A DNA stretch of 64,000 nucleotides. Source: Desulfoscipio gibsoniae DSM 7213. GTDB taxonomy: Bacteria > Bacillota > Desulfotomaculia > Desulfotomaculales > Desulfallaceae. A program made the position numbers and the translations under genes. The stretch's first letter is position 1; each line of letters opens with the position of its first letter. The stretch lies in contig NC_021184.1 of NCBI RefSeq assembly GCF_000233715.2, positions 1,644,501 through 1,708,500 of the forward strand, written 5' to 3'. Below are positions 1 through 64,000 of the stretch, piece after piece. The notes below the pieces were generated by a model. It worked only from the letters and a program-made list of their open reading frames with translations, was not told the DNA's origin and made no database searches.

Positions 1-50
1 AACTTACCCCCTGTATATAATGCCTAATTTTTAAATATAAGGAGCAAGAT

Positions 51-569
51 ATGAAAATATTAAAAAACTTGGAGAATTTAAGTAGGTTAGCTATGTCTAC
101 GGGGGAAAAACAAAAGATGATAAATGTTAGCGAGGTATTTCATATCTGGAATCACTTGGTGCAAAGATATAATGTAATCCATTTGACAAGTTTATTGGAG
201 GCTTTTGCCAGCGATCCGGATTTAAAGATAATTCTTGCCTCTGGGAAAAAAACCCTCGGTAAACATGTATCGTTGTTGGAGAAAGAGATGATGACATATG
301 GGATACCATTGCCCAATAGACCACCAAAATATACGAAATCCACAGTAAATATAGAGGGTATCACAGATAGATTTATTTTCCGGCGCGTCCTTAGAGGTAT
401 TCAGTCATTTTTGCCTACTCATACAATGGCCCTTATTCATAGTACTTCTCCACAAATTAGGGAGCTATTTATAACATTTTTAATAGAAGAATTAAAATTA
501 TATGACGGGCTATTGGAATATGGTAAGCTAAAAACTTATGAAGTGAAACCACCAATTTATAAGATATAA
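51..569 (+). CDS. DUF3231-like protein, single domain
   Basis: The 172-aa product resembles one half of the DUF3231 family, which usually carries two ferritin-like helical repeats in about 340 aa; here there is one. The helical body is followed by the family-like turn GIPLPNRPP near residues 84-92 and a second helical pair. No signal peptide is visible. The start has a good AAGGAG site (positions 40-45) six bases upstream, and a TATAAT-like box lies at 16-21. DUF3231 proteins are common in spore-formers and have no settled biochemical role; the family call is from pattern only. Confidence 0.6.
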   Translation: MKILKNLENLSRLAMSTGEKQKMINVSEVFHIWNHLVQRYNVIHLTSLLEAFASDPDLKIILASGKKTLGKHVSLLEKEMMTYGIPLPNRPPKYTKSTVNIEGITDRFIFRRVLRGIQSFLPTHTMALIHSTSPQIRELFITFLIEELKLYDGLLEYGKLKTYEVKPPIYKI

Positions 570-883
570 TTTCGTTAAAGTAAGACATGGGAAGACATGG
601 GTGGGAAGAAGACATGGGGACGTTTCATCTGTCTCATATTTGTTCTTTCATTTTGATGAATTTCTTTAGAAATGATTAGTATTGATTTAATATAATGTGT
701 AATTCATAATATATTGAAAAAACATAGCTTAATAACGAGGATAATTGTTCTAATTATAAAACGAATCCAATGGCGTCGTCCTTATCTTCCAGCTGAGAAA
801 GATTCCCTTGACTTTATTTTGCAAATATTTTAAACTGTTAGCAGACTTGATATATTTTATACCCAATGCATAACTAAAAAAAA
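570..883. other. Intergenic region with short AGACATGGG repeats
   Basis: No gene is seen. The motif AGACATGG occurs three times (583-590, 593-600, 610-617) and is followed by GGGGACGTTTCATCTGTC, a phrase resembling dispersed repeats near REP-type elements. The rest is AT-rich leader sequence in front of the riboswitches. Confidence 0.4.
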
Positions 884-984
884 TTCTCCGAGTCTTGTGC
901 ACCTGCAGACGTGATGTTATGGTGACCGGACCGGCAGGGTATATCGGGAAACCGGTATGCCTCCCATTGTGGAAAGGAGAGGAT
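884..984 (+). promoter_or_regulatory. Moco-type riboswitch, first copy
   Basis: The segment has the conserved blocks of the molybdenum (or tungsten) cofactor RNA motif: CTCCGAG at its start, GGTGACC, a GGGAAACCGG segment, and GCCTCCC followed by GGAAAGGAGA at its end. A second copy with the same blocks lies 75 nt downstream, and modABC follows, which is the expected target. It probably acts by transcription attenuation through the terminator at 1006-1040. The ligand (Mo versus W cofactor) cannot be told from sequence alone. Confidence 0.75.
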
Positions 985-1005
985 TACCGGCCATTATTGA
1001 ACAGG

Positions 1006-1040
1006 CCCGGCATTGCCATTTTCACAATGCCGGGTTTTTA
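1006..1040 (+). terminator. Attenuator terminator of first Moco riboswitch
   Basis: Ten-base-pair stem CCCGGCATTG / CAATGCCGGG followed by a T-rich run. It lies 22 nt after the riboswitch core, where an expression platform is expected. Confidence 0.85.
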
Positions 1041-1058
1041 TTTTTAACAAATAAATAT

Positions 1059-1153
1059 GTCTCCGAGCCTGGTGACCTAAGCCTAAAGTATGGTTGCCCG
1101 GCCGTTAGGGTGCATGGGGAAACCGGTGTGCCTCCCATTGCGGAAAGGAGAAT
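1059..1153 (+). promoter_or_regulatory. Moco-type riboswitch, second copy
   Basis: Second, more canonical copy: CTCCGAGCCTGGTGACC at 1061-1077, GGGGAAACCGG, GCCTCCC, then GGAAAGGAGA at 1142-1151. It sits between terminator 1 and terminator 2, so transcripts must pass two ligand-sensing gates in series before reaching the first gene of the operon. Confidence 0.8.
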
Positions 1154-1177
1154 GCGAACTTTATCTTAGCTATAAAG

Positions 1178-1211
1178 CTTTGTCCTTTTTGCAATGGGCA
1201 AAGTTTTTTGT
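1178..1211 (+). terminator. Attenuator terminator of second Moco riboswitch
   Basis: Eight-base-pair stem CTTTGTCC / GGGCAAAG with six T residues, ending about 20 nt before the ATG at 1230. Confidence 0.75.
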
Positions 1212-1229
1212 TTTATGGGGGGTGACAAT

Positions 1230-1655
1230 ATGAAAGATAAGCTTGCTGACTTTCTGGTTTTATTTAGGCGTGGCGAGGTTACTGGAATACATAATGAAAG
1301 AGAGGTGGAACTTAAAGAAATATGTAATAGCCTGGGGGGGCTTGACTGCAAAGTTTTCGACCCTTATATGGTATATTCGAATTTGGCTGATAACGGACTC
1401 TTGGTAAGGGTTGAAACTAAAAACCTTGATGGATCTTGGAGTATATTATTTTACTATCCAGTTGAAAAAAATAAAAACAATGTTAGAAGAAAAATTATCA
1501 ACTTTATATTGGACGAGGCTAGATACGATTACAAGTTATTAAAGAATGGCTATGCTGTCGTCACTAACAATAATGGTAATCTTAAACTTGCCTGCATCAG
1601 GAAGAGCCTGAAAAATACCATTAAGAGAAAAAGAAAATTCTTAAACAAAGCTTAA
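1230..1655 (+). CDS. Hypothetical protein under Moco riboswitch control
   Basis: A 141-aa soluble, Lys-rich protein that I do not recognise. It has no signal peptide or membrane span; the C terminus is strongly basic. The ATG at 1230 is chosen over an in-frame ATG at 1194 because GGGGGGTGA precedes it at the right distance and the upstream ATG falls inside the terminator hairpin. It is the first gene after two Moco riboswitches and 74 bp before modA, so a part in molybdate/tungstate uptake or cofactor use is a reasonable inference, not a demonstrated function. Confidence 0.6.
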   Translation: MKDKLADFLVLFRRGEVTGIHNEREVELKEICNSLGGLDCKVFDPYMVYSNLADNGLLVRVETKNLDGSWSILFYYPVEKNKNNVRRKIINFILDEARYDYKLLKNGYAVVTNNNGNLKLACIRKSLKNTIKRKRKFLNKA

Positions 1656-1729
1656 CAAGAGTTTGCTCCCAATAGGTTAAGACTGTCTGTACCCAGGTCT
1701 CTAGAAACTTATAGCATAGGAGTGGGAAA

Positions 1730-2503
1730 ATGTTCACCAAAGTACTTAAGAAACTGTTATGTACCTTGACAGCCATTATTGTTACCGGGTCGGTAATGTT
1801 ATTAAGCGGGTGCAGCACCAAAGAAGAACAGCTTAATGTCTATGTTGCAGCCGGGTTGAAAAAACCAATGGAGAAAGTGATTACCGCTTTTCAGGAAGAA
1901 ACAGGCGTTAAAGTTACTCCCAACTACGGGCCATCCGGTGGACTTTATACTCAAATTAAAGAAGGACAACCATGTGATTTATACTTTTCAGCCGACTGGT
2001 TATACATTGATAAGATTGAAGATGATGGCAATTTGATTGCTGCGCAAAAGTTTTTACAAGATCATATGGTGCTGATTGTTTCCGAAACAGGAAAAACCAA
2101 AGTAAAAACCGTCCAGGATTTAAATAAACCGGGGGTGACGGTGGGCATTTGTGATCCTAATGCACCCGTCGGAGTTTATGCTGAGACAGCCCTGAAAAAT
2201 ATGGATCTTTGGGATCAGCTAAACCAAACCGGGAATTTAAAGGCGCGTCCTTCCACAGTTAACCAACTGGCGATTATGGTCCAGAAGGACGAGCTTGATG
2301 CCGGATTAATCTTCAGCAGCGTCGCAAAGGGGTTTGGTGTGGAGCACGTGCAGACAATACCGCAGGAGTATACCGGTGAAATTATCTTTGGAGCAGCGAC
2401 AATCAAAGGAGGCAACGAAATGCTGGCCCAAAAGTTCTTGGATTGTGCCAATGAAAATATAGATGAATTTATTCAAGCGGGATGGCAGGCGTACCAAGAA
2501 TGA
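1730..2503 (+). CDS. modA: Molybdate/tungstate ABC transporter substrate-binding lipoprotein
   Basis: 257 aa. The N terminus is a lipoprotein signal with lipobox LLSGC (Cys28). The mature part begins LNVYVAAGLKKPMEK and keeps ModA-type features: an oxyanion-contact Ser near GPSGGLYTQI, DLYFSADW, and GICDPNAPVGVYAE in the second lobe. It captures molybdate or tungstate outside the membrane and hands it to ModBC. The stop overlaps the start of modB by an ATGA junction. Mo versus W specificity is not decided by the sequence I can see. Confidence 0.9.
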   Translation: MFTKVLKKLLCTLTAIIVTGSVMLLSGCSTKEEQLNVYVAAGLKKPMEKVITAFQEETGVKVTPNYGPSGGLYTQIKEGQPCDLYFSADWLYIDKIEDDGNLIAAQKFLQDHMVLIVSETGKTKVKTVQDLNKPGVTVGICDPNAPVGVYAETALKNMDLWDQLNQTGNLKARPSTVNQLAIMVQKDELDAGLIFSSVAKGFGVEHVQTIPQEYTGEIIFGAATIKGGNEMLAQKFLDCANENIDEFIQAGWQAYQE

Positions 2504-3276
2504 AAAGAGATATAATCGGTGTAATCTTTCTCCCTCTATTTCTGCTCCTGGTTGTCTACCCAATGGTTGCCCTTTTAGGGCATCTTAACTTCGAAGGGAC
2601 AGTTAAAACCTTAACTGACTATTACTTCTGGGACAGCGTCAAAAACACCCTTATTGCAGCTTTTGCTGCAGCTTTGCTCGGTTCTTTTCTGGCCCTGGGA
2701 TTTGGCTATTATCACCTTTTTGCGCAAAATACCATTATCTATCGATTGGCCAATCTTATGAATGATTTACCTATAGCGCTGCCCCACACAGTGGCAGGTC
2801 TTGCTTTGCTCCTGGCCTTTGGCAGGAATACCTTTGGCTTTATAAGTAATACCGGTCTGGCTTTTATGCTCATTTCAGTTGTGTTGGCAATGTTTTTCGT
2901 CTCCTACCCCCTGGCAGCGCGGGCTATTGCTTCCGGAGTGGATCAAATCGACTCCGAAATTATAGCAGTGGCCCGTACACTGGGCGATACTCCGCAAAAG
3001 GCATATTTACACGTCGTTGTCCCTGCTTTGGGGGAAGCATTGTTTTCCGGCTTTGTTTTAACTTTCGCTCGCTCGCTAAGTGAATTTGCGGCAGTTATTA
3101 TGTTCGGAGGAAACGTTCCGGGCAGTACCCAGGTTCTAGCTTCTTATGTGTTTACCAAGGTTGAGGAAGGTGAGCTTGAGATGGCTATTACAGCCAGCGC
3201 CTTCTGTATTGTTTTATCCCTGACCATCGTTGTTGTGTTAAGTATTTTTAATGCGAGGAGGCGAAAATATGCTTGA
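2500..3276 (+). CDS. modB: Molybdate/tungstate ABC transporter permease
   Basis: 258 aa, strongly hydrophobic with about five to six membrane spans. It carries a typical EAA-loop (AVARTLGDTPQKAYLHVVVP, near residue 165), the cytoplasmic contact for the ATPase. I chose the ATG that overlaps the modA stop (ATGA); an in-frame ATG at 2482 is an alternative. The gene also overlaps modC by 8 bp, so modABC is translationally coupled. Confidence 0.9.
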   Translation: MKRDIIGVIFLPLFLLLVVYPMVALLGHLNFEGTVKTLTDYYFWDSVKNTLIAAFAAALLGSFLALGFGYYHLFAQNTIIYRLANLMNDLPIALPHTVAGLALLLAFGRNTFGFISNTGLAFMLISVVLAMFFVSYPLAARAIASGVDQIDSEIIAVARTLGDTPQKAYLHVVVPALGEALFSGFVLTFARSLSEFAAVIMFGGNVPGSTQVLASYVFTKVEEGELEMAITASAFCIVLSLTIVVVLSIFNARRRKYA

Positions 3277-3973
3277 AGCTGTTGATATTAGCAAATATTT
3301 CAAAGAACAGGCGGTACTACAAGAAGTTACGCTCAAGGTTGGTTCCGAAATCAAGGTGATTATCGGACTTAACGGTAGCGGTAAATCCACCTTGCTTAAA
3401 ATTATTGCCGGAATAATCAAAGGTGACGGAGGTCAGGTGAAAATTAACGGGCAAATTGTAACAAATTTTTCGCCTGAAAAACGTGGGGTAGGTTACGTAC
3501 CTCAGCATCCCGCTTTGTTTAATCATCTAACTGTATGGGATAATATTATTTACTCAGTTAAAAACGGGCGGGGTTCGAAAGATGCAGGGGCGCAGGTGGC
3601 GGAAATGCTCGGGTTGGCGGACATCTTAAAAAAGAAACCCAAAGAGTTGAGCGGTGGCTTTAAAAGCAGGGTTTCTTTGGCCCGGGCACTAGCCTCCGAA
3701 CCCAAGGTCATACTGCTCGATGAACCGCTAAGCGATATTGACGCTGCAACGAAAGAAAACTTGTTACCTCAGTTTCGAGATGTATTCAAGAGTCACGAAA
3801 TACCTGTGCTGTATGTTACCCATGACGTCCGGGAAGCCGAAATTGTGGGGGATAGCTTTGCGGTAATGATTGGGGGAAAGGTGATGGAAATTAGTTCTGC
3901 CCGTATGGCATTTGATATGATAAGGGACAATTACCTAAATTCCTTTATGCCGGCCGGAACGGCGGTTTCATAG
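3269..3973 (+). CDS. modC: Molybdate/tungstate ABC transporter ATPase
   Basis: 235 aa. Walker A GLNGSGKST near residue 34, Q-loop in YVPQHP, signature LSGGFKSRVSLARALA, Walker B VILLDEPLSDID and the switch His in YVTHD. The ATG at 3269 has GAGGAGG nine bases upstream. The protein lacks the C-terminal TOBE/MOP regulatory domain of long ModC proteins, as in the shorter WtpC/TupC-like forms. Confidence 0.9.
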   Translation: MLEAVDISKYFKEQAVLQEVTLKVGSEIKVIIGLNGSGKSTLLKIIAGIIKGDGGQVKINGQIVTNFSPEKRGVGYVPQHPALFNHLTVWDNIIYSVKNGRGSKDAGAQVAEMLGLADILKKKPKELSGGFKSRVSLARALASEPKVILLDEPLSDIDAATKENLLPQFRDVFKSHEIPVLYVTHDVREAEIVGDSFAVMIGGKVMEISSARMAFDMIRDNYLNSFMPAGTAVS

Positions 3974-4241
3974 GCGTTATAATTATCCTGGCTGCCGTTT
4001 GTTATAAGATGGGAAAGCCATATTTTGTTAAACTAAAACCACAGGCAAGATGAGTCACGCAGGTGAACATACCGCAATGTTGCATAGGTAAATGGTGGTC
4101 GTACATATGCAAAACTAATTCGGCTCACGGATCAAGGAAACTCATTGAGGAAAGAAAAAATAAGGAAGCCAAGGGGAAGTGCTTTAGCTTATGTTATAAT
4201 AATAAGCAGATATACCAATAAATGACTAGGGGTTGAGTATA

Positions 4242-4964
4242 ATGCCGGTTCTGGAAGATATTATTTCCACCTTGGACGATGATGCTGCCGTTAAAGAAGT
4301 GCGAATTGGTCCTTTTTGGACCGCGGTTGTCAGTCAAAGGTGTGGTCTTGCTTCATCCATGTTTGCTCATGGGCACCACCAACGGGTTCCTGCGCCTGAT
4401 GCTGGCAAGCTCACTGAAAAGACAGCATGGGAATTGGTGCAAGAAGTTAATTCTGAAAGCGACATGATGAGATGTATAGCTTGCTCGGCAATTAACTCTA
4501 TTTTGCAGGTTGACTTAAACCGTTGTGTAGAAATTAATGCAGGGAGCGTATTGATGAAAAAAGCAGGGAATAAAAAGGTGGCCATAGTAGGACACTTTCC
4601 CTTCATAGAGAAAATCCGCCAGGTAGCCTCTTCTTTATGGGTACTAGAGAAGCGTCCCATTGAGGGAGATGAGCCTGCGGAAAAAGCGTCAGAGATTATA
4701 CCTCAGGCCGATATCGTAGCCATAACCGGAACTGCTTTAATAAATGGAACAATGGATGATTTGCTTTCTTATTGCAGAAAAAGTAGTTTCGTTATGGTTT
4801 TAGGCCCTACTACACCGATATCTACTGTATGGTTTGATTATGGCGTGGATATGGTTTTAGGTTCCGTTGTAACAAATGTAGAAGATGCCCTGAAAAAGAT
4901 TTCAGAAGGGGCGATCTTTAGGCAGCTTAAAGATTGCGTGAGGCTTTTAGCAATAAAGCGTTAG
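4242..4964 (+). CDS. DUF4213/DUF364 putative heavy-metal chelation protein
   Basis: 240 aa. The N-terminal part (VRIGPFWTAVVSQRCGLAS) matches the pattern of DUF4213, and the C-terminal half (KKVAIVGHFPFIEKIR, ADIVAITGTALINGTMDDLL, VMVLGPTTPIS) that of DUF364, a PLP-independent fold linked by context to metal handling. The ATG at 4242 follows AGGGG at 4228-4232; a TTG at 4233 is possible. A TATAAT box at 4195-4200 suggests its own promoter. Lying downstream of modABC, it may act in Mo/W or other metal homeostasis. Confidence 0.75.
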   Translation: MPVLEDIISTLDDDAAVKEVRIGPFWTAVVSQRCGLASSMFAHGHHQRVPAPDAGKLTEKTAWELVQEVNSESDMMRCIACSAINSILQVDLNRCVEINAGSVLMKKAGNKKVAIVGHFPFIEKIRQVASSLWVLEKRPIEGDEPAEKASEIIPQADIVAITGTALINGTMDDLLSYCRKSSFVMVLGPTTPISTVWFDYGVDMVLGSVVTNVEDALKKISEGAIFRQLKDCVRLLAIKR

Positions 4965-4994
4965 ACCTGCGAACATAAGGACTTATAATTAAAC

Positions 4995-5028
4995 AGCCCG
5001 GCAGCTAAAAAAGCTCCCGGACTTTTTT
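4995..5028 (+). terminator. Rho-independent terminator after DUF364 gene
   Basis: Twelve-pair stem with two mismatches (AGCCCGGCAGCT / AGCTCCCGGACT), A-rich loop, then TTTTTT. Confidence 0.75.
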
Positions 5029-5415
5029 ATTGCTTGGGCCTAATATTATCATCATAGTTAATCACCTTTTACATTCCAAAATGAACTATATTTATATTAA
5101 TACAAGACTTTCCATTGTAAACTGTTTTGTTTTAAGATAACGTAAGAGCATTTTATTTGAGTAATCTATGGCTATAATGAGATAAATAACGCACAGAGGA
5201 GCTGTATAATTTTGCTCCTTTTTTTACTTAATCCTTTTGGAGGCATACTGCCATTTGTTGGCATATAATGATACGAAGTATACAAGAAGATGGTTACTCG
5301 ATATACGCTGCCGAACCAGGACGACCTCGTCAGGACGGTAGAGGAATTGTCTTGGATATAATTGTTATTACGTCGCCGCCTGTTTATGATGTGCAGAAAT
5401 TGAATTACGACTATA
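5029..5415. other. Intergenic region with one terminator-like hairpin
   Basis: I see no convincing gene. A hairpin AGGAGC / GCTCCT followed by T7 lies at 5197-5226 (plus strand) with a TATAAT-like box 20 nt before it, so a very short terminated transcript is possible. A 53-codon open frame at 5268-5429 lacks a ribosome-binding site and runs into the opposite gene. Confidence 0.4.
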
Positions 5416-6144
5416 TTAACCCCAAATAAGCATATGTAGGCCTATTAGTATTAACAAAACTCCAACAAATTTTATAAATCGTTCTTTAGGTAATTTTTCA
5501 ATTGTTTTTTTCCCTGCCCATGTTCCAAGAATCATAGCAACGCCAACGAATAACCCAATTTCGAAACCTTTTAAACCAATATCTAAGAATTTTTGATATA
5601 TAACAATTTTAGTTATATGCATCGCTACTGCTGTTGTCGCTTCACTGGCAATATAGGATACTGGTGGGAGACCTAAAGAGAGAAATAATGCTGCACCTAT
5701 TGGTCCTGCGCTACCAACTAAGCCAGATATTAATCCTGTAATACACCCACCCAAGAACACTATTTTGTCATTGGGTTGGAACTTCAAAATGTTAAATTGC
5801 TTTAATACAACAAATGCTATGATAGCTAAACCAACAAGCCTGGTAATTAATTCTTTTGGTGCCGTAACAAATGAAAAAGAACCAAGAATAGCCATTGGTA
5901 TTGCACCTAAAACAAAAACTTTAACAGGCTTCCAATCTACTTGCTTAAAACCAAAATAAACTCGTGAGATGTTACCGATGAGTTGGGCTACGGTAAGAAC
6001 TGGTACAGCCAACGCTGTCCCTAGAGTATTTGTTAAAAGCGGAAGTAATAATAATGCCCCGCCAAAACCAGCGGCACCCGAAATTGCTGCGGCAATAAAA
6101 CCTCCTAGGAACAGCAAAGTATATATGCAAAACTGGTTGTCCAC
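5416..6144 (-). CDS. TauE/SafE-family membrane permease
   Basis: 242 aa with about eight hydrophobic spans and the family's two internal glycine-rich repeats (GAAGFGGALLLLP and GLVGSAGPIGAALFL). The family exports or imports sulfite, sulfoacetate and related organosulfur anions. I prefer the GTG at 6144, which has AAGGA 8 nt upstream; longer in-frame starts up to 6231 would add a polar extension without a clear ribosome-binding site. The substrate is unknown. Confidence 0.8.
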   Translation of the reverse strand: MDNQFCIYTLLFLGGFIAAAISGAAGFGGALLLLPLLTNTLGTALAVPVLTVAQLIGNISRVYFGFKQVDWKPVKVFVLGAIPMAILGSFSFVTAPKELITRLVGLAIIAFVVLKQFNILKFQPNDKIVFLGGCITGLISGLVGSAGPIGAALFLSLGLPPVSYIASEATTAVAMHITKIVIYQKFLDIGLKGFEIGLFVGVAMILGTWAGKKTIEKLPKERFIKFVGVLLILIGLHMLIWG

Positions 6145-6227
6145 GGTATCAATCCTTCTTTTTTTATATTTACTAGTTACGTCACTATTGTTGCACATTC
6201 CAAAGCTGATACGCAATAGAGCCGTAT

Positions 6228-6795
6228 TCACGGGGGGAGGCCAGAGAGGAAGCTATTTAAGAAACGCCTACGGGCGTCTTTTTTATTTGTGGGGGTGTTA
6301 ATATAATCGTCTATTATGCCGGGGCGACGGGGCATGTTACCGCGATAGTCCGACGCTTTAACAACCGCAGCTTTTTTATACCCAAAATCAGCTGAATAAT
6401 AAGGCTTGTAGCCCTCGGGTATTTTCAGTTCTTTTCGCAATTCGGAACCTTGAGGTGAATTAAACGCTAACAATACAAAGAAAATCCAGCACGACCCTAG
6501 CCCGATTGACTCTGCAGCGAGCAACAAGTTCTGAGTAGCAGCGGCACAATCCGCTTCCAGGGGTACGGGAGCCTGCTCATTGCCAGATACTATTATCAGT
6601 GTCGGTGAACCGTACAAACAATTGAACTGCACATTATTCCCTAGTTTCCTTAAATGTTCCATATCCATTTGTTTCGCGGCTTCTTTAGCTGCAAGATTTA
6701 GTCTGTCCAGCAGTTCCTTGTTTTGTATTACTGTAAAATGCCATGCCTGGTCCCAGGCGTAAGGAGCATCGTCTTGCCATGATTGTAACCTCCTG
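6228..6795 (-). pseudogene. Nitroreductase-family pseudogene
   Basis: The frame reads ...DDAPYAWDQAWHFTVIQNK, then a FMN-dependent nitroreductase-like body (LYGSPTLIIVSG, DCAAATQNLLLAAESIGLGSCW, DFGYKK). The first 30 or so residues with the FMN-binding RRS motif are missing: an in-frame TAA lies just upstream of the readable part. The C-terminal end reads through what looks like a hairpin (GACGCC...GGCGTC-like, about 6260-6285), so the normal stop is probably lost too. Both ends are decayed. Confidence 0.7.
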
Positions 6796-6874
6796 TAGTT
6801 TTACTTACAGGACACGCGTGGTTTCTAAATGGGATACGTTTTTTACGCATACGTTTTACGCGTACGTTCGGAAA

Positions 6875-6912
6875 CAAAAAGGCCGAACGTGTTAATTTCA
6901 CGTTCGGCCTTA
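6875..6912 (-). terminator. Strong terminator, probably once served tRNA-Leu
   Basis: Perfect 13-bp stem (AAGGCCGAACGTG / CACGTTCGGCCTT) followed on the minus strand by a T5 run. It lies 25 bp from the tRNA-Leu 3' fragment at 6937, in the position a terminator of the uninterrupted tRNA gene would take. Confidence 0.8.
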
Positions 6913-6936
6913 ATCCCCGTTATATCGGGCATTTTC

Positions 6937-6955
6937 TGGTGTCGGAGACGGGACT
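6937..6955 (-). repeat. 3' fragment of tRNA-Leu, candidate att site
   Basis: Nineteen bases (TGGTGTCGGAGACGGGACT on plus) identical to the 3' end of tRNA-Leu at 20479-20497, in direct orientation and including the encoded CCA. No other part of a tRNA is present. It is the expected scar of an element integrated at the tRNA 3' end. Confidence 0.75.
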
Positions 6956-7019
6956 ATACTTTATCCGCACAGCTTTAAATTGTCTCGAGGTAAGAAAGTC
7001 CGCTGATATTATTTTGGTG

Positions 7020-7113
7020 CATAAGCTTCCGCAACCTAGCGGAAGGGCGCACGCGGTAGCGAGCGTGGGGCCGCAGCCGCGGTCTTCTCGCCGGGGCGGC
7101 ACGACGCCCCACC
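7020..7113. repeat. Structured GC-rich repeat, copy A
   Basis: A GC-rich block beginning with a perfect hairpin (CTTCCGC AACCT GCGGAAG, with one extra A) and continuing GGCGCACGCGGTAGCGAGCG, GGGGCCGCAGCCGCGG, CCGGGGCGGC. It aligns along its whole length with 8266-8348, where the stems keep pairing potential although bases differ. It could be a small RNA or a recombination/replication repeat. No coding function is seen. Confidence 0.45.
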
Positions 7114-7203
7114 GGTGGCAAAGAATAAACTAACGCGTGCACCAGCCTGTACGTGGGGTGGGTATGTGGGACGACAAACCATCGCGCGTAGCTAATGGCT
7201 TTA

Positions 7204-7530
7204 CTATTTAGGGTCAAAGGATCCTTGCAAATTATCGAGCAGTTTTTTCGATTTTTGAAAAGGTTCCGAGATGATGTTTACTTTTTCTGATTGAAGAATC
7301 TCGTTCATCTCGAAATAATCAACTCCCAGCATCTCGGCACACTGTCTGATGGTCATCCGACCTTCGCGATAAGCCTGGATGGCCTCTTTTTTGTAATTTT
7401 CGCGTAATGCAACCGAAACCAACTGTTGCAATGCGGATGAACGATCAAGATACTTTTGGGAAGCGTAAGCGTCCAGCTTTTTTAAAAGCACTGGATCAAA
7501 TTCAGTGTTTATTTTTATTTTTTTTCCCAT
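7204..7530 (-). CDS. RHH/UPF0175-like antitoxin of PIN pair
   Basis: 108 aa. The N-terminal part (INTEFDPVLLKKLDAYASQ) resembles a ribbon-helix-helix DNA-binding segment; residues 45-80 (YREGRMTIRQCAEMLGVDYFEMNEIL) match the UPF0175-type HTH found in antitoxins paired with DUF3368/PIN toxins. The ATG overlaps the end of the upstream toxin remnant, the usual coupling in such pairs. The antitoxin frame is intact while its toxin is broken. Confidence 0.65.
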   Translation of the reverse strand: MGKKIKINTEFDPVLLKKLDAYASQKYLDRSSALQQLVSVALRENYKKEAIQAYREGRMTIRQCAEMLGVDYFEMNEILQSEKVNIISEPFQKSKKLLDNLQGSFDPK

Positions 7531-8021
7531 TGTTGTTTAGCCTCCAGATAAATTTTAGCGGCCTTCCCATCAAGCCGATTATGTTTAACTAAACTATCAA
7601 GGGCTGATTTTAGACTGTCATAATTAAGGTAATAAATCAGGAATTCCGGTGAATTATGCGTTTTGAGGTTGATGTGGAAGAGCCTTGCTACGCAATCTTC
7701 TGTCGTCAGTCAATAAGATGGCTCCGCGTTGAAAGGCCAGAGATAAAACCTTATCAACCACCGGCGATATTCCTCTTGTTTGAAGACGAGTTGATACTGT
7801 TAACTTTGCTACTAACGGGGGCTCGGGCAAAAAGACCTCCTGGCTGATAATAAACGCATCGGCATACCCCCGGTGTAATCCCCTATCTCAACAACCTCCT
7901 CGTAGACCTCATCCGGGCAAAACACGAGCCCGGGTAATAGCTTAATAAATTGGAGGCCGTTAATCTTTGACAGTGAGATTAGAAATGACGAGTCAGCTAT
8001 GTATTCAGGCAAAGTTTTCAC
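7515..8021 (-). pseudogene. PIN-domain (DUF3368-like) toxin, two frameshifts
   Basis: Three frames read in succession give one PIN-like protein. Frame 1 (GTG at 8021): YIADSSFLISLSKIN with the first acidic residue, up to EIGDYTG. After a shift in a G run near 7870 the next frame reads ADAFIISQEVFLPEP ... VVDKVLSLAFQRGAILLTDD, containing the late acidic motif. After a second shift near 7650 a third frame reads YDSLKSALDSLVKHNRLDG...KQQWEKK and ends at 7515, overlapping the antitoxin start. It would be a ~165-aa PIN RNase if repaired. Confidence 0.7.
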
Positions 8022-8392
8022 CCGCTTGTAATTTCGAGGTTACGCAAATTATACCATATCCTGTAATTAGGGACAACGACAACAGAGCTCTTCTATTATA
8101 AGCAGGCCAATTTGGGGATAAGCAGCCGCTGCCCCCTCGGCAGCTTTAACCATACCCAGGCTATGCTCCCAAAGGAATACGCCCTTTAACTCATCCCGGG
8201 CGTAAGCTTCCACTTCCCTCCGGGTCTACCTGATGTGTTTATTTTTTTGTGGGTGATGGTTTTATGCTCAATAACCTTCCGCACCTGGCAGAAGGTCGCG
8301 CACGGTAGCGCGCGAGGGGTCGCAGCTGCGTCCCCCGTCTTAAGGCGGTACTTGATGCCTGCCAGTCTTAAAATGTGTACTAAAAACAAGTG
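8022..8392. other. Intergenic region with coding scrap and repeat B
   Basis: No intact gene. On the minus strand an open stretch at about 8090-8225 reads VEAYARDELKGVFLWEHSLG... and may be the tail of a lost gene; I cannot name it. The structured repeat B (8266-8348) occupies the rest. Confidence 0.35.
8266..8348. repeat. Structured GC-rich repeat, copy B
   Basis: Aligns with 7020-7113: CCTTCCGCACCTGGCAGAAGG hairpin (about one mismatch), then a GCGCACGGTAGCGCGC hairpin and GGGGTCGCAGCTGCGTCCCC. Compared with copy A the bases differ but the same stems form. It ends about 45 bp before the stop of the HNH gene on the other strand. Confidence 0.45.
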
Positions 8393-8635
8393 TTACACAG
8401 TGATGAAATTGAGAACTTTATCGGCTTTAATCTGGTTGCATTTTTGATGACATAGCACCAAATTGTCTTTAGTCCATTTTCTACCTTTCGATTTTGGAAA
8501 TACATGATCAAAAGTGGCGTATAAAGGCTTCTGCAAACTGCTAATCTGCATCATCTCACCGCAATAAAAACATTTCCCTGATTGTTTAATAAAAAGCTCC
8601 ATCCGTAATTTTTGCCGTTTATTAATTTTTTTCAT
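8393..8635 (-). CDS. Small HNH endonuclease
   Basis: 80 aa. Zinc-binding CFYCG near residue 22, then FDHVFPKSKGRKWTKDNLVLCHQKCNQIKAD, the DH...N...CxxCN core of HNH nucleases (catalytic His in DHVFP, zinc Cys pair in the last segment). The ATG has GAGGGGA upstream. It is a stand-alone HNH domain without visible DNA-recognition extension; likely part of a mobile or restriction-like system in the island. Confidence 0.75.
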   Translation of the reverse strand: MKKINKRQKLRMELFIKQSGKCFYCGEMMQISSLQKPLYATFDHVFPKSKGRKWTKDNLVLCHQKCNQIKADKVLNFITV

Positions 8636-8664
8636 AGTATCCCCTCAATCTATTCTTAATGTTT

Positions 8665-8895
8665 TTATCCAACAGACCTTTTGGTAATACCCTTTGCTTT
8701 ACGGCCTCCCTGAAGGTTGGCAAAAGGAAGCACCCCATAACTATCTCTAAATAAATCTAAGTATTGAGATTCCAATTCGTAAGGATTTTCTTCAAATGCT
8801 GTCAACCAGGCAATTTTGAATTGCTCAGAGCCAGCAATTTGCCAGAGGTACCTGCCACCCCAATGCCCAACTGAGTGGAAGGTAATGAGCCCCAA
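8665..8895 (-). pseudogene. C-terminal fragment of GIY-YIG-type protein
   Basis: The 76-aa frame reads GHWGGRYLWQIAGSEQFKIAWLTAFEENPYELESQYLDLF and ends near PFANLQGGRK, the pattern of the C-terminal half of GIY-YIG nuclease-family proteins. The N-terminal GIY...YIG part is absent, and the only start is a TTG without a ribosome-binding site. I take it as a truncated remnant; a short functional protein is not excluded. Confidence 0.45.
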
Positions 8896-9217
8896 AGTAG
8901 TTCAGTTCGGAAAAAGGATGAGTTGGAAACGGTCTTGTAGGCTATTGAGGGCTTAAAAAAACGGCTTGCTGATTGCAAACCGGCAGGGGTCTGAAGTTAA
9001 TTACTGGAATATTATTAACTATATATGATTCTTAACGCCACTGGAGCCATTACCAGTGCGGCCTTAGCCGTAAAAAGGGCCTGGGCCGTACTGCATGCAA
9101 TAAGCATTAATAAACGTGTTATCGTTTAGTGCATATCCTAAGGATGTTTTGGCGGCACATATTTGATGGTTGCTGATGTCTATGAGATCAAACGATACAT
9201 TATATTAACGAGGGTAA
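8896..9217. other. Intergenic region, nothing definite
   Basis: A small hairpin CACTGG / CCAGTG lies at 9039-9058. A 34-codon open frame starting near 9022 on plus has no ribosome-binding site. I see no supported feature. Confidence 0.3.
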
Positions 9218-9403
9218 TTAGGGGTTGTATTGATTCTTGTATAATGCGCCACTACCTTTATAATTACCTTTCTGGGGGTATATGGTATCTTCGGGAATAA
9301 CAAAACAAAAACCATCTACGGTTACATTACCACAGGATGTTCCGGGGACCGTAACCGTTCGCCCTCTAAAGCCCAGGACTTTTTTTGTATTAAAATCGTA
9401 CAA
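9218..9403 (-). CDS. Hypothetical small protein, doubtful
   Basis: 61 codons from a TTG without a clear ribosome-binding site. The product is Gly- and Val-rich with two Cys (GTSCGNVTVDGFCF) and would lie just downstream of the gene at 9464-9667, possibly co-transcribed. An in-frame stop lies shortly upstream, so it may be the tail of a degraded gene. Confidence 0.3.
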   Translation of the reverse strand: MYDFNTKKVLGFRGRTVTVPGTSCGNVTVDGFCFVIPEDTIYPQKGNYKGSGALYKNQYNP

Positions 9404-9463
9404 AAATTACACTAATTGCAAATTCCCGGCCTCTACATACATTGGTGAGGGAGACATTTACAT

Positions 9464-9667
9464 TTAAAACCTTACTTGATCAGGCAAATTCCCTATATTT
9501 AGTGTTCTTTCCTCGAAATCGTCACATGGTGCGAAGGTAACAGATTCCGTTTCGCAGCAGTTTATTTTTGTAATGCTTTCCACTATTTTAGATTGGGAAC
9601 CTAAAAGCTCAGCGTCTAAAGTTTCTTCTTGCGCTGTTTTCTGCCAAACTTCTTTTTCTGTATCCAC
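9464..9667 (-). CDS. Hypothetical acidic small protein
   Basis: 67 aa, GTG start preceded by a near-perfect AAGGAGGT at 8 nt, which makes the gene credible. The sequence is acidic and contains a NCCETES and APCDD, three Cys that might bind a metal or form disulfides. No family recognised. It lies between the nuclease scraps and the Old Yellow Enzyme gene. Confidence 0.5.
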   Translation of the reverse strand: MDTEKEVWQKTAQEETLDAELLGSQSKIVESITKINCCETESVTFAPCDDFEERTLNIGNLPDQVRF

Positions 9668-9813
9668 CCCAATACCTCCTTTAAATTACAGACAGATTAA
9701 TATTGTTATTTATAATATGCGCTGCATAGGAGATATGTTAAATACTTTGGATAACCCTGGCAGGTTTTCACTAAAATTCCGGGCGAAATTTTCATACAAA
9801 GAGTTCTTATAAG

Positions 9814-9856
9814 TAAAAAAGTAACGCGGCCATTATTGGAAAAAACAGCCGGTTAC
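9814..9856 (-). terminator. Terminator of Old Yellow Enzyme gene
   Basis: Stem GTAACCGGC / GCCGCGTTAC (one bulge) followed on the minus strand by six T, about 70 bp after the stop at 9928. Confidence 0.7.
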
Positions 9857-9927
9857 TTATTTACCAAAAGATAGGGGGGATATGCGTGCTATCAGTAATG
9901 CTTTACGGTCTCCTAATAATGCCTATC

Positions 9928-11019
9928 TTATCTTTGCCTATCTTTCACTGCACACGATACCCCATTGCCGGAAATTGCAACTCTAAAACAACTATTATCC
10001 GATATACATTCCGCTTTGCGGTGATCTCCGGATTTCCAGCGGTTAATCAAGTTCGGCTCTCTGATTAACGGGCGGCTCATGGAAATGTAATCTGTTACTC
10101 CTTCTTCAACCAGGCGTTCAGCTACTGAAAGAGAACGAATACCGCCCACCAGTATTAGTGGAATAGAGATAGCACTTTTAAACCGGCGGGCCTCTTCCCT
10201 AAAATAGGCTTCATCTTCTTCAGTTTTTATGCCGGTACGGCTGGGAGAAAGTTTTTTGTCCGAAAGTAAGCCGCCGCTTAGTTCAAGGGCATTCAGTCCT
10301 GTATCAGCCAGCATGCGGCCAACCTGAAGGGATTCTTCTAATTTTAGCCCGTTATCGTTAAAGTCACTGCAGTTCAGTTTGATCAATACCGGGTAATCTT
10401 GGCCAACGGTTTTTCTGATTGCCTGGTACACTTCCATTAGAATGCGGGATCTATTTTGAATATCTCCCCCATAGGCATCTTGGCGTCGGTTAAATAACGG
10501 TGAAAGGAATTGGCTGAGCAGATAGCCGTGAGCCGCATGTATTTGAACCCCATCAAAGCCAGCCGCTTTGGCCCTACCTGCCGCATCAGCAAAAGCAACC
10601 ACTAAATCACGTATATCCTGGTCGGTTATTTCATGGTATGTTTTGCCTGGCTCCTCTGAAACAACCAGCGGTGTTTCACCGGTCAGTTTTTTGGCGGTAA
10701 ATCTACCGGCATGGGCAATCTGCATGACAATCTTGGTGCCGCAATCATGAACAGCTTTGGTCATCTCCTGAAGCCCGGGTATGAGTTCATCCTTGTAAGC
10801 GCCGAGTTGAAAGAGACCTGCCTTGCCCTCCGGGCGGACATAGCTGTGGCCTGTGATAATTAAACCCACGCCGCCTTTGGCAAGTTCAGTCATTGTATTA
10901 ATAAGCTTGGGGGTAACGGCTCCGTCATCGGCAGCCATTCCTTCCCAGGTTGCTGAGCGGACAAAGCGATTGGACAATACCATACTGCTTATAGCTGTTT
11001 GCTCAAACATTTTGCTCAT
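9928..11019 (-). CDS. Old Yellow Enzyme-family flavin oxidoreductase
   Basis: 363 aa, a single TIM-barrel FMN enzyme. Visible family motifs: SNRFVRSATWEGMA at the N terminus, IMQIAHAGR, the substrate-binding HAAHGYLLSQFLSP with the His pair, NRRQDAYGGD, and the FMN-phosphate segment LILVGGIRS...DYISMSRPLIREP. Its length is that of single-domain OYEs rather than the long Fe-S/FAD enoate reductases, but the C-terminal tail keeps two Cys (AECISDNSC). It reduces activated C=C bonds with NAD(P)H; the natural substrate is unknown. RBS GAGGAGG is nine bases upstream. Confidence 0.9.
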   Translation of the reverse strand: MSKMFEQTAISSMVLSNRFVRSATWEGMAADDGAVTPKLINTMTELAKGGVGLIITGHSYVRPEGKAGLFQLGAYKDELIPGLQEMTKAVHDCGTKIVMQIAHAGRFTAKKLTGETPLVVSEEPGKTYHEITDQDIRDLVVAFADAAGRAKAAGFDGVQIHAAHGYLLSQFLSPLFNRRQDAYGGDIQNRSRILMEVYQAIRKTVGQDYPVLIKLNCSDFNDNGLKLEESLQVGRMLADTGLNALELSGGLLSDKKLSPSRTGIKTEEDEAYFREEARRFKSAISIPLILVGGIRSLSVAERLVEEGVTDYISMSRPLIREPNLINRWKSGDHRKAECISDNSCFRVAISGNGVSCAVKDRQR

Positions 11020-11221
11020 TTAAAACCCTCCTCGAAATAATTTTATTGTAGTACCTTTAAGAAAATTGTTGGCACAACTAAAAAGTGAAAAAAGGATGTC
11101 CACAAAAAAACGGAACGTCCTTTTGATTTGGTGGCCATGATGTAAACGGCCGTGACTTAAGATATATATTGGCAGGCGAGTTTGCTCGATGTACTTAGAT
11201 CTACTAATGTGGAAATAAACA

Positions 11222-11527
11222 TTACTGCCTTTTACTTATTCGCCTGAAATTAAGAAATATTATCAGAGCTATAAAAGTAATCCCCAGTATTATCTCACTT
11301 AGAACAATGATCTTAGCCAAAATACTAATTGGATAAATATCTCCATAACCGGTGGTTGTAAAGGTAATATAGCTGAAGTAAACATAATCAAAATAAGGGC
11401 TTTCAGGGCAAAGACCTTTAAAAGAATCAGTATCAAAATAAACAAAAGCTATGTAAATAAATGAATATAGCAAAGGTATGAGAATGGCCAAGACAACAGT
11501 CTTCCATAACGTCTTTTGATAATCCAT
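11222..11527 (-). CDS. Two-TM potassium channel
   Basis: 101 aa: TM1 (residues 10-30), a pore helix and selectivity filter TTTGYGDIYP near 58-67, and TM2 (68-92). This is the minimal KcsA/MthK-like pore without a cytoplasmic sensor. It would assemble as a tetramer passing K+. A second channel gene, broken, lies 250 bp away on the other strand. Confidence 0.85.
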   Translation of the reverse strand: MDYQKTLWKTVVLAILIPLLYSFIYIAFVYFDTDSFKGLCPESPYFDYVYFSYITFTTTGYGDIYPISILAKIIVLSEIILGITFIALIIFLNFRRISKRQ

Positions 11528-11607
11528 TTAACATACACACCTAGTTATGAATTATATTTTACTATTAAACAAAAAATTGACAATTACATACTTAAGGAAG
11601 GTTTAAA

Positions 11608-11781
11608 GTGATTAATGTCGAATCAGGATTCATTAATCACTGGACTCAAGATTACGATATTCAAAGCGTTATTTCTTTAGTATTAGCTAAAGCTATTGGC
11701 TTTCCTGCATTAAAGAAATTTTATTTTTACCGTAGACGCTTCCATTTCTCGTTGCACAAAAGTTACTACAGAAAACATTGA
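11608..11781 (+). CDS. Small basic protein upstream of channel gene
   Basis: 57 codons from GTG at 11608, with AAGGAAGG eight bases upstream. The product ends in a very basic, aromatic tail (FYFYRRRFHFSLHKSYYRKH). Its stop lies at the start of the channel gene, suggesting translational coupling. I do not recognise it; it could be a remnant of a larger gene. Confidence 0.4.
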   Translation: MINVESGFINHWTQDYDIQSVISLVLAKAIGFPALKKFYFYRRRFHFSLHKSYYRKH

Positions 11782-11782
11782 G

Positions 11783-12560
11783 GTGTTTTTCTTGTCCTCG
11801 TCTGATAGAGCAATAATAATTGCATCCATAGCATTGATCATGGTTATTCTAGGTGGGAGCTTTTCATTTATGTTGCTCGAGGGCTTCACTTTTATGGACG
11901 CCCTTTGGTTAACTGTTATAACCATTACAACTGTGGGTTTTGGCGACCTGGTCCCTAAAACAACAATGGGGCGTGCCATAGCATTATTACTTGTAATAAG
12001 TGGTATATCCCTCTTTACATACGTTTTAAGTAATATTTTCTCGAGTTTATTAGAAGGTCATGGCTCGCATCGAATATGCCAAAGGTATAATTATTACTCT
12101 GCCTGATGATACCGGAAATCTGTTTGTTACTATGTCTGCAAAGGCTCTTAATCCTAAAATTAAAACTATAACTAGAGCAAACAGACCGGAAAACATTCAA
12201 AAAATTAAGCGGGTAGGGGCAAATAGTGTAATTTGCCCATCTTCTATGGCCGGGAGCAGAATGGCTTTATCTATGATTAAACCGGCTAGTGTTGCTTATG
12301 TGCAGACGCTAGTGGAAACAAGACATCTTAACTTAGAACCTGAGGAACTGGTCCTTAGTACAAACTCTCCTTTAGTTAATGTTCATCTAAAAGATTCGGG
12401 CATACGAGAAAAATTCGGCACCCTTGTATTAGCCATAAAAAGAAGTGATAGTACTATAGTAAATCCAGACCCCAAAGAAAAGCTTTTGCCAGGTGATATT
12501 TTAATTATATGTGGTTCGGCAGAAAACCTATATGATTTAGAAAAACTGGCTATAGGTTAA
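11783..12560 (+). pseudogene. K+ channel with RCK domain, internally deleted
   Basis: Frame 1 (11783 or TTG at 11792) encodes two TMs with filter TTVGFGDLVP. After LLEGHGS near 12055 the reading frame changes: from 12060 a second frame reads IEYAKGIIITLPDDTGNLF, the second half of an RCK_N (TrkA-N) domain, followed by a full RCK_C (PKEKLLPGDILIICGS). The missing segment is the first ~65 residues of the Rossmann fold with its GxGxxG. So a deletion with frameshift fused the two ends. The second frame has an ATG and might still make a 166-aa fragment. Confidence 0.75.
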
Positions 12561-12603
12561 CTAACCTTTGTAAAACTGCATGCGTCGAATATACAATACT
12601 TCC

Positions 12604-13164
12604 TTAAATTGCAAAATCTTTAACGTTTATGTATAGTTTGTTAACTAACTCATTAAAAGAATGAGCACCCATTGCTACGCCAGCTTCTAAAACTATCTTC
12701 GCGCAAGCCAAGGCATCTTCGGCAGCATCGTGATGTTTAAAAGAAATGCCAAAACGTTTGGCCAAATTATTTAACTTATAAGATCCCAGACCTGGCCACG
12801 TCTTTTTAGCAATAACTACAGAGCATTGATAAGTAAGCTGGGGGTGTGAAATCAAATATTGATTAAGAGTATTCCTTAAAACGTTAATATCAAAGGCGGC
12901 ATTATGAGCCAGAACAGTCTTACCCGTAAGATAATCCTTTAACGTTGAATGCCAAAGTTCCTTAAAATTTGGCTCATCAATTACATCCTCAGCCCTAATA
13001 CCATGTATTCTGGTGAAGAAAGGATGAAAGTATAAATCAGGTGGCCTTACAAGCCAAGATTTTTGTTCAACTACATTACCATTTTCAACTATAGCTATGC
13101 CAACTGAACATATACTTGATCTACTATGGTTTGCGGTTTCAAAATCTAAAGCAACATAATTCAT
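12604..13164 (-). CDS. DEDDh-type 3'-5' exonuclease (DnaQ-like)
   Basis: 186 aa. All catalytic motifs of the DEDDh family are visible: ALDFETAN (Exo I, Asp and Glu), VLAHNAAFDINVLR (Exo II) and HHDAAEDALACA (Exo III with His and Asp). It is a stand-alone proofreading-type exonuclease, close to the DnaQ/ExoX group, acting on DNA or RNA 3' ends. No helicase or BRCT domain is attached. It faces away from the ncRNA array downstream of its promoter. Confidence 0.85.
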   Translation of the reverse strand: MNYVALDFETANHSRSSICSVGIAIVENGNVVEQKSWLVRPPDLYFHPFFTRIHGIRAEDVIDEPNFKELWHSTLKDYLTGKTVLAHNAAFDINVLRNTLNQYLISHPQLTYQCSVVIAKKTWPGLGSYKLNNLAKRFGISFKHHDAAEDALACAKIVLEAGVAMGAHSFNELVNKLYINVKDFAI

Positions 13165-13304
13165 ATAAGTCTTCCTTTATCAAACTTTTTTTTACCAAAT
13201 ATTCAACTAGAATATCTTTATTTCCTGCAATCTATTTAAAGCTCTATATTCAATATTGGCCGGGCAACGTGTTAAAAGCAGTATGGTAATGAATTATTTA
13301 TAAT

Positions 13305-13799
13305 AAACGGCATTTCTTTTCACTCATAGACATCCTCTAATTGGCCATAATACTAATCGTGAGGTTCGTAATGGCTGAGCCAAAATTGTTACAGGGTCAT
13401 AACGGCTCTGTAATAGTCGGCCAAAGGTTAATATTAGGTCGTAAAGGCTTGGTATTAGCCGGAGGGCAGATTGATAAATGTTCTGGCAGGCTATATTGCA
13501 GTCCAAACGATTGTAATATGGTCGTAAGGAATGTTTACCAGTCGAGCTAAGATTATTATGGATACTGAGTAATTTTTAAAGCGTTTTAAAAATTGCGTTG
13601 GTCTGCAGTAGTCGAGAGATTGCTGCAGGCTCATAAGGTATTCATAATGGTCGAGTAAAGATCATTATGGGTGTTGTAATGGTTCATGGTAGCCGAAAGG
13701 TTGTCGTGTGGGCTACTCAGATGCTTATAGTGGTTATAGCGTAGGTCATTACGGGCTTATTAAAAACCCTCTTCCTTTAATATGGAGGAGGGTTTTTTC
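13305..13799 (+). ncRNA. Unclassified hairpin-array RNA (~490 nt)
   Basis: No gene fits here, but the plus strand forms a row of hairpins whose stems use many G-U pairs, which only pair if this strand is the RNA. Examples: 13351-13370 (loop GTGA), 13391-13411, 13429-13457 (12 bp, loop GTAAA), 13569-13596 (12 bp), 13603-13628 (11 bp, loop GAGA), 13643-13669 (10 bp, loop GAGTAAA), 13685-13708 (10 bp, GAAA loop). Several loops are GNRA-like. A TATAAT box lies at 13299-13304 and a strong terminator ends the unit. It resembles no RNA family I can name. Confidence 0.65.
13765..13799 (+). terminator. Terminator of hairpin-array RNA
   Basis: Eleven-pair stem AACCCTCTTCC / GGAGGAGGGTT (one G-U) followed by a T run at 13791-13798. 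Confidence 0.85.
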
Positions 13800-13865
13800 T
13801 TTCTCAAAGGAACTTAATAAACCCCGTTTAGAATAAGTTTATTTAGATGAACACCCTTTTATTTC

Positions 13866-14630
13866 CTAAGTTTTATTACTAACCAGTGTTATGGCGATCT
13901 CACTCACTTCATTAGAGGTTAGTTCTATCCCTTTATTATTAAGTATCAGCTTATGTAACTCGCCCGGCAAGCAAATTAAAGTATCCCCAGGTGGTACTAC
14001 TTTTGCTGCTATATTGAGTTTAGCGTTAGAGTTCGCCAATACAATGATAGAGTATATTTTAATATTCAAACCTAGCCGTTTCTTGAGGTATCTTCCCAAC
14101 GATAAGACATGAACAGCATTTTGTTCAGCAGGGCTGGTTTTAACGGGAACCCAATGACTAAGATGAAAGCGGTACCAATTTCCATTCTCATCGCAACCGG
14201 CATTGTTCCAGTTCTTTGTTTCCAAGCAAAAAATGCCAGTTGGTCCAATGGCTATATGGTCAATCTGGGCTCCATCTAATTTAATGTCATTAATTATAAG
14301 CCAGCCTTCAGGCAGCCTATCCAAAATGTTAGCAACAAGTACCTCTCCGCTCAGGCCTTTAAGTATTTTCTCGCTTTCGATGCTGGAAGGGGATAGCTTC
14401 TGTACCAAAAGGATCAAAACCATTATAAAAATCCAGGCAAATAGCAGTAATATGGTAAATGCAGCGTTATTACAGAATAGCCACGTAATGAGGCATGCAA
14501 TTAGGCCAAAAGCCATGAGCATAGTAAATAATTTTAAGGGGTTCGATTTTTTAGGGCTTTTGCTTTCTATGTTTATAATTTGTTTGTTTAATGATCTCGG
14601 CCATTGTAATGTTTCAGCCACGTTTTTCAC
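13866..14630 (-). CDS. Membrane-anchored NERD-domain protein
   Basis: 254 aa. Two adjacent membrane spans (about residues 32-50 and 55-78) precede a NERD (nuclease-related) domain: LSGEVLVANILDRLP, QIDHIAIGPTGIFCLETKNWNN with the restriction-like D...E-x-K core. NERD proteins are predicted nucleases or nucleic-acid processing factors, often in accessory DNA. The C-terminal ~60 residues are unassigned. The convergent ncRNA terminator lies 70 bp from its stop. Confidence 0.75.
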   Translation of the reverse strand: MKNVAETLQWPRSLNKQIINIESKSPKKSNPLKLFTMLMAFGLIACLITWLFCNNAAFTILLLFAWIFIMVLILLVQKLSPSSIESEKILKGLSGEVLVANILDRLPEGWLIINDIKLDGAQIDHIAIGPTGIFCLETKNWNNAGCDENGNWYRFHLSHWVPVKTSPAEQNAVHVLSLGRYLKKRLGLNIKIYSIIVLANSNAKLNIAAKVVPPGDTLICLPGELHKLILNNKGIELTSNEVSEIAITLVSNKT

Positions 14631-14899
14631 CTTGCAGGAACTTTTTGTATATATTATAGTTTTACATAAGCCTAGTAAAGAAACGTTAAATGGTTTACCT
14701 GAAAAAAGTATTTATGTATTGTTATCCAAACTTTGGTTGGATTGCTTCAACCGCATATTTTGTGTATGCGAATCACGTATTCAAGATAAAAAATACCCCT
14801 CAATTTCAAGAGGCATTATTTGTATTTAACCTGATTTTACACATGCACATTCAATTCGCCTTGGTTACCTTCTATTCCCTTGATCTGCATACCTCATTT

Positions 14900-15277
14900 T
14901 TACTTAAGAACGTATTGCGCTAAGACACTTTGAAGCTCATAAATATTTAAGCTTTTATTGAATTGCTTGGAAATAGGGGTTGAATTACCAGATATCCAAA
15001 TTTTGAGCTCAGCATCAAGGTCAAAATGTCCTGCTGTTTCAATGCTGAAATGAGTAATACTTCTAAAGGGAATTGAGTGATATTCCATCTTTTTTCCAGT
15101 AACCCCTTGTTTGTCAACAAGTATAAGACGCTTATTTGTGAAAATAAACATATCACGGACAAGTTTATAAGCCTTTTCAATTTGTTCAGAGGGGGCAAGT
15201 ACATTAGCAAATTCTTTTTGTACTTCTACAATATTAACCTCCGAGGCATTTCCCATTAAACCACTTAATAAGCCCAT
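14900..15277 (-). CDS. Bacterial PH-domain protein
   Basis: 125 aa, full-length for the short bPH group (YvbH/PH_1-like): AYKLVRDMFIFTNKRLILVDKQG, then IPFRSITHFSIETAG, and a final amphipathic helix. These small PH-like proteins form rings and have been tied to stress or membrane processes; exact role unknown. The upstream region has AGATCTCC-type (GGAGAT) ribosome-binding site. Confidence 0.75.
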   Translation of the reverse strand: MGLLSGLMGNASEVNIVEVQKEFANVLAPSEQIEKAYKLVRDMFIFTNKRLILVDKQGVTGKKMEYHSIPFRSITHFSIETAGHFDLDAELKIWISGNSTPISKQFNKSLNIYELQSVLAQYVLK

Positions 15278-15477
15278 ATTAGATCTCCTTTACACACTAA
15301 CTTATTAAATATAACTTTCTTGGCGGCATTAAGTATCCCTTTTGGGCAGAGATAAAAAAACCGTTTGTCTATTCCATTTTATTCACCCATACCGTACACT
15401 TATGCCGTGCATTTTGACCTATCCAGTATTCACAAGGGCTGGGTTAAACAAAGTATGGTTCAATATGCATCTATAAA

Positions 15478-15698
15478 AACCCCTCCCTCGAAATCCTCAT
15501 TAATATCGCCAACGCCCTAAACGTAACAGTTGATTACCTTTTAGCCGACAGCGTTAAAGTTGACCAAATTGATGGCTTACAGACGAAATTGTTGCCTTGC
15601 TAAAAGAACGCGACCCAGAGGATGTTCGTTTCATAATTACCACAATCCGATTATTCTTAGATTTGCTGGACAGAAAAAATGCTGGGAAAACAAAGTAG
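15478..15698 (+). pseudogene. Xre-family regulator remnant
   Basis: The frame PSLEILINIANALNVTVDYLLAD is the second half of an Xre-type HTH; it continues to DGLQT and then needs a shift near 15580 to read DEIVALLKERDPEDVRFIITTIRLFLDLLDRK, a typical C-terminal helix of phage-type regulators. The first HTH helices are missing. Broken at both the N terminus and the middle. Confidence 0.65.
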
Positions 15699-15724
15699 GA
15701 GAGCATAACTAAGGCTCTCCTTTT
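15698..15724 (+). terminator. Terminator after Xre remnant
   Basis: Stem GGAGAGC / GCTCTCC followed by TTTT. Confidence 0.65.
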
Positions 15725-15793
15725 AATTCATACAGCCACATAATGCGTGAGAACAAATGTTAACCTTTTTAATTAACAGTCACTGGACCATCC

Positions 15794-15964
15794 TTACCAT
15801 ACACCTTCCTTTCTAGAAATAAACAGGCGGAGCAACTTCGCTCCACCTGTCGCCACGTTATTAAAATGACATTCATAAACCTTTAGGGTTCCTTTCCCGC
15901 CACAGTTCACGCAGTTTTCATAGTGCTTGGTTTCATCAGACGCTATGATTTCTTTATTCGCCAC
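15794..15964 (-). CDS. Small Cys-rich hypothetical protein
   Basis: 56 aa from GTG at 15964, preceded by GAGGGTGGT. It contains CVNCGGKG and a later Cys (YEC), like half of a DnaJ-type zinc ribbon. A longer version starting at 16018 is possible. No family identified; it is followed by no clear terminator and lies between an Xre remnant and an unknown gene. Confidence 0.4.
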   Translation of the reverse strand: MANKEIIASDETKHYENCVNCGGKGTLKVYECHFNNVATGGAKLLRLFISRKEGVW

Positions 15965-16024
15965 GCATACACCACCCTCAAACCGGTAGACAAATCGGTA
16001 AACATAATACCCTCCCAAAAAAGA

Positions 16025-16060
16025 TTTAAGGGAAACGTTAAACCTCGTTTCCCCTTAAAT
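16025..16060 (-). terminator. Terminator of gene 16144-16455
   Basis: Stem TTTAAGGGAAACG / CGTTTCCCCTTAAA with T run on the minus strand. Confidence 0.75.
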
Positions 16061-16143
16061 TTCTTATATTACTGAATTTTGTCTTTGGATGATATTAATA
16101 TGTTAAACAACGCTAATGCAATAAAACAATAATATAATTTTCT

Positions 16144-16455
16144 TTATTTCCGCCTATTTAAATCTACGTAAACAGCATTATCTTCTTGATCATACTCGGC
16201 CACAAAGCTGCCTTTTAATACATCGATATCAAAATAATTAAAAATACCCCTAGCACCAATTTTATTTTTAGTAACCTTTATCCCGCCTTCATCGACGCCT
16301 CGAATTCGTAGCTTATTAGTATCCTTATCATAAGCTACTTCTACTTGGTCACCATTGAGTTTATCAGCCATTTTATTCCCAAGCCTTATATGATGCTTAG
16401 TAATTGATACCAGGTTCTCACCAGATGACCTTGGAATATATACTTCAAATGCCAA
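16144..16455 (-). CDS. Conserved-looking hypothetical protein, 103 aa
   Basis: TTG start with GGGAGG seven bases upstream. The N-terminal part (EVYIPRSSGENLVSITKHHIRLGNKMADKL) resembles a beta-rich DNA- or ligand-binding fold but I do not recognise a family. The product is basic and charged, soluble, without Cys. A strong terminator follows, so it is a monocistronic unit inside the island. Confidence 0.55.
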   Translation of the reverse strand: MAFEVYIPRSSGENLVSITKHHIRLGNKMADKLNGDQVEVAYDKDTNKLRIRGVDEGGIKVTKNKIGARGIFNYFDIDVLKGSFVAEYDQEDNAVYVDLNRRK

Positions 16456-16764
16456 ATCAATAACCTCCCTTAAATTAGTAATGTCATTATATTATACGCA
16501 GCTAAACTTTGCTAATAATACGTCAGTAAACAATAAAGAAGGATTTTTATAGCAATAAGAAGAAATAACCCAAATATCAATTAACAGTTATAAAGAGGTT
16601 GTTTATGAGAAGGTGGTTTATGACCCGCCTAAGGTAATTATGGCGTCTTGATAAGCTGAGCCTTGATATTGCTTCCAAGATGAAGGAATTAAGGGGGTTT
16701 ATCGTGAGTAAGTGGGAAATGGTGAAAATAAAGCAAGCGTTTTCTTATGTTTCTCGAGAGTCTG
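16456..16764. other. Intergenic region with possible R-M scraps
   Basis: On plus, short open pieces read IASKMKELRG and then, after AAGGGGG, GTG with SKWEMVKIK, which resembles the HsdM-end/HsdS-start junction of a type I restriction system. The piece ends at once. This is too short to call a gene. Confidence 0.25.
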
Positions 16765-17250
16765 GACATTTCAGAGAGTCGTAAACTGTTTCCAGCATTA
16801 ATATCAACATTGTGTAATAGCGTAAACTGGTAAAAGTATTGCGATTAATCGCATTAAGAATCTTTTTCACTTGTTCGTTGGTAAGGGCGGCTATCAGCAC
16901 CTTATCGGTTTTTAGGTTAGGTATCTCCGCCGCCGGGTTTTGGGCTAAGTAACCTTCGTGAGCAAACCGAAGAACTGTCGCATTGTACGTACCCTCATGT
17001 TCACAGTCTGGGGCTTATTATTCCTGTTTTCAATGGTGTAGAGAATGAAGTTGTTCTTTATTGTTAGCTTCGTTATTTTTTCTATGTCCAGTGGTATATT
17101 TTGTTCTTGAAGCACTTTTTTAAATGCCTTGATATTTTCACAGTGCCAAGTAATGGTTCGGGATCTGCGATTCTTGCTTTTTTGTTCGGCGTAAAAAAGT
17201 TTTTCCGCTTCTTCAAAATCTGGGCAAGCCTCCGTCGACAGTTCGACCAC
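16765..17250 (-). pseudogene. Tyrosine recombinase (integrase) remnant
   Basis: The first part (16945-17250) is a core-binding SAM-like domain: SRTITWHCENIKAFKKVL ... NMRVRTMRQFFGLLTK. After a frameshift near 16960 the other frame reads RFAHEGYLAQNPAAEIPNLK and LIAALTNEQVKKILNAINR...YYTMLILMLET, i.e. the beginning of the catalytic domain just before the first catalytic Arg, where it stops. The catalytic box with HxxR and Tyr is missing. It probably was the integrase of the tRNA-Leu island. Confidence 0.75.
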
Positions 17251-17429
17251 CTGAGATTTGATCTTTTCTACGTGGTTTGTTTGTTGTAAGATAAAAATAC
17301 CGAAAGTTGCAAGTTAAAAATCCATAATGTTGCAATTGGAAATTCCATAGTAATGCAAAAATCCATTGCAGGCATAAACCATAACCAATATCCTTGTATT
17401 TGACCAAAGAATGCAAGGAGGAGAGGAGC

Positions 17430-18959
17430 ATGCTTACAATGGACAAGATACATGATATCAGATTCCGTTTCTTCGTGAAAGGAGAAAACATTTCCCAAAT
17501 CGCAGATGCATTGCATTTGGATTGGAAGACGGTACAGAAGTATGTCGACATGGCGGACTTCAACAAACCGGCTCCCAAACCGGCTTCGGAACAGCGTTTC
17601 TGTCCCAAGTTGGATCCCTACAAGCCGACTATTGATAAATGGCTTGAAGAGGACAAACAGGCACCCCGTAAACAGCGGCATACCGCCAAGAGGGTATTTA
17701 ACCGTCTTAGGAAGGAATCCCCCGGGTTTAACTGTTCATACAGGACGGTTGCTTCCTACTATGCTGTAAAACACAAGGAACTTTTTAACGGTGCCAAGGG
17801 CGGATTCCTTCCACTGGAACACCGTCCAGGTGAGGCGCAAGTTGATTTCGGCACAGCCGATTTTTATGAAAATGGCACACGGCTAACCGGAAAATATCTT
17901 GAGGTGTCATTCCCATACAGCAACAAAGGCTACTTGCAACTGTTCTATGGTGAAAACATGGAATGCCTTCTGGAAGGACTTGACGCCATCTTTCGGCACA
18001 TTGGTGTTGTACCCGACGAATTGTGGTTTGATAACACCAAAACCATCATAACAAAAGTAATTCGGGGTGGCGGACGTGAGACCACCGAACGGTTTGATCG
18101 TTTCCGGGAACACTACATTTTTCAAGCCGTATTTATGAACCCCGGTGAAGGCCATGAAAAAGGCAATGTCGAAAACAAAGTCGGTTACCAGAGGCGTAAC
18201 TTTCTTGTCCCCATGCCGCACTTTCTTGCGCTTTCCGATTTCAACCGGCAGCTTCTCGACATGTGCGAGGAAGATGCCAACAGGGAGCATTACCGCCGCA
18301 ATGAGACCATTGAGGAATTGTTTGCGGAAGACTTAAAACACTGCCATCCTCTTCCTGAAATCGAGTTCGACCTAAGTGGCAAAGGTAATGCTACCACCAA
18401 CAACTGGGGCAAATTTTATCTGAACAAAGGGATGCACGAATACTCGGTTTCACCGAAATATGCAAATACAGTGGTTAAACTGAAACTGACATCATCGCTT
18501 GTCATCGTCATGGACGAGAACTACCGTGAAATCGTAAGACACCGTCGCCTTTACGGCGATACCAAAAAGCAGAGCATGGACTGGCTTCCATATCTCAGGC
18601 AGCTTTCCATACGTCCACGCGCATTGAAATATTCGGGTATCTATGACATGATGCCGCCTGCAATGAAACAATTCCTTGAGGGCTGCTCCAATACGGAAAC
18701 AGGAAAGGTTCTTAAAGTTCTGGCAGAACTCACGGACAGAACAGGCTTTGACAGTGCGCTCAGTACCGTCAATCAGGCACTCTGTTACGGCGCATCTGAT
18801 GCGGATAGCCTTAAGAACCTCTACCGGCGTATTTACGCTGATGTGCCGGAACTTCCGCCGATGCCGCTCAATTCGGAAATACCGGATGTCGGTCAGATGA
18901 CAACCAACCTTATCGCTTACGATACCTTCCTGAAGAAGGGGGGTGCCGCAAATGCTTGA
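17430..18959 (+). CDS. istA: IS21 transposase IstA
   Basis: 509 aa. N-terminal HTH (ISQIADALHLDWKTVQKYV) then a DDE core: the first Asp in PGEAQVDFGT, the second in ELWFDNTKT and the Glu in KGNVENKVGYQRRN. The C-terminal beta-barrel region follows (YSVSPKYANTVVKL). ATG at 17430 has AGGAGGAG upstream. The stop overlaps istB. All catalytic residues are present, so it may be active. Confidence 0.92.
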   Translation: MLTMDKIHDIRFRFFVKGENISQIADALHLDWKTVQKYVDMADFNKPAPKPASEQRFCPKLDPYKPTIDKWLEEDKQAPRKQRHTAKRVFNRLRKESPGFNCSYRTVASYYAVKHKELFNGAKGGFLPLEHRPGEAQVDFGTADFYENGTRLTGKYLEVSFPYSNKGYLQLFYGENMECLLEGLDAIFRHIGVVPDELWFDNTKTIITKVIRGGGRETTERFDRFREHYIFQAVFMNPGEGHEKGNVENKVGYQRRNFLVPMPHFLALSDFNRQLLDMCEEDANREHYRRNETIEELFAEDLKHCHPLPEIEFDLSGKGNATTNNWGKFYLNKGMHEYSVSPKYANTVVKLKLTSSLVIVMDENYREIVRHRRLYGDTKKQSMDWLPYLRQLSIRPRALKYSGIYDMMPPAMKQFLEGCSNTETGKVLKVLAELTDRTGFDSALSTVNQALCYGASDADSLKNLYRRIYADVPELPPMPLNSEIPDVGQMTTNLIAYDTFLKKGGAANA

Positions 18960-19719
18960 AGAAGAAATCATTGGCTGCTGCAAAAAACTGAAGCTGAGCC
19001 GCAATCTGGCCGATATGTCACAGACAACGGAGGGCGAATCACATCAGGAATACTTATATAAACTACTGTCTGCAGAACTGAAAAACCGTGAACAGGGTCG
19101 TACAGCCAAATTGATTAACAGTGCTGGTTTCTACAGCATCAAAACATTTGACGGATTTCGTTTTGATGAAATCACGCTCCCTTCCGACCTGGCACCGGAA
19201 AGCCTAAAGTCCCTTGATTTCATCAAGGAAAAGAAAAATGTCATCATGTACGGCAGGACAGGTACCGGGAAAACCATGCTTTCCACTGCGCTTGGCGTGA
19301 GCGCTTGCCAGAAAGGAATTCCCGTCAAATTCTACCGCACTGCAGCACTGGTCAACCAGCTTTCGGAAGCCAAGAAGGCCGGCACACTGGGGACGCTGTT
19401 GAAAAAACTGAATAAAGCATCTGTCATTATACTGGACGAGTGGGGCTACGTACCATACGACCGTACCGGTGCCCAGTTGCTCTTTGACTATCTCTCCGAG
19501 ATACATGAGCACAAGTCCATCATACTGAACACGAACCTGGAGTTTTCCAGGTGGGTCAATGTACTCTATGATGAGCAGATGACTGTCGCCCTTGTAGGCA
19601 GACTCATGCACCACTGCTATCTTCTCCTGTTTCCGGGAGAGAACAACCGGTTAAGGGAGTCCAGTATCAATGATCTTTACCGCTCAATAGCGTCAACAGA
19701 TAAGAAGGAGGGTCACTGA
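18952..19719 (+). CDS. istB: IS21 helper ATPase IstB
   Basis: 255 aa AAA+ ATPase, DnaC-like. Walker A GRTGTGKT, Walker B VIILDEWGYVP, sensor-like LNTNLEF. It assembles on target DNA and activates IstA. The ATG at 18952 overlaps istA and follows a G-rich ribosome-binding site. Confidence 0.92.
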   Translation: MLEEEIIGCCKKLKLSRNLADMSQTTEGESHQEYLYKLLSAELKNREQGRTAKLINSAGFYSIKTFDGFRFDEITLPSDLAPESLKSLDFIKEKKNVIMYGRTGTGKTMLSTALGVSACQKGIPVKFYRTAALVNQLSEAKKAGTLGTLLKKLNKASVIILDEWGYVPYDRTGAQLLFDYLSEIHEHKSIILNTNLEFSRWVNVLYDEQMTVALVGRLMHHCYLLLFPGENNRLRESSINDLYRSIASTDKKEGH

Positions 19720-19720
19720 T

Positions 19721-20107
19721 ATGACCATAAACAAACCAATTATCAGAGAACTTGAACATACATACAGGAGGTCTTTTCCCAATGACCTTAAGCGGTATCT
19801 GCTCGTGAAATATGCAGAAGAGCCATTTCCGTATGAATTCACCGAACAGGATCTTTATGCTAACATCCGGCGGGATATTCGTGATTATGAGGCCGGGGAA
19901 CTGGATGTCACAGTAAAAAGCCCGTCCGAACGCTGGCAGGAAGAGCGTGAGCACCTTAAGAATCTGTATATTGAAAAATCCTGCGAGGCACGTGATCTTA
20001 AGGAATATGTTGCCGAATTGGAACAAATGCTTTCAGATCACGGTCTGGAATCTTCCAGAATGGCAGAACGGCGGATTGAATACTTAACCGAATCACTGTC
20101 TTTTTAA
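19721..20107 (+). CDS. Third gene of IS21 element, unknown
   Basis: 128 aa, starts 1 bp after the istB stop with AAGGAGG in the end of istB. The N-terminal half is charged and aromatic (FPNDLKRYLLVKYAEEPFPYEF), the C-terminal half (90-128) is a probable coiled coil (EARDLKEYVAELEQML). No family recognised. Most IS21 members have only istA and istB, so this is an accessory gene that may regulate transposition or be a passenger. Confidence 0.7.
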   Translation: MTINKPIIRELEHTYRRSFPNDLKRYLLVKYAEEPFPYEFTEQDLYANIRRDIRDYEAGELDVTVKSPSERWQEEREHLKNLYIEKSCEARDLKEYVAELEQMLSDHGLESSRMAERRIEYLTESLSF

Positions 20108-20429
20108 TTAATTCAGGTAACAAATGCCTGCAAGTCTTCTCTTTCCCTGTAGAACATGGCGGGGAAAGAGAACTTGCAACATTGTGGAAAATGGAGATGC
20201 AATACTATGGAAAAATTACTTGCAACTTTCTCCAAAAAGCTCTTGCAAAAAACAGTGGTTAACTCTTCTTTTCCTTTTTATTAAAAAATCTCCCCTTTGC
20301 GGAAAGATACATGCAACTGACCAACCATTGCGTACGCAAAATTGTGTGCGCAGTTGCCCCACCCCGCAATACGCCCAAAGATGTATGGTCACATACATCT
20401 GGGATAAAAAACGATCAAAAAGCAAAAAT

Positions 20430-20463
20430 ATAAGGCCTTTTGCAAAATCGCTAAAGGCCTTAT
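20430..20463 (-). terminator. Terminator of tRNA-Leu
   Basis: Perfect 11-bp stem ATAAGGCCTTT / AAAGGCCTTAT followed by a T-rich run on the minus strand, 16 bp after the tRNA 3' end. Confidence 0.85.
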
Positions 20464-20478
20464 AAAATAGGGTTTCTT

Positions 20479-20561
20479 TGGTGTCGGAGACGGGACTTGA
20501 ACCCGTACGGTCTCCCATACGCCCCTCAAACGTACGCGTCTGCCTATTCCGCCACTCCGAC
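20479..20561 (-). tRNA. tRNA-Leu(GAG)
   Basis: 83 nt including encoded CCA. Acceptor stem GTCGGAG / CTCCGAC with discriminator A. Anticodon stem TACGT / GCGTA with loop TTGAGGG, anticodon GAG (reads CUC/CUU). The long variable arm fits Leu. Its 3' 19 bases are repeated at 6937-6955. Confidence 0.95.
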
Positions 20562-20711
20562 TTAGTTCGTCATGCAAATAAAATTATATGATTATGGCCC
20601 CGGTTTGTCAAGGGTGTATATTTAACCAGCGAGATTATTGTTATCAGAACCCGTAGCATTTAGGAATCGCTTAGCTCATATACATATAAAATGCTTTGCT
20701 GAGTCACACAG

Positions 20712-21287
20712 TCACTCCCTGTCGTAGAGCCAGGTATACACCTTATAGTTCCACAACACCTTGTGCACAAAGTTTCTGGTTTCCGGGAAGGGGATCACAG
20801 CTATGTCAGAGATGCCCCCGGATATTTTATCTTCCTGCAGCCACTTGCGTACATTGCCCCGCCCGCCGTTATAGGCGGCAAGCACCATTATTCTGTTGCC
20901 GGCGAATTCATCCTCCAAATTGGCTATGTACCAGGCACCCAGGCGGATGTTTGTTTCCGGGTCATATAGCAAGTCCGGGTGGTAAGGGTAAAGGTTAATT
21001 TGTTGGGCGATCCATTCACCGGTTTCGGGCATGATCTGCATCAGTCCCCTGGCATCTTTAGGGGAGACAGCATCAGGGTCGAAACTGCTCTCGGTTTTCA
21101 TTATGGCGGTTAAAAAATACGGGTCAATATCAGCCCTGGCGGCATATTTAAAGATTTTGTCGCTGTAGGGCATGGGATAAAACAGTTTTATTATACTGAT
21201 CAAGTTAAAAAGTACTGCTACGACCAATATAAATAATATTAATCTAAATTTATTCAGCCTGCGCCTGCGAGCGGTCAATTGCATCAC
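20712..21287 (-). CDS. Membrane-anchored lytic transglycosylase
   Basis: 191 aa. One N-terminal membrane anchor (about 13-35), then an SLT (Slt70-like) lysozyme-fold domain: catalytic Glu in AIMKTESSFDP, GLMQIMPETG, and AAYNGGRGNV. It cleaves peptidoglycan between MurNAc and GlcNAc. It overlaps the end of coaE by 38 bp and is the last gene of the polA cluster; this gene order is typical of the Peptococcaceae. Confidence 0.9.
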   Translation of the reverse strand: MMQLTARRRRLNKFRLILFILVVAVLFNLISIIKLFYPMPYSDKIFKYAARADIDPYFLTAIMKTESSFDPDAVSPKDARGLMQIMPETGEWIAQQINLYPYHPDLLYDPETNIRLGAWYIANLEDEFAGNRIMVLAAYNGGRGNVRKWLQEDKISGGISDIAVIPFPETRNFVHKVLWNYKVYTWLYDRE

Positions 21288-21867
21288 TCCATATTTGCCG
21301 CACTTGTTGTAATGTAGCCTCGGGGGTACCGCTGTTGTCGATAACCCTTTGGGCGTAGGGAAGCTTGTCCTCCTGGGGCATCTGTGCGGCTAAGCGGCTG
21401 GACACCTGCTCTGCGGTGACCGCGTCCCGTTTGATAACCCGCTGGATCTGCGTTTTAGCATCTACTGTTACCATCCAGACCTGATCCACCAATTTAAACA
21501 ACTGTGTTTCAATGAGCAGCGGTGCTTCGATGACCATCAGAGGGGCATCAGGGTTATCCCTGTAATCAGCTATGGCCTTTAGTAACTGGGCTCTGATGGC
21601 GGGGTGCACAATTGAGTTAAGGCGTTTTAAAGCATTAGTGTCATTAAAGACTATTTGCGCCATTTTAGGCCTGTCCAGGGCGCCATCTGCATTTAATACG
21701 CCGGTTCCAAAATGGTCAATAATCTGCTGCAGGCCCGGTGTTCCCGGGGCAACCACTTCCCTGGCCACCTGGTCGGTATCGATTACCCTGGCGCCCATTT
21801 CCTTTAACAGGCGGGCTACGCTGCTTTTGCCGCTGCCGATGTTGCCGGTAAGTCCAACTATTAACAT
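21250..21867 (-). CDS. coaE: Dephospho-CoA kinase
   Basis: 205 aa, normal length. P-loop GLTGNIGSGKSSVARLL at the N terminus, DTDQVAREVVAPG and lid-region RVIKRDAVTAEQVSSRLAAQMPQEDK. It phosphorylates the 3' hydroxyl of dephospho-CoA, the last step of CoA synthesis. Followed and overlapped by the transglycosylase gene. Confidence 0.95.
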   Translation of the reverse strand: MLIVGLTGNIGSGKSSVARLLKEMGARVIDTDQVAREVVAPGTPGLQQIIDHFGTGVLNADGALDRPKMAQIVFNDTNALKRLNSIVHPAIRAQLLKAIADYRDNPDAPLMVIEAPLLIETQLFKLVDQVWMVTVDAKTQIQRVIKRDAVTAEQVSSRLAAQMPQEDKLPYAQRVIDNSGTPEATLQQVRQIWSDAIDRSQAQAE

Positions 21868-22089
21868 ATCTTATTCCCTCCGAAAACGCAATTATTAATA
21901 ATTCTCCCGGGTTTTAATGTGTCCTGCCATTGTGCTGAAATATTAAATAAAATTTATGTCCGGCTTGCGCCGGACTTATCAAGTTGGTGTTATGAGGCGT
22001 AATTGCAATATTGTTGCAATTAGCGATATGTTAGATAATTGGTATATTGCAGTTATGCAGTTAGTTTATGAAAGTTTAAGCCTGACCCC

Positions 22090-22755
22090 TTAATGCATTT
22101 TGAACAGACCCAGGGCGATGAGTATGAAGCCGGGAAGGGTGGTGATTTTTTGGTTAAGCTTGCTGGTGCCAACGCTCATGCCGGCCAGTAGGCCCAGGTA
22201 GGTGAGCAGGAAATGTCCCAGCCCTACCATCAGGGCAGTGTACAGTATGTTAAAGCCCAGCATGGATACGGCAAAACCTGCGGCGAAGGCGTCCATGGCC
22301 AGGGCCAGACCCAGCAGCACAGCTTCCCGGCCCGATATGATGCCGGACCGGTCCAAGTCTGCCCGGTAGGGTTCCCTAAGAATTTGAATAACCAGCCCCA
22401 GTGAGCGGATATGGATTTGTATTACCGGGTCAGGTGTATCGGTTTCAAGATCATTTTCTCCGGCGGATTTGGCTTGGGCCTTTTTACGGTTTTCCTGCAG
22501 GGATTGTATCAGCACCCATATGCCGATGGACATTAAAATAACCCCGCCCAGCCTGTGGGCAAAGGTTGCTGAAAAATAACCGGCTACTGCATTGCCCAGC
22601 ACCATAGAGATAGTGATGGCCGTCATGGACATTATACTAATAATTGCCAGCGATGTAATGGGCAGTTTTATATTGCGCACCCCGTATGCCGCTCCCGCCG
22701 CAAAAGAGTCCATGTTCAGCGCCAGCGCAAACACAAGCAGAGCGATAAGCTCCAT
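22090..22755 (-). CDS. ytaF: Sporulation membrane protein YtaF
   Basis: 221 aa, MntP-like fold with six hydrophobic spans in two halves, each with the motif ALxMDSFAAG (ALALNMDSFAAGAAYG near 10-25 and LALAMDAFAAGFAVS near 148-162). The ATG at 22755 has GGGGGGAAA upstream; longer in-frame starts exist but are unlikely. In Bacillus and relatives ytaF sits next to coaE, mutM and polA as here. Its transport substrate is not established. Confidence 0.85.
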   Translation of the reverse strand: MELIALLVFALALNMDSFAAGAAYGVRNIKLPITSLAIISIMSMTAITISMVLGNAVAGYFSATFAHRLGGVILMSIGIWVLIQSLQENRKKAQAKSAGENDLETDTPDPVIQIHIRSLGLVIQILREPYRADLDRSGIISGREAVLLGLALAMDAFAAGFAVSMLGFNILYTALMVGLGHFLLTYLGLLAGMSVGTSKLNQKITTLPGFILIALGLFKMH

Positions 22756-23016
22756 ATGACTTTCCCCCCTTGTCGCCATATATTTTGCTCTTCTCATACT
22801 ATGGCGGGGAAAGTCTAAGTGTGCATTGGAGGATTGGTGCACGTTTTTATGGGTACAGGTCAAGCAACTGTAATTCTTTTGAGTGCTGATTAAGCTTGTC
22901 TGCATTACAAAAAAGCTGCAATATTTGGCTGGCTGCAGCAATTATTGTATTTAATTGACAAAATTTCTATTGTCTCATTTATTGTTCCATCTAGTTTTCC
23001 TACCTTAGTGTTCCCG

Positions 23017-23847
23017 TTATTGTTCCCGCTGGCAGGCGGGGCAGAAGTACGAGCTGCGCCCGCTTACTTTGATGCGGGTGATTGCTGTGCCGCAGTGGGG
23101 ACATGGTTCGCCCTCGCGGTTGTAAACCCGCAGCAACTCCTGGTAGTTACCTTTGCGGCCGTCACCGTCCACGTAATCCCTGAACGATGTACCACGGTTT
23201 TGGATGCCCTCTTGCAGCACCTCAACGATGGAGTGATACAGGTTGGCCACCTCCCGGGGAGTAAGCGAGCTGGCTATGCGCATGGGATGCAGACGGGCCC
23301 GGTGCAAGGCCTCATCAACATAAATATTACCCAGGCCGGCAATAAACGTTTGATCCAGCAGCAGTGACTTAATGCGCGTCCGTTTGCGTTTTAGCTCCCG
23401 GCGCAAAAAATCCCTGGAGAACTCCCGTTCTAAAGGCTCCGGTCCCAAATCTTTTAGACCCTTGACCTTGTTTAAGTCCTTTTTGGGGGTCAGCAGCAAA
23501 CGCCCGAACTGCCGTATGTCGTTAAAGCGCAGTTCATTGCCGTCACTGAGCTTAAAGATTACATGGGTATGTTTGGGCAGCGGCTCGTCAGGCGCGGTAT
23601 AAACCAGGCGCCCGGTCATGCGCAGGTGGATAATAAGTACATTTTCACCGGTTAGATACAGCAGCAGGTACTTGCCGCGCCGTCCCAGCCGGGTAATTTT
23701 GCGGCCCGTGACTTGCGCGGCAAAATTCTCCGGATCGGGTTCCCGGATAATTTTGGGCATGGCTATATCCACACCGGTTATGGTAAGCCCCGTTATTTTT
23801 TTGTCCAGTGTTCTTTTGACTGTTTCAACTTCCGGCAGCTCCGGCAT
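23017..23847 (-). CDS. mutM: Formamidopyrimidine-DNA glycosylase (Fpg)
   Basis: 276 aa. N-terminal catalytic MPELPEVETV (Pro2, Glu3), conserved Lys in KYLLLYL, and a C-terminal zinc finger CPHCG-x-CPAC-type. It removes 8-oxoguanine and formamidopyrimidines. The start is 5 bp after the polA stop, so it is co-transcribed with polA. Confidence 0.97.
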   Translation of the reverse strand: MPELPEVETVKRTLDKKITGLTITGVDIAMPKIIREPDPENFAAQVTGRKITRLGRRGKYLLLYLTGENVLIIHLRMTGRLVYTAPDEPLPKHTHVIFKLSDGNELRFNDIRQFGRLLLTPKKDLNKVKGLKDLGPEPLEREFSRDFLRRELKRKRTRIKSLLLDQTFIAGLGNIYVDEALHRARLHPMRIASSLTPREVANLYHSIVEVLQEGIQNRGTSFRDYVDGDGRKGNYQELLRVYNREGEPCPHCGTAITRIKVSGRSSYFCPACQREQ

Positions 23848-23852
23848 ATTTA

Positions 23853-26501
23853 TTACACCTTTCTAACGTCATACCAGTTGGGGCCCAATTTTAAATCTAC
23901 CACCAGCGGCACGTCCAGCTGCAGAGCATTTTCCATGTATTCTGTAACCATGTTCTTTACAGTATCCAGTTCTTCGGGAGGTACGTCAAAGATTAACTCG
24001 TCGTGTACCTGTAAGATCATCTTTGTGGCCATTTGCCGTTTCTTTAATTCATTATGTATTCTTACCATCGCCAGCTTAATTATGTCCGCAGCACTGCCCT
24101 GGATAGGCGTATTGATGGCTGTACGCTCACCGAAGGCTCTGGTCACCCGGTTGCGGCTTGAAATATCAGGCAGATAGCGGCGGCGGTTGAGCAGGGTGGT
24201 GGCGTAACCCTTATCACGGGCCTCGGCGATTTTCCGGTCAATAAATTCTTTAACGCCGGAGTAACGCTCAAAGTAACTGCGGATGTATTTACCTGCCTCG
24301 GCACGGCTGACTTTGATATCTCTGGATAAACCGAAATCGCTGATGCCGTACACAATGCCGAAGTTTACCGCTTTGGCCCGGCTGCGCATTTCAGGGGTCA
24401 CTTGCTCCATGGGTACGTTGAACACCTCTGCGGCAGTGCGGGTATGGATATCCTGCCCCTGTTTAAAGGCGCTGATTAGATTTAAGTCCCCGGACATGTG
24501 CGCCAGTATGCGCAGCTCAATTTGGGAGTAATCCGCCGTAAGGATCAGATTGCCCGGTTGGTGGGGTATAAACACCCGCCTTATCCTGCGCCCTTCTTGC
24601 AGCCGGATGGGTATGTTTTGTAAATTGGGATTGGAGCTGGATAACCGTCCGGTGGCAGTTACATCCTGGTGGAATGTGGTGTGAATTCTGCCGGTGGTTG
24701 GGTTAATCAGACCGAAAAGGCCGTCGATATAGGTTGATTTCAGCTTGGCCAGCTGGCGGTAAGCCAGTATTTTATCCACGATAACGTGGGAGGAGGCCAG
24801 TTCTTCCAACACCGAGGCATCAGTGGAAAACCCGGTTTTAGTTTTCTTGACTACCGGCAGCCCCATTTTATTAAATAGTATATCTCCCAGTTGTTTGGGT
24901 GAATTGATGTTGAATTCTTCACCTGCCAGCCGGTAAATTTCCAGGACCAGGCTGTCGATCTGCTGTCCCGTTTCCTCGGCCATGCTGCATAATATTTGGG
25001 GGTCCACAGCAACCCCTTCCATTTCCATATCCGCCAGTACAGACACCAGCGGCAGTTCCACATCATAGTACAGCCGGTCCATACCGGTGTCCACCAGTTT
25101 TTGATGCAACATTTGCTCCAGGCGCCCTAGTACATCCACCCGGGCTGCTGCCGCAGCTTCGCCTTCGGCGGGCAAAACCAGCTGCAAATACTGCAGGGCT
25201 AAATCTGCCAGCGTGTTTTGGGACTGGCTGGGATTGAGCAGATAGGCGGCTAGCCGGGTGTCGAACCCGAGGCCCCGCAATGTGCGGTTGTGGCGGTGCA
25301 GCAGCCATAGGGCTTCTTTGCCGTCGGCGCAGATTTTTTTTACCTGCGGGTCGGCGCAAATATCCGCTATGGTGTCCAGCGCCCCGGTTTGTTCCCGGAC
25401 TGACAGCAGATATATAGTACCGCCAGTGTCGTTGGATAAGGCTGCATAATTAATCCCAGCCTCCCGGGTACCGGTAAGCTCCAGCGCCGCCACACCGGAA
25501 GCACCGGCTGCATAGCGAATTTGCTCCAGTTCTTCCTCAGTAGACATCTTTTGGTACTCCACATTATGAGTGTCCAGTTCATTCTGACTACCGGCGGCCT
25601 GGCCGGGCAGCGCGCCTGTCTTATTGTTTCCGCCTGCTTTATCAATAATGCTGTGGACTAAAGTCTTAAATTCCAGCCTGCTGAATATGTCTAAGAGTGA
25701 TGGGTAATCCGGCCCCTGCCATTTAAATTGTTGAACTGCTATATTTAACGGCACCTGGCGATCTATAGTGGCCAGCTGTTTGGATAACAGTGCCTGGTCC
25801 TGGTGTTCCAATAATTTGTTGCGCCAACGGGTGGGCAGTTTTTCCATGCCGGCAATGACATCTTCCAGGGTGCCGTGTTCCTGGATCAGTTTCAGAGCGG
25901 TTTTTTCACCTATGCCCGGCACTCCGGGAATATTGTCCGAGGTGTCTCCCATCAGTCCTTTAATATCAATAATCTGCGTCGGGCTGACACCGTAGCGGTC
26001 CCATACCCGACCTTCATCGTATTCTTCCATTTCGGTAATGCCCTTTTTGGTGAGCAGCACACGTACCCGCGGGGAAACCAGCTGCAGCGCGTCACGATCG
26101 CCGGTGAGGACGACCGACTCTATACCCTGTGACTCGGCCAGGTTAGTAAGAGTACCAATAATATCGTCCGCCTCGTAATTTTCCAGCTCCAGTGTTTGGA
26201 TACGCATGTGGCGCAGCACTTCTTTAAGCAGGGGAAACTGTGTGCGCAGCTCTGGCGGGGTGGCCTTGCGCTGGGCTTTGTAATCCGCGTAACTTGCATG
26301 CCTGAAGGTGATTTTACCTTTGTCAAAGGCCACTGCAATATAATCGGGCTCTATTTTCTGCAGTACTTTAAATAGCATGTTGGTAAAGCCATACACTGCA
26401 TTGGTTATTATGCCATCGCTGGTGGACAGCTGGGGAATAGCGTGAAAAGCCCGGTGAATCAGGCTGTTGCCATCTATGATAAGAAATTTGTTAATAGACA
26501 C
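23853..26501 (-). CDS. polA: DNA polymerase I
   Basis: 882 aa from GTG at 26501 (AGGTAGGTG upstream). Domain order: 5'-3' exonuclease with H3TH (FLIIDGNSLIHRAF, VTPTQIIDIKGLMGDTSDN), a 3'-5' exonuclease-like domain that has lost its DxE motif (VAALELTG), and a family A polymerase with motif A (LTADYSQIELRI), motif B (KAVNFGIVYGIS) and motif C (VHDEL). So proofreading is probably inactive, as in Bacillus PolA. It fills repair gaps and removes primers. First gene of the polA-mutM-ytaF-coaE cluster. Confidence 0.97.
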   Translation of the reverse strand: MSINKFLIIDGNSLIHRAFHAIPQLSTSDGIITNAVYGFTNMLFKVLQKIEPDYIAVAFDKGKITFRHASYADYKAQRKATPPELRTQFPLLKEVLRHMRIQTLELENYEADDIIGTLTNLAESQGIESVVLTGDRDALQLVSPRVRVLLTKKGITEMEEYDEGRVWDRYGVSPTQIIDIKGLMGDTSDNIPGVPGIGEKTALKLIQEHGTLEDVIAGMEKLPTRWRNKLLEHQDQALLSKQLATIDRQVPLNIAVQQFKWQGPDYPSLLDIFSRLEFKTLVHSIIDKAGGNNKTGALPGQAAGSQNELDTHNVEYQKMSTEEELEQIRYAAGASGVAALELTGTREAGINYAALSNDTGGTIYLLSVREQTGALDTIADICADPQVKKICADGKEALWLLHRHNRTLRGLGFDTRLAAYLLNPSQSQNTLADLALQYLQLVLPAEGEAAAAARVDVLGRLEQMLHQKLVDTGMDRLYYDVELPLVSVLADMEMEGVAVDPQILCSMAEETGQQIDSLVLEIYRLAGEEFNINSPKQLGDILFNKMGLPVVKKTKTGFSTDASVLEELASSHVIVDKILAYRQLAKLKSTYIDGLFGLINPTTGRIHTTFHQDVTATGRLSSSNPNLQNIPIRLQEGRRIRRVFIPHQPGNLILTADYSQIELRILAHMSGDLNLISAFKQGQDIHTRTAAEVFNVPMEQVTPEMRSRAKAVNFGIVYGISDFGLSRDIKVSRAEAGKYIRSYFERYSGVKEFIDRKIAEARDKGYATTLLNRRRYLPDISSRNRVTRAFGERTAINTPIQGSAADIIKLAMVRIHNELKKRQMATKMILQVHDELIFDVPPEELDTVKNMVTEYMENALQLDVPLVVDLKLGPNWYDVRKV

Positions 26502-26710
26502 TACGGCACCTACCTTTAGTCTTTTAATGCTTCTAAACAGTATTTTCACCGGTTAGACACAAAATACCTGCCATTGTGACAGTATTGTGCCGGGCGTTTA
26601 TGAAACATATTTTTTGGTGGCAGGAATTTTTTATTTACCAGGCGAAGTATGTGTATACCAGGTAACCGGCGGCGATTAGGGCCAGGGTTGCCCGTGGGGA
26701 GGAGATCAAA

Positions 26711-28165
26711 ATGAACAGGCGGTTATTAATTTTAACATGCGCGATATTGCTTGTGTTCAGCTGTTTTAAACCGGCTCAGGCCGCCCGGGATTTGGAAAGC
26801 GGCGCCGCTTTGGTGGTTGAGTTAATGGATTTGATGCATGAGTACCACCTGAACAACCCTGATGCCGCTGTTTTGACGGGCGGTGCAATCCAGGGTTTGC
26901 TGGACAGCCTGGAGGATCCTTATGCCGAGTATTTCAGCGCTGAAGAATTGAAGGGATTCACTGATACGTTAAATGGTGATCTTCAAGGGATTGGTATTGA
27001 AATGCTGGCCGGTGAGGAGTATCCCAATGTGTTCCGCGTTATACCCGACACCCCTGCTGCAAAGGGTGGTATACTGGCCGGGGATATCATTGTGGCGGTG
27101 GATGGGCAAGATATTGCCGGTTGGACATTGGCTGATGTGGTTGATAAGGTACGCGGACCCATCGATTCAAAGGTGGTCCTAACTATTCAGCGCGGGGATG
27201 ATACTTTGGAGTTTAGTCTGCAGCGGGCTGATATTCATGTGCCCTCTGTAAACTATGAAATGTTGGCCGGAAAAACAGGTTATATTAATTTAACATCATT
27301 TGGTGCCAGTACCGGCCGGGAATTTGAAGAGGCTTTGCGTAATTTGAAATCTACCGGTATGGAAAGCCTGATTATTGATTTGCGCTATAACGGCGGCGGC
27401 CTGCTGGAGGAAGCAGTGGATATATTAAGTAATTTTGTTGCCGGGGATACACTGGCAGTGGTTACTGTGGACGGGCAGGGCAACCGGGGGGAAATTCGCA
27501 CTTGGGATAAGCCCGGCGCTGCCTCTCTGCCAATGGTGGTTCTAGTTAATGAACTGAGCGCCAGTGCTTCCGAATTACTGGCCGGCGCGCTGCAGGATTA
27601 TGAATTGGCGGCTTTGGTGGGTAATGTTACCTTTGGTAAGGGCGTTGTGCAAACCATTATTCCTCTTAGTTCCGGCGGTGCTCTCAAAATAACGGTATCA
27701 AAGTATTTAACCCCCACCGGTCGGGATATTGATGCGGTGGGTTTAATTCCGGACCACTATGTTGTTGCGGAAGAATTGCAAAGGGAAATTGCCTGGCAGA
27801 TATTACATCCGGAAGATACGCCGGATTTGACCCTGGAACCCGGTACGGGCCGGGCGGTTCTAAACGGTCGTGCCTTGGAGATGACTATTAATGTCGAAAA
27901 AGAAGGCAGCATCTACAAGCTGCCGCTGCGCCCGGTGCTGGAGGCCATGCTATACCAGGTGTACTGGAATGATGGTGTAATCAGGGTATTTTCCGGCCAG
28001 GAGGAAGTCTGGAGTATTGATCCGTCCAGAGGCGGGTCTAACGAACAGTCTGACATTTTTTTGAAAGACGGAGTTAGCTATTTGACTGAGAATATTTTAA
28101 AGCAGTTGAATATTGTAATTAGTAAGGAAGAGGATCAAATTACTTTGACCAGGTTAATGCATTAA
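26711..28165 (+). CDS. S41-family carboxyl-terminal processing protease
   Basis: 484 aa. Signal peptide (1-24), helical N-terminal part, PDZ domain (about 85-165), then an S41 peptidase domain with catalytic Ser in LSASASELLAG and Lys in FGKGVVQT. The last ~100 residues resemble a copper-amine-oxidase N-like substrate or cell-surface domain. Secreted protease acting on C-terminal tails. Related CtpA/CtpB proteins act in sporulation; the exact substrate here is unknown. Confidence 0.9.
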   Translation: MNRRLLILTCAILLVFSCFKPAQAARDLESGAALVVELMDLMHEYHLNNPDAAVLTGGAIQGLLDSLEDPYAEYFSAEELKGFTDTLNGDLQGIGIEMLAGEEYPNVFRVIPDTPAAKGGILAGDIIVAVDGQDIAGWTLADVVDKVRGPIDSKVVLTIQRGDDTLEFSLQRADIHVPSVNYEMLAGKTGYINLTSFGASTGREFEEALRNLKSTGMESLIIDLRYNGGGLLEEAVDILSNFVAGDTLAVVTVDGQGNRGEIRTWDKPGAASLPMVVLVNELSASASELLAGALQDYELAALVGNVTFGKGVVQTIIPLSSGGALKITVSKYLTPTGRDIDAVGLIPDHYVVAEELQREIAWQILHPEDTPDLTLEPGTGRAVLNGRALEMTINVEKEGSIYKLPLRPVLEAMLYQVYWNDGVIRVFSGQEEVWSIDPSRGGSNEQSDIFLKDGVSYLTENILKQLNIVISKEEDQITLTRLMH

Positions 28166-28251
28166 CCGGTAGCGCTATAGGCAGGTAACACACGTTATGA
28201 ACTGCTGAAATGTGACGTTTGTGAAAAGATTTTATCAGGGAGGTGCTTTGA

Positions 28252-29631
28252 ATGCCGGATAAACAATGCCTGAGCGGTAATGGTAAAAAAACTGGCGCGG
28301 GCAATAAACAGAAGGATAATGTGATTGATATAAATAAATACCGCTGGTGGCGTGCAGGGCAGCATCTCCGTACAAAGCTGGCCGAGTTTGCCGATAATGA
28401 AATGCTTTTGGATGAAGTTGGAATAGCCAGGGAGCTTTACTTCAGCGTGATGGATCCGGATTTTGCCGATGAAGAAGACGAATTTTTAATGGAGCGATTT
28501 TTTGAATGGTTCATATTTGATTATAAAATTCGGGGCCGAACCTTATTACAATATGTTAAAATGACCGGCAGATTCAATTATGAGGAAACTGAGCTGCTTA
28601 AAAAATGGGCTAAAACCAGAATCTCATTGTACCAGGTAGTCAAGATAAGTGATGAACAGTTCGTTACTTTAAAAGATTTGTTAAAAGGTGGTAAAGTATC
28701 GGTCTGTGACCCTGACGTTGTACGGGAACTGGCACCGGGACATATTTTGTATATCAGGATATTACCGGTGGGTGATGGACATGAATTTTCTACCGGCGGG
28801 TTGATTTTGCCGGCCTATAGCAAAGATTATATTATCAGCCGGGTAAAGCTTGATGCCGAGTTGTACTGGAGTAAACAAGGTGTGCGCGGCAAGTGGGATG
28901 CTTACCTGCAGCGCAAAGCCCATGTTATTAATGCACTGGTTATAGAAACGGCTTCAATTGTATGGGGTCTTGAAGAACACTATGACAAAGAAATTGGTGC
29001 CAAGGCGAATAAAACCGGGGATTTTACACCTCAGTTAGCCCAGCGGGTAACCGATTTGTTCCTGGATTATTTTTACGACCGCTGGATTAATGAGCCAATG
29101 GATATCTTGCTGGGGCAAACGCCCCTGGAGGCATCCCGCACCAGGGACGGTCGTAAAAAATTGCAAACAATACTAGGGGAGCTTTCAAAAGTAGAAAAAG
29201 GCAGAGCCCAAAAGGGTGAGATATTTTACGATTTATCCAAGTTATTTGAGAAATTGAATCTAACGGTTAAAAAAGATTCGGCAACAGAAGAAAAAAGTGT
29301 TAACGACTTGGATGATTTTGCGGAAGATAGTCAAGGTTATGCTGAGGTTCTAAAACTAATCAGAGATGGATTGACGGAAATGGGATATCCGCTCAAGCAG
29401 GTTAATCATGCGGAGAAGTTATGGCGGGACTACAGTCAGACGGCTTCTCCCAATTTTAAAAAGCCGGAAACCTGGGCAGCGGCGGTTATTTATGCTATGG
29501 CCAGGAGTACAGGCGACAAGCTAGTTAATCAAAATACCCTGGCCCGTCAGTATAACATATCGGCCTCTACAATTTCCAATAACTACAGGAATATTTGCCG
29601 TGCTATGCAAATAAATAAGGACGAGGAGTAG
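28252..29631 (+). CDS. Hypothetical protein with C-terminal TFIIB-like/HTH fold
   Basis: 459 aa, no signal or membrane span. Residues 45-130 (EFLMERFFEWFIFDYKIRGRTLLQYV) resemble the region found in proteins with SEC-C-type repeats. The C-terminal ~90 residues (ETWAAAVIYAMARSTGDKLVNQNTLARQYNISASTISNNYRNIC) look like a cyclin-fold plus helix-turn-helix. AGGGAGGTG precedes the ATG. It might be a DNA-binding regulator, but no family name is certain. Confidence 0.7.
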   Translation: MPDKQCLSGNGKKTGAGNKQKDNVIDINKYRWWRAGQHLRTKLAEFADNEMLLDEVGIARELYFSVMDPDFADEEDEFLMERFFEWFIFDYKIRGRTLLQYVKMTGRFNYEETELLKKWAKTRISLYQVVKISDEQFVTLKDLLKGGKVSVCDPDVVRELAPGHILYIRILPVGDGHEFSTGGLILPAYSKDYIISRVKLDAELYWSKQGVRGKWDAYLQRKAHVINALVIETASIVWGLEEHYDKEIGAKANKTGDFTPQLAQRVTDLFLDYFYDRWINEPMDILLGQTPLEASRTRDGRKKLQTILGELSKVEKGRAQKGEIFYDLSKLFEKLNLTVKKDSATEEKSVNDLDDFAEDSQGYAEVLKLIRDGLTEMGYPLKQVNHAEKLWRDYSQTASPNFKKPETWAAAVIYAMARSTGDKLVNQNTLARQYNISASTISNNYRNICRAMQINKDEE

Positions 29632-29647
29632 CGGTTGATAGGATGGT

Positions 29648-30295
29648 GTGTTTGGAGGTGCTGTAAAACTGGAGTTTATCAATGCAGTACTGGAGTTTTT
29701 AGCCCATGAGGTGACCGCTTTTATAGCTGCGCTGGGATACTGGGGTATTGCCCTGGGCATGGCCATTGAAAGCGCTAATATTCCTTTACCCAGTGAAATT
29801 ATTTTACCATTCGGCGGTTACCTGGTATCCACCGGACAGCTGGATTTTTTTTGGACTGCTATGGCGGGAACACTGGGTGGGCTTGGGGGATCCATTGTTT
29901 CTTACTATATCGGCTACCGGGGCGGCAGGCCTTTTTTACTTAAATACGGGCGCTATATTGGCTTTTCTCAGCAGCATTTTAACCAGGCCGAGGCATGGTT
30001 TCTACGTTATGGTGAGGCCACCGTATTTTTTACCCGGTTAATGCCTGTGGTGCGTACTTTTATTTCACTGCCGGCCGGTATTTCGGGGATGAACTTTTAT
30101 AAATTTGTGTTTTATTCATTTATTGGCTCGCTTCCCTGGTGTTTTTTTCTTACCTATCTGGGTGTAAAATTGGGTGAAAACTGGATGGCACTTAAACCCT
30201 GGTTTCACCGTTTTGATTTTCTAATCGTGGCCCTGATTTTAGGTGGTTTGTTATGGTGGTTTGTAAAAAGGCGGCGCAAGTCTAGGATTGAATAA
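29648..30295 (+). CDS. DedA-family membrane protein
   Basis: 215 aa from GTG at 29648. Five or so hydrophobic spans and DedA landmarks: ESANIPLPSEIILPFGGYLV, YYIGYRGGRPFLLKYGRY, FFTRLMPVVRTFISLPAG. DedA proteins are lipid scramblase-like or proton-coupled transporters. The best ribosome-binding site, GGAGGTG at 29654-29660, lies 8 nt before an in-frame CTG at 29669, so translation may start at CTG and not at the GTG. Confidence 0.85.
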   Translation: MFGGAVKLEFINAVLEFLAHEVTAFIAALGYWGIALGMAIESANIPLPSEIILPFGGYLVSTGQLDFFWTAMAGTLGGLGGSIVSYYIGYRGGRPFLLKYGRYIGFSQQHFNQAEAWFLRYGEATVFFTRLMPVVRTFISLPAGISGMNFYKFVFYSFIGSLPWCFFLTYLGVKLGENWMALKPWFHRFDFLIVALILGGLLWWFVKRRRKSRIE

Positions 30296-30305
30296 ATTAA
30301 AACTA

Positions 30306-30347
30306 AAAATGCGAAGGGGAACATTCATGTTCTCCTTCGCATTTTTT
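30306..30347. terminator. Bidirectional terminator between DedA and deacetylase
   Basis: Long stem AAATGCGAAGGGGAAC / GTTCTCCTTCGCATTT with T runs on both strands, serving two convergent genes. Confidence 0.9.
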
Positions 30348-30410
30348 ATTGCTGTTCGTTCCATAATAACTTTTAGTCTGTTGTTTGTCAGTGTTGCCTG
30401 GTGGTGTTCT

Positions 30411-31163
30411 TTAATCCACTACCCCAGGCCCCAGTTTCATTAATTCACTGACGGTTACCAAGCTGTAGCCTTTTTCCCGCAGCCCGTCAATCACAGCGGG
30501 CAGCGCGGCCGGGGTGCGATCACAGGTGTCGCTGGCGTGCATCAGTATAATAGCACCAGGATGAGCTTTTTCCAGTACCCGGCTGGTGATTTGTTCCACC
30601 GATTTGTCCTTTTGCCAATCCAGGGAGTCATCGCTCCACTTAATAGACTTGTAGCCTAAATCAGCAATGGTTTGGCGTACCATGTCATTCCAGTCGCCGT
30701 TGGGGGTGCGGATCAGATTGGGCTCTGCGCCGGTAACTTCTTTAATGGCTTTATGAGCGGTCATAATGTCATTTTTAATCCACTCAGGATCATGTTCGCT
30801 GTAGTTAACATGCTCATTACCATGACTGGCTATCTCATGTCCTTCGGCAGCAATTCTTTTGGGGATCTCCGGATATTTTTTTACCCAGGGTCCACTGAGG
30901 AAAAAGGTTGATTTTACATCCTTTTCCTTTAAAACGTCCAGTACAGGCCCCGGCACCTTGGTGCCCCAGCTGATATCAAAAGTTAGCGCCACAACCTTTT
31001 TGTCAGTCTGCACCTTGTAAATTTCGTAGGGTTTAGGTTCTGTATCAGTGGGTATGGTATTTGGCTGCAGCATTACCATAAACAGGCTGGCTGTGAAAAT
31101 TAGTAGTGCACCCAGCAGTAAGTTGCGTTTGATTTTTTTCATGTTCAGCAGGTAAATACGCAT
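30411..31163 (-). CDS. Polysaccharide deacetylase, PdaB-like
   Basis: 250 aa. N-terminal membrane anchor (8-30), then a NodB domain: motif 1 ALTFDISWG (Asp present; second Asp replaced, as in the PdaB/YlxY group), zinc motif SHGNEHVNYS, RTPNGDWND, and LMHASD with the catalytic His. Likely removes N-acetyl groups from peptidoglycan in the mother cell or cortex. ATG has AGAGGTG upstream. Confidence 0.9.
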   Translation of the reverse strand: MRIYLLNMKKIKRNLLLGALLIFTASLFMVMLQPNTIPTDTEPKPYEIYKVQTDKKVVALTFDISWGTKVPGPVLDVLKEKDVKSTFFLSGPWVKKYPEIPKRIAAEGHEIASHGNEHVNYSEHDPEWIKNDIMTAHKAIKEVTGAEPNLIRTPNGDWNDMVRQTIADLGYKSIKWSDDSLDWQKDKSVEQITSRVLEKAHPGAIILMHASDTCDRTPAALPAVIDGLREKGYSLVTVSELMKLGPGVVD

Positions 31164-31288
31164 AAAAAAAATTCACCTCTTTTGTATGATTCAAGTTATT
31201 TATATAGGTATTTCCAGGCAAAGACTGTTATGTTACATTTTTTTGTATTCCTTGATGAAAATTATACCAAGGGCGGTGTTTTGTTTTC

Positions 31289-32446
31289 ATGCATAGTTCC
31301 TCTGTTTTTAATGGGGTGTTGAAGATATGTCTGGCCGTCACTTTTTTTGTTGTGTTTTTTAACTATACTGCAGCGGATGCCCTGTCCGCCGGGACAGAAC
31401 AGCTTGATATAAATGCCCGTGCTGGCATTTTGCTGGATGCTGAAACCGGCCAGGTCTATTACGCCAAGGATGCTGATAAAAGCCGGCCCCCTGCCAGTTT
31501 GACCAAGCTGATGACCGCTATTTTGGCGGTAGAAAACGGTAAGCTGGATGATGTGGTTACCGTCACCGGGCGGGCCGCTTCAGTGTCTGTAGGTTCTACT
31601 ATCGGTTTGAATAAAGGTGACCGCATAACCCTGGAAAATTTGTTAAAAGCAGCACTGGTTACTTCGGCAAATGACTCTACGGTGGCCATAGCCGAACATA
31701 TCGGGGGTAACCACGACAGCTTTGTATACCAGATGAATCGCAAGGCGGTTTTACTGGGTGCTGAGGATACCAGGTTTGCCAATACCAACGGCTATCATGA
31801 TCCGCAGCACTATACCACTGCTTATGACCTGGGGCTGATTACCCGTTACGCGCTGCAAAATAATTTTATCAATGAACTGGTTTCCACCCGGGAAACCGTG
31901 GTCAGGTGGGTCGAACCGGAAAAGGAAAGGGAGGTTAGAAACACCAACCGTTTGCTGCATGAAGATGAGGTGGATGGCATAGACGGGGTTAAAACCGGTA
32001 GCACAGCCCGGGCCGGTAATTGTCTGATAGCTTCGGCCACCAGGGGGGACAAGCGGCTCATTGCAGTGGTGCTGCATGCCGGGAACCGGTACCGGGAAGC
32101 TGCTAAATTGCTGGATTACGGTTTTTCGGAAGTGCACCCGGTGACCATTTTCCCGGCTGGTAAGGAGATGGCTGAAATAAAGGTCAAAGGCGGTGTGTAT
32201 GAAACCGTGCCATTAACTGTGGCCAACCCGGTGCGGGTTGAAATAGCCAGGGACCAGCAGCCTAACATTAAGCTGGATGTATTGATGCACAGCGAACCCG
32301 CCGCACCGGTGCGTGAGGGACAGCTGCTCGGACACGCGGTATTTACCATTAATGGCTACCGGCTGATTAAAGTACCCCTTGTGGCGGCCAGGGAGGTGCC
32401 CCCGGCATCTTTATTTTCCCGTATGATATACTGGTTTTCCAAGTAA
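31289..32446 (+). CDS. dacF: D-alanyl-D-alanine carboxypeptidase, DacF-like
   Basis: 385 aa. Signal peptide (about 1-32), then a serine peptidase S11 domain: PASLTKLM (SxxK), TSANDSTVA (SxN), VKTGSTARAG (KTG). The C-terminal beta domain (PBP5_C) and a terminal amphipathic helix (RMIYWFSK) follow. It trims D-Ala from peptidoglycan pentapeptides; the DacF subgroup acts in spore cortex synthesis. The gene is divergent from the deacetylase gene. Confidence 0.9.
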   Translation: MHSSSVFNGVLKICLAVTFFVVFFNYTAADALSAGTEQLDINARAGILLDAETGQVYYAKDADKSRPPASLTKLMTAILAVENGKLDDVVTVTGRAASVSVGSTIGLNKGDRITLENLLKAALVTSANDSTVAIAEHIGGNHDSFVYQMNRKAVLLGAEDTRFANTNGYHDPQHYTTAYDLGLITRYALQNNFINELVSTRETVVRWVEPEKEREVRNTNRLLHEDEVDGIDGVKTGSTARAGNCLIASATRGDKRLIAVVLHAGNRYREAAKLLDYGFSEVHPVTIFPAGKEMAEIKVKGGVYETVPLTVANPVRVEIARDQQPNIKLDVLMHSEPAAPVREGQLLGHAVFTINGYRLIKVPLVAAREVPPASLFSRMIYWFSK

Positions 32447-32999
32447 TCAGGCTAAAATTAATTGTTACATTGAAAAGACATTAATATAGCATTTTTAAAA
32501 TCATTGATACATTGCGCATATTAAAAAGGTTGTTGTGTCTTATCTTAAAAAAATCGAGATAGCATAACGTTAAGCAAACTTATATCTGAGTAAGAGCTTA
32601 CTGGGGTATATTGGATTGAAAAAATCTTGATAATGGGTAATACAATTGAACTGCTTAAATCCCTGGGATTATTGGGCTCAGGAGTTTAAGGCGCTGTTAT
32701 TTCGCAAACTAATGCTGGACTTGAAAAACTGCCTTTAAGCAAGAAGGGCAGTTTTTTGCTGGTTATAAATGATATATTGGTTTTACTAATAAGTAGGTTA
32801 TCGCTTCAAACGCCCGGGTGCGCCTGTAACGGACTGATTATGCATATGCCTTTTACAGTGCCAGGGTGCGGAACTGGACAAATAAAGCGGGACTATATAC
32901 ACTATATATTGCAGAATAGTCATTTCGGCAGAAAATATTGCATTTTGCAAATTGTAATAGGTTCGTTTTGTAAAATACATACTTGAGGGGGAAATTAAT
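32447..32999. other. Intergenic region with one strong terminator
   Basis: No gene. The plus strand has a terminator at 32724-32757 (AAAACTGCCTT / AAGGGCAGTTTT then T). The sequence before it (about 32590-32720) has no open frame and could be a short RNA. The promoter of the aldo/keto reductase lies in the last 60 bp (TAAAAT box at 32971-32976). Confidence 0.45.
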
Positions 33000-34010
33000 T
33001 TGCAGTACAGGCAGCTGGGCCGCACGGGTCTTGATGTATCGGTAATTGGTTTTGGGGGGATTCCCATTCAGCGGGTATCCGATAAAGAAGCCACGGCTAT
33101 TGTGCAGCGGGCTCTGGACAAGGGCATTAATTTTTTTGATACTGCCCGGGGCTATACCGACAGTGAGGCCAAACTGGGTGCAGTCCTAAAATGTTGCAGG
33201 CGCAAAGTAATTATTGCTACCAAGTCAATGGCCCGTACCAAAGATGGTATGACCTCGGATATTAAAAAAAGCCTGGCTACGCTGGGCGTGGATTATATTG
33301 ATCTTTATCAATTACATAACGTTAAAGACAGGGCCGCATTGGAACAGGTGTTTAAACCGGACGGTGCTTTGGCTGCCTTAAAGGAAGCCAAAAGGGCAGG
33401 GGTGGTCAAGCATATCGGCATCACTGGGCATATCCGGAGCTATCTGGTGGAAGCTCTTAAGTCAGGTGAACTGGAAACTGTTCAGTTTCCCTTTAATGCG
33501 GTGGAAGCCAGTGGGGCGGAGGAATTGTTTGAACAGGCGAAACAAGTGGGTGCCGGTATCATTATAATGAAACCGCTTGCCGGGGGAGCCATCAGAAATA
33601 CAAATTACGCCTTGCGCTTTATATTGGAATACAACGTAACTACTGTTATTCCCGGGATGGATTCGCCGGCTCAGGTGGACGAAAACGTGATGCCCGGCCA
33701 TGAACTGCTGCCCTTATCCGCTGTTGAAAAAAAGGTACTGGAGAAAGAGGCAGGTGTACTGGGGGCCGCTTTCTGCCGGCGTTGCGAATACTGCCAGCCT
33801 TGCCCCCAGGGTATCGATATACCAACAGTATTTTTGCTGGACGGTTACTATACCAGGTACGACTTAAAAGAATGGGCCAGGGAACGTTACTGGGCCTTGC
33901 CCAATAAAGCGGACGCCTGTGTTGAGTGCGGTGAATGCGAGGAAAAGTGCCCTTACAGCCTGCCCATACGGCGCATGCTTACAGAGTCGTCGGTAAGGCT
34001 GGGGGGGTAG
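33000..34010 (+). CDS. Aldo/keto reductase with ferredoxin-type C terminus
   Basis: 336 aa, TTG start with GAGGGGG upstream. Residues 1-265 are an AKR barrel with catalytic DTARGYTDSE (Asp, Tyr), IATKSM (Lys) and DLYQLHNV (His). The C-terminal part holds two Cys clusters, CRRCEYCQPCPQGID and CVECGECEEKCPYSLP, consistent with [4Fe-4S] binding. This YhdN/YccK-like group is common in anaerobes. Substrate unknown. Confidence 0.9.
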   Translation: MQYRQLGRTGLDVSVIGFGGIPIQRVSDKEATAIVQRALDKGINFFDTARGYTDSEAKLGAVLKCCRRKVIIATKSMARTKDGMTSDIKKSLATLGVDYIDLYQLHNVKDRAALEQVFKPDGALAALKEAKRAGVVKHIGITGHIRSYLVEALKSGELETVQFPFNAVEASGAEELFEQAKQVGAGIIIMKPLAGGAIRNTNYALRFILEYNVTTVIPGMDSPAQVDENVMPGHELLPLSAVEKKVLEKEAGVLGAAFCRRCEYCQPCPQGIDIPTVFLLDGYYTRYDLKEWARERYWALPNKADACVECGECEEKCPYSLPIRRMLTESSVRLGG

Positions 34011-34125
34011 CAGTAAATAGTCGACGAGTGATGATTAATAATTTGCCACGTTTATTCCCCTTGACTTTTGGCCCGTTTTGCGGCATAATAAATGTTGCAG
34101 CGGATGAAACAATTATCATATGTAC

Positions 34126-34200
34126 GGGTGCATAGCTCAGGGGGAGAGCACTTCCTTGACGCGGAAGGGGTCGTAGGTTCAATTCCTACTGCACCCACCA
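34126..34200 (+). tRNA. tRNA-Val(GAC)
   Basis: 75 nt including CCA. Acceptor GGGTGCA / TGCACCC, discriminator A; anticodon stem CTTCC / GGAAG with loop TTGACGC, anticodon GAC at 34158-34160. Its 3' end forms the left half of the attachment site of the next element. Confidence 0.96.
34178..34200 (+). repeat. attL of the tRNA-Val element
   Basis: The last 23 bases of tRNA-Val (TTCAATTCCTACTGC then ACCCACCA) are repeated exactly at 53258-53280. Confidence 0.9.
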
Positions 34201-34204
34201 CACG

Positions 34205-34248
34205 AATACCTGCAAAGCCGTTATATATAAGGTTTTGCAGGTATTTTT
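34205..34248 (+). terminator. Element-borne terminator after tRNA-Val
   Basis: Fifteen-base stem AATACCTGCAAAGCC / GGTTTTGCAGGTATT followed by T5. It takes over from the tRNA's original terminator, displaced to 53283-53322. Confidence 0.85.
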
Positions 34249-34314
34249 GTTTTTTAAAACACTTTATTTTGGTTCCGCATAAAACCCTTAATTCATGCGG
34301 CTTTCCGCAACTAT

Positions 34315-34335
34315 TCAGGCAGATAGTCAGGCAAA
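34315..34335 (+). repeat. Arm-type integrase repeat, left
   Basis: A 21-bp sequence starting TCAGGCAGATAGTCAGG is identical to 53190-53210 at the other end. A third partial copy (AGTCAGGCA) lies at 34337-34345. Likely an accessory binding site of the integrase. Confidence 0.6.
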
Positions 34336-34431
34336 AAGTCAGGCAGAAAAGGCAGCCCATATGGGTTGTCTTTTTCTCTATGTGGGTTGCCGGATTGAAG
34401 CAGCACAGATTAAATAGTGAGGTTTCAAAAA

Positions 34432-35430
34432 ATGAATGAAAGAATGGAGTTTCGCGCCCGGGTTAAGAAACCACGTCGAGAGCTTTCATTACCGCCGCTT
34501 ACATTTCATCACGCCGATCACTGGATGAAAGTCCTGGGTATGGAAGTGTTCTCAGCTTGGTTGATGATTTACACTTGGTGTGACCGGGAACAGTATCCGC
34601 AGGATGATATTAGTCACCATAAAAACATAAGGAACATTGCTGATGCATTTGGGTGTAAATCAGTGGATAAGGCTCAAAAAATAATAAAAAAGCTTTACGA
34701 ATTCGGTTTAATAGACATAGTTCAGGAAAAAAACAAATTCGGCAGTATGAAAAATATTTATTATTGGTACGACATTCCGATATATGCTGATAGCATGTTT
34801 TGTGAATTACGAAAGTGCCGTAATTGGGAGGATAGAAATTCACATGGACAGGAATTAGTTAAATTAAGGAAAATAAAGGAGAAAAATAGTAAGCTAAAAA
34901 GCCGTACGAAAAAATCGTACGGCTTTAACAATACCCAAGAAAATAGCGGCTTCCAGGATGAGCCGTACGAAAAAATCGAACGGCAGCCGTACGAAAAATC
35001 GGTACAATATAATTATATAAATAATAATGTTGTTGATGTTGTTGTTGAACCGCCTGGCGAAAAAAATCAAAAAGATCTCATAAGAATAGCTTTAACAGAA
35101 TTTCAACAGCAGGCTGAAAAAGTATGTGGTGTCCGGATACCGTTGGAGCTATTAACTAACCTGGTAACTGAATACGGCATTGGAAAAGTGAAAGAGAAAA
35201 TCAATATGCTCGGAAGCGTCCGGACTAGGAATGCACCGGGCTTTCTTATTGCCGCCCTGCGGGATGATTTTAGGTTAATGCCTGGGCGGCCGCCCCAGCA
35301 ACAACAAAAAAAAAGGGCTTCCCCCGGCGGCCAAGCTGTCCGGAAAAACACCCAAACCAGAGCTAGGGAACCGGACACTGCGGAAGCACTGGAACGAAAG
35401 AAGCTGATCCAGTCGCTTTACATGAGCTGA
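34432..35430 (+). CDS. Putative replication initiator
   Basis: 332 aa. N-terminal winged-helix-like part (LPPLTFHHADHWMKVLGMEVFSAW ... NIADAFGCKSVDKAQKIIKKLYEFGLID), a variable middle with repeats PYEKI / PYEKS, and a conserved-looking C-terminal RNAPGFLIAALRDDFRL, like plasmid/phage initiators of the DnaD-like/RepA type. The DNA repeats in its middle (iterons) support this. ATG at 34432 with GTGAGG upstream. Evidence is structural only; a primosomal DnaD-like role is an alternative. Confidence 0.6.
   Translation: MNERMEFRARVKKPRRELSLPPLTFHHADHWMKVLGMEVFSAWLMIYTWCDREQYPQDDISHHKNIRNIADAFGCKSVDKAQKIIKKLYEFGLIDIVQEKNKFGSMKNIYYWYDIPIYADSMFCELRKCRNWEDRNSHGQELVKLRKIKEKNSKLKSRTKKSYGFNNTQENSGFQDEPYEKIERQPYEKSVQYNYINNNVVDVVVEPPGEKNQKDLIRIALTEFQQQAEKVCGVRIPLELLTNLVTEYGIGKVKEKINMLGSVRTRNAPGFLIAALRDDFRLMPGRPPQQQQKKRASPGGQAVRKNTQTRAREPDTAEALERKKLIQSLYMS
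34901..35005 (+). repeat. Three palindromic iterons within initiator gene
   Basis: GCCGTACGAAAAA(A)TCG occurs at 34901, 34962 and 34986. Copies 1 and 2 continue as inverted repeats (arms GCCGTACGA / TCGTACGGC in copy 1; one mismatch in copy 2). An array of this kind inside an initiator gene is the layout of many plasmid and phage origins. Confidence 0.65.
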
Positions 35431-35551
35431 ATTCGCAAAAGAAGCCTTATGCGAACAAATAAGGACCAAAACCCACATGTAAGATGATCAAAACCTCCTG
35501 TTAACGGGGTTTTTTTACTTCGCATAAGGAAATTGAAAAGGAGCTGAAAGC

Positions 35552-37438
35552 ATGTTAGGAAATCTCCGTTATCGTTTTGCGGAGGAAGTCCCGTCAAAAT
35601 ACCGCAGGCCGATTATAATCGGCCTGGCGGTCTTGGGGTTGGCCGTTCTGTATATTTTGGACGTGTGGATATTGGGTACCGCCGCCGCATTTTTTGTGGC
35701 ACTTGTTGATAGTGTGCAGCATATAGGCCAACCGCTTGACTTAAGCTTGGTCAACTGGTACTGGCACCACCCGTTATTTGTGGCCAAAGCCTGGGTTTTT
35801 GAGGTAGACAAGCTATCCAATCCGGAAATACGCACCTGCTGGCTATTTATAAATGCCAGCCTGATCATCCTGGGCCTGGCCGGTGCGATTAAGAGCAAAA
35901 TGCAAAGTGGAAAACAGAAAAACAATGCCGAATATCGCGATATCCGAAAACTACGGTTCAAAAAATTTCAATTCGACATAAACCAGTGGCTGAATTGGGT
36001 GCCTGAAAATCAGTACTTTCTCGGTCTGGATGACCGGCGACGGCCTGTCACTGTGTCTGCAACGGATATGACAGAGCATATTCACATTCTGGGCGGTTCC
36101 GGCAGCGGCAAAACCGCCTTCGGTGTCACGCCTATATGTATACAGGCCATCAAGAAAGGTGCAGCTTTGGTAGTGATTGACTTCAAGGAGGACAGACAAG
36201 CTATTCAATTGCTGGCTCAGGAAGCTATTACGAACGGCAAAAGGTTTTACATTTTTACACTAGATCCACGGGAACAAACAAACATTTATAACCCGCTGGC
36301 CACCGGTACCCCGCTGGATAAGGTTGAACGGATAATGACAGCATTGGAATTGGTTTTTGCTGGTGAGGCTAAATTCTATAGTTATGTGCAGCAGGCTACG
36401 TTCATCCCGCTTTTGAAAGAGCTGGATAGACGGGGGGTTAAATATACCCTGGGTGATATACATGGTATTTTACACAATCCGGGTTTAGTGTTCCAGTTGA
36501 CCGGTCAAAACGTAGATGAAAATCAGCTCAAGGGCCTAACCGCTGCGTTAACCCCATTTGCCGATATAGAACAAATAAACTCAGCTCAGCCGGATATAGA
36601 CATAGGTGAAATCATGAATCGTGGGGATGTGGTATATTTCGATTTAAAATCCGCATTGGCCCCGGAAGCCAGCTCAGCCATTGGTAAAATGATCGCTCAA
36701 GATTTGCAGTATCTGTCAGCGTTCCGGTCACCGCAGTCACGACCGGCCATCATAGCTATAGACGAATTTCAGAACATGGCTTGCCAGGCGTTCCGGAACG
36801 TTATTTCTAAAGTGCGGTCGGCCAATTATGGCTTACTATTGGCCAATCAGGCCATGGGTGACCTACTGGCGGTGGGTGACGACTTTGCCAACACCATCCA
36901 GGTGAACACCCGGACTAAAATTATTTTTAACGCCGACACTCCCGCTGACGCGGAACTGTTTTCGCAATACACCGGAACAGTATTGCAGACGGTAATGAAC
37001 CATAGCGAGAACAAAACCCAAACTCAGGGTTTGTTTTCAGGTTGGGACAAAGGGGATCGACGACAAACCGTAGGTGAAAGCAGCACAGAAATAGAGGTGC
37101 CACTTTTACACTCAAATATGTTTAAGAAAATGCCGCCGGGTAAATCCGTGATCATCAGGCGCGGCAAGCTGGCCGGTTTGGCCAACCATGCCTACCTGAT
37201 TTCGAAAGCTGAAAAAGACCGGCTGGAACAGCTGCCACTGCCGGAGCCGGTACCCGGACCCAGGGATGATAGGGGTGCATTTACAGTAGAGAGTATGTTA
37301 AAAAATGCCAAAGATAAGTTGGTAAAACAGTCAGATCTGCCGGGAAATGATCAATCAACGGGTAGTCAAATCAAGGATGATATGTCAAACGCTGGCAACA
37401 ATGCGGGTGCTGCTGAAGCCGGGGAAGTGGTGCTATAG
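35552..37438 (+). CDS. VirD4/TraG-like coupling ATPase
   Basis: 628 aa. N-terminal membrane part with spans near 20-55 and 97-113, then a P-loop ATPase: Walker A GGSGSGKT (181-188), Walker B AIIAIDEFQNM, and a TraM-recognition-like region (SANYGLLLANQAMGDLL). These pump-like ATPases bring DNA to a conjugation channel or move DNA directly as TcpA/FtsK-like proteins do. As the only transfer-type gene in the element it is the key to how it moves. ATG with AAAGGAG upstream. Confidence 0.8.
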   Translation: MLGNLRYRFAEEVPSKYRRPIIIGLAVLGLAVLYILDVWILGTAAAFFVALVDSVQHIGQPLDLSLVNWYWHHPLFVAKAWVFEVDKLSNPEIRTCWLFINASLIILGLAGAIKSKMQSGKQKNNAEYRDIRKLRFKKFQFDINQWLNWVPENQYFLGLDDRRRPVTVSATDMTEHIHILGGSGSGKTAFGVTPICIQAIKKGAALVVIDFKEDRQAIQLLAQEAITNGKRFYIFTLDPREQTNIYNPLATGTPLDKVERIMTALELVFAGEAKFYSYVQQATFIPLLKELDRRGVKYTLGDIHGILHNPGLVFQLTGQNVDENQLKGLTAALTPFADIEQINSAQPDIDIGEIMNRGDVVYFDLKSALAPEASSAIGKMIAQDLQYLSAFRSPQSRPAIIAIDEFQNMACQAFRNVISKVRSANYGLLLANQAMGDLLAVGDDFANTIQVNTRTKIIFNADTPADAELFSQYTGTVLQTVMNHSENKTQTQGLFSGWDKGDRRQTVGESSTEIEVPLLHSNMFKKMPPGKSVIIRRGKLAGLANHAYLISKAEKDRLEQLPLPEPVPGPRDDRGAFTVESMLKNAKDKLVKQSDLPGNDQSTGSQIKDDMSNAGNNAGAAEAGEVVL

Positions 37439-37940
37439 CCATGAATTATTACCAATTAATGCTAATAATTCATGGCTGTGCCCCGCACAATAGCCCCACA
37501 CCGCGCCCCCCTCTGCCGGTGTGCGCTGGTTGTGTGTGCCCGTTGTGTGGGGTATGAGCTATGCTCAAGCCGCGCCGTTGCCCGCGTTCCTCCGCTATAG
37601 TCTGCCGTCTTGCGGCAGACCATAGCGGAGTTGGAGCAGTCCCCCCGCTAACGGTCCGTAACTCACTTCGTTCGCACGGACCATAAGCGGCGCTTCAGCC
37701 TTCGGCGGCACCCTCCCTGCGGTCGGGCAAGGGCATCTTCGATGCCTGCCGCTCTCGGCTTTCGGGGTTCACTTCGTTCACCCGGCTTGCTCTCGCGTCC
37801 CCTGCGGGGACGCATAAGGGGAAATGGGGCGCTGCCCCTTTCCCCTTATAATCCCCTTACCCCCGCCGGGGGTTTTTTAACCCCCGGACCCCCTTTGGGG
37901 CTGCGCCTTTTGAGGTGGGAATCTGCAAGGAGGTGTTGTT
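37439..37940. other. Structured GC-rich noncoding region
   Basis: No gene. Contains a perfect 13-bp inverted repeat (37439-37475), an 18-bp-arm hairpin with one mismatch (37590-37630, loop TCTTG), further hairpins at 37647-37692 with TTCG-rich loops, and G/C palindromes CCCCGCCGGGGG and CCCCCGG.. near 37861-37900. The density of hairpins suggests an origin of transfer, a single-strand origin or a regulatory RNA. Confidence 0.45.
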
Positions 37941-38585
37941 ATCGCACGCATTACTAAAGCTAAGCAACTTACGCTACGGGATCAAAATTTCTTAACCGAT
38001 TTGGCCCGGTGCCGGGTGCTGTCATTCCAACAGGTTAAGAATGCTTATTGGTCGGCTGCCAAGGATAGAACTTGTGAGGATCGGTTAAAGCAGTTAAGTA
38101 AGGCGGGATACCTTACTGAACATACAGTTGGTGGGGAAAAACCCGGCATGTTTTTAAAGGTGTACAGTTTGGATACCAAAGGCAAACGCTGGGCCACTGG
38201 CCCGGATGGACCGGGGTTGGACAGGAGTATTGTTTTTACTCATCCGGGCAAGGCTAACGAGGTTGTGCACCAGGTGCGGACCAATGATATTTATTTCAAT
38301 CTTTCCGGAAGTGAGCGGGCAAGTTGGCGTATCGGTGATGCGCTGGAAATTGAAAATAAGGTTTATGCGGGGGGTGGTGATATTGTGCCGGATGCTTCTT
38401 ATGTAAGTGATGAAGGCGGAGAGGTTTTCGTTGAAACTGATTGCGGGAAGTATACGCCAGCACAGATCCGTGAGAAGGTGGCCGGGTTTAGCGATAAAGA
38501 GGTGGTTTGGGTATGCCCTGCCGGGCGGGAGCAGACGTTAGCCAAGTATGGGGCGGCGGGTGAATTTGTGACGTATGTTGCATAA
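37941..38585 (+). CDS. Replication-relaxation-family protein 1
   Basis: About 214 aa. The N-terminal half is a winged helix (DQNFLTDLARCRVLSFQQV...DRLKQLSKAGYLTE); the C-terminal part has a PD-(D/E)xK-like core (VPDASYVSDEGGEVFVETDCGKY). This is the layout of the replication-relaxation family. An ideal AAGGAGGTG (37928-37936) is followed by no ATG, GTG or TTG in frame: the reading frame begins with GTT GTT ATC GCA, so an ATC (37941) or GTT start is inferred. An internal TTG at 38001 would cut off the start of the winged helix. Confidence 0.65.
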   Translation: MARITKAKQLTLRDQNFLTDLARCRVLSFQQVKNAYWSAAKDRTCEDRLKQLSKAGYLTEHTVGGEKPGMFLKVYSLDTKGKRWATGPDGPGLDRSIVFTHPGKANEVVHQVRTNDIYFNLSGSERASWRIGDALEIENKVYAGGGDIVPDASYVSDEGGEVFVETDCGKYTPAQIREKVAGFSDKEVVWVCPAGREQTLAKYGAAGEFVTYVA

Positions 38586-38599
38586 GGGGGTGTTGGTGG

Positions 38600-39238
38600 C
38601 TGGTTGTTGTTACGGAACGGGATAAAAGGGTTTTTAAGTTTTTGGCCCGGTGGCGGTTTGTTACCCTGGAACAGTTGTTTAAGGCTGGTGTTTTTAGTGG
38701 TGCCCATAAGACCGCCTATAAACGGCTGCTGGTTTTACGGCGGGGGAAATTGATTAATGGCGGGCAGCTGAGTTGTGGCAGGATATATTATTACCTGGCT
38801 CCCAAGGGCGGTGAAACGATTGAATTGTTGCTTCCCTGGTATGCGAAGATTTACAAAAACGCTGGGGTGGATGTGGTTTTGAAACATTTGGTGGCTTGTG
38901 ACTTCGCTTTGGCGCTGGGGATTCAATATTTAGCACATCGGGAGGTGTTGGGTCGGTGGATGGGTGCTGATTATGATGTGCTGGCCAAGTGCTTTCGCGG
39001 TGCGGATTTGTTTTTTGAAAGGGATGGTCAATTAAATGTGCTTGTTATTGATTATCAGTATTCGCTAAAGTACCTGGCGGGAAGGGTGAAGCTTTATTCA
39101 CGACTGCCTCCGGAAATACGGGGACAATTGTTGGTTAATTATTTGGTGTTTACGGAAATCAGGCAAAAGCAGGTTATTAAAGCGGCAGCGGGTATGGGCG
39201 TTAGGGTTAAGGTGCTAAAGGCTAATTGGAAGTATTAG
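38600..39238 (+). CDS. Replication-relaxation-family protein 2
   Basis: About 212 aa, paralogue of the preceding gene: VVVTERDKRVFKFLARWRFVTLEQLF, a common family start, then a winged helix and a degenerate nuclease-like part (GADLFFERDGQLNVLVIDYQYSLKYL) lacking the acidic/Lys pattern. AAGGGGGTG precedes an in-frame CTG at 38600; no canonical start lies before TTG 38642. It follows the first paralogue by 14 bp. Confidence 0.65.
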   Translation: MVVVTERDKRVFKFLARWRFVTLEQLFKAGVFSGAHKTAYKRLLVLRRGKLINGGQLSCGRIYYYLAPKGGETIELLLPWYAKIYKNAGVDVVLKHLVACDFALALGIQYLAHREVLGRWMGADYDVLAKCFRGADLFFERDGQLNVLVIDYQYSLKYLAGRVKLYSRLPPEIRGQLLVNYLVFTEIRQKQVIKAAAGMGVRVKVLKANWKY

Positions 39239-39246
39239 GAGGTGAT

Positions 39247-39660
39247 ATGGTGAAAAATCATGCCTTTGAAATTACTCGGCGGGTTTTGCAAAATACGTTA
39301 GTGGAGTTGTTGCCGGGGCCGGAGGTGCAGGGGGAACCGTTTTGGACGTTGATGTGTGTCGAGGCAGATGGGGAGACCACTGGTAGCTTTTATGCCAATC
39401 AATCTGTTATCCCGTTGTTTTTAGATAAGGGCCAGGCCGATAATTTTTTAAGCTTGATTAAGCAGGATGATTTAGCGGTTAGGGGGATTAGTCTTAAGCA
39501 TTTGCAGGTGTTGTTGGGGTTTCAAAAGCACGGTCGGGTGCAGTTGGGTATTTGTGTGCCCGGGCTTGAGTGTTGTGGTAATTATGGGGTGTTTACTTCT
39601 ACAGTGGAACAGTTTGAGGAGCTGCTTAAGGAGTTAGGGTTCAGTTTGGATGATGTTTAG
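39247..39660 (+). CDS. Hypothetical element protein, 137 aa
   Basis: ATG at 39247 directly after AGGAGGTGAT. Acidic soluble protein with an ECCGNYG segment; no family recognised. It is the last gene of a run with the two replication-relaxation proteins (gap 8 bp). Confidence 0.55.
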   Translation: MVKNHAFEITRRVLQNTLVELLPGPEVQGEPFWTLMCVEADGETTGSFYANQSVIPLFLDKGQADNFLSLIKQDDLAVRGISLKHLQVLLGFQKHGRVQLGICVPGLECCGNYGVFTSTVEQFEELLKELGFSLDDV

Positions 39661-40596
39661 GGTGGCCAAGAGGTGCCGGACCGTCGCTTTTGGGGTATTT
39701 CTTTGGGGTAAAACGCGACCGTCCGGCTGGGCTGGTAGGCATATCCGGTCCTTTCTTTGGAGCAGGTTTTGCAAAAGCGCAGGCTTTCACGCAAAAAAAC
39801 GCGTCAAAGCCTGCACTGAGCTTGTCTGTGCTAAAGTGATCGAAGTCACGCATTAGCCACCGCGCAGATTGGGACGGCCCTGCCGGGCCGTCCCAATGCG
39901 GCGGTGCTGGCGCGGTTAGCTGCTGCCTTTGGCGGTGCGCGCTCCGCGGATCCGCGGTGCGCCCGCGGTGGACCCATGGTGCGCGGTAGTATGTGCAGTG
40001 CTGAATATGCGAGGTGCTTTGTGCAGGGAGAGTGCCCGCCCGGTCATCGGTGGCTATGGATATGCGCGGTGACCTGCAGCAGCAGCGGACACTATATATC
40101 GGCAGCAAGGTGACTTGATTAATTGTTTTTTGGGCGCTAATTTCCGCCACCCACTTTCGCTACCGAGCCCGCTTTGCGGTCTCGGTTTAACGCTCATGGC
40201 CGACTGCGTCGGCCACCGTGGGTACCCGACGGAGCGCGGCTCTGGGGTTTTTCTTTTGGGTCTTAATATGGATGCGCCGCTAACGCGGCGCTTTGATTTT
40301 ACTTTTCGCCTTTCGGCGGCCTCATTATAGCTGCTCTGTGACGGCAGGTAAAGGGCAAGGGCCTGCGGCATATCCTCCCGGCCCGTTGGGCCGGTCCGGT
40401 ATTCCTCGGCCTCGCGCTTTGCGCGACCCTTTACCTGCCGTCACAGTGCCGCTGGTTCGGCCTTAAGCCGAAAGGCGAAAAACGGCGGGGGGAGGTTAAA
40501 AGATTTATATTTTGGGGATTAATTAATCCCCAAACCCCTTTTTGGGCTTCGCCCGGGTATGAGTTCGGCTAATCTTGATGATGGAGGGTGTTCCGG
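39661..40596. other. 935-bp GC-rich noncoding region
   Basis: No credible gene; open frames here are low-complexity readings of palindromes. Contains a 12-bp hairpin with TGCC loop (39869-39896, GGGACGGCCC / GGGCCGTCCC), a palindrome CCGCGGATCCGCGG (39944-39957), many GCGC pieces, a CTCG-type hairpin near 40166-40190 and the large inverted repeat at 40336-40446. A likely place for an origin of transfer or a structured RNA. Confidence 0.5.
40336..40446. repeat. Perfect 20-bp inverted repeat around a GC-rich loop
   Basis: Left arm 40336-40355 (CTGTGACGGCAGGTAAAGGG) pairs perfectly with 40427-40446. The 71-nt inside has its own hairpins (GGCCC..GGGCC, CGCGC..GCGCG). This long stem is the strongest structure in the element and a candidate oriT or replication signal. 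Confidence 0.8.
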
Positions 40597-41070
40597 ATGA
40601 AGGTTATTTTGGAGAGTGAGTTGGAAAGGTGTGCTTGGGAAATCATGATGGCTGCTCAATACAAGTGGAAAAGGAATTATGGCGGTTTGATGTGTGACCA
40701 TTTAGATTTTTATTTTGAGGATATTTACAAAGAGGAAGCCGATAAGGCGGTGAACGATGAGGTTGAACGTCGGTTGCGGGAGAAGTTTAGTGCTGAGTTC
40801 TTTTTAAGTAAAGATGAATATGTGAAATGGGAGCTGGAAGGGTATGCGCTTGAGGAGTTGATTGATGGGGAAAGGCAGAAGTTGGAGCAGGAGTTTCGTG
40901 ATGATTACGATTGTGTTTGGGAGCAAATAGAGGATGAAAGGGAATATCTGCTGGAGGATGTGAAGCAAAAACTGAGAGGCTTTTATTACGCTTTTTTCAA
41001 TGGACCGAAAAGGTTGACGGTTGTGTATAACGGTGAGGTTATCCAGGGGGGTGAACGCAATGAGGCTTGA
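40597..41070 (+). CDS. Hypothetical highly charged protein
   Basis: 157 aa, rich in Glu and Lys, mostly helical, with no motif I know. ATG has GGAGGGTG upstream. It overlaps the next gene by 11 bp. Confidence 0.5.
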   Translation: MKVILESELERCAWEIMMAAQYKWKRNYGGLMCDHLDFYFEDIYKEEADKAVNDEVERRLREKFSAEFFLSKDEYVKWELEGYALEELIDGERQKLEQEFRDDYDCVWEQIEDEREYLLEDVKQKLRGFYYAFFNGPKRLTVVYNGEVIQGGERNEA

Positions 41071-41368
41071 GCAAAATATCATGAAGCATAATCCAAACAT
41101 AGAATTCAAGATCGGCAAAGGATACGGCTTCGCTGTAACGTATGACAGTTTATTTGAAAATGATTACGTGGTAAATGTTTTTACCGGTGGAGATGTACTG
41201 GAAATGCTTGCAGATGTCTATAGCCCCGTACCGTTGGATTTACGCAAAGTGCAAGCCATAGCCAAAACCAAGGATGGTAATATCTGGTGCTATTGCGATT
41301 CTAAAATAGGTCCGCTATGGCTGCGTCATGGTGGTGCCAATGCCAAGCTTATGGCGGCAGGTTATTGA
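41060..41368 (+). CDS. Hypothetical protein, 102 aa
   Basis: ATG with GGGGGGTG upstream. The middle (TYDSLFENDYVVNVFTGGDVLEML) looks like an alpha/beta fold. Not recognised. Translationally coupled to the preceding gene. Confidence 0.5.
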   Translation: MRLEQNIMKHNPNIEFKIGKGYGFAVTYDSLFENDYVVNVFTGGDVLEMLADVYSPVPLDLRKVQAIAKTKDGNIWCYCDSKIGPLWLRHGGANAKLMAAGY

Positions 41369-41435
41369 TTTTTGTGGATGGTGGTTTCCTTTACGGTGCC
41401 ATCGGTATCGACGGTCAATGAGGGGGAGGTGATAG

Positions 41436-41822
41436 TCACTTAGCTATCTTTTCAAGCCGGGCCACCCTGGATACCAGGTAACCGGTATCAATTTCAATGC
41501 TATCCAGGCGTTCAGTATGGTTATTAATTCGTTCTTCAATGCGCGCCAGCTGCTCGGTGTGTTGTTTGTGGCCTGCAAAGAGGGTGTTGATTTTGGGTTC
41601 GATTTCGTTTTCGACGCGTACTGCCTGTTTGGTTAACTTGGTGTCAATTTCGTTTGTTTTGGATTTTATTGCTATTACTTCTGTGACTAGGATGTCCTGG
41701 GATTTTTCAAGACGGGCTTGGCCTTCTTCGAGGTTGCCGACTCGTTTGTTAAGGATTTTTAGTTCGCCAGTAATGACTTGGAATTGCTGGAGCACTAGCT
41801 CTTGAAATTTGTCGTTGTCCAT
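41436..41822 (-). CDS. Coiled-coil protein
   Basis: 128 aa, almost all heptad-like helix (LKILNKRVGNLEEGQARLEK). No membrane span. Related in style to tail-fibre or plasmid-stability coiled coils; function unknown. RBS GGAGCG upstream; in a minus-strand operon with the next two genes. Confidence 0.55.
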   Translation of the reverse strand: MDNDKFQELVLQQFQVITGELKILNKRVGNLEEGQARLEKSQDILVTEVIAIKSKTNEIDTKLTKQAVRVENEIEPKINTLFAGHKQHTEQLARIEERINNHTERLDSIEIDTGYLVSRVARLEKIAK

Positions 41823-41841
41823 GATTATTCGCTCCTTTCAC

Positions 41842-42132
41842 CTAAAGGTATAATACGCTCCCGGGTACGTTCCCGGAGCTGAATTTGTTCATTTCTTCGC
41901 CGGTAAGATCCCCTGGATGTATACCAGTGGTGTCGCAGTAATCCATTAAGGCATTGATATCAAAATACGGTTTCCACCCCGGTTTTTTTGGCTGATTTTC
42001 CGGCGGTTTTACCGGGCGAGGGTATTTTGCGACTAGTAATGATTCCAGTTTGTCAATTCGGGATTCTATCTTGGCTTGGCTATCTTTTAGGGATTTGAGT
42101 TCAGCCTGGATTTGATTGAGGATTTCTCCCAT
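41842..42132 (-). CDS. Small coiled-coil/HTH-like protein
   Basis: 96 aa: N-terminal coiled coil (AELKSLKDSQAKIESRIDKLESLL), a Pro-rich linker (RPVKPPENQPKKPGWKP) and a C-terminal helical part. Between the Xre regulator and the coiled-coil protein; likely their partner. Confidence 0.5.
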   Translation of the reverse strand: MGEILNQIQAELKSLKDSQAKIESRIDKLESLLVAKYPRPVKPPENQPKKPGWKPYFDINALMDYCDTTGIHPGDLTGEEMNKFSSGNVPGSVLYL

Positions 42133-42150
42133 ATTGATTCTCCTTTCGGT

Positions 42151-42378
42151 TTAATGCCGGCGAGGATCGTTGCTGCGGCCCACCAGGTAGTCTATGGATA
42201 CGTCGAAGAAATCGGCGAGGGCAACCAGCTTTTCAACAGATGGAAGGTTTTCGCCATTAGCAAATTGGCTTACAGCCGGGCGGCTTACATTAATGGCATT
42301 AGCCACGGCTTGCTTAGAAAGTTTGTTTTTATTAATAAGCAAGGATAGCCTTTCTGAAAAAATTCTTTTTGTAAACAT
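42151..42378 (-). CDS. Xre-family repressor
   Basis: 75 aa, a full lambda-Cro/CI-type HTH: LSKQAVANAINVSRPAVSQFANGENLPSVEKL with typical ending FDVSIDYLVGR. Divergent from a Cro-like gene across an operator region, so probably the main repressor of the element. Confidence 0.85.
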   Translation of the reverse strand: MFTKRIFSERLSLLINKNKLSKQAVANAINVSRPAVSQFANGENLPSVEKLVALADFFDVSIDYLVGRSNDPRRH

Positions 42379-42389
42379 GGGATCTCCTA

Positions 42390-42443
42390 TTGACCGTAAG
42401 TTGTGCTTACGGTATAATTAAAAATATAGTAAGTGATACTTAC
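42390..42443 (+). promoter_or_regulatory. Divergent switch: promoter and two operators
   Basis: A consensus-like promoter for the rightward gene: TTGACC (42390-42395), 17-bp spacer, TATAAT (42413-42418). Two inverted repeats with the same half-site overlap it: CCGTAAG...CTTACGG (42394-42412) across the spacer and GTAAG...CTTAC (42429-42443) just after the -10 box. Repressor binding would block the promoter. Confidence 0.8.
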
Positions 42444-42458
42444 GGAAAGGGGTGCAGG

Positions 42459-42662
42459 ATGAAGCGACAAATGTTGTTATCTAAAATACAGCAAAAGCAG
42501 CTTACCTATACAGAAGTGGGTAAGGCAGTTGGTGTGTCAAGGCAAATGATTAGCTATATCGTAAACTGTCGCTGTAATCCTTCATGGAAATTACAGCGCA
42601 GGTTGGAACAATTCTTCGGTATCCCGGCCAGTGAACTACTGGCTGAATCCGAGCAGCGGTAA
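42459..42662 (+). CDS. Cro-like HTH protein
   Basis: 67 aa with an Xre HTH (LTYTEVGKAVGVSRQMISYIVNCRCNPS). GGGGTGCAGG precedes the ATG. Divergent from the repressor at 42151-42378; the two would form a bistable switch controlling the element. Confidence 0.8.
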   Translation: MKRQMLLSKIQQKQLTYTEVGKAVGVSRQMISYIVNCRCNPSWKLQRRLEQFFGIPASELLAESEQR

Positions 42663-42760
42663 TAGTAAAATTTTATCAAACAATTTTAACACAAAATCAG
42701 GAAAAAGTAACGGTTCGGCAGGTTTAGGAAAAAGCCGAACGGAAGGGTGTGGAGCTTCGT

Positions 42761-43201
42761 ATGTCCTTTAATCAAGCTGCAATAAAGAAACGCGGTAGGC
42801 CGAAAAAAAATGTTGATTTGGCCAGGGTGCTTGAGCTGGTAAGCGCAGAGAAAACAGACCAGGAAATCGCCGGTGAGCTTGGTGTGTCGGTGCGGACATT
42901 GAGGACTTTTCGTAAGGAGCACGGTATACTGTCGGCAATCGGCCATGGCGGAGCCAGGCGGGGAGCCGGCAAGAAGAGAATCAGCGGTGGCCCGTATGAG
43001 CCATACATGGAACGGCAGCAGGCTATTGATGCCCGGGTAAATTCAGTTGACGCCCGGCTGCGGGTGGGCAGGGATTGCTTGTGCAGCGACCAGTGGTTAA
43101 GGTGGGCAGGTAGTGCGTTTGAATATGACAAGGGAATGGGGCGGTATGTAAGCAGAATAGCGGGCTTTGGGATACCTGCAGTTGTTCGGCAGCAGGGATA
43201 A
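42761..43201 (+). CDS. HTH/AT-hook-like hypothetical protein
   Basis: 146 aa. A basic KKRGRPKK piece is followed by a HTH-like part (KTDQEIAGELGVSVRTLRTFRKEHG) and a Gly-rich linker (GGARRGAGKKR). An inverted repeat CGGTTCGGC / GCCGAACGG lies 20-50 bp upstream (42711-42742), perhaps its operator. GTG at 42749 is an alternative start. Confidence 0.5.
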   Translation: MSFNQAAIKKRGRPKKNVDLARVLELVSAEKTDQEIAGELGVSVRTLRTFRKEHGILSAIGHGGARRGAGKKRISGGPYEPYMERQQAIDARVNSVDARLRVGRDCLCSDQWLRWAGSAFEYDKGMGRYVSRIAGFGIPAVVRQQG

Positions 43202-43281
43202 GCTGATCGCTATTATGTTTACTAAAAGTATACAAGTTTACATCGGTAAACCACAATAAAATCAAGGGAGGAAAGTATACC

Positions 43282-44181
43282 GTGGCGGATATAGTTACTT
43301 ACTCGGTAAAGTTAGATGCGAGCACAAAGGACCGGTTAGGGGATCTGGTGGAACAATCCGGCATGACGGCCAAAGATTTTCTGGCTCAGTTGGTTGCAAA
43401 ATACGAAACCAGCCAGGCACGGGAAAGCATGGCCGAATCAAAGGAGTTGGAAAACCTGCGTCACCACCTGGCCCGTGTTGAGGAAATATATATATCCATC
43501 GTTAAGAGTGCCCAAGATCGTCAGGAAGCGGATGCCGCCCGGATCAGTCAAGCTTTAAGTGAAGCCCAACAGGCCAAGGCCCAGGCTTTAGATACCCAGG
43601 CACAGGCAGAGCGTGTAGCCATAGAGGTCGAGGAACGGGTTAATGCTGCCGAGGCCACGGCAGCCCAGGTCCGGAAAAACGCAGAAACGGAAATCTTGGC
43701 TATGCGTGAAACTCTTGCTCGGTCGGAGGATGCTCGGGAACAATCGTCCCGTCTGGCAGTCCTGGCGGAAAAGGCGGCTGCAGAAGCCGAGATTAAAGCT
43801 GAAGGTTTGCAAGAGCAAGCAGAGCAATCCGAGGCTTACCGGCAGGAATTGGAACAGGTTAAGCGCGAACGCGGGCAACTGGAACTTAATCTTAGCAAGG
43901 TCCAACAGGAATTACAGGAAGCGGTGGCCATGCACGATGCGGCAGCCAAATCCGACAAGGAGGAATACGACAAAAGACTGCAACAAGCACTGGAACGGGC
44001 TGAATTAGACAAGGATAAAGCCGTATTGGATGCCCAGCGCAAGGCTTTGGCTGAGATGCGGGAACTGCAGGAAGCATTGGCCAAGTGCCGGGAAGAAAAA
44101 GCGGCCCTTGAAATTGAGCTGGCGGCCACCAAACCAAAAGGCTCTACAAAAGTTAAAGCTAAAGGCGGTGATGGGAAGTAA
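43282..44181 (+). CDS. KfrA-like RHH/coiled-coil protein
   Basis: 299 aa. N-terminal 50 residues resemble a ribbon-helix-helix (YSVKLDASTKDRLGDLVEQSG); the remaining 230 residues are one long Ala/Glu/Gln-rich coiled coil, with a Lys-rich tail. This is like KfrA, a plasmid DNA-binding protein thought to form filaments for stable maintenance. GTG start with GGGAGGAAAG. Confidence 0.6.
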   Translation: MADIVTYSVKLDASTKDRLGDLVEQSGMTAKDFLAQLVAKYETSQARESMAESKELENLRHHLARVEEIYISIVKSAQDRQEADAARISQALSEAQQAKAQALDTQAQAERVAIEVEERVNAAEATAAQVRKNAETEILAMRETLARSEDAREQSSRLAVLAEKAAAEAEIKAEGLQEQAEQSEAYRQELEQVKRERGQLELNLSKVQQELQEAVAMHDAAAKSDKEEYDKRLQQALERAELDKDKAVLDAQRKALAEMRELQEALAKCREEKAALEIELAATKPKGSTKVKAKGGDGK

Positions 44182-44214
44182 GTACGAGCAATAAAAGCGG
44201 TTATTTTTGGGAAT

Positions 44215-44264
44215 GGGAGGCATTACACCCGCTATGCTTGGCGGCGTGAGGGTGTAATGCTCCC
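44215..44264. repeat. Hairpin with 10-bp core in front of ImmA gene
   Basis: GGGAGGCATTACACCC pairs with GGGTGTAATGCTCCC (one bulge) around a 20-nt GC-rich loop. No T run follows, so it is more like an operator or processing site than a terminator. Confidence 0.5.
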
Positions 44265-44347
44265 GGCACCACCTCAAAGGGCAGTTACCAACATTATAGC
44301 CTGCCTTTTGGGGTGAAGTAGACCTGATTTCCGGGAGGTGCGTTATT

Positions 44348-44773
44348 ATTACGGGCAGGCAGTGTTTGGTTGAGGATTCAATAGCAGAACGTATTTATCA
44401 GTTTTTAGGCAGTTTTGCGGCTAAGCATGATATTTCGGTTGTATATATACCGGTGAAGCAGCTAACGGGGGACTGTATTGACGGCTTATTCTTTCACTCG
44501 GATATTGATGAGGTTATTTTTATTGATAAAGATTTGCCTCTGGCAGAAAAGTGTTTTGTTTTAGCGCATGAGTTTGGGCATTATGTATTGCACCGCAGAC
44601 AAATGAATGCTGTTTGGGCTAAAGCTTATTGGTCAGAATCCCATAAGTCTTGGAGAATGAAGAAGGAAGCTGAAGCGGATCGCTTTGCCTACCGGTTGCT
44701 TGATTTAGCAATTGATTTAGCAAAAAGGTTGGCACAAAGTGAAACGGGGAGGGGTTATAGTGAAAGCTGTTGA
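44348..44773 (+). CDS. ImmA/IrrE-type metallopeptidase
   Basis: About 141 aa with zinc motif LAHEFGHYVLH and a downstream Glu (KKEAEADRFAY). In ICEBs1-like elements ImmA cleaves the repressor to start excision; the Xre repressor at 42151 is the obvious candidate target. GGGAGGTG (44334-44341) precedes an in-frame ATT at 44348; the first canonical codon is TTG at 44366. Confidence 0.75.
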   Translation: MTGRQCLVEDSIAERIYQFLGSFAAKHDISVVYIPVKQLTGDCIDGLFFHSDIDEVIFIDKDLPLAEKCFVLAHEFGHYVLHRRQMNAVWAKAYWSESHKSWRMKKEAEADRFAYRLLDLAIDLAKRLAQSETGRGYSESC

Positions 44774-45230
44774 GTATAATGCTGGGCATGTTAAATGCAC
44801 TGCAGGGCAAAAAGATATTTCAAATTTAATTAACCTGTATAAGCTGGTGGAGGAAACCACTCTAATAGACGAACCGGTAGACGGTTGGTGGCTAACATTA
44901 CTTGAGGAACTCTCCCTGATTGATTTTGTAGCGGTTTTAGCGATTATAATTGCCGGTTATGACGAGGGCAAACAGAAAGCGTTAAGGGATGAGGTTTATA
45001 AAATTAAACCTATGCCACATGAAAGTAGTAGGGACAGTAAATTCCTATTCAAACTATTAAAAGGAGTAATACTGGAACCTGAACTTTATCTGAAGATGGT
45101 TCATAATAAGTTTGGCGATCTACCTTTGGCTAAGCTCAAGGCATTAGCTAAACCGTTACTGAAAGGCAAACATAGCCATGCAACAATGAATAGGAGGGAA
45201 TCTCATGGAACGGCAATGGCAGGGTATTAA
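44760..45230 (+). CDS. Hypothetical protein, 156 aa
   Basis: GTG at 44760 with GGGGAGGGG, overlapping the ImmA gene. Helical, acidic, with a hydrophobic segment LIDFVAVLAIIIAGYDEG. Not recognised. Co-expressed with ImmA. Confidence 0.5.
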   Translation: MKAVEYNAGHVKCTAGQKDISNLINLYKLVEETTLIDEPVDGWWLTLLEELSLIDFVAVLAIIIAGYDEGKQKALRDEVYKIKPMPHESSRDSKFLFKLLKGVILEPELYLKMVHNKFGDLPLAKLKALAKPLLKGKHSHATMNRRESHGTAMAGY

Positions 45231-45642
45231 TTCCCAGGATGATTTGCCGGAGATGGTTAGGAGAGCTTTTGATCCCAAGGTTCTAAATAACCTGGATGCG
45301 GAAAATTTGATTAGTCCGTTAGCTATTCTTTGTGATACCCGTTATACTTCAGCATTCAATGATCCGTATGTTGGAGATGAGTATAACGAGCTATATGAAA
45401 AGAGTGAAAATATTTATAACGATTTAAAGAGGGCTTTACCAGGTGATAAACATGATCTTTTATTAAGATTTGAAAGTTTAATAATATCTAAGGCATGCAT
45501 TGATAATAAGCTTATTTTTCAGCAGGGCTTACGTGATGGGTTTAGGTTGGCAGTAGAGCTACTTGCGGTGCAAAGCGACAATAAGGCTGTAAATAGGACT
45601 GGCCTTGTCAATACCCTAGATAGGCATAGAAAAGCGCTTTAA
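45205..45642 (+). CDS. Hypothetical protein, 145 aa
   Basis: ATG with AGGAGGG upstream, overlapping the preceding gene. Helical, acidic; the segment KSENIYNDLKRALPGDKHDLLLRFESLI and a closing GLRDGFRLAVELL resemble the DUF6809-like small proteins of Firmicute elements. Function unknown. Confidence 0.5.
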   Translation: MERQWQGINSQDDLPEMVRRAFDPKVLNNLDAENLISPLAILCDTRYTSAFNDPYVGDEYNELYEKSENIYNDLKRALPGDKHDLLLRFESLIISKACIDNKLIFQQGLRDGFRLAVELLAVQSDNKAVNRTGLVNTLDRHRKAL

Positions 45643-45707
45643 GCTCCTTTTACGGGCTTCTGAGAGGGTGTTTATTGGTCGGTTAGTTGGGTAAGGTAAA
45701 CGATAAG

Positions 45708-45778
45708 GCTATGTAGTGGCCACCAATACCCAAGTGTAAAAAATTTGACAAATGAGTATTTCGTGGCCACTACATAGC
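45708..45778. repeat. 16-bp perfect inverted repeat
   Basis: GCTATGTAGTGGCCAC (45708-45723) pairs with 45763-45778; pairing extends inward by several bases with mismatches. It lies between two gene groups, without a T run. Confidence 0.7.
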
Positions 45779-45930
45779 AACTATGAAAGGTGGTGGTGCC
45801 GGACAGACATAAGGAAAATTTTTCTGTCGCACTGACAAGAACATGGTAAAATAATGTTTGGGAATACCGAACTGAGGGCGGGCCTCACCTGCCGGGGATG
45901 GAAACCATCCAAAGAAGGAGGTGAGGCGGG

Positions 45931-46014
45931 ATGATCACAATCAGCGACGCAGTACAAGTCGTAATCGCAATAATACTCCTGCTGACCCTCGTTGTTCAGC
46001 TAACTAGAAGGTAA
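45931..46014 (+). CDS. 27-aa membrane peptide, type I toxin-like
   Basis: A single hydrophobic helix (VQVVIAIILLLTLVVQL) with a basic end (TRR), preceded by a strong GAAGGAGGTGAGG. The sequence CCTCACCT at 45887-45894 can pair with AGGTGAGG overlapping this ribosome-binding site, so translation may be shut off in the folded mRNA. A perfect terminator follows. This is the design of small holin-like toxins (TxpA/BsrG type). Confidence 0.6.
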   Translation: MITISDAVQVVIAIILLLTLVVQLTRR

Positions 46015-46024
46015 GTAATTGAAA

Positions 46025-46056
46025 ACCTCTGAAACTGCGGTAACAGTTTCAGAGGT
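46025..46056 (+). terminator. Hairpin after the 27-aa peptide
   Basis: Thirteen-bp perfect stem ACCTCTGAAACTG / CAGTTTCAGAGGT; the following bases are not T-rich. Confidence 0.65.
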
Positions 46057-46209
46057 CCTAGATGAAAACCCCGGTTGGTGGGGCACTCGAGCCGTTTTCA
46101 GTTTCAGTATTCCCATTTATTAAAGGGGTGATAACTTCTAAGTAAATAATATATCTCGAATTGCTAATTGTCAAGAATTGCAAATCTATTTAAGGGAGGC
46201 AAGCAAGAT

Positions 46210-47259
46210 ATGAAACGATTGTTAACGATTCTATCGCTTATATTATTCACGTTCATCTCTTTTACAGCTTATGCGGATGAGCAGGTCAATGTCTACGACC
46301 AGCAAAAGCAGCTGGTAAAAAGCGTGGTATTTGTGGTGGGCAGCGACCGGTATTTTGTCGATGGGCAAACGCCCGGTGTTTTGATGGACGCCAAGCCGTT
46401 CATTGAATCCGGAAGAACTTTTGTGCCGGTGCGGTACTTGGGCAACGCCCTGGGCGTGACCGATGATTATATCGGGTGGGAAAGCCCCAGGGTTACCCTG
46501 GATGAACCCGGCTTCCCGGTGGTGGATCTGGCTGTTGGCAGTAAAACAATTAAGAGTGACGGCAAGGCAACAACGATGGATGTTGCTCCGCTGCTGAAAA
46601 CCGGCCGCACGTATCTGCCCGCCCGGTTTGTGGCCGAGGCATTGGGGTATGAAGTGGCCTGGGATGCCGAAAACGGCATTGTGCTGTGCTGGCCCAAAGG
46701 CGCGGAGAAACCGGACGTGAAAGCGGTAGTTGAGTATATCACCGGCCAGGCTCCGGCAACGCCTGTAACCCCGGTGCAGCCAACTGAACCGGAGCTGCCG
46801 GCAGGGGAAACCCGGCCCTTTAGCGGTACGACGCTTGATCCGAATGATTATGTGGTTGCCGAGAGAAAAGCCATTCCCTACGAATTCAAGCAACCAGGTG
46901 CCAGTATTATGGAAATGACTGTGGAGGAACTGCGTCAGAAGCCGGTTGCGATGGGTAGTAACAATGATACAATTATCTATGATGTAAACGTGCAAAAGGA
47001 CAAGGTTTATGTTAAACAGGCTACAGGTGACCTTACGCCGGCAAGATTAATACTTGCCAAGGGCAACAACGTATCCGTGCAAAGGGATAACACGCTGAAA
47101 GAATACAGCAGCAACCCCTTTACCCACGGCTATTACGTCAGCCTGGAAGCCGACCCGGGCGGCGGCACCAAGATCGAAGATGTCACGCATATCACGTTGT
47201 TATTTAGTAACCAAGCCCTGGCTATTAAAAATCCCCTCTACAAAGGAGGCAGCAAATAA
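46210..47259 (+). CDS. Secreted copper-amine-oxidase-N-domain protein
   Basis: 349 aa. Signal peptide (1-22, TAYADE). Two stalk-domain repeats follow: DAKPFIESGRTFVPVRYLGNALG and DVAPLLKTGRTYLPARFVAEALG, the hallmark of Cu_amine_oxidN1 domains found on Firmicute cell-surface proteins. A Pro-rich linker and a C-terminal beta-domain of unknown function end it. Probably exported cargo of the element. Confidence 0.8.
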   Translation: MKRLLTILSLILFTFISFTAYADEQVNVYDQQKQLVKSVVFVVGSDRYFVDGQTPGVLMDAKPFIESGRTFVPVRYLGNALGVTDDYIGWESPRVTLDEPGFPVVDLAVGSKTIKSDGKATTMDVAPLLKTGRTYLPARFVAEALGYEVAWDAENGIVLCWPKGAEKPDVKAVVEYITGQAPATPVTPVQPTEPELPAGETRPFSGTTLDPNDYVVAERKAIPYEFKQPGASIMEMTVEELRQKPVAMGSNNDTIIYDVNVQKDKVYVKQATGDLTPARLILAKGNNVSVQRDNTLKEYSSNPFTHGYYVSLEADPGGGTKIEDVTHITLLFSNQALAIKNPLYKGGSK

Positions 47260-47261
47260 TA

Positions 47262-48161
47262 ATGCGTTTAACTAAATTAATACTTTTGCTTGCAGCCCTG
47301 CTGCTGTTGCTCCCGGGAACGGCTTTGGCCGAACCCCAGGAGCAATTATTTTTGCGCCAAGTAAGTGTAGGCAGCTTTGACGTGTGGCAGCACACGGACG
47401 GCAGATGGCAGGATACCGACCATGACGGCAAACCCGATCCATACGGCTTGACAAATAAAACATTAGAGCCCGAGGTTTTCACTCTGCCCCAAACGCAGTA
47501 CACCAGCGGTTTTACCGTTACCAGGGTAGAGATAGAATACGACTTCACCTTAACGGATGAGGGACTTAAAAACGCTGGCCGCTCTGAAAGTTGGGATTAT
47601 TTCAATAAAAAATACCTCACAAAGCTCCCCAACAACTACAAGGCAGAAAAAACCGGCGAGGATTTAGCCCAAGGCGAAGTCACCGTTCAAAAGACTCTTG
47701 ATCTGACGCCAGAACTGCTTGACTTAAAAGATCCTGCCATCCGTGAGGAACTAGGCATGAGCGACCAGGACTTCTCCGACCTGGCCCAGGGTTGGCGGTG
47801 GTATACACCTGTGCTGATTAACTGGTACGGAGTACCAAAGGACAAAGAAGAAAAAGAATTCGAGTATGGTCTAGTAGTTTGCGGCGTTTTGCCTAATGGG
47901 CCTGATAGTTCAGCAACGCCTGGTGGAGATCCATGGCTGGTTGAATTCGGTGGATATAATGAGCCTGTGGAAATTTGGATTTGGGATATGTATATGGATA
48001 AATTACCTGATTTCTCCCGTTCCTCTGAAGAAGTTAGAAAAGTAAAGCCGCTTTATATATTGAAATTAAAACCAGGTGAAACTAAAACATGTGAAATACC
48101 AGCAAAAGATGATAAATATAACGTGGGATACTACATGGCTATGTGGAAATTGGATAAATAA
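47262..48161 (+). CDS. Secreted hypothetical protein
   Basis: 299 aa with a clear signal peptide (LLLLLPGTALA). DTDHDGKPDPYGL near residues 50-62 is an EF-hand/thrombospondin type 3-like calcium motif. The rest is beta-rich and unknown. It starts 2 bp after the previous gene, so the pair is exported together. Confidence 0.6.
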   Translation: MRLTKLILLLAALLLLLPGTALAEPQEQLFLRQVSVGSFDVWQHTDGRWQDTDHDGKPDPYGLTNKTLEPEVFTLPQTQYTSGFTVTRVEIEYDFTLTDEGLKNAGRSESWDYFNKKYLTKLPNNYKAEKTGEDLAQGEVTVQKTLDLTPELLDLKDPAIREELGMSDQDFSDLAQGWRWYTPVLINWYGVPKDKEEKEFEYGLVVCGVLPNGPDSSATPGGDPWLVEFGGYNEPVEIWIWDMYMDKLPDFSRSSEEVRKVKPLYILKLKPGETKTCEIPAKDDKYNVGYYMAMWKLDK

Positions 48162-48208
48162 TGATATTTAACAAGCGGGGTATTTGCCTTACTTGTTTTT
48201 TGCCTAGA

Positions 48209-48260
48209 TGCAAGACCCGGCAGCGCCGGGCCTTGCATTATCTCTTTGGATGTTTTATGA
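48209..48260 (+). repeat. Hairpin repeat, copy 1
   Basis: Hairpin CCCGGCAGCGCCGGG then CTTGCATT and TTGGATGTT; matches 49651-49700 (about 38 of 50 bases). It lies directly after the secreted gene. Confidence 0.55.
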
Positions 48261-48374
48261 GAGCAGCAATTGGGAGTAGGAGTAGTCATGTGCATAAAAG
48301 GAAGATTTGTAAAGTAAATAGCACTGAGGGACCCGGGAAATACCAGGTTCCTATAACCAGGGAGGTAAAAATAT

Positions 48375-48611
48375 ATGGCCAAGAAGGTTAGAGTACTTGA
48401 AACCATTCATAGATGCCTTATAGAATCAGGCGAGAATGGTATTTCTCTTAAGGATTTAGCTAAATTTATTTATGGTCGAAATAATAAAAAATACGAACTT
48501 AGAATTATAAAAAATGTTGGGTTGCTGCGAATCAGAAAAGGGTTAAAAATAAACTATGATAAAAAAACAAGGCGTTACTTACTTTTATCTCCTAAAAATA
48601 CAGAATTATAG
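48375..48611 (+). CDS. Winged-helix hypothetical protein
   Basis: 78 aa: LETIHRCLIESGENGISLKDLAKFIYGRNNK resembles a winged-helix fold. AGGGAGG upstream of the ATG. Its end overlaps the convergent gene by 37 bp. Confidence 0.5.
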   Translation: MAKKVRVLETIHRCLIESGENGISLKDLAKFIYGRNNKKYELRIIKNVGLLRIRKGLKINYDKKTRRYLLLSPKNTEL

Positions 48612-49375
48612 CCATGAGCCCACAAACTTGTTAGTTCAATCACAATACGTGGAGTGTCGTTTTGTATTTCAAAAGCACTTTTATTTGTCTTATCACCTAA
48701 ATAATAACCTTCAAAAGATATAGAATTACTTTCGAGTTGTATATTTTGGGTAGTGGCTAAAATAGTATCAATAGCATCTGTTAAGCTTCGGAAAACCATC
48801 TTGATTTGTGATCTATTTATTTTGTTGTTATCCTTACTTTGTGTTTTGATCGGTTTAAACTCTGAAAGAGATAGGCGACATAAATATAATTTTTGGGCTT
48901 CAAGCGTATTGCTCAAAATAATATTATCTAATATTTGATCAGCTGTTATATATTTCGCTTGAGCTATAAGAGCCGCTGGTAGAAACTCTAAATGTTTTGC
49001 CAAAAATTCCCCAGCTATTATTTTTACATTCATAATATTCTCTAAAGAACTTATAACCAGCTCTCTAATGTGACAGCTTTCAAGAAAATTTTCAAAGTGA
49101 ATGCTAGCTATATCCGATGCTGTCCATTCTTCTAACCCATCAGTATCTTTGCCGAAAATTGATTCAACTAAGTCTAATTTGTCCTTTTGATTTAACCATT
49201 CGTTCCAGAGCGAATAAATTATATTGGCCATAGTATCATTAGGCTTATTTCGGCCTGTTTCCCAAGCATTAATAGCGCTAGCGGATAGTTTATATTTTTC
49301 GGCTAATTTACGAACAGAATAATTTAAGCTTTCACGCAAAAGCCGCAATATGCTACCTGTCCGACACGTGAGCAT
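48575..49375 (-). CDS. Xre-type regulator with long C-terminal domain
   Basis: 266 aa. N-terminal HTH (NYSVRKLAEKYKLSASAINAWETGRNKP); the C-terminal ~190 residues are helical then beta and unknown. No protease domain. The 37-bp tail-to-tail overlap with 48375-48611 implies antisense transcripts. Confidence 0.65.
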   Translation of the reverse strand: MLTCRTGSILRLLRESLNYSVRKLAEKYKLSASAINAWETGRNKPNDTMANIIYSLWNEWLNQKDKLDLVESIFGKDTDGLEEWTASDIASIHFENFLESCHIRELVISSLENIMNVKIIAGEFLAKHLEFLPAALIAQAKYITADQILDNIILSNTLEAQKLYLCRLSLSEFKPIKTQSKDNNKINRSQIKMVFRSLTDAIDTILATTQNIQLESNSISFEGYYLGDKTNKSAFEIQNDTPRIVIELTSLWAHGYNSVFLGDKSK

Positions 49376-49818
49376 TAATTCTCCCCCTTTATTTATTCTA
49401 ATTAATGGGGTGGTGGGGATATAAAATAAAATATTAAGTATGTTGTTGGAATTTAAAGTATGATGCTGAATTTTACATATAATTTATAAAAATATAACAA
49501 AAAAGTACTTGTGTATGAATTTTTGTAGACGTATACTTCTTATAAGGTATTTCACTGTGCAACATGTACGTTAAGTACATATTATCAGTATTAAATATTT
49601 TTCGCAAGACCTTGCTTTGCTTGGTGCAAAATTTTGACAAGCTCCAAAATAAGAGTCCCGACAGTGCCGGGACTTGCATAACCTACTTGGATGTTTCTTT
49701 ATTACAAAATAAATCAAATGACACATTATATATTGTTTTATGAGTCATTTTTGTAATTTTAATTGACTTATATTTTTACATTTAGTATTATTGGGATAAG
49801 ATAACAGGGGGGTTTGGG
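49376..49818. other. AT-rich region with hairpin repeat copy 2
   Basis: No gene. The first 250 bp are unusually AT-rich. Copy 2 of the hairpin repeat lies at 49651-49700 (GTCCCGACAGTGCCGGGAC stem). The promoter of the next gene is probably in the last 80 bp. Confidence 0.45.
49651..49700 (+). repeat. Hairpin repeat, copy 2
   Basis: Same hairpin and trailing CTTGCAT...TTGGATGTTT as at 48209-48260. The stems differ by compensatory changes (CCCGGC/GCCGGG against GTCCCGA/TGCCGGGAC). Confidence 0.55.
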
Positions 49819-50442
49819 ATGAAACATAGTGGTTTCCTGACGATGAAGGAATTGCAGGATAGATTAAAGCTTAGTCGGCAAACAATAACTCGTTATATAA
49901 AAGCTGGACTCCCTCGGATGAAAAAAGGGCATGAAAACCTTTTTGATATGGACGAGGTCTCAAAATGGCTTGAAAGAAATAATTCAAATCCTGATTATGC
50001 AAAACTAATGGGCCAAGTTTATGAAATTTATCCAAACGACCCCTTAAAAGCTTTAGAACACGTTAAAAAACACGGGAATAACCTGTTTTACTTGTATGCG
50101 TTGGCTGAATTAACGCAAAATATATACTCAAATATTTGTTGTAAAATTCCTAGCAGAATTAATAGAGTAAAAGTAGGTGCTGTGGAGGTGGATTATTTCT
50201 TCCGGGGTCTAATTGATATTTTAAGAAGTTTGCCTAAGAATTTGCCGGCGGGGAAGTATCATTACATGGCGACTCGAATTGAAGATTTAGTTATCGAACT
50301 AATAAAAGAAAGTGATAGACCTCGATATGTTCAAGAATATAAATTCTTTTTTCAAGATGAAAAAAAGTTTAGTGGGTTAAGCAGAAATGAGGTATTTTGG
50401 GAAAGGAGAGGTATTGATGTTGGTAGATTACGAAAAACTTAA
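49819..50442 (+). CDS. HTH_17/MerR-like protein
   Basis: 207 aa. N-terminal MKELQDRLKLSRQTITRYIKAGLP...FDMDEVSKWLE is a helix-turn-helix of the excisionase/MerR type; the rest is helical and unknown. GGGGGG precedes the ATG. Possibly a DNA-binding partner in element control. Confidence 0.6.
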   Translation: MKHSGFLTMKELQDRLKLSRQTITRYIKAGLPRMKKGHENLFDMDEVSKWLERNNSNPDYAKLMGQVYEIYPNDPLKALEHVKKHGNNLFYLYALAELTQNIYSNICCKIPSRINRVKVGAVEVDYFFRGLIDILRSLPKNLPAGKYHYMATRIEDLVIELIKESDRPRYVQEYKFFFQDEKKFSGLSRNEVFWERRGIDVGRLRKT

Positions 50443-50704
50443 TATTAACTTAAAGGGTGCTCTCGTTCATGGTGTGATCAGCTTAAAATATGTAGTGGGT
50501 GGTCGTACTTTTGCTGATATAGATATATTAGATTTTGGTAATGGATTTGGTAGTCAAGCGACTATAAGAAGTAATGAAACCGAATATGGTAGTGTATCAA
50601 GTGGTAAATATTTTAATAGCATAGAAGATGCTGTAAATGACGTAATTATTTTAATTGAAAAAGAGATAATCGTAGATGAATACGTAAGAAATTGCCAGGA
50701 ATAA
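50417..50704 (+). CDS. Hypothetical protein, 95 aa
   Basis: ATG with AAAGGAGAGG, overlapping the preceding gene by 26 bp. Beta-rich first half (GALVHGVISLKYVVGGRTFADIDI), acidic helix at the end. Not recognised. Confidence 0.5.
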   Translation: MLVDYEKLNINLKGALVHGVISLKYVVGGRTFADIDILDFGNGFGSQATIRSNETEYGSVSSGKYFNSIEDAVNDVIILIEKEIIVDEYVRNCQE

Positions 50705-50786
50705 ATTTTTTTCCTTTTGTCCCGTTCCCGCCCCGGGTTATGGCGCGGGTCGCACTTTTTAGTGACTTGAAAAAGGGGGTATCTCT

Positions 50787-51116
50787 GTGCTTTTTCCGCC
50801 TGTGACAAGAGTTGTTTTTGCATCTGATAAAACAGGCATTATCAAGGGCCGCTTACGGCCTGGACAAGCTGCCCGGGACGTAAAAAAAGGAAAAGCGAAA
50901 AAAATGGGCGATAATTTAATTCAATATTCTTATTTTTGGCGTAAAGAGCCAATTATACTTAATGACGATGAAATTGTGCTACTCGGGACTATATCACGCT
51001 ACACAACAAAATCTGGTTATTTAAAAACCAATGATCCACAGACAGCACGAAATATTTTCAGACACAATAACTATGTCGTGTCACTTGCGATGCCAAACCT
51101 AAGTAAAAATAATTAA
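50787..51116 (+). CDS. Hypothetical basic protein, 109 aa
   Basis: GTG with AAAGGGGG upstream. Basic N-terminal part, no motif known. Single gene before hicAB. Confidence 0.4.
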   Translation: MLFPPVTRVVFASDKTGIIKGRLRPGQAARDVKKGKAKKMGDNLIQYSYFWRKEPIILNDDEIVLLGTISRYTTKSGYLKTNDPQTARNIFRHNNYVVSLAMPNLSKNN

Positions 51117-51181
51117 TCAACTACCTATACACCTAACCATAAAAAGTCTAAAATATACATAAGCGAGAAGGTGTATTTCCT

Positions 51182-51433
51182 TTGGGCAAATTTGAAAAAC
51201 TATTAAAGAGGTTTAATCAGCACCCCGTTCCATTGGATATATCCTACCAGGAAGCAGCCCGGTTGTTATTGGTAATTGGGTGCTCGATGCGAAAAAGATC
51301 AGGCAGCCATCGGGTTTTTACATATTTAGGGTATTCCAAATTAATTGTTCTCATGGAGAATGAAAATTTACGGCCATACCAGGTACAGGATATAAAAGAT
51401 TTGCTGAAATACATAGGCATCAAGGCTAGATAA
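51182..51433 (+). CDS. hicA: HicA-type mRNA interferase toxin
   Basis: 83 aa, TTG start with AGAAGGTG. SGSHRVFTYLGYSKL contains the catalytic His-bearing SGSH element of HicA, and the end YQVQDIKDLLKYIGI matches the family. The small dsRBD-like RNase is neutralised by HicB encoded 13 bp downstream. Confidence 0.75.
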   Translation: MGKFEKLLKRFNQHPVPLDISYQEAARLLLVIGCSMRKRSGSHRVFTYLGYSKLIVLMENENLRPYQVQDIKDLLKYIGIKAR

Positions 51434-51446
51434 GGGGGGGTATTAA

Positions 51447-51782
51447 GTGTCTATGGTTATGAGTACAATTAAGATTAACACCGAGGCCCTTGAAGGAGAA
51501 TTAGACCGTTTTCTTGATATTCCTGCTAATCATTCTGAATTAATTTATCAAAGCGAAGCATACAGGAATATTAGATATCCCGTTGTATTAACCAGGTTGA
51601 CTGGTGAGGAATGGTTGGCTGAGCATAAGGATTTGCCCGGGTGTAAAATACACGGCAGCACTCCGGAAGAAGCAATGGCCAGGTTGGAAGAGGTTAAGCT
51701 ATCATGGATCTATGCGGCCATGGCCGAGGGCAGGAAGATTCCAAAGCCTTCTCCAGGCCCGCAAGTTGTGAAAATGGCATAA
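51447..51782 (+). CDS. hicB: HicB-type antitoxin
   Basis: 111 aa. YPVVLTRLTGEEWLAEHKDLPGC is the partial RNase H fold of HicB (degenerate); EVKLSWIYAAMAEGRKIPKPSP matches the family C terminus before the DNA-binding part, which is absent. GTG start after a G-rich site. Confidence 0.75.
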   Translation: MSMVMSTIKINTEALEGELDRFLDIPANHSELIYQSEAYRNIRYPVVLTRLTGEEWLAEHKDLPGCKIHGSTPEEAMARLEEVKLSWIYAAMAEGRKIPKPSPGPQVVKMA

Positions 51783-51851
51783 TAAGCACCAGATAATAAC
51801 CTCCGGTTGACCGGGGGTTTTGTATTTCATAAATATGAAAGGGGCGGTGAT

Positions 51852-52040
51852 ATGATGGATATGTACACGGTAGCCGAAGTTTCGAAAAAGTTGCGGGTGC
51901 GGAAGTCCTTTGTTTACGAGCTCATTTATACAAAACGATTAAGGGCTCTTAAACTGTCTGAACGCCGCATTCGCATACCTTCATCTGCATTGGAGGATTT
52001 CATAAGAAATTTTTCTGAAGAGGAAAAAGGTAAACTGTAA
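51852..52040 (+). CDS. Excisionase-like HTH protein
   Basis: 62 aa, MYTVAEVSKKLRVRKSFVYELIYTKRLRALKL...IRIPSSALEDFI, the HTH_17/AlpA-Xis type. Directly upstream of the integrase, its usual position. GGGGCGGTGAT precedes the ATG. Confidence 0.8.
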   Translation: MMDMYTVAEVSKKLRVRKSFVYELIYTKRLRALKLSERRIRIPSSALEDFIRNFSEEEKGKL

Positions 52041-52104
52041 GGCGGCAGGGAAGTAAATCCCTGCCTAACTTTTTCCTGCTTTTTGCCGTTATAGGAGGTC
52101 ACAA

Positions 52105-53217
52105 ATGGCGGAGGTAAAAAGGCGCGGTGTAAACAAATATCAAATCTCAATATACTTGGGACGTGATAAAGATGGCAAGCGTATAATCCACTATGAAACC
52201 TTTCATGGTAATAAAACTCAAGCTAACCACCGGGCGGCCGAACTTGAAGTTGAAATGAAACGCCGTGTCGGACCCAAGGCTGTAGCTATGAATGTGGATG
52301 AATACCTAAGCTTCTGGTTAAAACGGATTCAAAACTCTGTTGATGAAGGGACATATAGAACATATACATTCCATGTTAAAAGATTGAATCCGTTAATGAA
52401 AAATCTACCCATGTACGGTCTTAATTCGATGGATTTCCAGGAAAGACTTTCATGCCTATCCATATCCGGGCTAAAGCCCAAAACCATAAAAGGCATATGC
52501 GGTACTCTGAAAACAGCACTAAGGCAAGCCGTTGCATGGGGCCTTCTTATCACAGATCCAACAGTGGGTTTACGTACACCAAGGGTACCAAAACAAGAAA
52601 AGAATGTTCTTGATGGTACTGAACTGATGAAGCTCCTCAACGCTGCCAGAAAATATAAACATCATTTGATCGTAAGAGTCGTGGCCATAACCGGCATGCG
52701 CTTGGGAGAGGTACTGGGTTTAAAGTGGAAGGATGTGGACTTTCAATCCGGAACGGTAGCGGTGCAGCGGGCAGTGAACACACGCAGACGTAAGTTAAAG
52801 CCGGAACCCAAAACCCAAAGCAGTCGTCGGACTATACCGCTGGATGAAGAAACACTTATATTCTTGAATGATTTAAAAAATCAATACAAAGAAACTAACC
52901 CCAATGTGGTACGGGAAACGCTAATTTTTCATGCGGATTATGACGTTAATATTCCTGTTCGGGATAACTCTGTGCGGCGTACAATTAAAAGAATAGTAAA
53001 GGCGGCGGTTTTGCCAAGTATGACCGTTCATGATTTAAGGCATACGGCGGGAAGTCTTCTGGTGGCAGCCGGATACCCGCTGCCGATGGTTTCAAGTTTC
53101 TTGGGTCACAGTAGCCCTGCTACGACTACGGCAGTATATGCCCATGCCATAGGGCGCGGCATAAACGTAACTAACGCCTTGCATAGCTGTCAGGCAGATA
53201 GTCAGGCAAACGCTTAA
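52105..53217 (+). CDS. int: Tyrosine integrase of the tRNA-Val element
   Basis: 370 aa. AP2-like arm-binding part (RRGVNKYQISIYLGRDKDGKR), SAM-like core-binding domain (60-160), catalytic domain with Arg in ITGMRLGEVLGL, HDLRHTAG (His-x-x-Arg), LGHSS and Tyr in TTAVYAHA. All catalytic residues are present. It ends 40 bp before attR; one arm-type repeat lies inside its last codons. Confidence 0.95.
   Translation: MAEVKRRGVNKYQISIYLGRDKDGKRIIHYETFHGNKTQANHRAAELEVEMKRRVGPKAVAMNVDEYLSFWLKRIQNSVDEGTYRTYTFHVKRLNPLMKNLPMYGLNSMDFQERLSCLSISGLKPKTIKGICGTLKTALRQAVAWGLLITDPTVGLRTPRVPKQEKNVLDGTELMKLLNAARKYKHHLIVRVVAITGMRLGEVLGLKWKDVDFQSGTVAVQRAVNTRRRKLKPEPKTQSSRRTIPLDEETLIFLNDLKNQYKETNPNVVRETLIFHADYDVNIPVRDNSVRRTIKRIVKAAVLPSMTVHDLRHTAGSLLVAAGYPLPMVSSFLGHSSPATTTAVYAHAIGRGINVTNALHSCQADSQANA
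53190..53210 (+). repeat. Arm-type integrase repeat, right
   Basis: Same 21 bp as 34315-34335, lying in the last codons of the integrase gene. Confidence 0.6.
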
Positions 53218-53257
53218 AAACCCTTTTATATTGCGGCTTTGGGGTAGGTGCTGATAA

Positions 53258-53280
53258 TTCAATTCCTACTGCACCCACCA
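53258..53280 (+). repeat. attR of the tRNA-Val element
   Basis: Exact 23-bp copy of the tRNA-Val 3' end. Confidence 0.9.
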
Positions 53281-53282
53281 GT

Positions 53283-53322
53283 AAAATCAAGGGCTTCGGG
53301 AAACCGGAGTCCTTGATTTTTT
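53283..53322 (+). terminator. Original tRNA-Val terminator, displaced
   Basis: AAAATCAAGG / CCTTGATTTT stem with T run. Directly behind attR, where the tRNA's own terminator would stand in the empty site. Confidence 0.8.
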
Positions 53323-53386
53323 GCTTTTTGGTGCAAATTTGGTGCAAATGCTCTCAAAGGTCATGTTGCTCGTTAGAAAACTAAAC

Positions 53387-53632
53387 TCAAGATAACCCAT
53401 ATCCACGTTCAACAAGTTTAGTTAGTTTAGAGAGGGCTCGTATTGCTGGAGCACCATCAACAACATCATGGTCAACTAAAACCGTAACATAGAGATATTC
53501 TCTAACTTCTATTTTATCATTTATAACACCCGGTTTTTTTACTATTGAACCGATTGCAAAACATAGTGGATGAACACTTACCGGTATCATCCAGCCATTT
53601 ACCTTGCCCATCATGCCTACAGAGGTTATCAT
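53387..53632 (-). pseudogene. C-terminal scrap of 2-oxoacid dehydrogenase E2
   Basis: The 81-codon frame keeps TSVGMMGKVNGWMIPVSVHPLCFAIGSI and VLVDHDVVDGAPAIRALSKL, the HxxxDG catalytic motif of dihydrolipoyl acyltransferases. An in-frame stop lies 36 bp upstream of the first Met; two thirds of the domain is missing. Confidence 0.7.
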
Positions 53633-53889
53633 AACAGTTCTAACCCTCTGATCTTCTATATAACTTTAACTCTATGATACATTAAAACTTGATTTCCGAA
53701 AAAACGAGAAATATTTAATACGCTGTAGCGGTTCACGCTCCTTGGCGGTAAGCTAATCACCGACAAAGTCATTGAACAACGACGGTAAGGTCACCGTCAT
53801 TAGCGCTAAACGTCCATATTTAAGAATCAGTGCCAATGGCAATGTTTTTATTCTTTAAGAAGTCATTGCCACTGGCATTAGTACTTTTA

Positions 53890-54690
53890 TTAAATTAGTT
53901 CATCGTCTTCGAGGCCTTTTTGTACCGCGTCTGCGTCAATTGTCGGGCTATCGGCCACGACTGCCGCTACAATGGCATACCGGCATATATTGTTAATGCG
54001 CCGAGGAATGCCTTTGGAAAACTGATAGATAAGCTGTACTGCCGCATCCGTAAATATTTGCTTGTCCAGCCCGGCCACTTTTAGGTGATGCAGGATATAA
54101 GCGGCAATTTCGTCTTCCCCCAAGCATGGTAAGCGATAGTGTACATTAATCCTCTGGCGGATGCATTCCAAAACCTGAAGGCGCAGTATTTCGGCTAATT
54201 GTGGCTGACCGGCCAGTACAACCATTAAAGGTGAAAAGGAATCTGCTTGATAGTTAAGAACAAACCGAAATTCGCTGAGCATCTGCACCGTTAGCTCCTG
54301 AGCCTCGTCGATCACCACTACCGGTTTTATCCCTTTCTGGTGTAATTCCAGCATAGCCTGTGCCACTAAGCGTTTGTTTTCGGAGAAACCCCTGCTTGGC
54401 CGGATATTAACCTGGTAGAGTAAGCTCTTGTAGAACTCCGCCGGTGAAAGCTGTGAACTAGCCAAGTAAATATAACGATAACGAGAAGCCTCCAGGGATT
54501 GCATAACAGACCGGATAGCCGTGGATTTGCCGGAACCAACTTGCCCTGTAATCACCGCTAAAGAGCCGGTCTTGATGACATGCCTGAGCCTGGCCAGGAG
54601 TTCACGGTGTCCTTTGGACACGAACACTTCCTTAGGGGATAATTCCCGGGAGAAAGGCTCCCGGTTAAAAGAGAAATAAGGGCTATTCAT
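53890..54690 (-). CDS. ExeA/TniB-like AAA ATPase
   Basis: 266 aa. Walker A ITGQVGSGKST, Walker B PVVVIDEAQEL, sensor LAGQPQLAE, with N-terminal YFSFNREPFSREL typical of ExeA-family ATPases. In Tn7/Tn5053-like systems this partner chooses the target for the DDE enzyme. It overlaps the transposase gene by 8 bp. Confidence 0.8.
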   Translation of the reverse strand: MNSPYFSFNREPFSRELSPKEVFVSKGHRELLARLRHVIKTGSLAVITGQVGSGKSTAIRSVMQSLEASRYRYIYLASSQLSPAEFYKSLLYQVNIRPSRGFSENKRLVAQAMLELHQKGIKPVVVIDEAQELTVQMLSEFRFVLNYQADSFSPLMVVLAGQPQLAEILRLQVLECIRQRINVHYRLPCLGEDEIAAYILHHLKVAGLDKQIFTDAAVQLIYQFSKGIPRRINNICRYAIVAAVVADSPTIDADAVQKGLEDDELI

Positions 54691-56074
54691 CGTGCTTCAC
54701 CTCCAGTGCCTTGGCAAAGGACAGGCCGGAGCGTTCTTTAATCTCGTCTTTATGTTCCTGAACAATAGCCTGCATAGCTTTTTCCAGTGCTTTATGACTG
54801 TCGGTCTGACGCTCTTTAACGCGTTTTTCGGTGAAGTTTTTCATCTGGTAGGGACGGGCCTCGCACCGGTAAACGCCCTCGAAGTAAACCAGAATGCGCT
54901 TTAGATCGTAAGGGTTAAATCTCAGTTCGACGGTCTTGCCAAGCAAACTCTCCTCCACCTCGTAGAGATTGCTGTAGATCTTTACGGCTCCAAGTGAGCT
55001 CACTACCCGGTTTTCCCGCCATAAAAAGGCCTCATGCACAGTAGCCGGCTCAACAGGACGAGACATGTTCAGATGGCTGGCACAGGCCTTTTCCAGGGCA
55101 TCCCGAGGGCTCATCTTCAGCGTGCTGTGTCGGCGACTATGGTAGCGCCTCTCCAGCCAGGCGGTAAAGAAGCTATTGACCTCATACAGCGTAGCCACTT
55201 TGCCGGATTCAGTCTGCTCTCTTAGCAGAGGTTCACATTTCTCGGCTACCGTTCTGAACCATCTTTCAATTCGACCGCGGCCTTGGGGTTGCCCGGCCCG
55301 ACTATGTTTAATGCTTAAGCCCAGTTCCGCCGCGATGCGCTTTAGGTGCTGAGAACGAAATACCCGGGCATTATCGCAGTAAAAAATCTCTGGAACGTGA
55401 TGCTTTAAAATAGCTTTCAGGAGAGTATCCTCCAGACAAGGGCGGTTCTCGTTAAAATAAAATTCAGCGTGCACAATATAACGGGTATATGAGTCAATAA
55501 TAGCAACCAATCGCAAGCGCCGTTTTTTGTTCGTTAGTTCGTCATATAGATACGGGCCATCCCAGACATCACAAATCCATAAAGCATGGGCACCTTCAAC
55601 GCTGAACAGGCGGTAACGTTTGCGCACTACGCGCTTCAAGGCTGGGCGATCTTTACCTAAGCGACGCAAATGGCGGTTTAGAGTGCTTACACACATTTTT
55701 TCTGAGCCCGGTATCTGGCCTGAGCGTAGAATATCAATGATGCTATCTGCAGATAGCTCCGGACGGGCCAGTCTGATCTTCACGGCCTCATCCAAAGCTT
55801 GCTGCCCAAATGCTTTAAGTGAACCTTGTTCGGGGCGGACCTTAGGTTTAAGACCCTCCAAGCCGAATTTAAGGTAATTGCTCAGGTACCGCTCAATTGT
55901 ACGTTTACCCAAAAAAACGAGGCGGTTCTGGGCATCAAGGTGCATCTTTTTGGTAAGCTCCTCAAGTATGAGCTTTTGGGCACCACGTGGCATTGGGCGT
56001 TTAAGCAAGGGTACAATAATCTCAAATCGTTGCAAAGCAACCCGCTCACGCTCATCATCCGGTGGCAAATTCAT
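54683..56074 (-). CDS. DDE transposase, TniA/Mu-like
   Basis: 463 aa. N-terminal HTH domains, then a retroviral-type core: first Asp in LWICDVWDGPYLYD, second in IFYCDNARVF, Glu in GRGRIERWFRTV. C-terminal beta-barrel (VSSLGAVKIYSNLYEVE). All three acidic residues are visible. Coupled to the ATPase gene. Confidence 0.88.
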   Translation of the reverse strand: MNLPPDDERERVALQRFEIIVPLLKRPMPRGAQKLILEELTKKMHLDAQNRLVFLGKRTIERYLSNYLKFGLEGLKPKVRPEQGSLKAFGQQALDEAVKIRLARPELSADSIIDILRSGQIPGSEKMCVSTLNRHLRRLGKDRPALKRVVRKRYRLFSVEGAHALWICDVWDGPYLYDELTNKKRRLRLVAIIDSYTRYIVHAEFYFNENRPCLEDTLLKAILKHHVPEIFYCDNARVFRSQHLKRIAAELGLSIKHSRAGQPQGRGRIERWFRTVAEKCEPLLREQTESGKVATLYEVNSFFTAWLERRYHSRRHSTLKMSPRDALEKACASHLNMSRPVEPATVHEAFLWRENRVVSSLGAVKIYSNLYEVEESLLGKTVELRFNPYDLKRILVYFEGVYRCEARPYQMKNFTEKRVKERQTDSHKALEKAMQAIVQEHKDEIKERSGLSFAKALEVKHDE

Positions 56075-56192
56075 ACTTTTTCCCTCCTGACTTGCTAATT
56101 TTAAGGGGTTTTACCTCTAAGATCATCATGATGCAAGTCAGGAGATTTGGCGATAACCAAGGTTTGTGGGAATCTCCCCCCTCGGGGGGAGA

Positions 56193-56900
56193 TTAGCCGG
56201 GTGAATACTCCTTTTTTGCCCGAGACTTAGCGTTTCCCAAAAGAGCTCCCCACAGATCCCAGTCGCCCCTACCAAGCAGATTGCACAAGCCCATTAACCG
56301 ATTTGGGCGAGGAAAGCTAATCCATCCGGCATAGTTACGTAGCCAGGCAAGGATAAGCATTGTGGCTTCCCTGGCTACCGCTGCTGTTAACGGCAATATC
56401 TCTTGATTCATAATACTAAGAATACGCGCTACAACCTCATTAATAAGTGCCAAGGCTTGAGTCAAGATAAGCTTTAGCCAGCGGGACAAAGTACGTGGAT
56501 CGTAGCCGATTTTAGCGGCACTTTCTCTAAGGCTAATTCCTTGTAGATGCTCGATTACTACCTGTTCGTGGGTTTCCAACGGTTCCCGCTGATATGGCAG
56601 CACAAATTCCGGCCAATAACTGATTGTTTCGTGACATTGCTCGCAATAAGCGTTGAAGATCGTAATTCTAGTTGCGTTAACATGGTCCAGGCATAATTCA
56701 CGGTCCCAATTGGCATTCCAATGCGGCCTGTGGGATGAATTATTAGGGCAAACAGGTTTGATAGGAAGAAAATTTTTGGGATTTTTAATATAGCTCTGGA
56801 CATTTGGGCAGGGAGTTGTTATTCTCATCTTGTATGGGACTTCAAGTCCATCCGGGGCATAGGGAGAGAGGTCGCAAACTCTACATCTTCCTATGCTCAA
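56193..56900 (-). CDS. DUF6431-type protein of the transposon
   Basis: 235 aa. N-terminal zinc-binding-like Cys pairs (CRVCD, CPN, ANRxxC.., CEQC) followed by a HTH (ISLRESAAKIGYDPRTLSRWL). The pattern fits DUF6431, often found beside ExeA-type transposition genes. It might bind transposon ends. Its start at 56900 has AGGAAGATG-like sequence upstream. Confidence 0.6.
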   Translation of the reverse strand: MSIGRCRVCDLSPYAPDGLEVPYKMRITTPCPNVQSYIKNPKNFLPIKPVCPNNSSHRPHWNANWDRELCLDHVNATRITIFNAYCEQCHETISYWPEFVLPYQREPLETHEQVVIEHLQGISLRESAAKIGYDPRTLSRWLKLILTQALALINEVVARILSIMNQEILPLTAAVAREATMLILAWLRNYAGWISFPRPNRLMGLCNLLGRGDWDLWGALLGNAKSRAKKEYSPG

Positions 56901-57306
56901 ATGATTAAGAAGCCATCTCCTTGATTACTTTCACAAGGGATGGCTTTTCTACTTTTACCGCCAAATTCCTGCTTTTCTCGTAGTATGGAATTGCCGCCTT
57001 CGGCGGCAATTCGTTCACCGCCCATTGCCGTGCGTCGCCACAATACGCCCTTCGGGGCGTTTTTTATTTTATCTTTCTGGGTAAACGAACGTTTGGTATA
57101 ATAACCCCAAGTGATGCCTTATGTCCAAGCTTTATCGCCAACCGGTCGAGGCCAGGTTAAAAGAATGAAGTGTTACCGGGAAAGTGAAAACGCCCATTGG
57201 GGTGCTTTTGTGTACTCCTTTTTTAAAATTTATAAAAAAGCTAATATCATATGGAACCATTGATAATCAATTGGAATAATATAGAAAAAATGAAAGGAGT
57301 GGTTTT
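56901..57306. other. Intergenic region with hairpins and a structured leader
   Basis: Contains hairpins AAGCCATC / GATGGCTT (56930-56946) and ACGCCC / GGGCGT plus T6 (57046-57066). From 57104 to 57205 a possible structured RNA is closed by ACCCCAA / TTGGGGT pairing, directly upstream of the copper-binding protein gene. Its CGCCCATTGGGG is echoed at 57910-57921. Confidence 0.45.
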
Positions 57307-57762
57307 ATGGCTGAGAATCCGACAATTTATTCTTACTACCCAATAGATACACATGAACGTGTATTAAGCATGGTTCAATATTGTGAAGCTGTGTGTGAAA
57401 ATACTTTTACCGCAGTACTTGGAATGTGCGACCAATCAAGGGCGACTCAGCTTCAGCTTTTACGTGACTGTGCGGACATCTGTACCCTAACAGCAAAATA
57501 CATTGCTCGTTGTAGTATGTACGCCAGACCGCTTGCCGCACAATGTGCTCAAATTTGTGAAACCTGCGGACACCATTGCTTAAAAATGCCTGATTCTCAA
57601 TCACAGTTTTGTGGCCGGGTCTGCTTGGATTGCGCAAGAGAATGTCGGGCTTTTGCCGGAATGTCAGGGCCCGGTTACATCGGCCACCCTAGCTCAGGAC
57701 ACAGTTATCCTAATATGCCGGGCATGTATTCTCAATCGGAAAAGAAAGATGAAAATAAATAA
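57307..57762 (+). CDS. Four-helix copper-binding protein (DUF326/Csp-like)
   Basis: 151 aa. Rows of Cys spaced for one face of helices: CEAVCENTF, CDQSRATQ, CADICTLTAKYIARC, CAQICETCGHHC, CGRVCLDCARECR. This is the cytosolic Csp storage protein pattern, binding many Cu(I) ions. No signal peptide, so cytoplasmic. The tail after residue 120 is flexible (Gly, Ser, Pro). AAAGGAG upstream. Confidence 0.85.
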   Translation: MAENPTIYSYYPIDTHERVLSMVQYCEAVCENTFTAVLGMCDQSRATQLQLLRDCADICTLTAKYIARCSMYARPLAAQCAQICETCGHHCLKMPDSQSQFCGRVCLDCARECRAFAGMSGPGYIGHPSSGHSYPNMPGMYSQSEKKDENK

Positions 57763-57828
57763 GGCCTGGAGCCAAGTAATGAGCACAGGGGGGATGGGTA
57801 AAGTAAACATGGTAACTCAAATGTAATT

Positions 57829-57930
57829 TTCGAAGGACTGGCATATTCCGCTTTTGCCAGCATAAGCTTCGAGTAACTCAGGCTCGCTTGCGAGGGAGTA
57901 ACGCAGAAGCCCATTGGGGGAAGTATTGCC
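57829..57930 (+). promoter_or_regulatory. Possible structured leader before membrane gene
   Basis: Nested hairpin CGAAGgaCTGGCA / TGCCAG..CTTCG (57829-57873), a CTCGC/GCGAG hairpin and GCCCATTGGGG. Similar in its end to the leader at 57104-57205. Not a known riboswitch I can name. Confidence 0.35.
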
Positions 57931-58256
57931 ATACGAGAAAAGCCAGGTTTCGGGGTTGTCCCGGCCTGGCTTTATTTGTTTTGGGTGTCTTTTTTGCTTG
58001 CTTCGGCTACGTCTTTGGCAGCCTTTTGTATGTCGTAATAGGTTTTGCCAAATTAACCGGTCTGGTATCGACGATAACGGTTGCCGGTATTGCCTTCTAT
58101 TATTACAGCTATGCTTTATTAGACCAACTTAGCAAGGCTGAAGCTGAAGAACTTTTACGTGATAAAAAATTAGTCCCTCAAGTAATATCTTGCGGGAAGG
58201 AACATTGTGAACTACCCCTCCCTTCGCTCCGCTCAGGAAGGGGCTTCCATGAGTAA
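57888..58256 (+). CDS. Small membrane protein, uncertain start
   Basis: The credible part (from about residue 27) has two membrane spans (ALFVLGVFFACFGYVFGSLLYVVIGF and VSTITVAGIAFYYYSYALL) and an acidic helix. The first 25 codons overlap a hairpin AAGCCAGG / CCTGGCTT (57942-57972) and the likely leader, so translation probably starts later, e.g. TTG at 57981. Not recognised; it might be a metal-handling partner of the Csp gene. Confidence 0.4.
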   Translation: MRGSNAEAHWGKYCHTRKARFRGCPGLALFVLGVFFACFGYVFGSLLYVVIGFAKLTGLVSTITVAGIAFYYYSYALLDQLSKAEAEELLRDKKLVPQVISCGKEHCELPLPSLRSGRGFHE

Positions 58257-58352
58257 AACAAAGTTACGGAGTTTCCTGGTTCATAGTAGGTCCTTACTGC
58301 AACCTAGCTCCCCAGGCATGTGACCGCCGTCCCAGCGGCACAGTTTTTTGAA
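58214..58352 (-). ncRNA. Candidate omega/reRNA of TnpB
   Basis: The sequence between the tnpB stop and the right end has no open frame and is hairpin-rich (GTGCCGCTGGGACGGCGGTC, CCTGGGGAGCTAGG, GGAAACTCC), the place and pattern of the guide RNA scaffold of TnpB. The guide would be the flanking DNA beyond 58207. Confidence 0.5.
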
Positions 58353-59477
58353 CTATGATGCTTTAGACTTATGTAGAATATTTATTGCTGCATTGTGGTC
58401 CCTGTCAAGGACAAGGCCACAATGTGGGCAGGCATGTATTCTTACCGACAGGTCTTTCTTGACAATACTACCGCACCGGCTGCACTGCTGCGTTGTCCCG
58501 TAAGGGGGTATTTTCTCCACCATCCTACCGGCACTCTCAGCCTTGTAGGTTAGCATGGAGATGAATTCGCCCCACCCGGCGTCGGATATGCTCTTGGCCA
58601 GTTTATGGTTTTGTACCATGTTTGTTATTTGCAAGTCTTCCACTACGATCTTGCCGTATCTCCATACCAATTGATCGGATATCTTATGGTGGAAGTCTTT
58701 GCGCTGGTGGCGTATCTTTTCGTGTTGCCTGGCAAGTTTATTCCTGGCCTTGGCTCGGTTCTTTGAACCTTTCTTCTTACGTGATAAGCTTCTTTGCAGT
58801 GTTTTCAGTTTTCGTTCGGATTTTTGCAGATGCTTGGGGTTGGCTATTTTCTCTCCATTGGAGAGTACGGCAAACTCCTTTATTCCCACATCCAGGCCAA
58901 TGGTCTGCCAATTGGGGGAGAATAACACCGGGTATTCTTCCACCGCCAGTACGGCGTACCATTTGCCGGACTGTTCACGCTTTATGGTACATATCTTGAC
59001 TTGACCGTGTATCTCCCGGTGCAAATCTATTTTAACCAAGCCGATCTTGGATAGTTTTAGTTTATCATTTTGGAACGAGGCACCAAGGCCATCGCCAAAC
59101 TGGGTGAAGGTAAGGGATTTATACTGCCCCGGTCCTTTGTATCTAGGATAACCGGGTTTCTCTCCGGCTTGCACGCGACGGAAAAAGTTGTTATAGGCGC
59201 GTTCCACGCGGAACAAAACCTCCTGGGCTACTTGCGAATGAACTTCTTTAACCTGCGGGTGCTTTGCTTTATCGGCTTTGAGAGTTTCTTGTTGTGCTAT
59301 CCTGGTTAGCCCGTTGCCCGTGCGTTCATAGTAGTTTTTCCGGTCGGCCAGTGCCGAGTTGTAAATTATACGGCAGGTGGTCAACCAATTAGTTAGCTTA
59401 CTTTCCTGCTCTTTATTTGGGTAGATACGAAATTTGTAATTACGGATTTCCTTGGGACTGGACATATTTTTTGACAT
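58353..59477 (-). CDS. tnpB: TnpB RNA-guided nuclease (OrfB)
   Basis: 374 aa. HTH_OrfB_IS605 N terminus (YKFRIYPNKEQESKLTNWLTTCR), split RuvC: Asp in GLDVGIKEF, Glu in IVVEDLQI, Asp in LDRDHNAAINIL, and a zinc ribbon CSRCGS...CPHCG. All residues needed for activity are present. It is encoded just after tnpA with a 38-bp overlap. Confidence 0.93.
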   Translation of the reverse strand: MSKNMSSPKEIRNYKFRIYPNKEQESKLTNWLTTCRIIYNSALADRKNYYERTGNGLTRIAQQETLKADKAKHPQVKEVHSQVAQEVLFRVERAYNNFFRRVQAGEKPGYPRYKGPGQYKSLTFTQFGDGLGASFQNDKLKLSKIGLVKIDLHREIHGQVKICTIKREQSGKWYAVLAVEEYPVLFSPNWQTIGLDVGIKEFAVLSNGEKIANPKHLQKSERKLKTLQRSLSRKKKGSKNRAKARNKLARQHEKIRHQRKDFHHKISDQLVWRYGKIVVEDLQITNMVQNHKLAKSISDAGWGEFISMLTYKAESAGRMVEKIPPYGTTQQCSRCGSIVKKDLSVRIHACPHCGLVLDRDHNAAINILHKSKAS

Positions 59478-59842
59478 CCTCCAGTTTCACCTCCCCCACA
59501 GTGGATAAGAAATAGCTTGGCGACCAGAAGTTGCCGCCCCAAAGCTCTTTTTTAATTTCGGGATGATCTCGGAATATCAGCCTGGCTGAAGTGGACTTTA
59601 AGGAGTTGATGAACTTGGAAAGCTGAACTTCCGGTTTTGATGCAAAGATAATGTGGATGTGATCCCTATCAGTTTCTTGCTCAATTATCTGTACACCAAA
59701 CTTGCCGGCTATGTCTTGGTTTACCTTCTTTAGATACTCTGATATTTCCGGCGTGAGAAATTTGCGCCGGTATTTGACGCAGCAGATGTAATGGACGAAG
59801 GGAATATACTGAATGACAGCCTCTATCAAGTTGGTATTTCAT
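59440..59842 (-). pseudogene. tnpA: TnpA Y1 transposase, N-terminal frameshift
   Basis: The natural start is the ATG at 59842 (MKYQLDRGCHSVYSL), but after ~15 codons a one-base shift near 59796 is needed to read HYICCVKYRRKFL and the rest. The main frame (59440-59829) keeps the HUH motif DHIHIIF and the catalytic Tyr in KKYVQSQ. Without programmed frameshifting the product lacks its first strand. Confidence 0.7.
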
Positions 59843-59986
59843 GGCTATATTGTAACAACAGAACCAAAATAAGACAAGGGTTCCTGGAAAAACAAGGCCC
59901 GCCTCTCATCCCCGCCCTTCGCCCTCGCTTCGCGAGCAAGGAAGGCTCAGGGCGGGGACTTCCCGGCGGGAAAGTTAAAATGTTGT

Positions 59987-60601
59987 TTATATCCTACGCA
60001 GCAAACCAATAACCTTGCCCAATATATTAACATCCTTAGCAATAATCGGTAAGTAATAACTATTAGCCGGTTCAAGCCTGATGTAGTCTTTCTCTTTATA
60101 GAACTTTTTGCAGGTAGCTTCATTATCGATCATGGCAATACAAATTTCACCATTATTGACTGTAGGTTGGCTTTTTATAAGCACCAGGTCGCCATCAAAG
60201 ATACCAGCCTCAAGCATGGAGTCTCCCTTGATTCTAAGCATAAATATATCACCGTGGCCAGCGAAATCTACGGGAAGGGGAATCATATCTTCCAAGTTTT
60301 CTTCGGCCAGTATTGGAAGGCCGGCTGCCACCTGGCCAAGTAACGGCACTATAACCGTTTCTTTTACAACTTCCTGATCTTTATTCTTATCTAAAACTTC
60401 AATTGCCCTTGGCTTGGTATGATCCAACCGAATAAATCCCTTGTTTTCTAGCTTGTGTATGTAGCTGTGAACCGTAGAGCTGGATTTAAGCCCAACAACC
60501 TGGCCTATTTCCCTCACTGTTGGTGGGTAGCCATGCCTGCTGATATGATCTTTTATGGCCTGTAAAACATCCTTTTCCCGGGCATTTAATTCTTTATCCA
60601 T
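59987..60601 (-). CDS. lexA: LexA repressor
   Basis: 204 aa. N-terminal winged helix (YPPTVREIGQVVGLKSSSTVHSYI), cleavage site Ala93-Gly94 (VAAG), catalytic Ser128 (GDSMLEAGI) and Lys near 165 (EATCKKF). Controls the SOS genes and is cleaved with RecA. ATG at 60601 has AGGTGAT upstream. An inverted repeat ACAC..CTGTTCTG..GTGT at 60657-60673 is a possible operator. Confidence 0.93.
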   Translation of the reverse strand: MDKELNAREKDVLQAIKDHISRHGYPPTVREIGQVVGLKSSSTVHSYIHKLENKGFIRLDHTKPRAIEVLDKNKDQEVVKETVIVPLLGQVAAGLPILAEENLEDMIPLPVDFAGHGDIFMLRIKGDSMLEAGIFDGDLVLIKSQPTVNNGEICIAMIDNEATCKKFYKEKDYIRLEPANSYYLPIIAKDVNILGKVIGLLRRI

Positions 60602-60826
60602 GTATATCACCTACAGATATATTTTTTATAAGAATATCACAAAAAAGGGAAAAGGAAAACACCTGTTCTGTGTTTTTTATATAAAAAAATAAATTTTCAT
60701 TATGGATGAGGCTGACTAAAGGGAGCAGGGGGAAAGCGGCATGTCGAGCCTTAGCGAAAATATACATAAACTATAATGAAAAGTGCTTTTTCTGTAATAC
60801 GATTTAAAAAAAGGGAGGAGCTGGCA

Positions 60827-61015
60827 GTGGCAGCACAACACAAGCGGCCCGACAAAGCGGCTAATTTGGAACGCCAGCGCCGAGTGAAGGAGCGAACAGA
60901 ACTCCGCAAGGCGATAGTGGTGCACTTGCTACGGCGCTGGGATCCTGAACGTTATGACGGAGTAAGCCCTGGACAGTGTGTTACTTGGGCGGATGGAGGG
61001 GCATTAGTCGGGTAG
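60827..61015 (+). CDS. Small basic hypothetical protein
   Basis: 62 aa, GTG with AGGGAGGAGC. Very basic (KRPDKAANLERQRRVKERTELRKA) and divergent from lexA, so possibly SOS-linked. Not recognised. Ends 12 bp over the next gene. Confidence 0.5.
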   Translation: MAAQHKRPDKAANLERQRRVKERTELRKAIVVHLLRRWDPERYDGVSPGQCVTWADGGALVG

Positions 61016-61270
61016 TTTAGAATTGTGCGTATTAGCGTATATAGGCGGCATGCCATTTAAATAATCCGATGGTTGCATAGCTGATTGATTTATAACACTA
61101 TTTGATAATTCCTTTAGTTTTTGATCAGCTATATTTAGGTGTTCCATGATTACGTCTAAATTATCAACTGATTGTTTTTTCTTTGTTACCTGTATTAATC
61201 CTTGAATGACGGTTAAACAGTCCCGAATGTCCATTACTAAACCGGTATAACGGTCATAGTTTTTATCCAT
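61004..61270 (-). CDS. Small Spo0B/HisKA-helix-like protein 1
   Basis: 88 aa. DIRDCLTVIQGLIQVTKKK resembles the first helix of a histidine-kinase dimerization domain or Spo0B, but the usual phosphorylated His in the HxxN-like position is not obvious. AGGAGG precedes the ATG. A paralogue follows at 61395. Confidence 0.45.
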   Translation of the reverse strand: MDKNYDRYTGLVMDIRDCLTVIQGLIQVTKKKQSVDNLDVIMEHLNIADQKLKELSNSVINQSAMQPSDYLNGMPPIYANTHNSKLPD

Positions 61271-61394
61271 ATAAAACCTCCTATAAAGTAATATTTGGTA
61301 ATTGTATTACATCAGAAAATTCAGAATATGTCAATGGGACAAAATATCCAAAAAAACCTCTGTTCATAATGAAGGGGCATGAATGCATAAAAAT

Positions 61395-61673
61395 TTAAAG
61401 AATTTGGCTTTTTATTTGGTCTAAGATTTTAATACCTTCACCTATTAGTATATCCGACTTGGTGATGGAGTCATTTAAAAGCTTTTTTTGTTGATATATA
61501 AGATTATCCCCTGAAAGCTGAATAAACCCACTGAGGATAGTTAGGTGATTCCTAAGATCCTCAAGAGTAACTTGTAGCTTATCAATTTGATCTTTGGTTA
61601 TAACTGGTGAAATGGAACCACATCCTTGCACTAACAACCAAATTCTTATACTACTTCTGCTTTCATGCCCCAA
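61395..61673 (-). CDS. Small Spo0B/HisKA-helix-like protein 2
   Basis: Up to 92 aa; the conserved part starts near residue 25 (ITKDQIDKLQVTLEDLRNHLTILSGFIQL). LRNHLTILSGFIQL is close to the Spo0B/DesK-type helix with a possible phospho-His. Not coupled to a kinase ATPase domain. The first 24 residues may not be translated. Confidence 0.45.
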   Translation of the reverse strand: MGHESRSSIRIWLLVQGCGSISPVITKDQIDKLQVTLEDLRNHLTILSGFIQLSGDNLIYQQKKLLNDSITKSDILIGEGIKILDQIKSQIL

Positions 61674-61782
61674 AGTAAAAAATTACAACATAACTTCTTA
61701 TATTGAAATACGAAATATAATATTCCACATGTGGGAACAAATACCTGCAAAAAAATTCATTATTATAAATATTTTGTAAATA

Positions 61783-61986
61783 GGAGAGAAGGCAAAGATA
61801 TGCCAAATTAAGTATTTCGGTATTTGGGAGCAGGTACAGGCTTTAACTGACGGAGATGTAGATGCTCACCCTTCGGTAATGGAAAATTAAATAGCTGATA
61901 CAATCGGTTATATATGGCAAGATGGCACTACAAGCGCTATTATAGGGGTATTGAAGGAAAACCTAGCGAGGGGGAGAATAAAATAG
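61783..61986 (+). pseudogene. Possible small gene broken by in-frame TAA
   Basis: One frame reads ICQIKYFGIWEQVQALTDGDVDAHPSVMEN, then TAA (61888-61890), then IADTIGYIWQDGTTSAIIGVLKENLARG in the same frame. No ATG with a ribosome-binding site fits. Weak evidence. Confidence 0.25.
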
Positions 61987-62045
61987 TCTAAAGCCTAACC
62001 AGACTATGTCATAACGTTGGTAATAATACGGGGGGAGGATAATTT

Positions 62046-62327
62046 ATGCTGGAAATTCTATTGAATCCATTTGCCATTTTTATAGAGATAGCTATTTTAA
62101 CTATTATTTTATGTGGTTATGCGAATTGGCGACTGGAAAATACGCGTATGGTCACCGGTATATGCTTTTTATTTTGCGCTGCTCCGGCCTTTGGGAATAT
62201 AGGTTTACTGATTCTTACCGCTATATATACTTTCATTGGCTTCTTAAGTGCCTTTTTTACTTTGAAGATAAAAAAAATGATGGAAAAAAGGAAGGATACG
62301 GCGGCTAAACAAGAAGCTGAACAGTAG
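62046..62327 (+). CDS. Small membrane protein
   Basis: 93 aa: two to three membrane spans (5-25, 38-75) and a charged C-terminal helix (KIKKMMEKRKDTAAKQEAEQ). GGGGGGAGG precedes the ATG. Not recognised. Confidence 0.6.
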   Translation: MLEILLNPFAIFIEIAILTIILCGYANWRLENTRMVTGICFLFCAAPAFGNIGLLILTAIYTFIGFLSAFFTLKIKKMMEKRKDTAAKQEAEQ

Positions 62328-62422
62328 TAAGTTAATAAAATTTTACGAAAATAAATTTCACTAAAATATTGCAGGCGAAATTAATTAGTAATATAATAGT
62401 TTTAAGAGCCCATCCAGTTTTT

Positions 62423-62452
62423 CCCCGGTTGAACCGGGGATTTGTTTTTTAT
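62423..62452 (+). terminator. Terminator before LysR gene
   Basis: CCCCGGTT / AACCGGGG stem with T6 run. Confidence 0.8.
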
Positions 62453-62566
62453 AAAATCATTATGGCGGTTAATAATAGGTTTATCTTATAAAAAAAAGAT
62501 AATGAATACCATGCACAGTTTGTTTATGTTAAAATAATGTTTAGCAATTTCCCGGGAGGTCAAAGT

Positions 62567-63480
62567 ATGTTAGATCATCAATTGCAAATTTTTATTACCG
62601 TTGCGGAAAAAAAAACTTTTCCCGGGCAGCGGAAACATTAAATATTTCCCAACCGGCTATCAGTCAAAATATTCATGCCCTGGAGGATTATTACGGAGCT
62701 AAACTATTTGAACGCTCCAGCAAAAGAGTGGAATTAACTCAAGCGGGTGCCACTCTTTACGGTTATGCAACGGAAATTCTTAAACTGCACAAAGCGGCCG
62801 AGCGGGCTGTGTCTGATCTGGTTGACCTGGTTACAGGCAATTTGACTATTGGTGCCAGCCTTACCGTGGGGGAATATGTTCTGCCACGACTGCTGGCAGC
62901 TTATACCCGCAGGTATCCCGATGTAAAGTTTTTTGTTACTATAGGCAATACGGAATTTGTGCACGAGCACGCACGGGATACAAGTATTGATATAGGCCTG
63001 GTGGAAGGTATAGTGGAAGATCCGCAGTTAAAAGTTACTAATTTTTTAAATGATGAGCTGATCCTGATTACATCCAAAAACCATCCACTGGCTGATTCCA
63101 CCTTCATTAAACCGGAGGAAATGGCCGTTAAATTTAAAGATACCCCCTTTTTATTCAGAGAAGAGGGATCCGGTACCAGGCTGGCGGTAGAAAAAGCTTT
63201 AAAAAGTCTTAAATTTAAACCGGAGCATGTTATCACCCTTGGCAGTACCCAGGCTATTAAAGAGGCAGTGGAGGCTAATTTGGGCATTACTATGTTGTCC
63301 AAATGGACTTTGCGTAAGGAATTAAAGTTAGGTTCCATAAAGCCCATCAGGTGTTGTGATCCAATTACCCGTGGATTTTACTTGCTGCAGCACAAGGAAA
63401 AATTTCAGTCCCGGGCTACTGCCGAATTTGTAAAACTTATACTTAGTGAAGACCTTACTACCATTTTAACGAATATTTAA
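62567..63480 (+). pseudogene. LysR-family regulator with frameshift in A9
   Basis: ATG 62567 with GGGAGGT: MLDHQLQIFITVAEKK. A run of nine A (62607-62615) throws the frame: with ten, FSRAAETLNISQPAISQNIHALEDYYGAKLFERSSKRVELTQAG follows, a perfect LysR HTH, and then a full LysR substrate domain to 63480. As written, translation ends at codon 25. Resembles the regulators linked to selenium or sulfur metabolism. Slippage on A9 could restore it. Confidence 0.75.
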
Positions 63481-63540
63481 TACAAGTTCATTCGACACTC
63501 ATACCTACTATCGGCGCCCGTTGGGCGCTATTTTTAAAAG

Positions 63541-63567
63541 AAAGCGCCGCAAACTTTGCGGCGCTTT
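63541..63567 (+). terminator. Terminator after LysR gene, probably shared
   Basis: GAAAGCGCCGCAAACTTTGCGGCGCTTTC: perfect stem AAAGCGCCGCAAA / TTTGCGGCGCTTT. It lies between convergent genes. Confidence 0.8.
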
Positions 63568-63574
63568 CAGACAG

Positions 63575-64000
63575 TTATATTATCCTGCTGCCATATACAT
63601 TTTGGGACCACGTATTACGAGCGCAGTCGGGACATATTTCCTTGACGTTAACTTGCTCATTAATAAACTCCATATGTTTGGCGGTGGCAAAGGGCTGCCC
63701 GCAACTTTTGCAGTTGACCATGACCAGGCGACTCATCAGATAGCCGCACATGCGCATTTCCCGGTAGCCTGCTTTGTCTTCCAGGGTGATGGCACCGGTG
63801 GGGCAGTTCACTGAGCAAGTGCCACACCCGATGCACTTTTCTCCTGGTCTATGGAAGTCTGTTTTAACACTTTCGTCGCTGCCATAGCTGCCTGCATAGC
63901 CCAGTTCCAGGGCGTCTGCTCCTATCTGCTCCCGGCAAGCATCTTCGCATTTGCCACAGGCTATACAAAGGTCACAATGCAGACAGCGGTTGGCCTCGGC
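63575..64000 (-). CDS. Iron-sulfur protein, C-terminal part (runs off the window)
   Basis: 142 codons visible, open at the window end. Cys clusters: NRCLHCDLCIACGKCEDAC, KCIGCGTCSVNCP (one [4Fe-4S] ferredoxin motif) and later NCKSCG and CPDC. The combination resembles the C-terminal domain of multi-cluster oxidoreductases such as GltD/NfnB-like or NuoG/FdhB-like proteins. The N-terminal part, and so the enzyme, is not in the window. An inner GTG at 63811 is not the true start. Confidence 0.7.
   Translation of the reverse strand, partial: AEANRCLHCDLCIACGKCEDACREQIGADALELGYAGSYGSDESVKTDFHRPGEKCIGCGTCSVNCPTGAITLEDKAGYREMRMCGYLMSRLVMVNCKSCGQPFATAKHMEFINEQVNVKEICPDCARNTWSQNVYGSRII

Follow-up and report, generated by a model that had tools for sequence, protein, structure and literature searches.

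On the plus strand of the window, by which we mean the whole 64,000-nucleotide stretch of the Desulfoscipio gibsoniae genome that was analysed, positions 13343-13800 form a free-standing gene that comprises a structured RNA of ~440 nt and a terminator. The best explanation overall, to which we assign a probability of roughly 0.55, is that the RNA, which exists in multiple copies, is transcribed in the forespore by sigma-G/sigma-F and may be abundant in the spore as a structural or RNP component. The initial annotation of the region had proposed a large, ornate, structured plus-strand RNA with its own promoter and terminator, and this is supported. It did not recognise the stem that closes the fold (P1), the actual promoter with its forespore-like sequence, the multi-copy nature of the family and the distribution among spore-formers.

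Structure of the RNA gene

The predicted folding energy of 13290-13820 (plus strand) was -203.2 kcal/mol (z = -12.3). Dinucleotide shuffles gave -131.4 +/- 5.8 kcal/mol, and not one of the 100 reached so low a value. A protein-coding reading was rejected, with stops present in every frame of 13341-13800 on both strands. We aligned 62 copies of the RNA, for which 60 stretches were retrieved. In the resulting layout, P1 encloses P2, P3, a two-part P4, P5 (with an insert and hairpin P5b) and a two-part P6, and the terminator follows. The parts of the gene in the window are listed here; percentages refer to alignment cells that are paired, and double changes are changes on both sides of a pair.

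13324-13329, plus strand: -35 element TCATAG (family consensus GHATA); core positions A 84, T 90 and A 73 in the 102-copy profile
13343-13352, plus strand: -10 element GGCCATAATA (GGnCATAMTA in the family); three positions fixed as A, T and A in 102 copies
13362-13376, plus strand: 5' strand of P1, the long-range closing stem; 99.4% paired, double changes in 8/15 pairs
13379-13421, plus strand: arm P2 (13379-13398/13404-13421), variable loop; 98.6% paired, double changes in 10/18 pairs
13426-13460, plus strand: arm P3 (13426-13440/13446-13460), variable loop; 98.4% paired, double changes in 9/15 pairs
13464-13548, plus strand: two-part arm P4, with P4a (13469-13484/13528-13543), P4b (13489-13503/13509-13523) and an internal loop; 97.8% and 98.9% paired
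within 13464-13548, plus strand: conserved GAGCTAAG junction, directly after P4
13551-13652, plus strand: arm P5 (13551-13566/13637-13652); double changes in 12/16 pairs
13567-13600, plus strand: length-variable insert within P5
13601-13630, plus strand: hairpin P5b with GNRA loop (61/62); double changes in 7/13 pairs
13655-13740, plus strand: arm P6, with P6a (13660-13675/13720-13735; 99.1% paired) and P6b (13680-13694/13699-13715; 98.7% paired)
13744-13758, plus strand: 3' strand of P1, pairing with 13362-13376
13763-13800, plus strand: intrinsic terminator, formed by helix 13763-13774/13785-13796 with a T run; 93.6% paired, double changes in 12/12 pairs

The initial annotation had argued from G-U pairs that the plus strand must be the RNA, and this argument was upheld. 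G-U occupied 2320 of 9588 consensus pair cells (~24%) in the 62-copy alignment, and the plus strand was the better folder in all 62 sequences (62/62). For this alignment, the RNAalifold energy was -232 on the plus strand and -35 on the reverse complement. The terminator that had been proposed was likewise confirmed by the double changes in every pair of its helix among homologues, and 50 of the 62 aligned rows had TTT within their final 14 nt.

Not all of the proposed hairpins survived. The first of these (13343-13376, with a GTGA loop) does not represent the conserved fold, as its 13 pairs form in 561/764 cells (73.4%); the 3' arm of this hairpin belongs to P1, where its distant partner is 13744-13758. 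What had been read as a GAGTAAA loop is actually the P5/P6 junction. The local hairpin at this position can form in 88.3% of cells, with double changes in 21 cells, compared to 98.4% and 96.0% for the consensus partners P5 and P6a, where double changes were found in 89 and 108 cells, respectively. Hairpins between neighbouring strands across the junctions form in 63-88% of cells, versus 96-99% for the consensus helices, and show fewer double changes. A GUCGAGC-AAG-like sequence is repeated across the junctions, and it is because of this repetition that the alternative hairpins are partly possible; the RNA may adopt an alternative fold transiently. The repeated GNRA loops of the initial annotation were retained in P5b (GAGA 44, GAAA 11, GGGA 4, GCGA 1 and GUGA 1) and in P6b, where the loop was GAAA in 60/62 copies, and were not retained in P2, P3 and P4, whose loop sequences varied among the 62 copies.

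Compensatory changes in the stems

RNAalifold predicted 155 pairs from the 62 copies, 93 of them with double changes. In a prediction-free count over 154 pairs, 98.4% of 9526 cells could pair, and 845 cells were changed on both sides, compared to 212 +/- 17 in shuffles that did not keep the relatedness of the sequences. When the 3' partner was displaced by 1-3 columns, pairing fell to 32-43%; this control is biased toward the structure since the structure was derived from the same alignment. Comparison of the stems among homologues had been suggested as a check on the initial annotation, and its outcome was favourable: 93/154 pairs were changed on both sides among the 62 homologues, so that the stems of this large structured noncoding RNA are kept by compensatory changes when judged against both shuffled and slid controls.

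A broad, phylum-wide set of 101 sequences with <92% identity gave a consensus energy of -195 kcal/mol. The top 23 covarying column pairs in this set lay inside or adjoining the structure, and 74 of the top 120 fell within it. The highest-ranked pairs outside the structure (ranks 23, 24 and 30, counted from 0) resemble extensions of P5/P5b, and most of the others look like the product of shared ancestry; we do not infer a pseudoknot. These sequences show that the free-standing unit of promoter, closed multi-arm fold of ~440 nt and terminator has been maintained by selection, which acts on both the structure and the sequence of the junctions.

A covariance model of the P3-P4 region, built from 45 sequences, scored the P5-P6 half of the molecule as well (in one case, matches of 157.8 and 51.4 bits separated by 210 nt), which suggests that the RNA probably arose by internal duplication.

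A family apparently not described before

That no known family would match had been anticipated in the initial annotation, and we found this to be so. No family in Rfam 15 reached its gathering score at the RNA locus, a permissive scan of 13200-13900 (E<=5) returned only chance-level matches far under the cut-offs, and no Rfam family lay over the RNA at 14 further member loci. The literature searched, with partial coverage consisting mainly of abstracts, contained no description of the RNA. The RNA therefore apparently represents an undescribed family of large noncoding RNA.

In size and ornateness it is closest to OLE, ROOL and GOLLD, which are likewise noncoding RNAs of large size and complex fold, in which junctions are conserved and GNRA loops occur. 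Rfam includes families for all three, and none of them was present among the all-family Rfam matches at the RNA. ROOL and GOLLD are found in phages and prophages near tRNA islands (PMC12286853). The new RNA differs from them in having a spore-type promoter and no viral pattern match: a scan of a viral genome collection with the conserved-core pattern gave no match, nor did a plasmid search, and the single match in a phage search (25 nt, E 0.5) was taken as chance. An origin from a phage, plasmid or virus is thus unsupported.

The 6S RNA (RF00013) is also free-standing and structured, but its fold differs, and RF00013 was not matched at the RNA locus or at the 14 member loci. Separate 6S genes were present in 21/21 relatives searched, and we therefore rejected the idea that the new RNA is a replacement for 6S. 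The two genes are close in a few genomes. In five of them, a 6S gene lies ~130 nt to ~10 kb from a copy of the RNA (L069 2198-2370; G022 C1:1081845; G016 C20:34852; G020 C27:10331; G021 C6:218289), and this arrangement may indicate the ancestral site.

When 100 relatives were searched at the DNA level, the best match had E<=1e-8 in 64; a tally of 88/100 at E<=1 takes in chance matches. The conserved-core pattern matched 76 stretches in named-species genomes, of which 75 were members by profile. The remaining one, Heimdallarchaeota contig L140, was a chance pattern match with no profile match and was rejected. Named carriers include Pelotomaculum, Desulfoscipio, Desulfofundulus, Sporotomaculum, Desulfotruncus, Propionispora, Pelosinus and Lucifera, and no Bacillus record was present among the 76 exact-pattern stretches. 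We collected at least 110 nonredundant copies in all, and divergent members were long, mostly near full-length homologues. The P3-P4 model matched 116/299 genomes and 89/215 genera in a sample of the phylum, and 40/200 genomes in a sample of the Negativicutes, the class of Pelosinus, under filters strict enough that weak matches can be lost in both searches.

A promoter of forespore-like sequence

Upstream of 102 copies, we found the common sequence GHATA-n13/14-GGnCATAMTA and little else. This is similar to the sigma-G/sigma-F consensus. The initial annotation was correct in giving the RNA its own promoter, but not in placing it at the TATAAT at 13299; the conserved elements are those at 13324-13329 and 13343-13352. 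A matrix of the promoter, scanned over both strands of the window, had its best match (18.3) at the RNA's own promoter, followed by 14.1 for the next, and 21 occurrences scored >=11. A strict pattern of the promoter had no match in the D. gibsoniae genome, the RNA copies included, because it required G at the first -35 position, where the copy in the window has T.

The placement of the promoter was evaluated on held-out members, the divergent loci L203-L222, each of which is <=78.5% identical to any training copy (L215 and L218 were unscored). The -10 element was at its fixed place in 16/18 members, and 15/18 scored >=11; the other three scored <11, one of them with its best match elsewhere.

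We then scanned the matrix over the 150 nt preceding each of 30 SASP (spore-protein) genes of relatives from the same order, as a test of the sigma factor. In 21/30 upstream regions, the best match was equalled by <=5 of 200 shuffles, while the other 9 were poor matches. Two SASP genes carry GGCCATAATA, the same ten letters as the -10 element in the window. An AbrB-type gene, which we presume to be spoVT, lies upstream of the RNA in the same direction in 8/110 loci. In Clostridioides difficile, SASP genes and spoVT are described as being under both SigF and SigG, with overlapping promoter consensus sequences (PMC7438776), and sspE is listed as sigma-G-responsive in another study (PMC3174212).

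Distribution among spore-formers

We compared the occurrence of the RNA with that of SASP genes (PF00269), which were present in 256/299 genomes of the phylum sample and in 53/200 of the Negativicutes sample. The RNA was found in 116/256 SASP-bearing and 0/43 SASP-less genomes of the phylum (Fisher 8e-11, a value that ignores shared ancestry), and in 40/53 SASP-bearing and 0/147 SASP-less genomes of the Negativicutes (Fisher 4e-31, which likewise ignores shared ancestry). The RNA and SASP scans of the Negativicutes used samples of the same kind and size with shared handles, the genomes without a match being listed in part. In an order-level sample, both SASP-less genomes were also without the RNA. 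The converse does not hold, as the strict-filter search gave no RNA match in 140/256 and 13/53 SASP-bearing genomes, and the RNA is therefore not required for sporulation as such.

The RNA thus has a promoter similar to those that the forespore genes of its carriers use, and was matched only in spore-formers (0/43 and 0/147 among the others). SASP genes share with it the promoter layout, the several copies per genome and the restriction to spore-formers; they differ in encoding protein, and in being present in the 140/256 SASP-bearing genomes of the phylum sample where the RNA was unmatched.

Two relatives have a SASP gene close to the RNA, at a distance of 52-75 nt and in the same orientation (G013 C6:34670-35380; G011 C87:29261-29983).

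Copies and neighbouring genes

The D. gibsoniae genome (4,855,529 bases, one contig) contains four strong copies of the RNA, all on the plus strand. Each is closest to a copy in a sister genome (88-94%), and some of the flanks match too, indicating that the loci are old. Paralogues in genomes of the Desulfotomaculum group differ by 10-20%, and near-identity of copies is therefore not general. Two Negativicutes genomes, with seven and six full copies, respectively, present a different picture: copies within a genome are 93-99% identical, unlike their surroundings, and are alike from ~30 nt before to ~30-35 nt past the RNA model. Five RNA positions are common to both genomes, flanks included. 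Recent spread or gene conversion would account for the near-identical copies, and either would suggest that the RNA is needed in large amounts.

Fragments of the RNA that resemble decayed copies were seen in two Negativicutes genomes (L245 1076-4048; L244 2499-2592), and tandem pairs in Sporotomaculum (L025 4166-5126) and in a MAG named Dethiobacter (L108 3706-4715).

The surroundings of 110 copies contain 868 reading frames, and the largest cluster of neighbours in this set occurred at 15/110 loci, on the strand opposite to the RNA. We take this cluster to be ileS, and others to be lspA, rluD, thiC and rarA; a upp neighbour was confirmed as UPRTase. The neighbours are mostly housekeeping genes, and no gene is constant around the 110 copies, from which we infer that the RNA acts in trans. 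The genes that follow the RNA in the window are as follows.

13866-14630, opposite strand to the RNA: NERD-domain gene, between the RNA and the bPH_1 gene
14900-15277: bPH_1 gene, with a homologue directly after the RNA in two sister genomes

The initial annotation had placed the RNA inside a genomic island. This holds in part, since the bPH_1 homologue follows the RNA immediately in the two sister genomes and the NERD gene intervenes here. At two of the four copies in the genome, a nuclease-type gene lies 3' of the RNA in the opposite direction (Mrr_cat, L011 4793-5719, and the NERD gene of the window), which is probably due to chance.

Possible roles of the RNA

The promoter and the distribution make it very likely that the RNA is transcribed in the forespore by sigma-G, and probably also by sigma-F. 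The closest precedent for such expression is Bvs196 of B. velezensis (B. subtilis S547/S357), which, together with CsfG, is described as an independent, structured noncoding RNA confined to the forespore and controlled by sigma-F and sigma-G (PMC9147052); by analogy, expression of the new RNA probably works in the same way. Bvs196 is 294 nt long and was described from Bacillus, whereas the new RNA is ~440 nt.

In the scheme that we propose, forespore transcription by sigma-G, and probably also sigma-F, would be followed by folding of the RNA into a closed, GNRA-bearing particle. The RNA would then accumulate and act in trans, serving the forespore or spore core as a scaffold or RNP. We suggest, tentatively and at somewhat less than even odds, that the RNA is needed in quantity, like SASPs, as a stable scaffold or RNP that aids dormancy, resistance or revival. 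The suggestion is made because there are several copies per genome, some of them near-identical and dispersed; because the promoter is a strong consensus one; because the closed fold, the GNRA loops and the invariant junctions resemble those engaged in tertiary or protein contacts; and because the variable P2-P4 loops are unlike antisense seeds. More doubtful is the fuller proposal that the RNA represents a new class of large RNA and is a dedicated building block of the endospore core, acting in a quantity-dependent manner as an RNA counterpart of SASPs, made only in the forespore and required, as a particle alone or with protein, for dormancy, resistance or revival in a sizeable fraction of the spore-forming Bacillota beyond the usual Bacillus models. 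The view of the RNA as a stable component is weakened by the reported degradation of spore mRNA on germination and fragmentation of rRNA in stored spores (PMC7649253).

The RNA could, with a rather modest likelihood, be a regulatory RNA of the forespore, acting in trans on mRNAs or on RNA polymerase in the manner of Bvs196 or 6S, and not a bulk structural molecule. Its promoter is of the same kind as that of Bvs196, whose deletion alters spore resistance to heat and UV (PMC9147052), and its layout is that of a free-standing, trans-acting RNA. However, the P2, P3 and P4 loops vary and so offer no conserved seed, and conservation of unpaired sequence is found in the junctions; the several copies per genome suggest quantity; and with a separate 6S in 21/21 relatives the RNA is no substitute for 6S.

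It is unlikely, though conceivable, that the RNA acts on the translation machinery in the forespore, binding to ribosomes or to a ribosomal or other RNA-binding protein and thereby silencing or storing its partner. Specific contacts of this sort are suggested by the invariant junctions and GNRA loops, and OLE has been proposed to sequester a ribosomal protein (PMC12286853), but no partner gene lies near the RNA at the 110 loci. A stable store of ribonucleotides, degraded at germination, appears very improbable: spore RNA is thought to supply ribonucleotides during germination (PMC7649253), but a reserve would have no need for invariant junctions or for double changes in 93/154 pairs.

We consider it just as improbable that the RNA is a mobile or selfish element, such as a non-autonomous transposon, folded end to end. 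The dispersed copies with 93-99% identity in the two Negativicutes genomes and the tandem pairs in L025 and L108 would fit such an element. Against this, positions are common to related genomes (five pairs with flanks; the L010 and L011 groups), the structure is kept over great divergence with the promoter at a fixed place, the 110 copies have no conserved neighbour gene, and the scans for viruses and plasmids gave 0 matches and that for phages one 25-nt match at chance level. Finally, although a structured RNA in an intergenic gap could be a riboswitch or cis leader of the next gene, this was ruled out by the neighbours, as no downstream gene on the same strand is conserved (the largest cluster, at 15/110 loci, is on the opposite strand), the next gene in the window is also on the opposite strand, and the terminator closes the unit.

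To our knowledge, large bacterial RNA classes of such size are few, and most are without a known moment of action. Here, the promoter and the distribution both implicate a single developmental compartment, the forespore, which makes the role of the RNA testable by ordinary genetics in a culturable spore-former. If the structural reading is true, spores hold a dedicated RNA component besides their dedicated proteins. Even if the RNA is a regulator, a family in 89/215 sampled genera, and in the Negativicutes, that has no Rfam entry represents a considerable gap in annotation.

Two further observations concern riboswitches in this genome. Another of the RNA copies is followed, after ~80 nt, by a cobalamin riboswitch (L009 4825-5006), and the window itself carries a tandem pair of molybdenum/tungsten riboswitches at 874-995 and 1049-1166.
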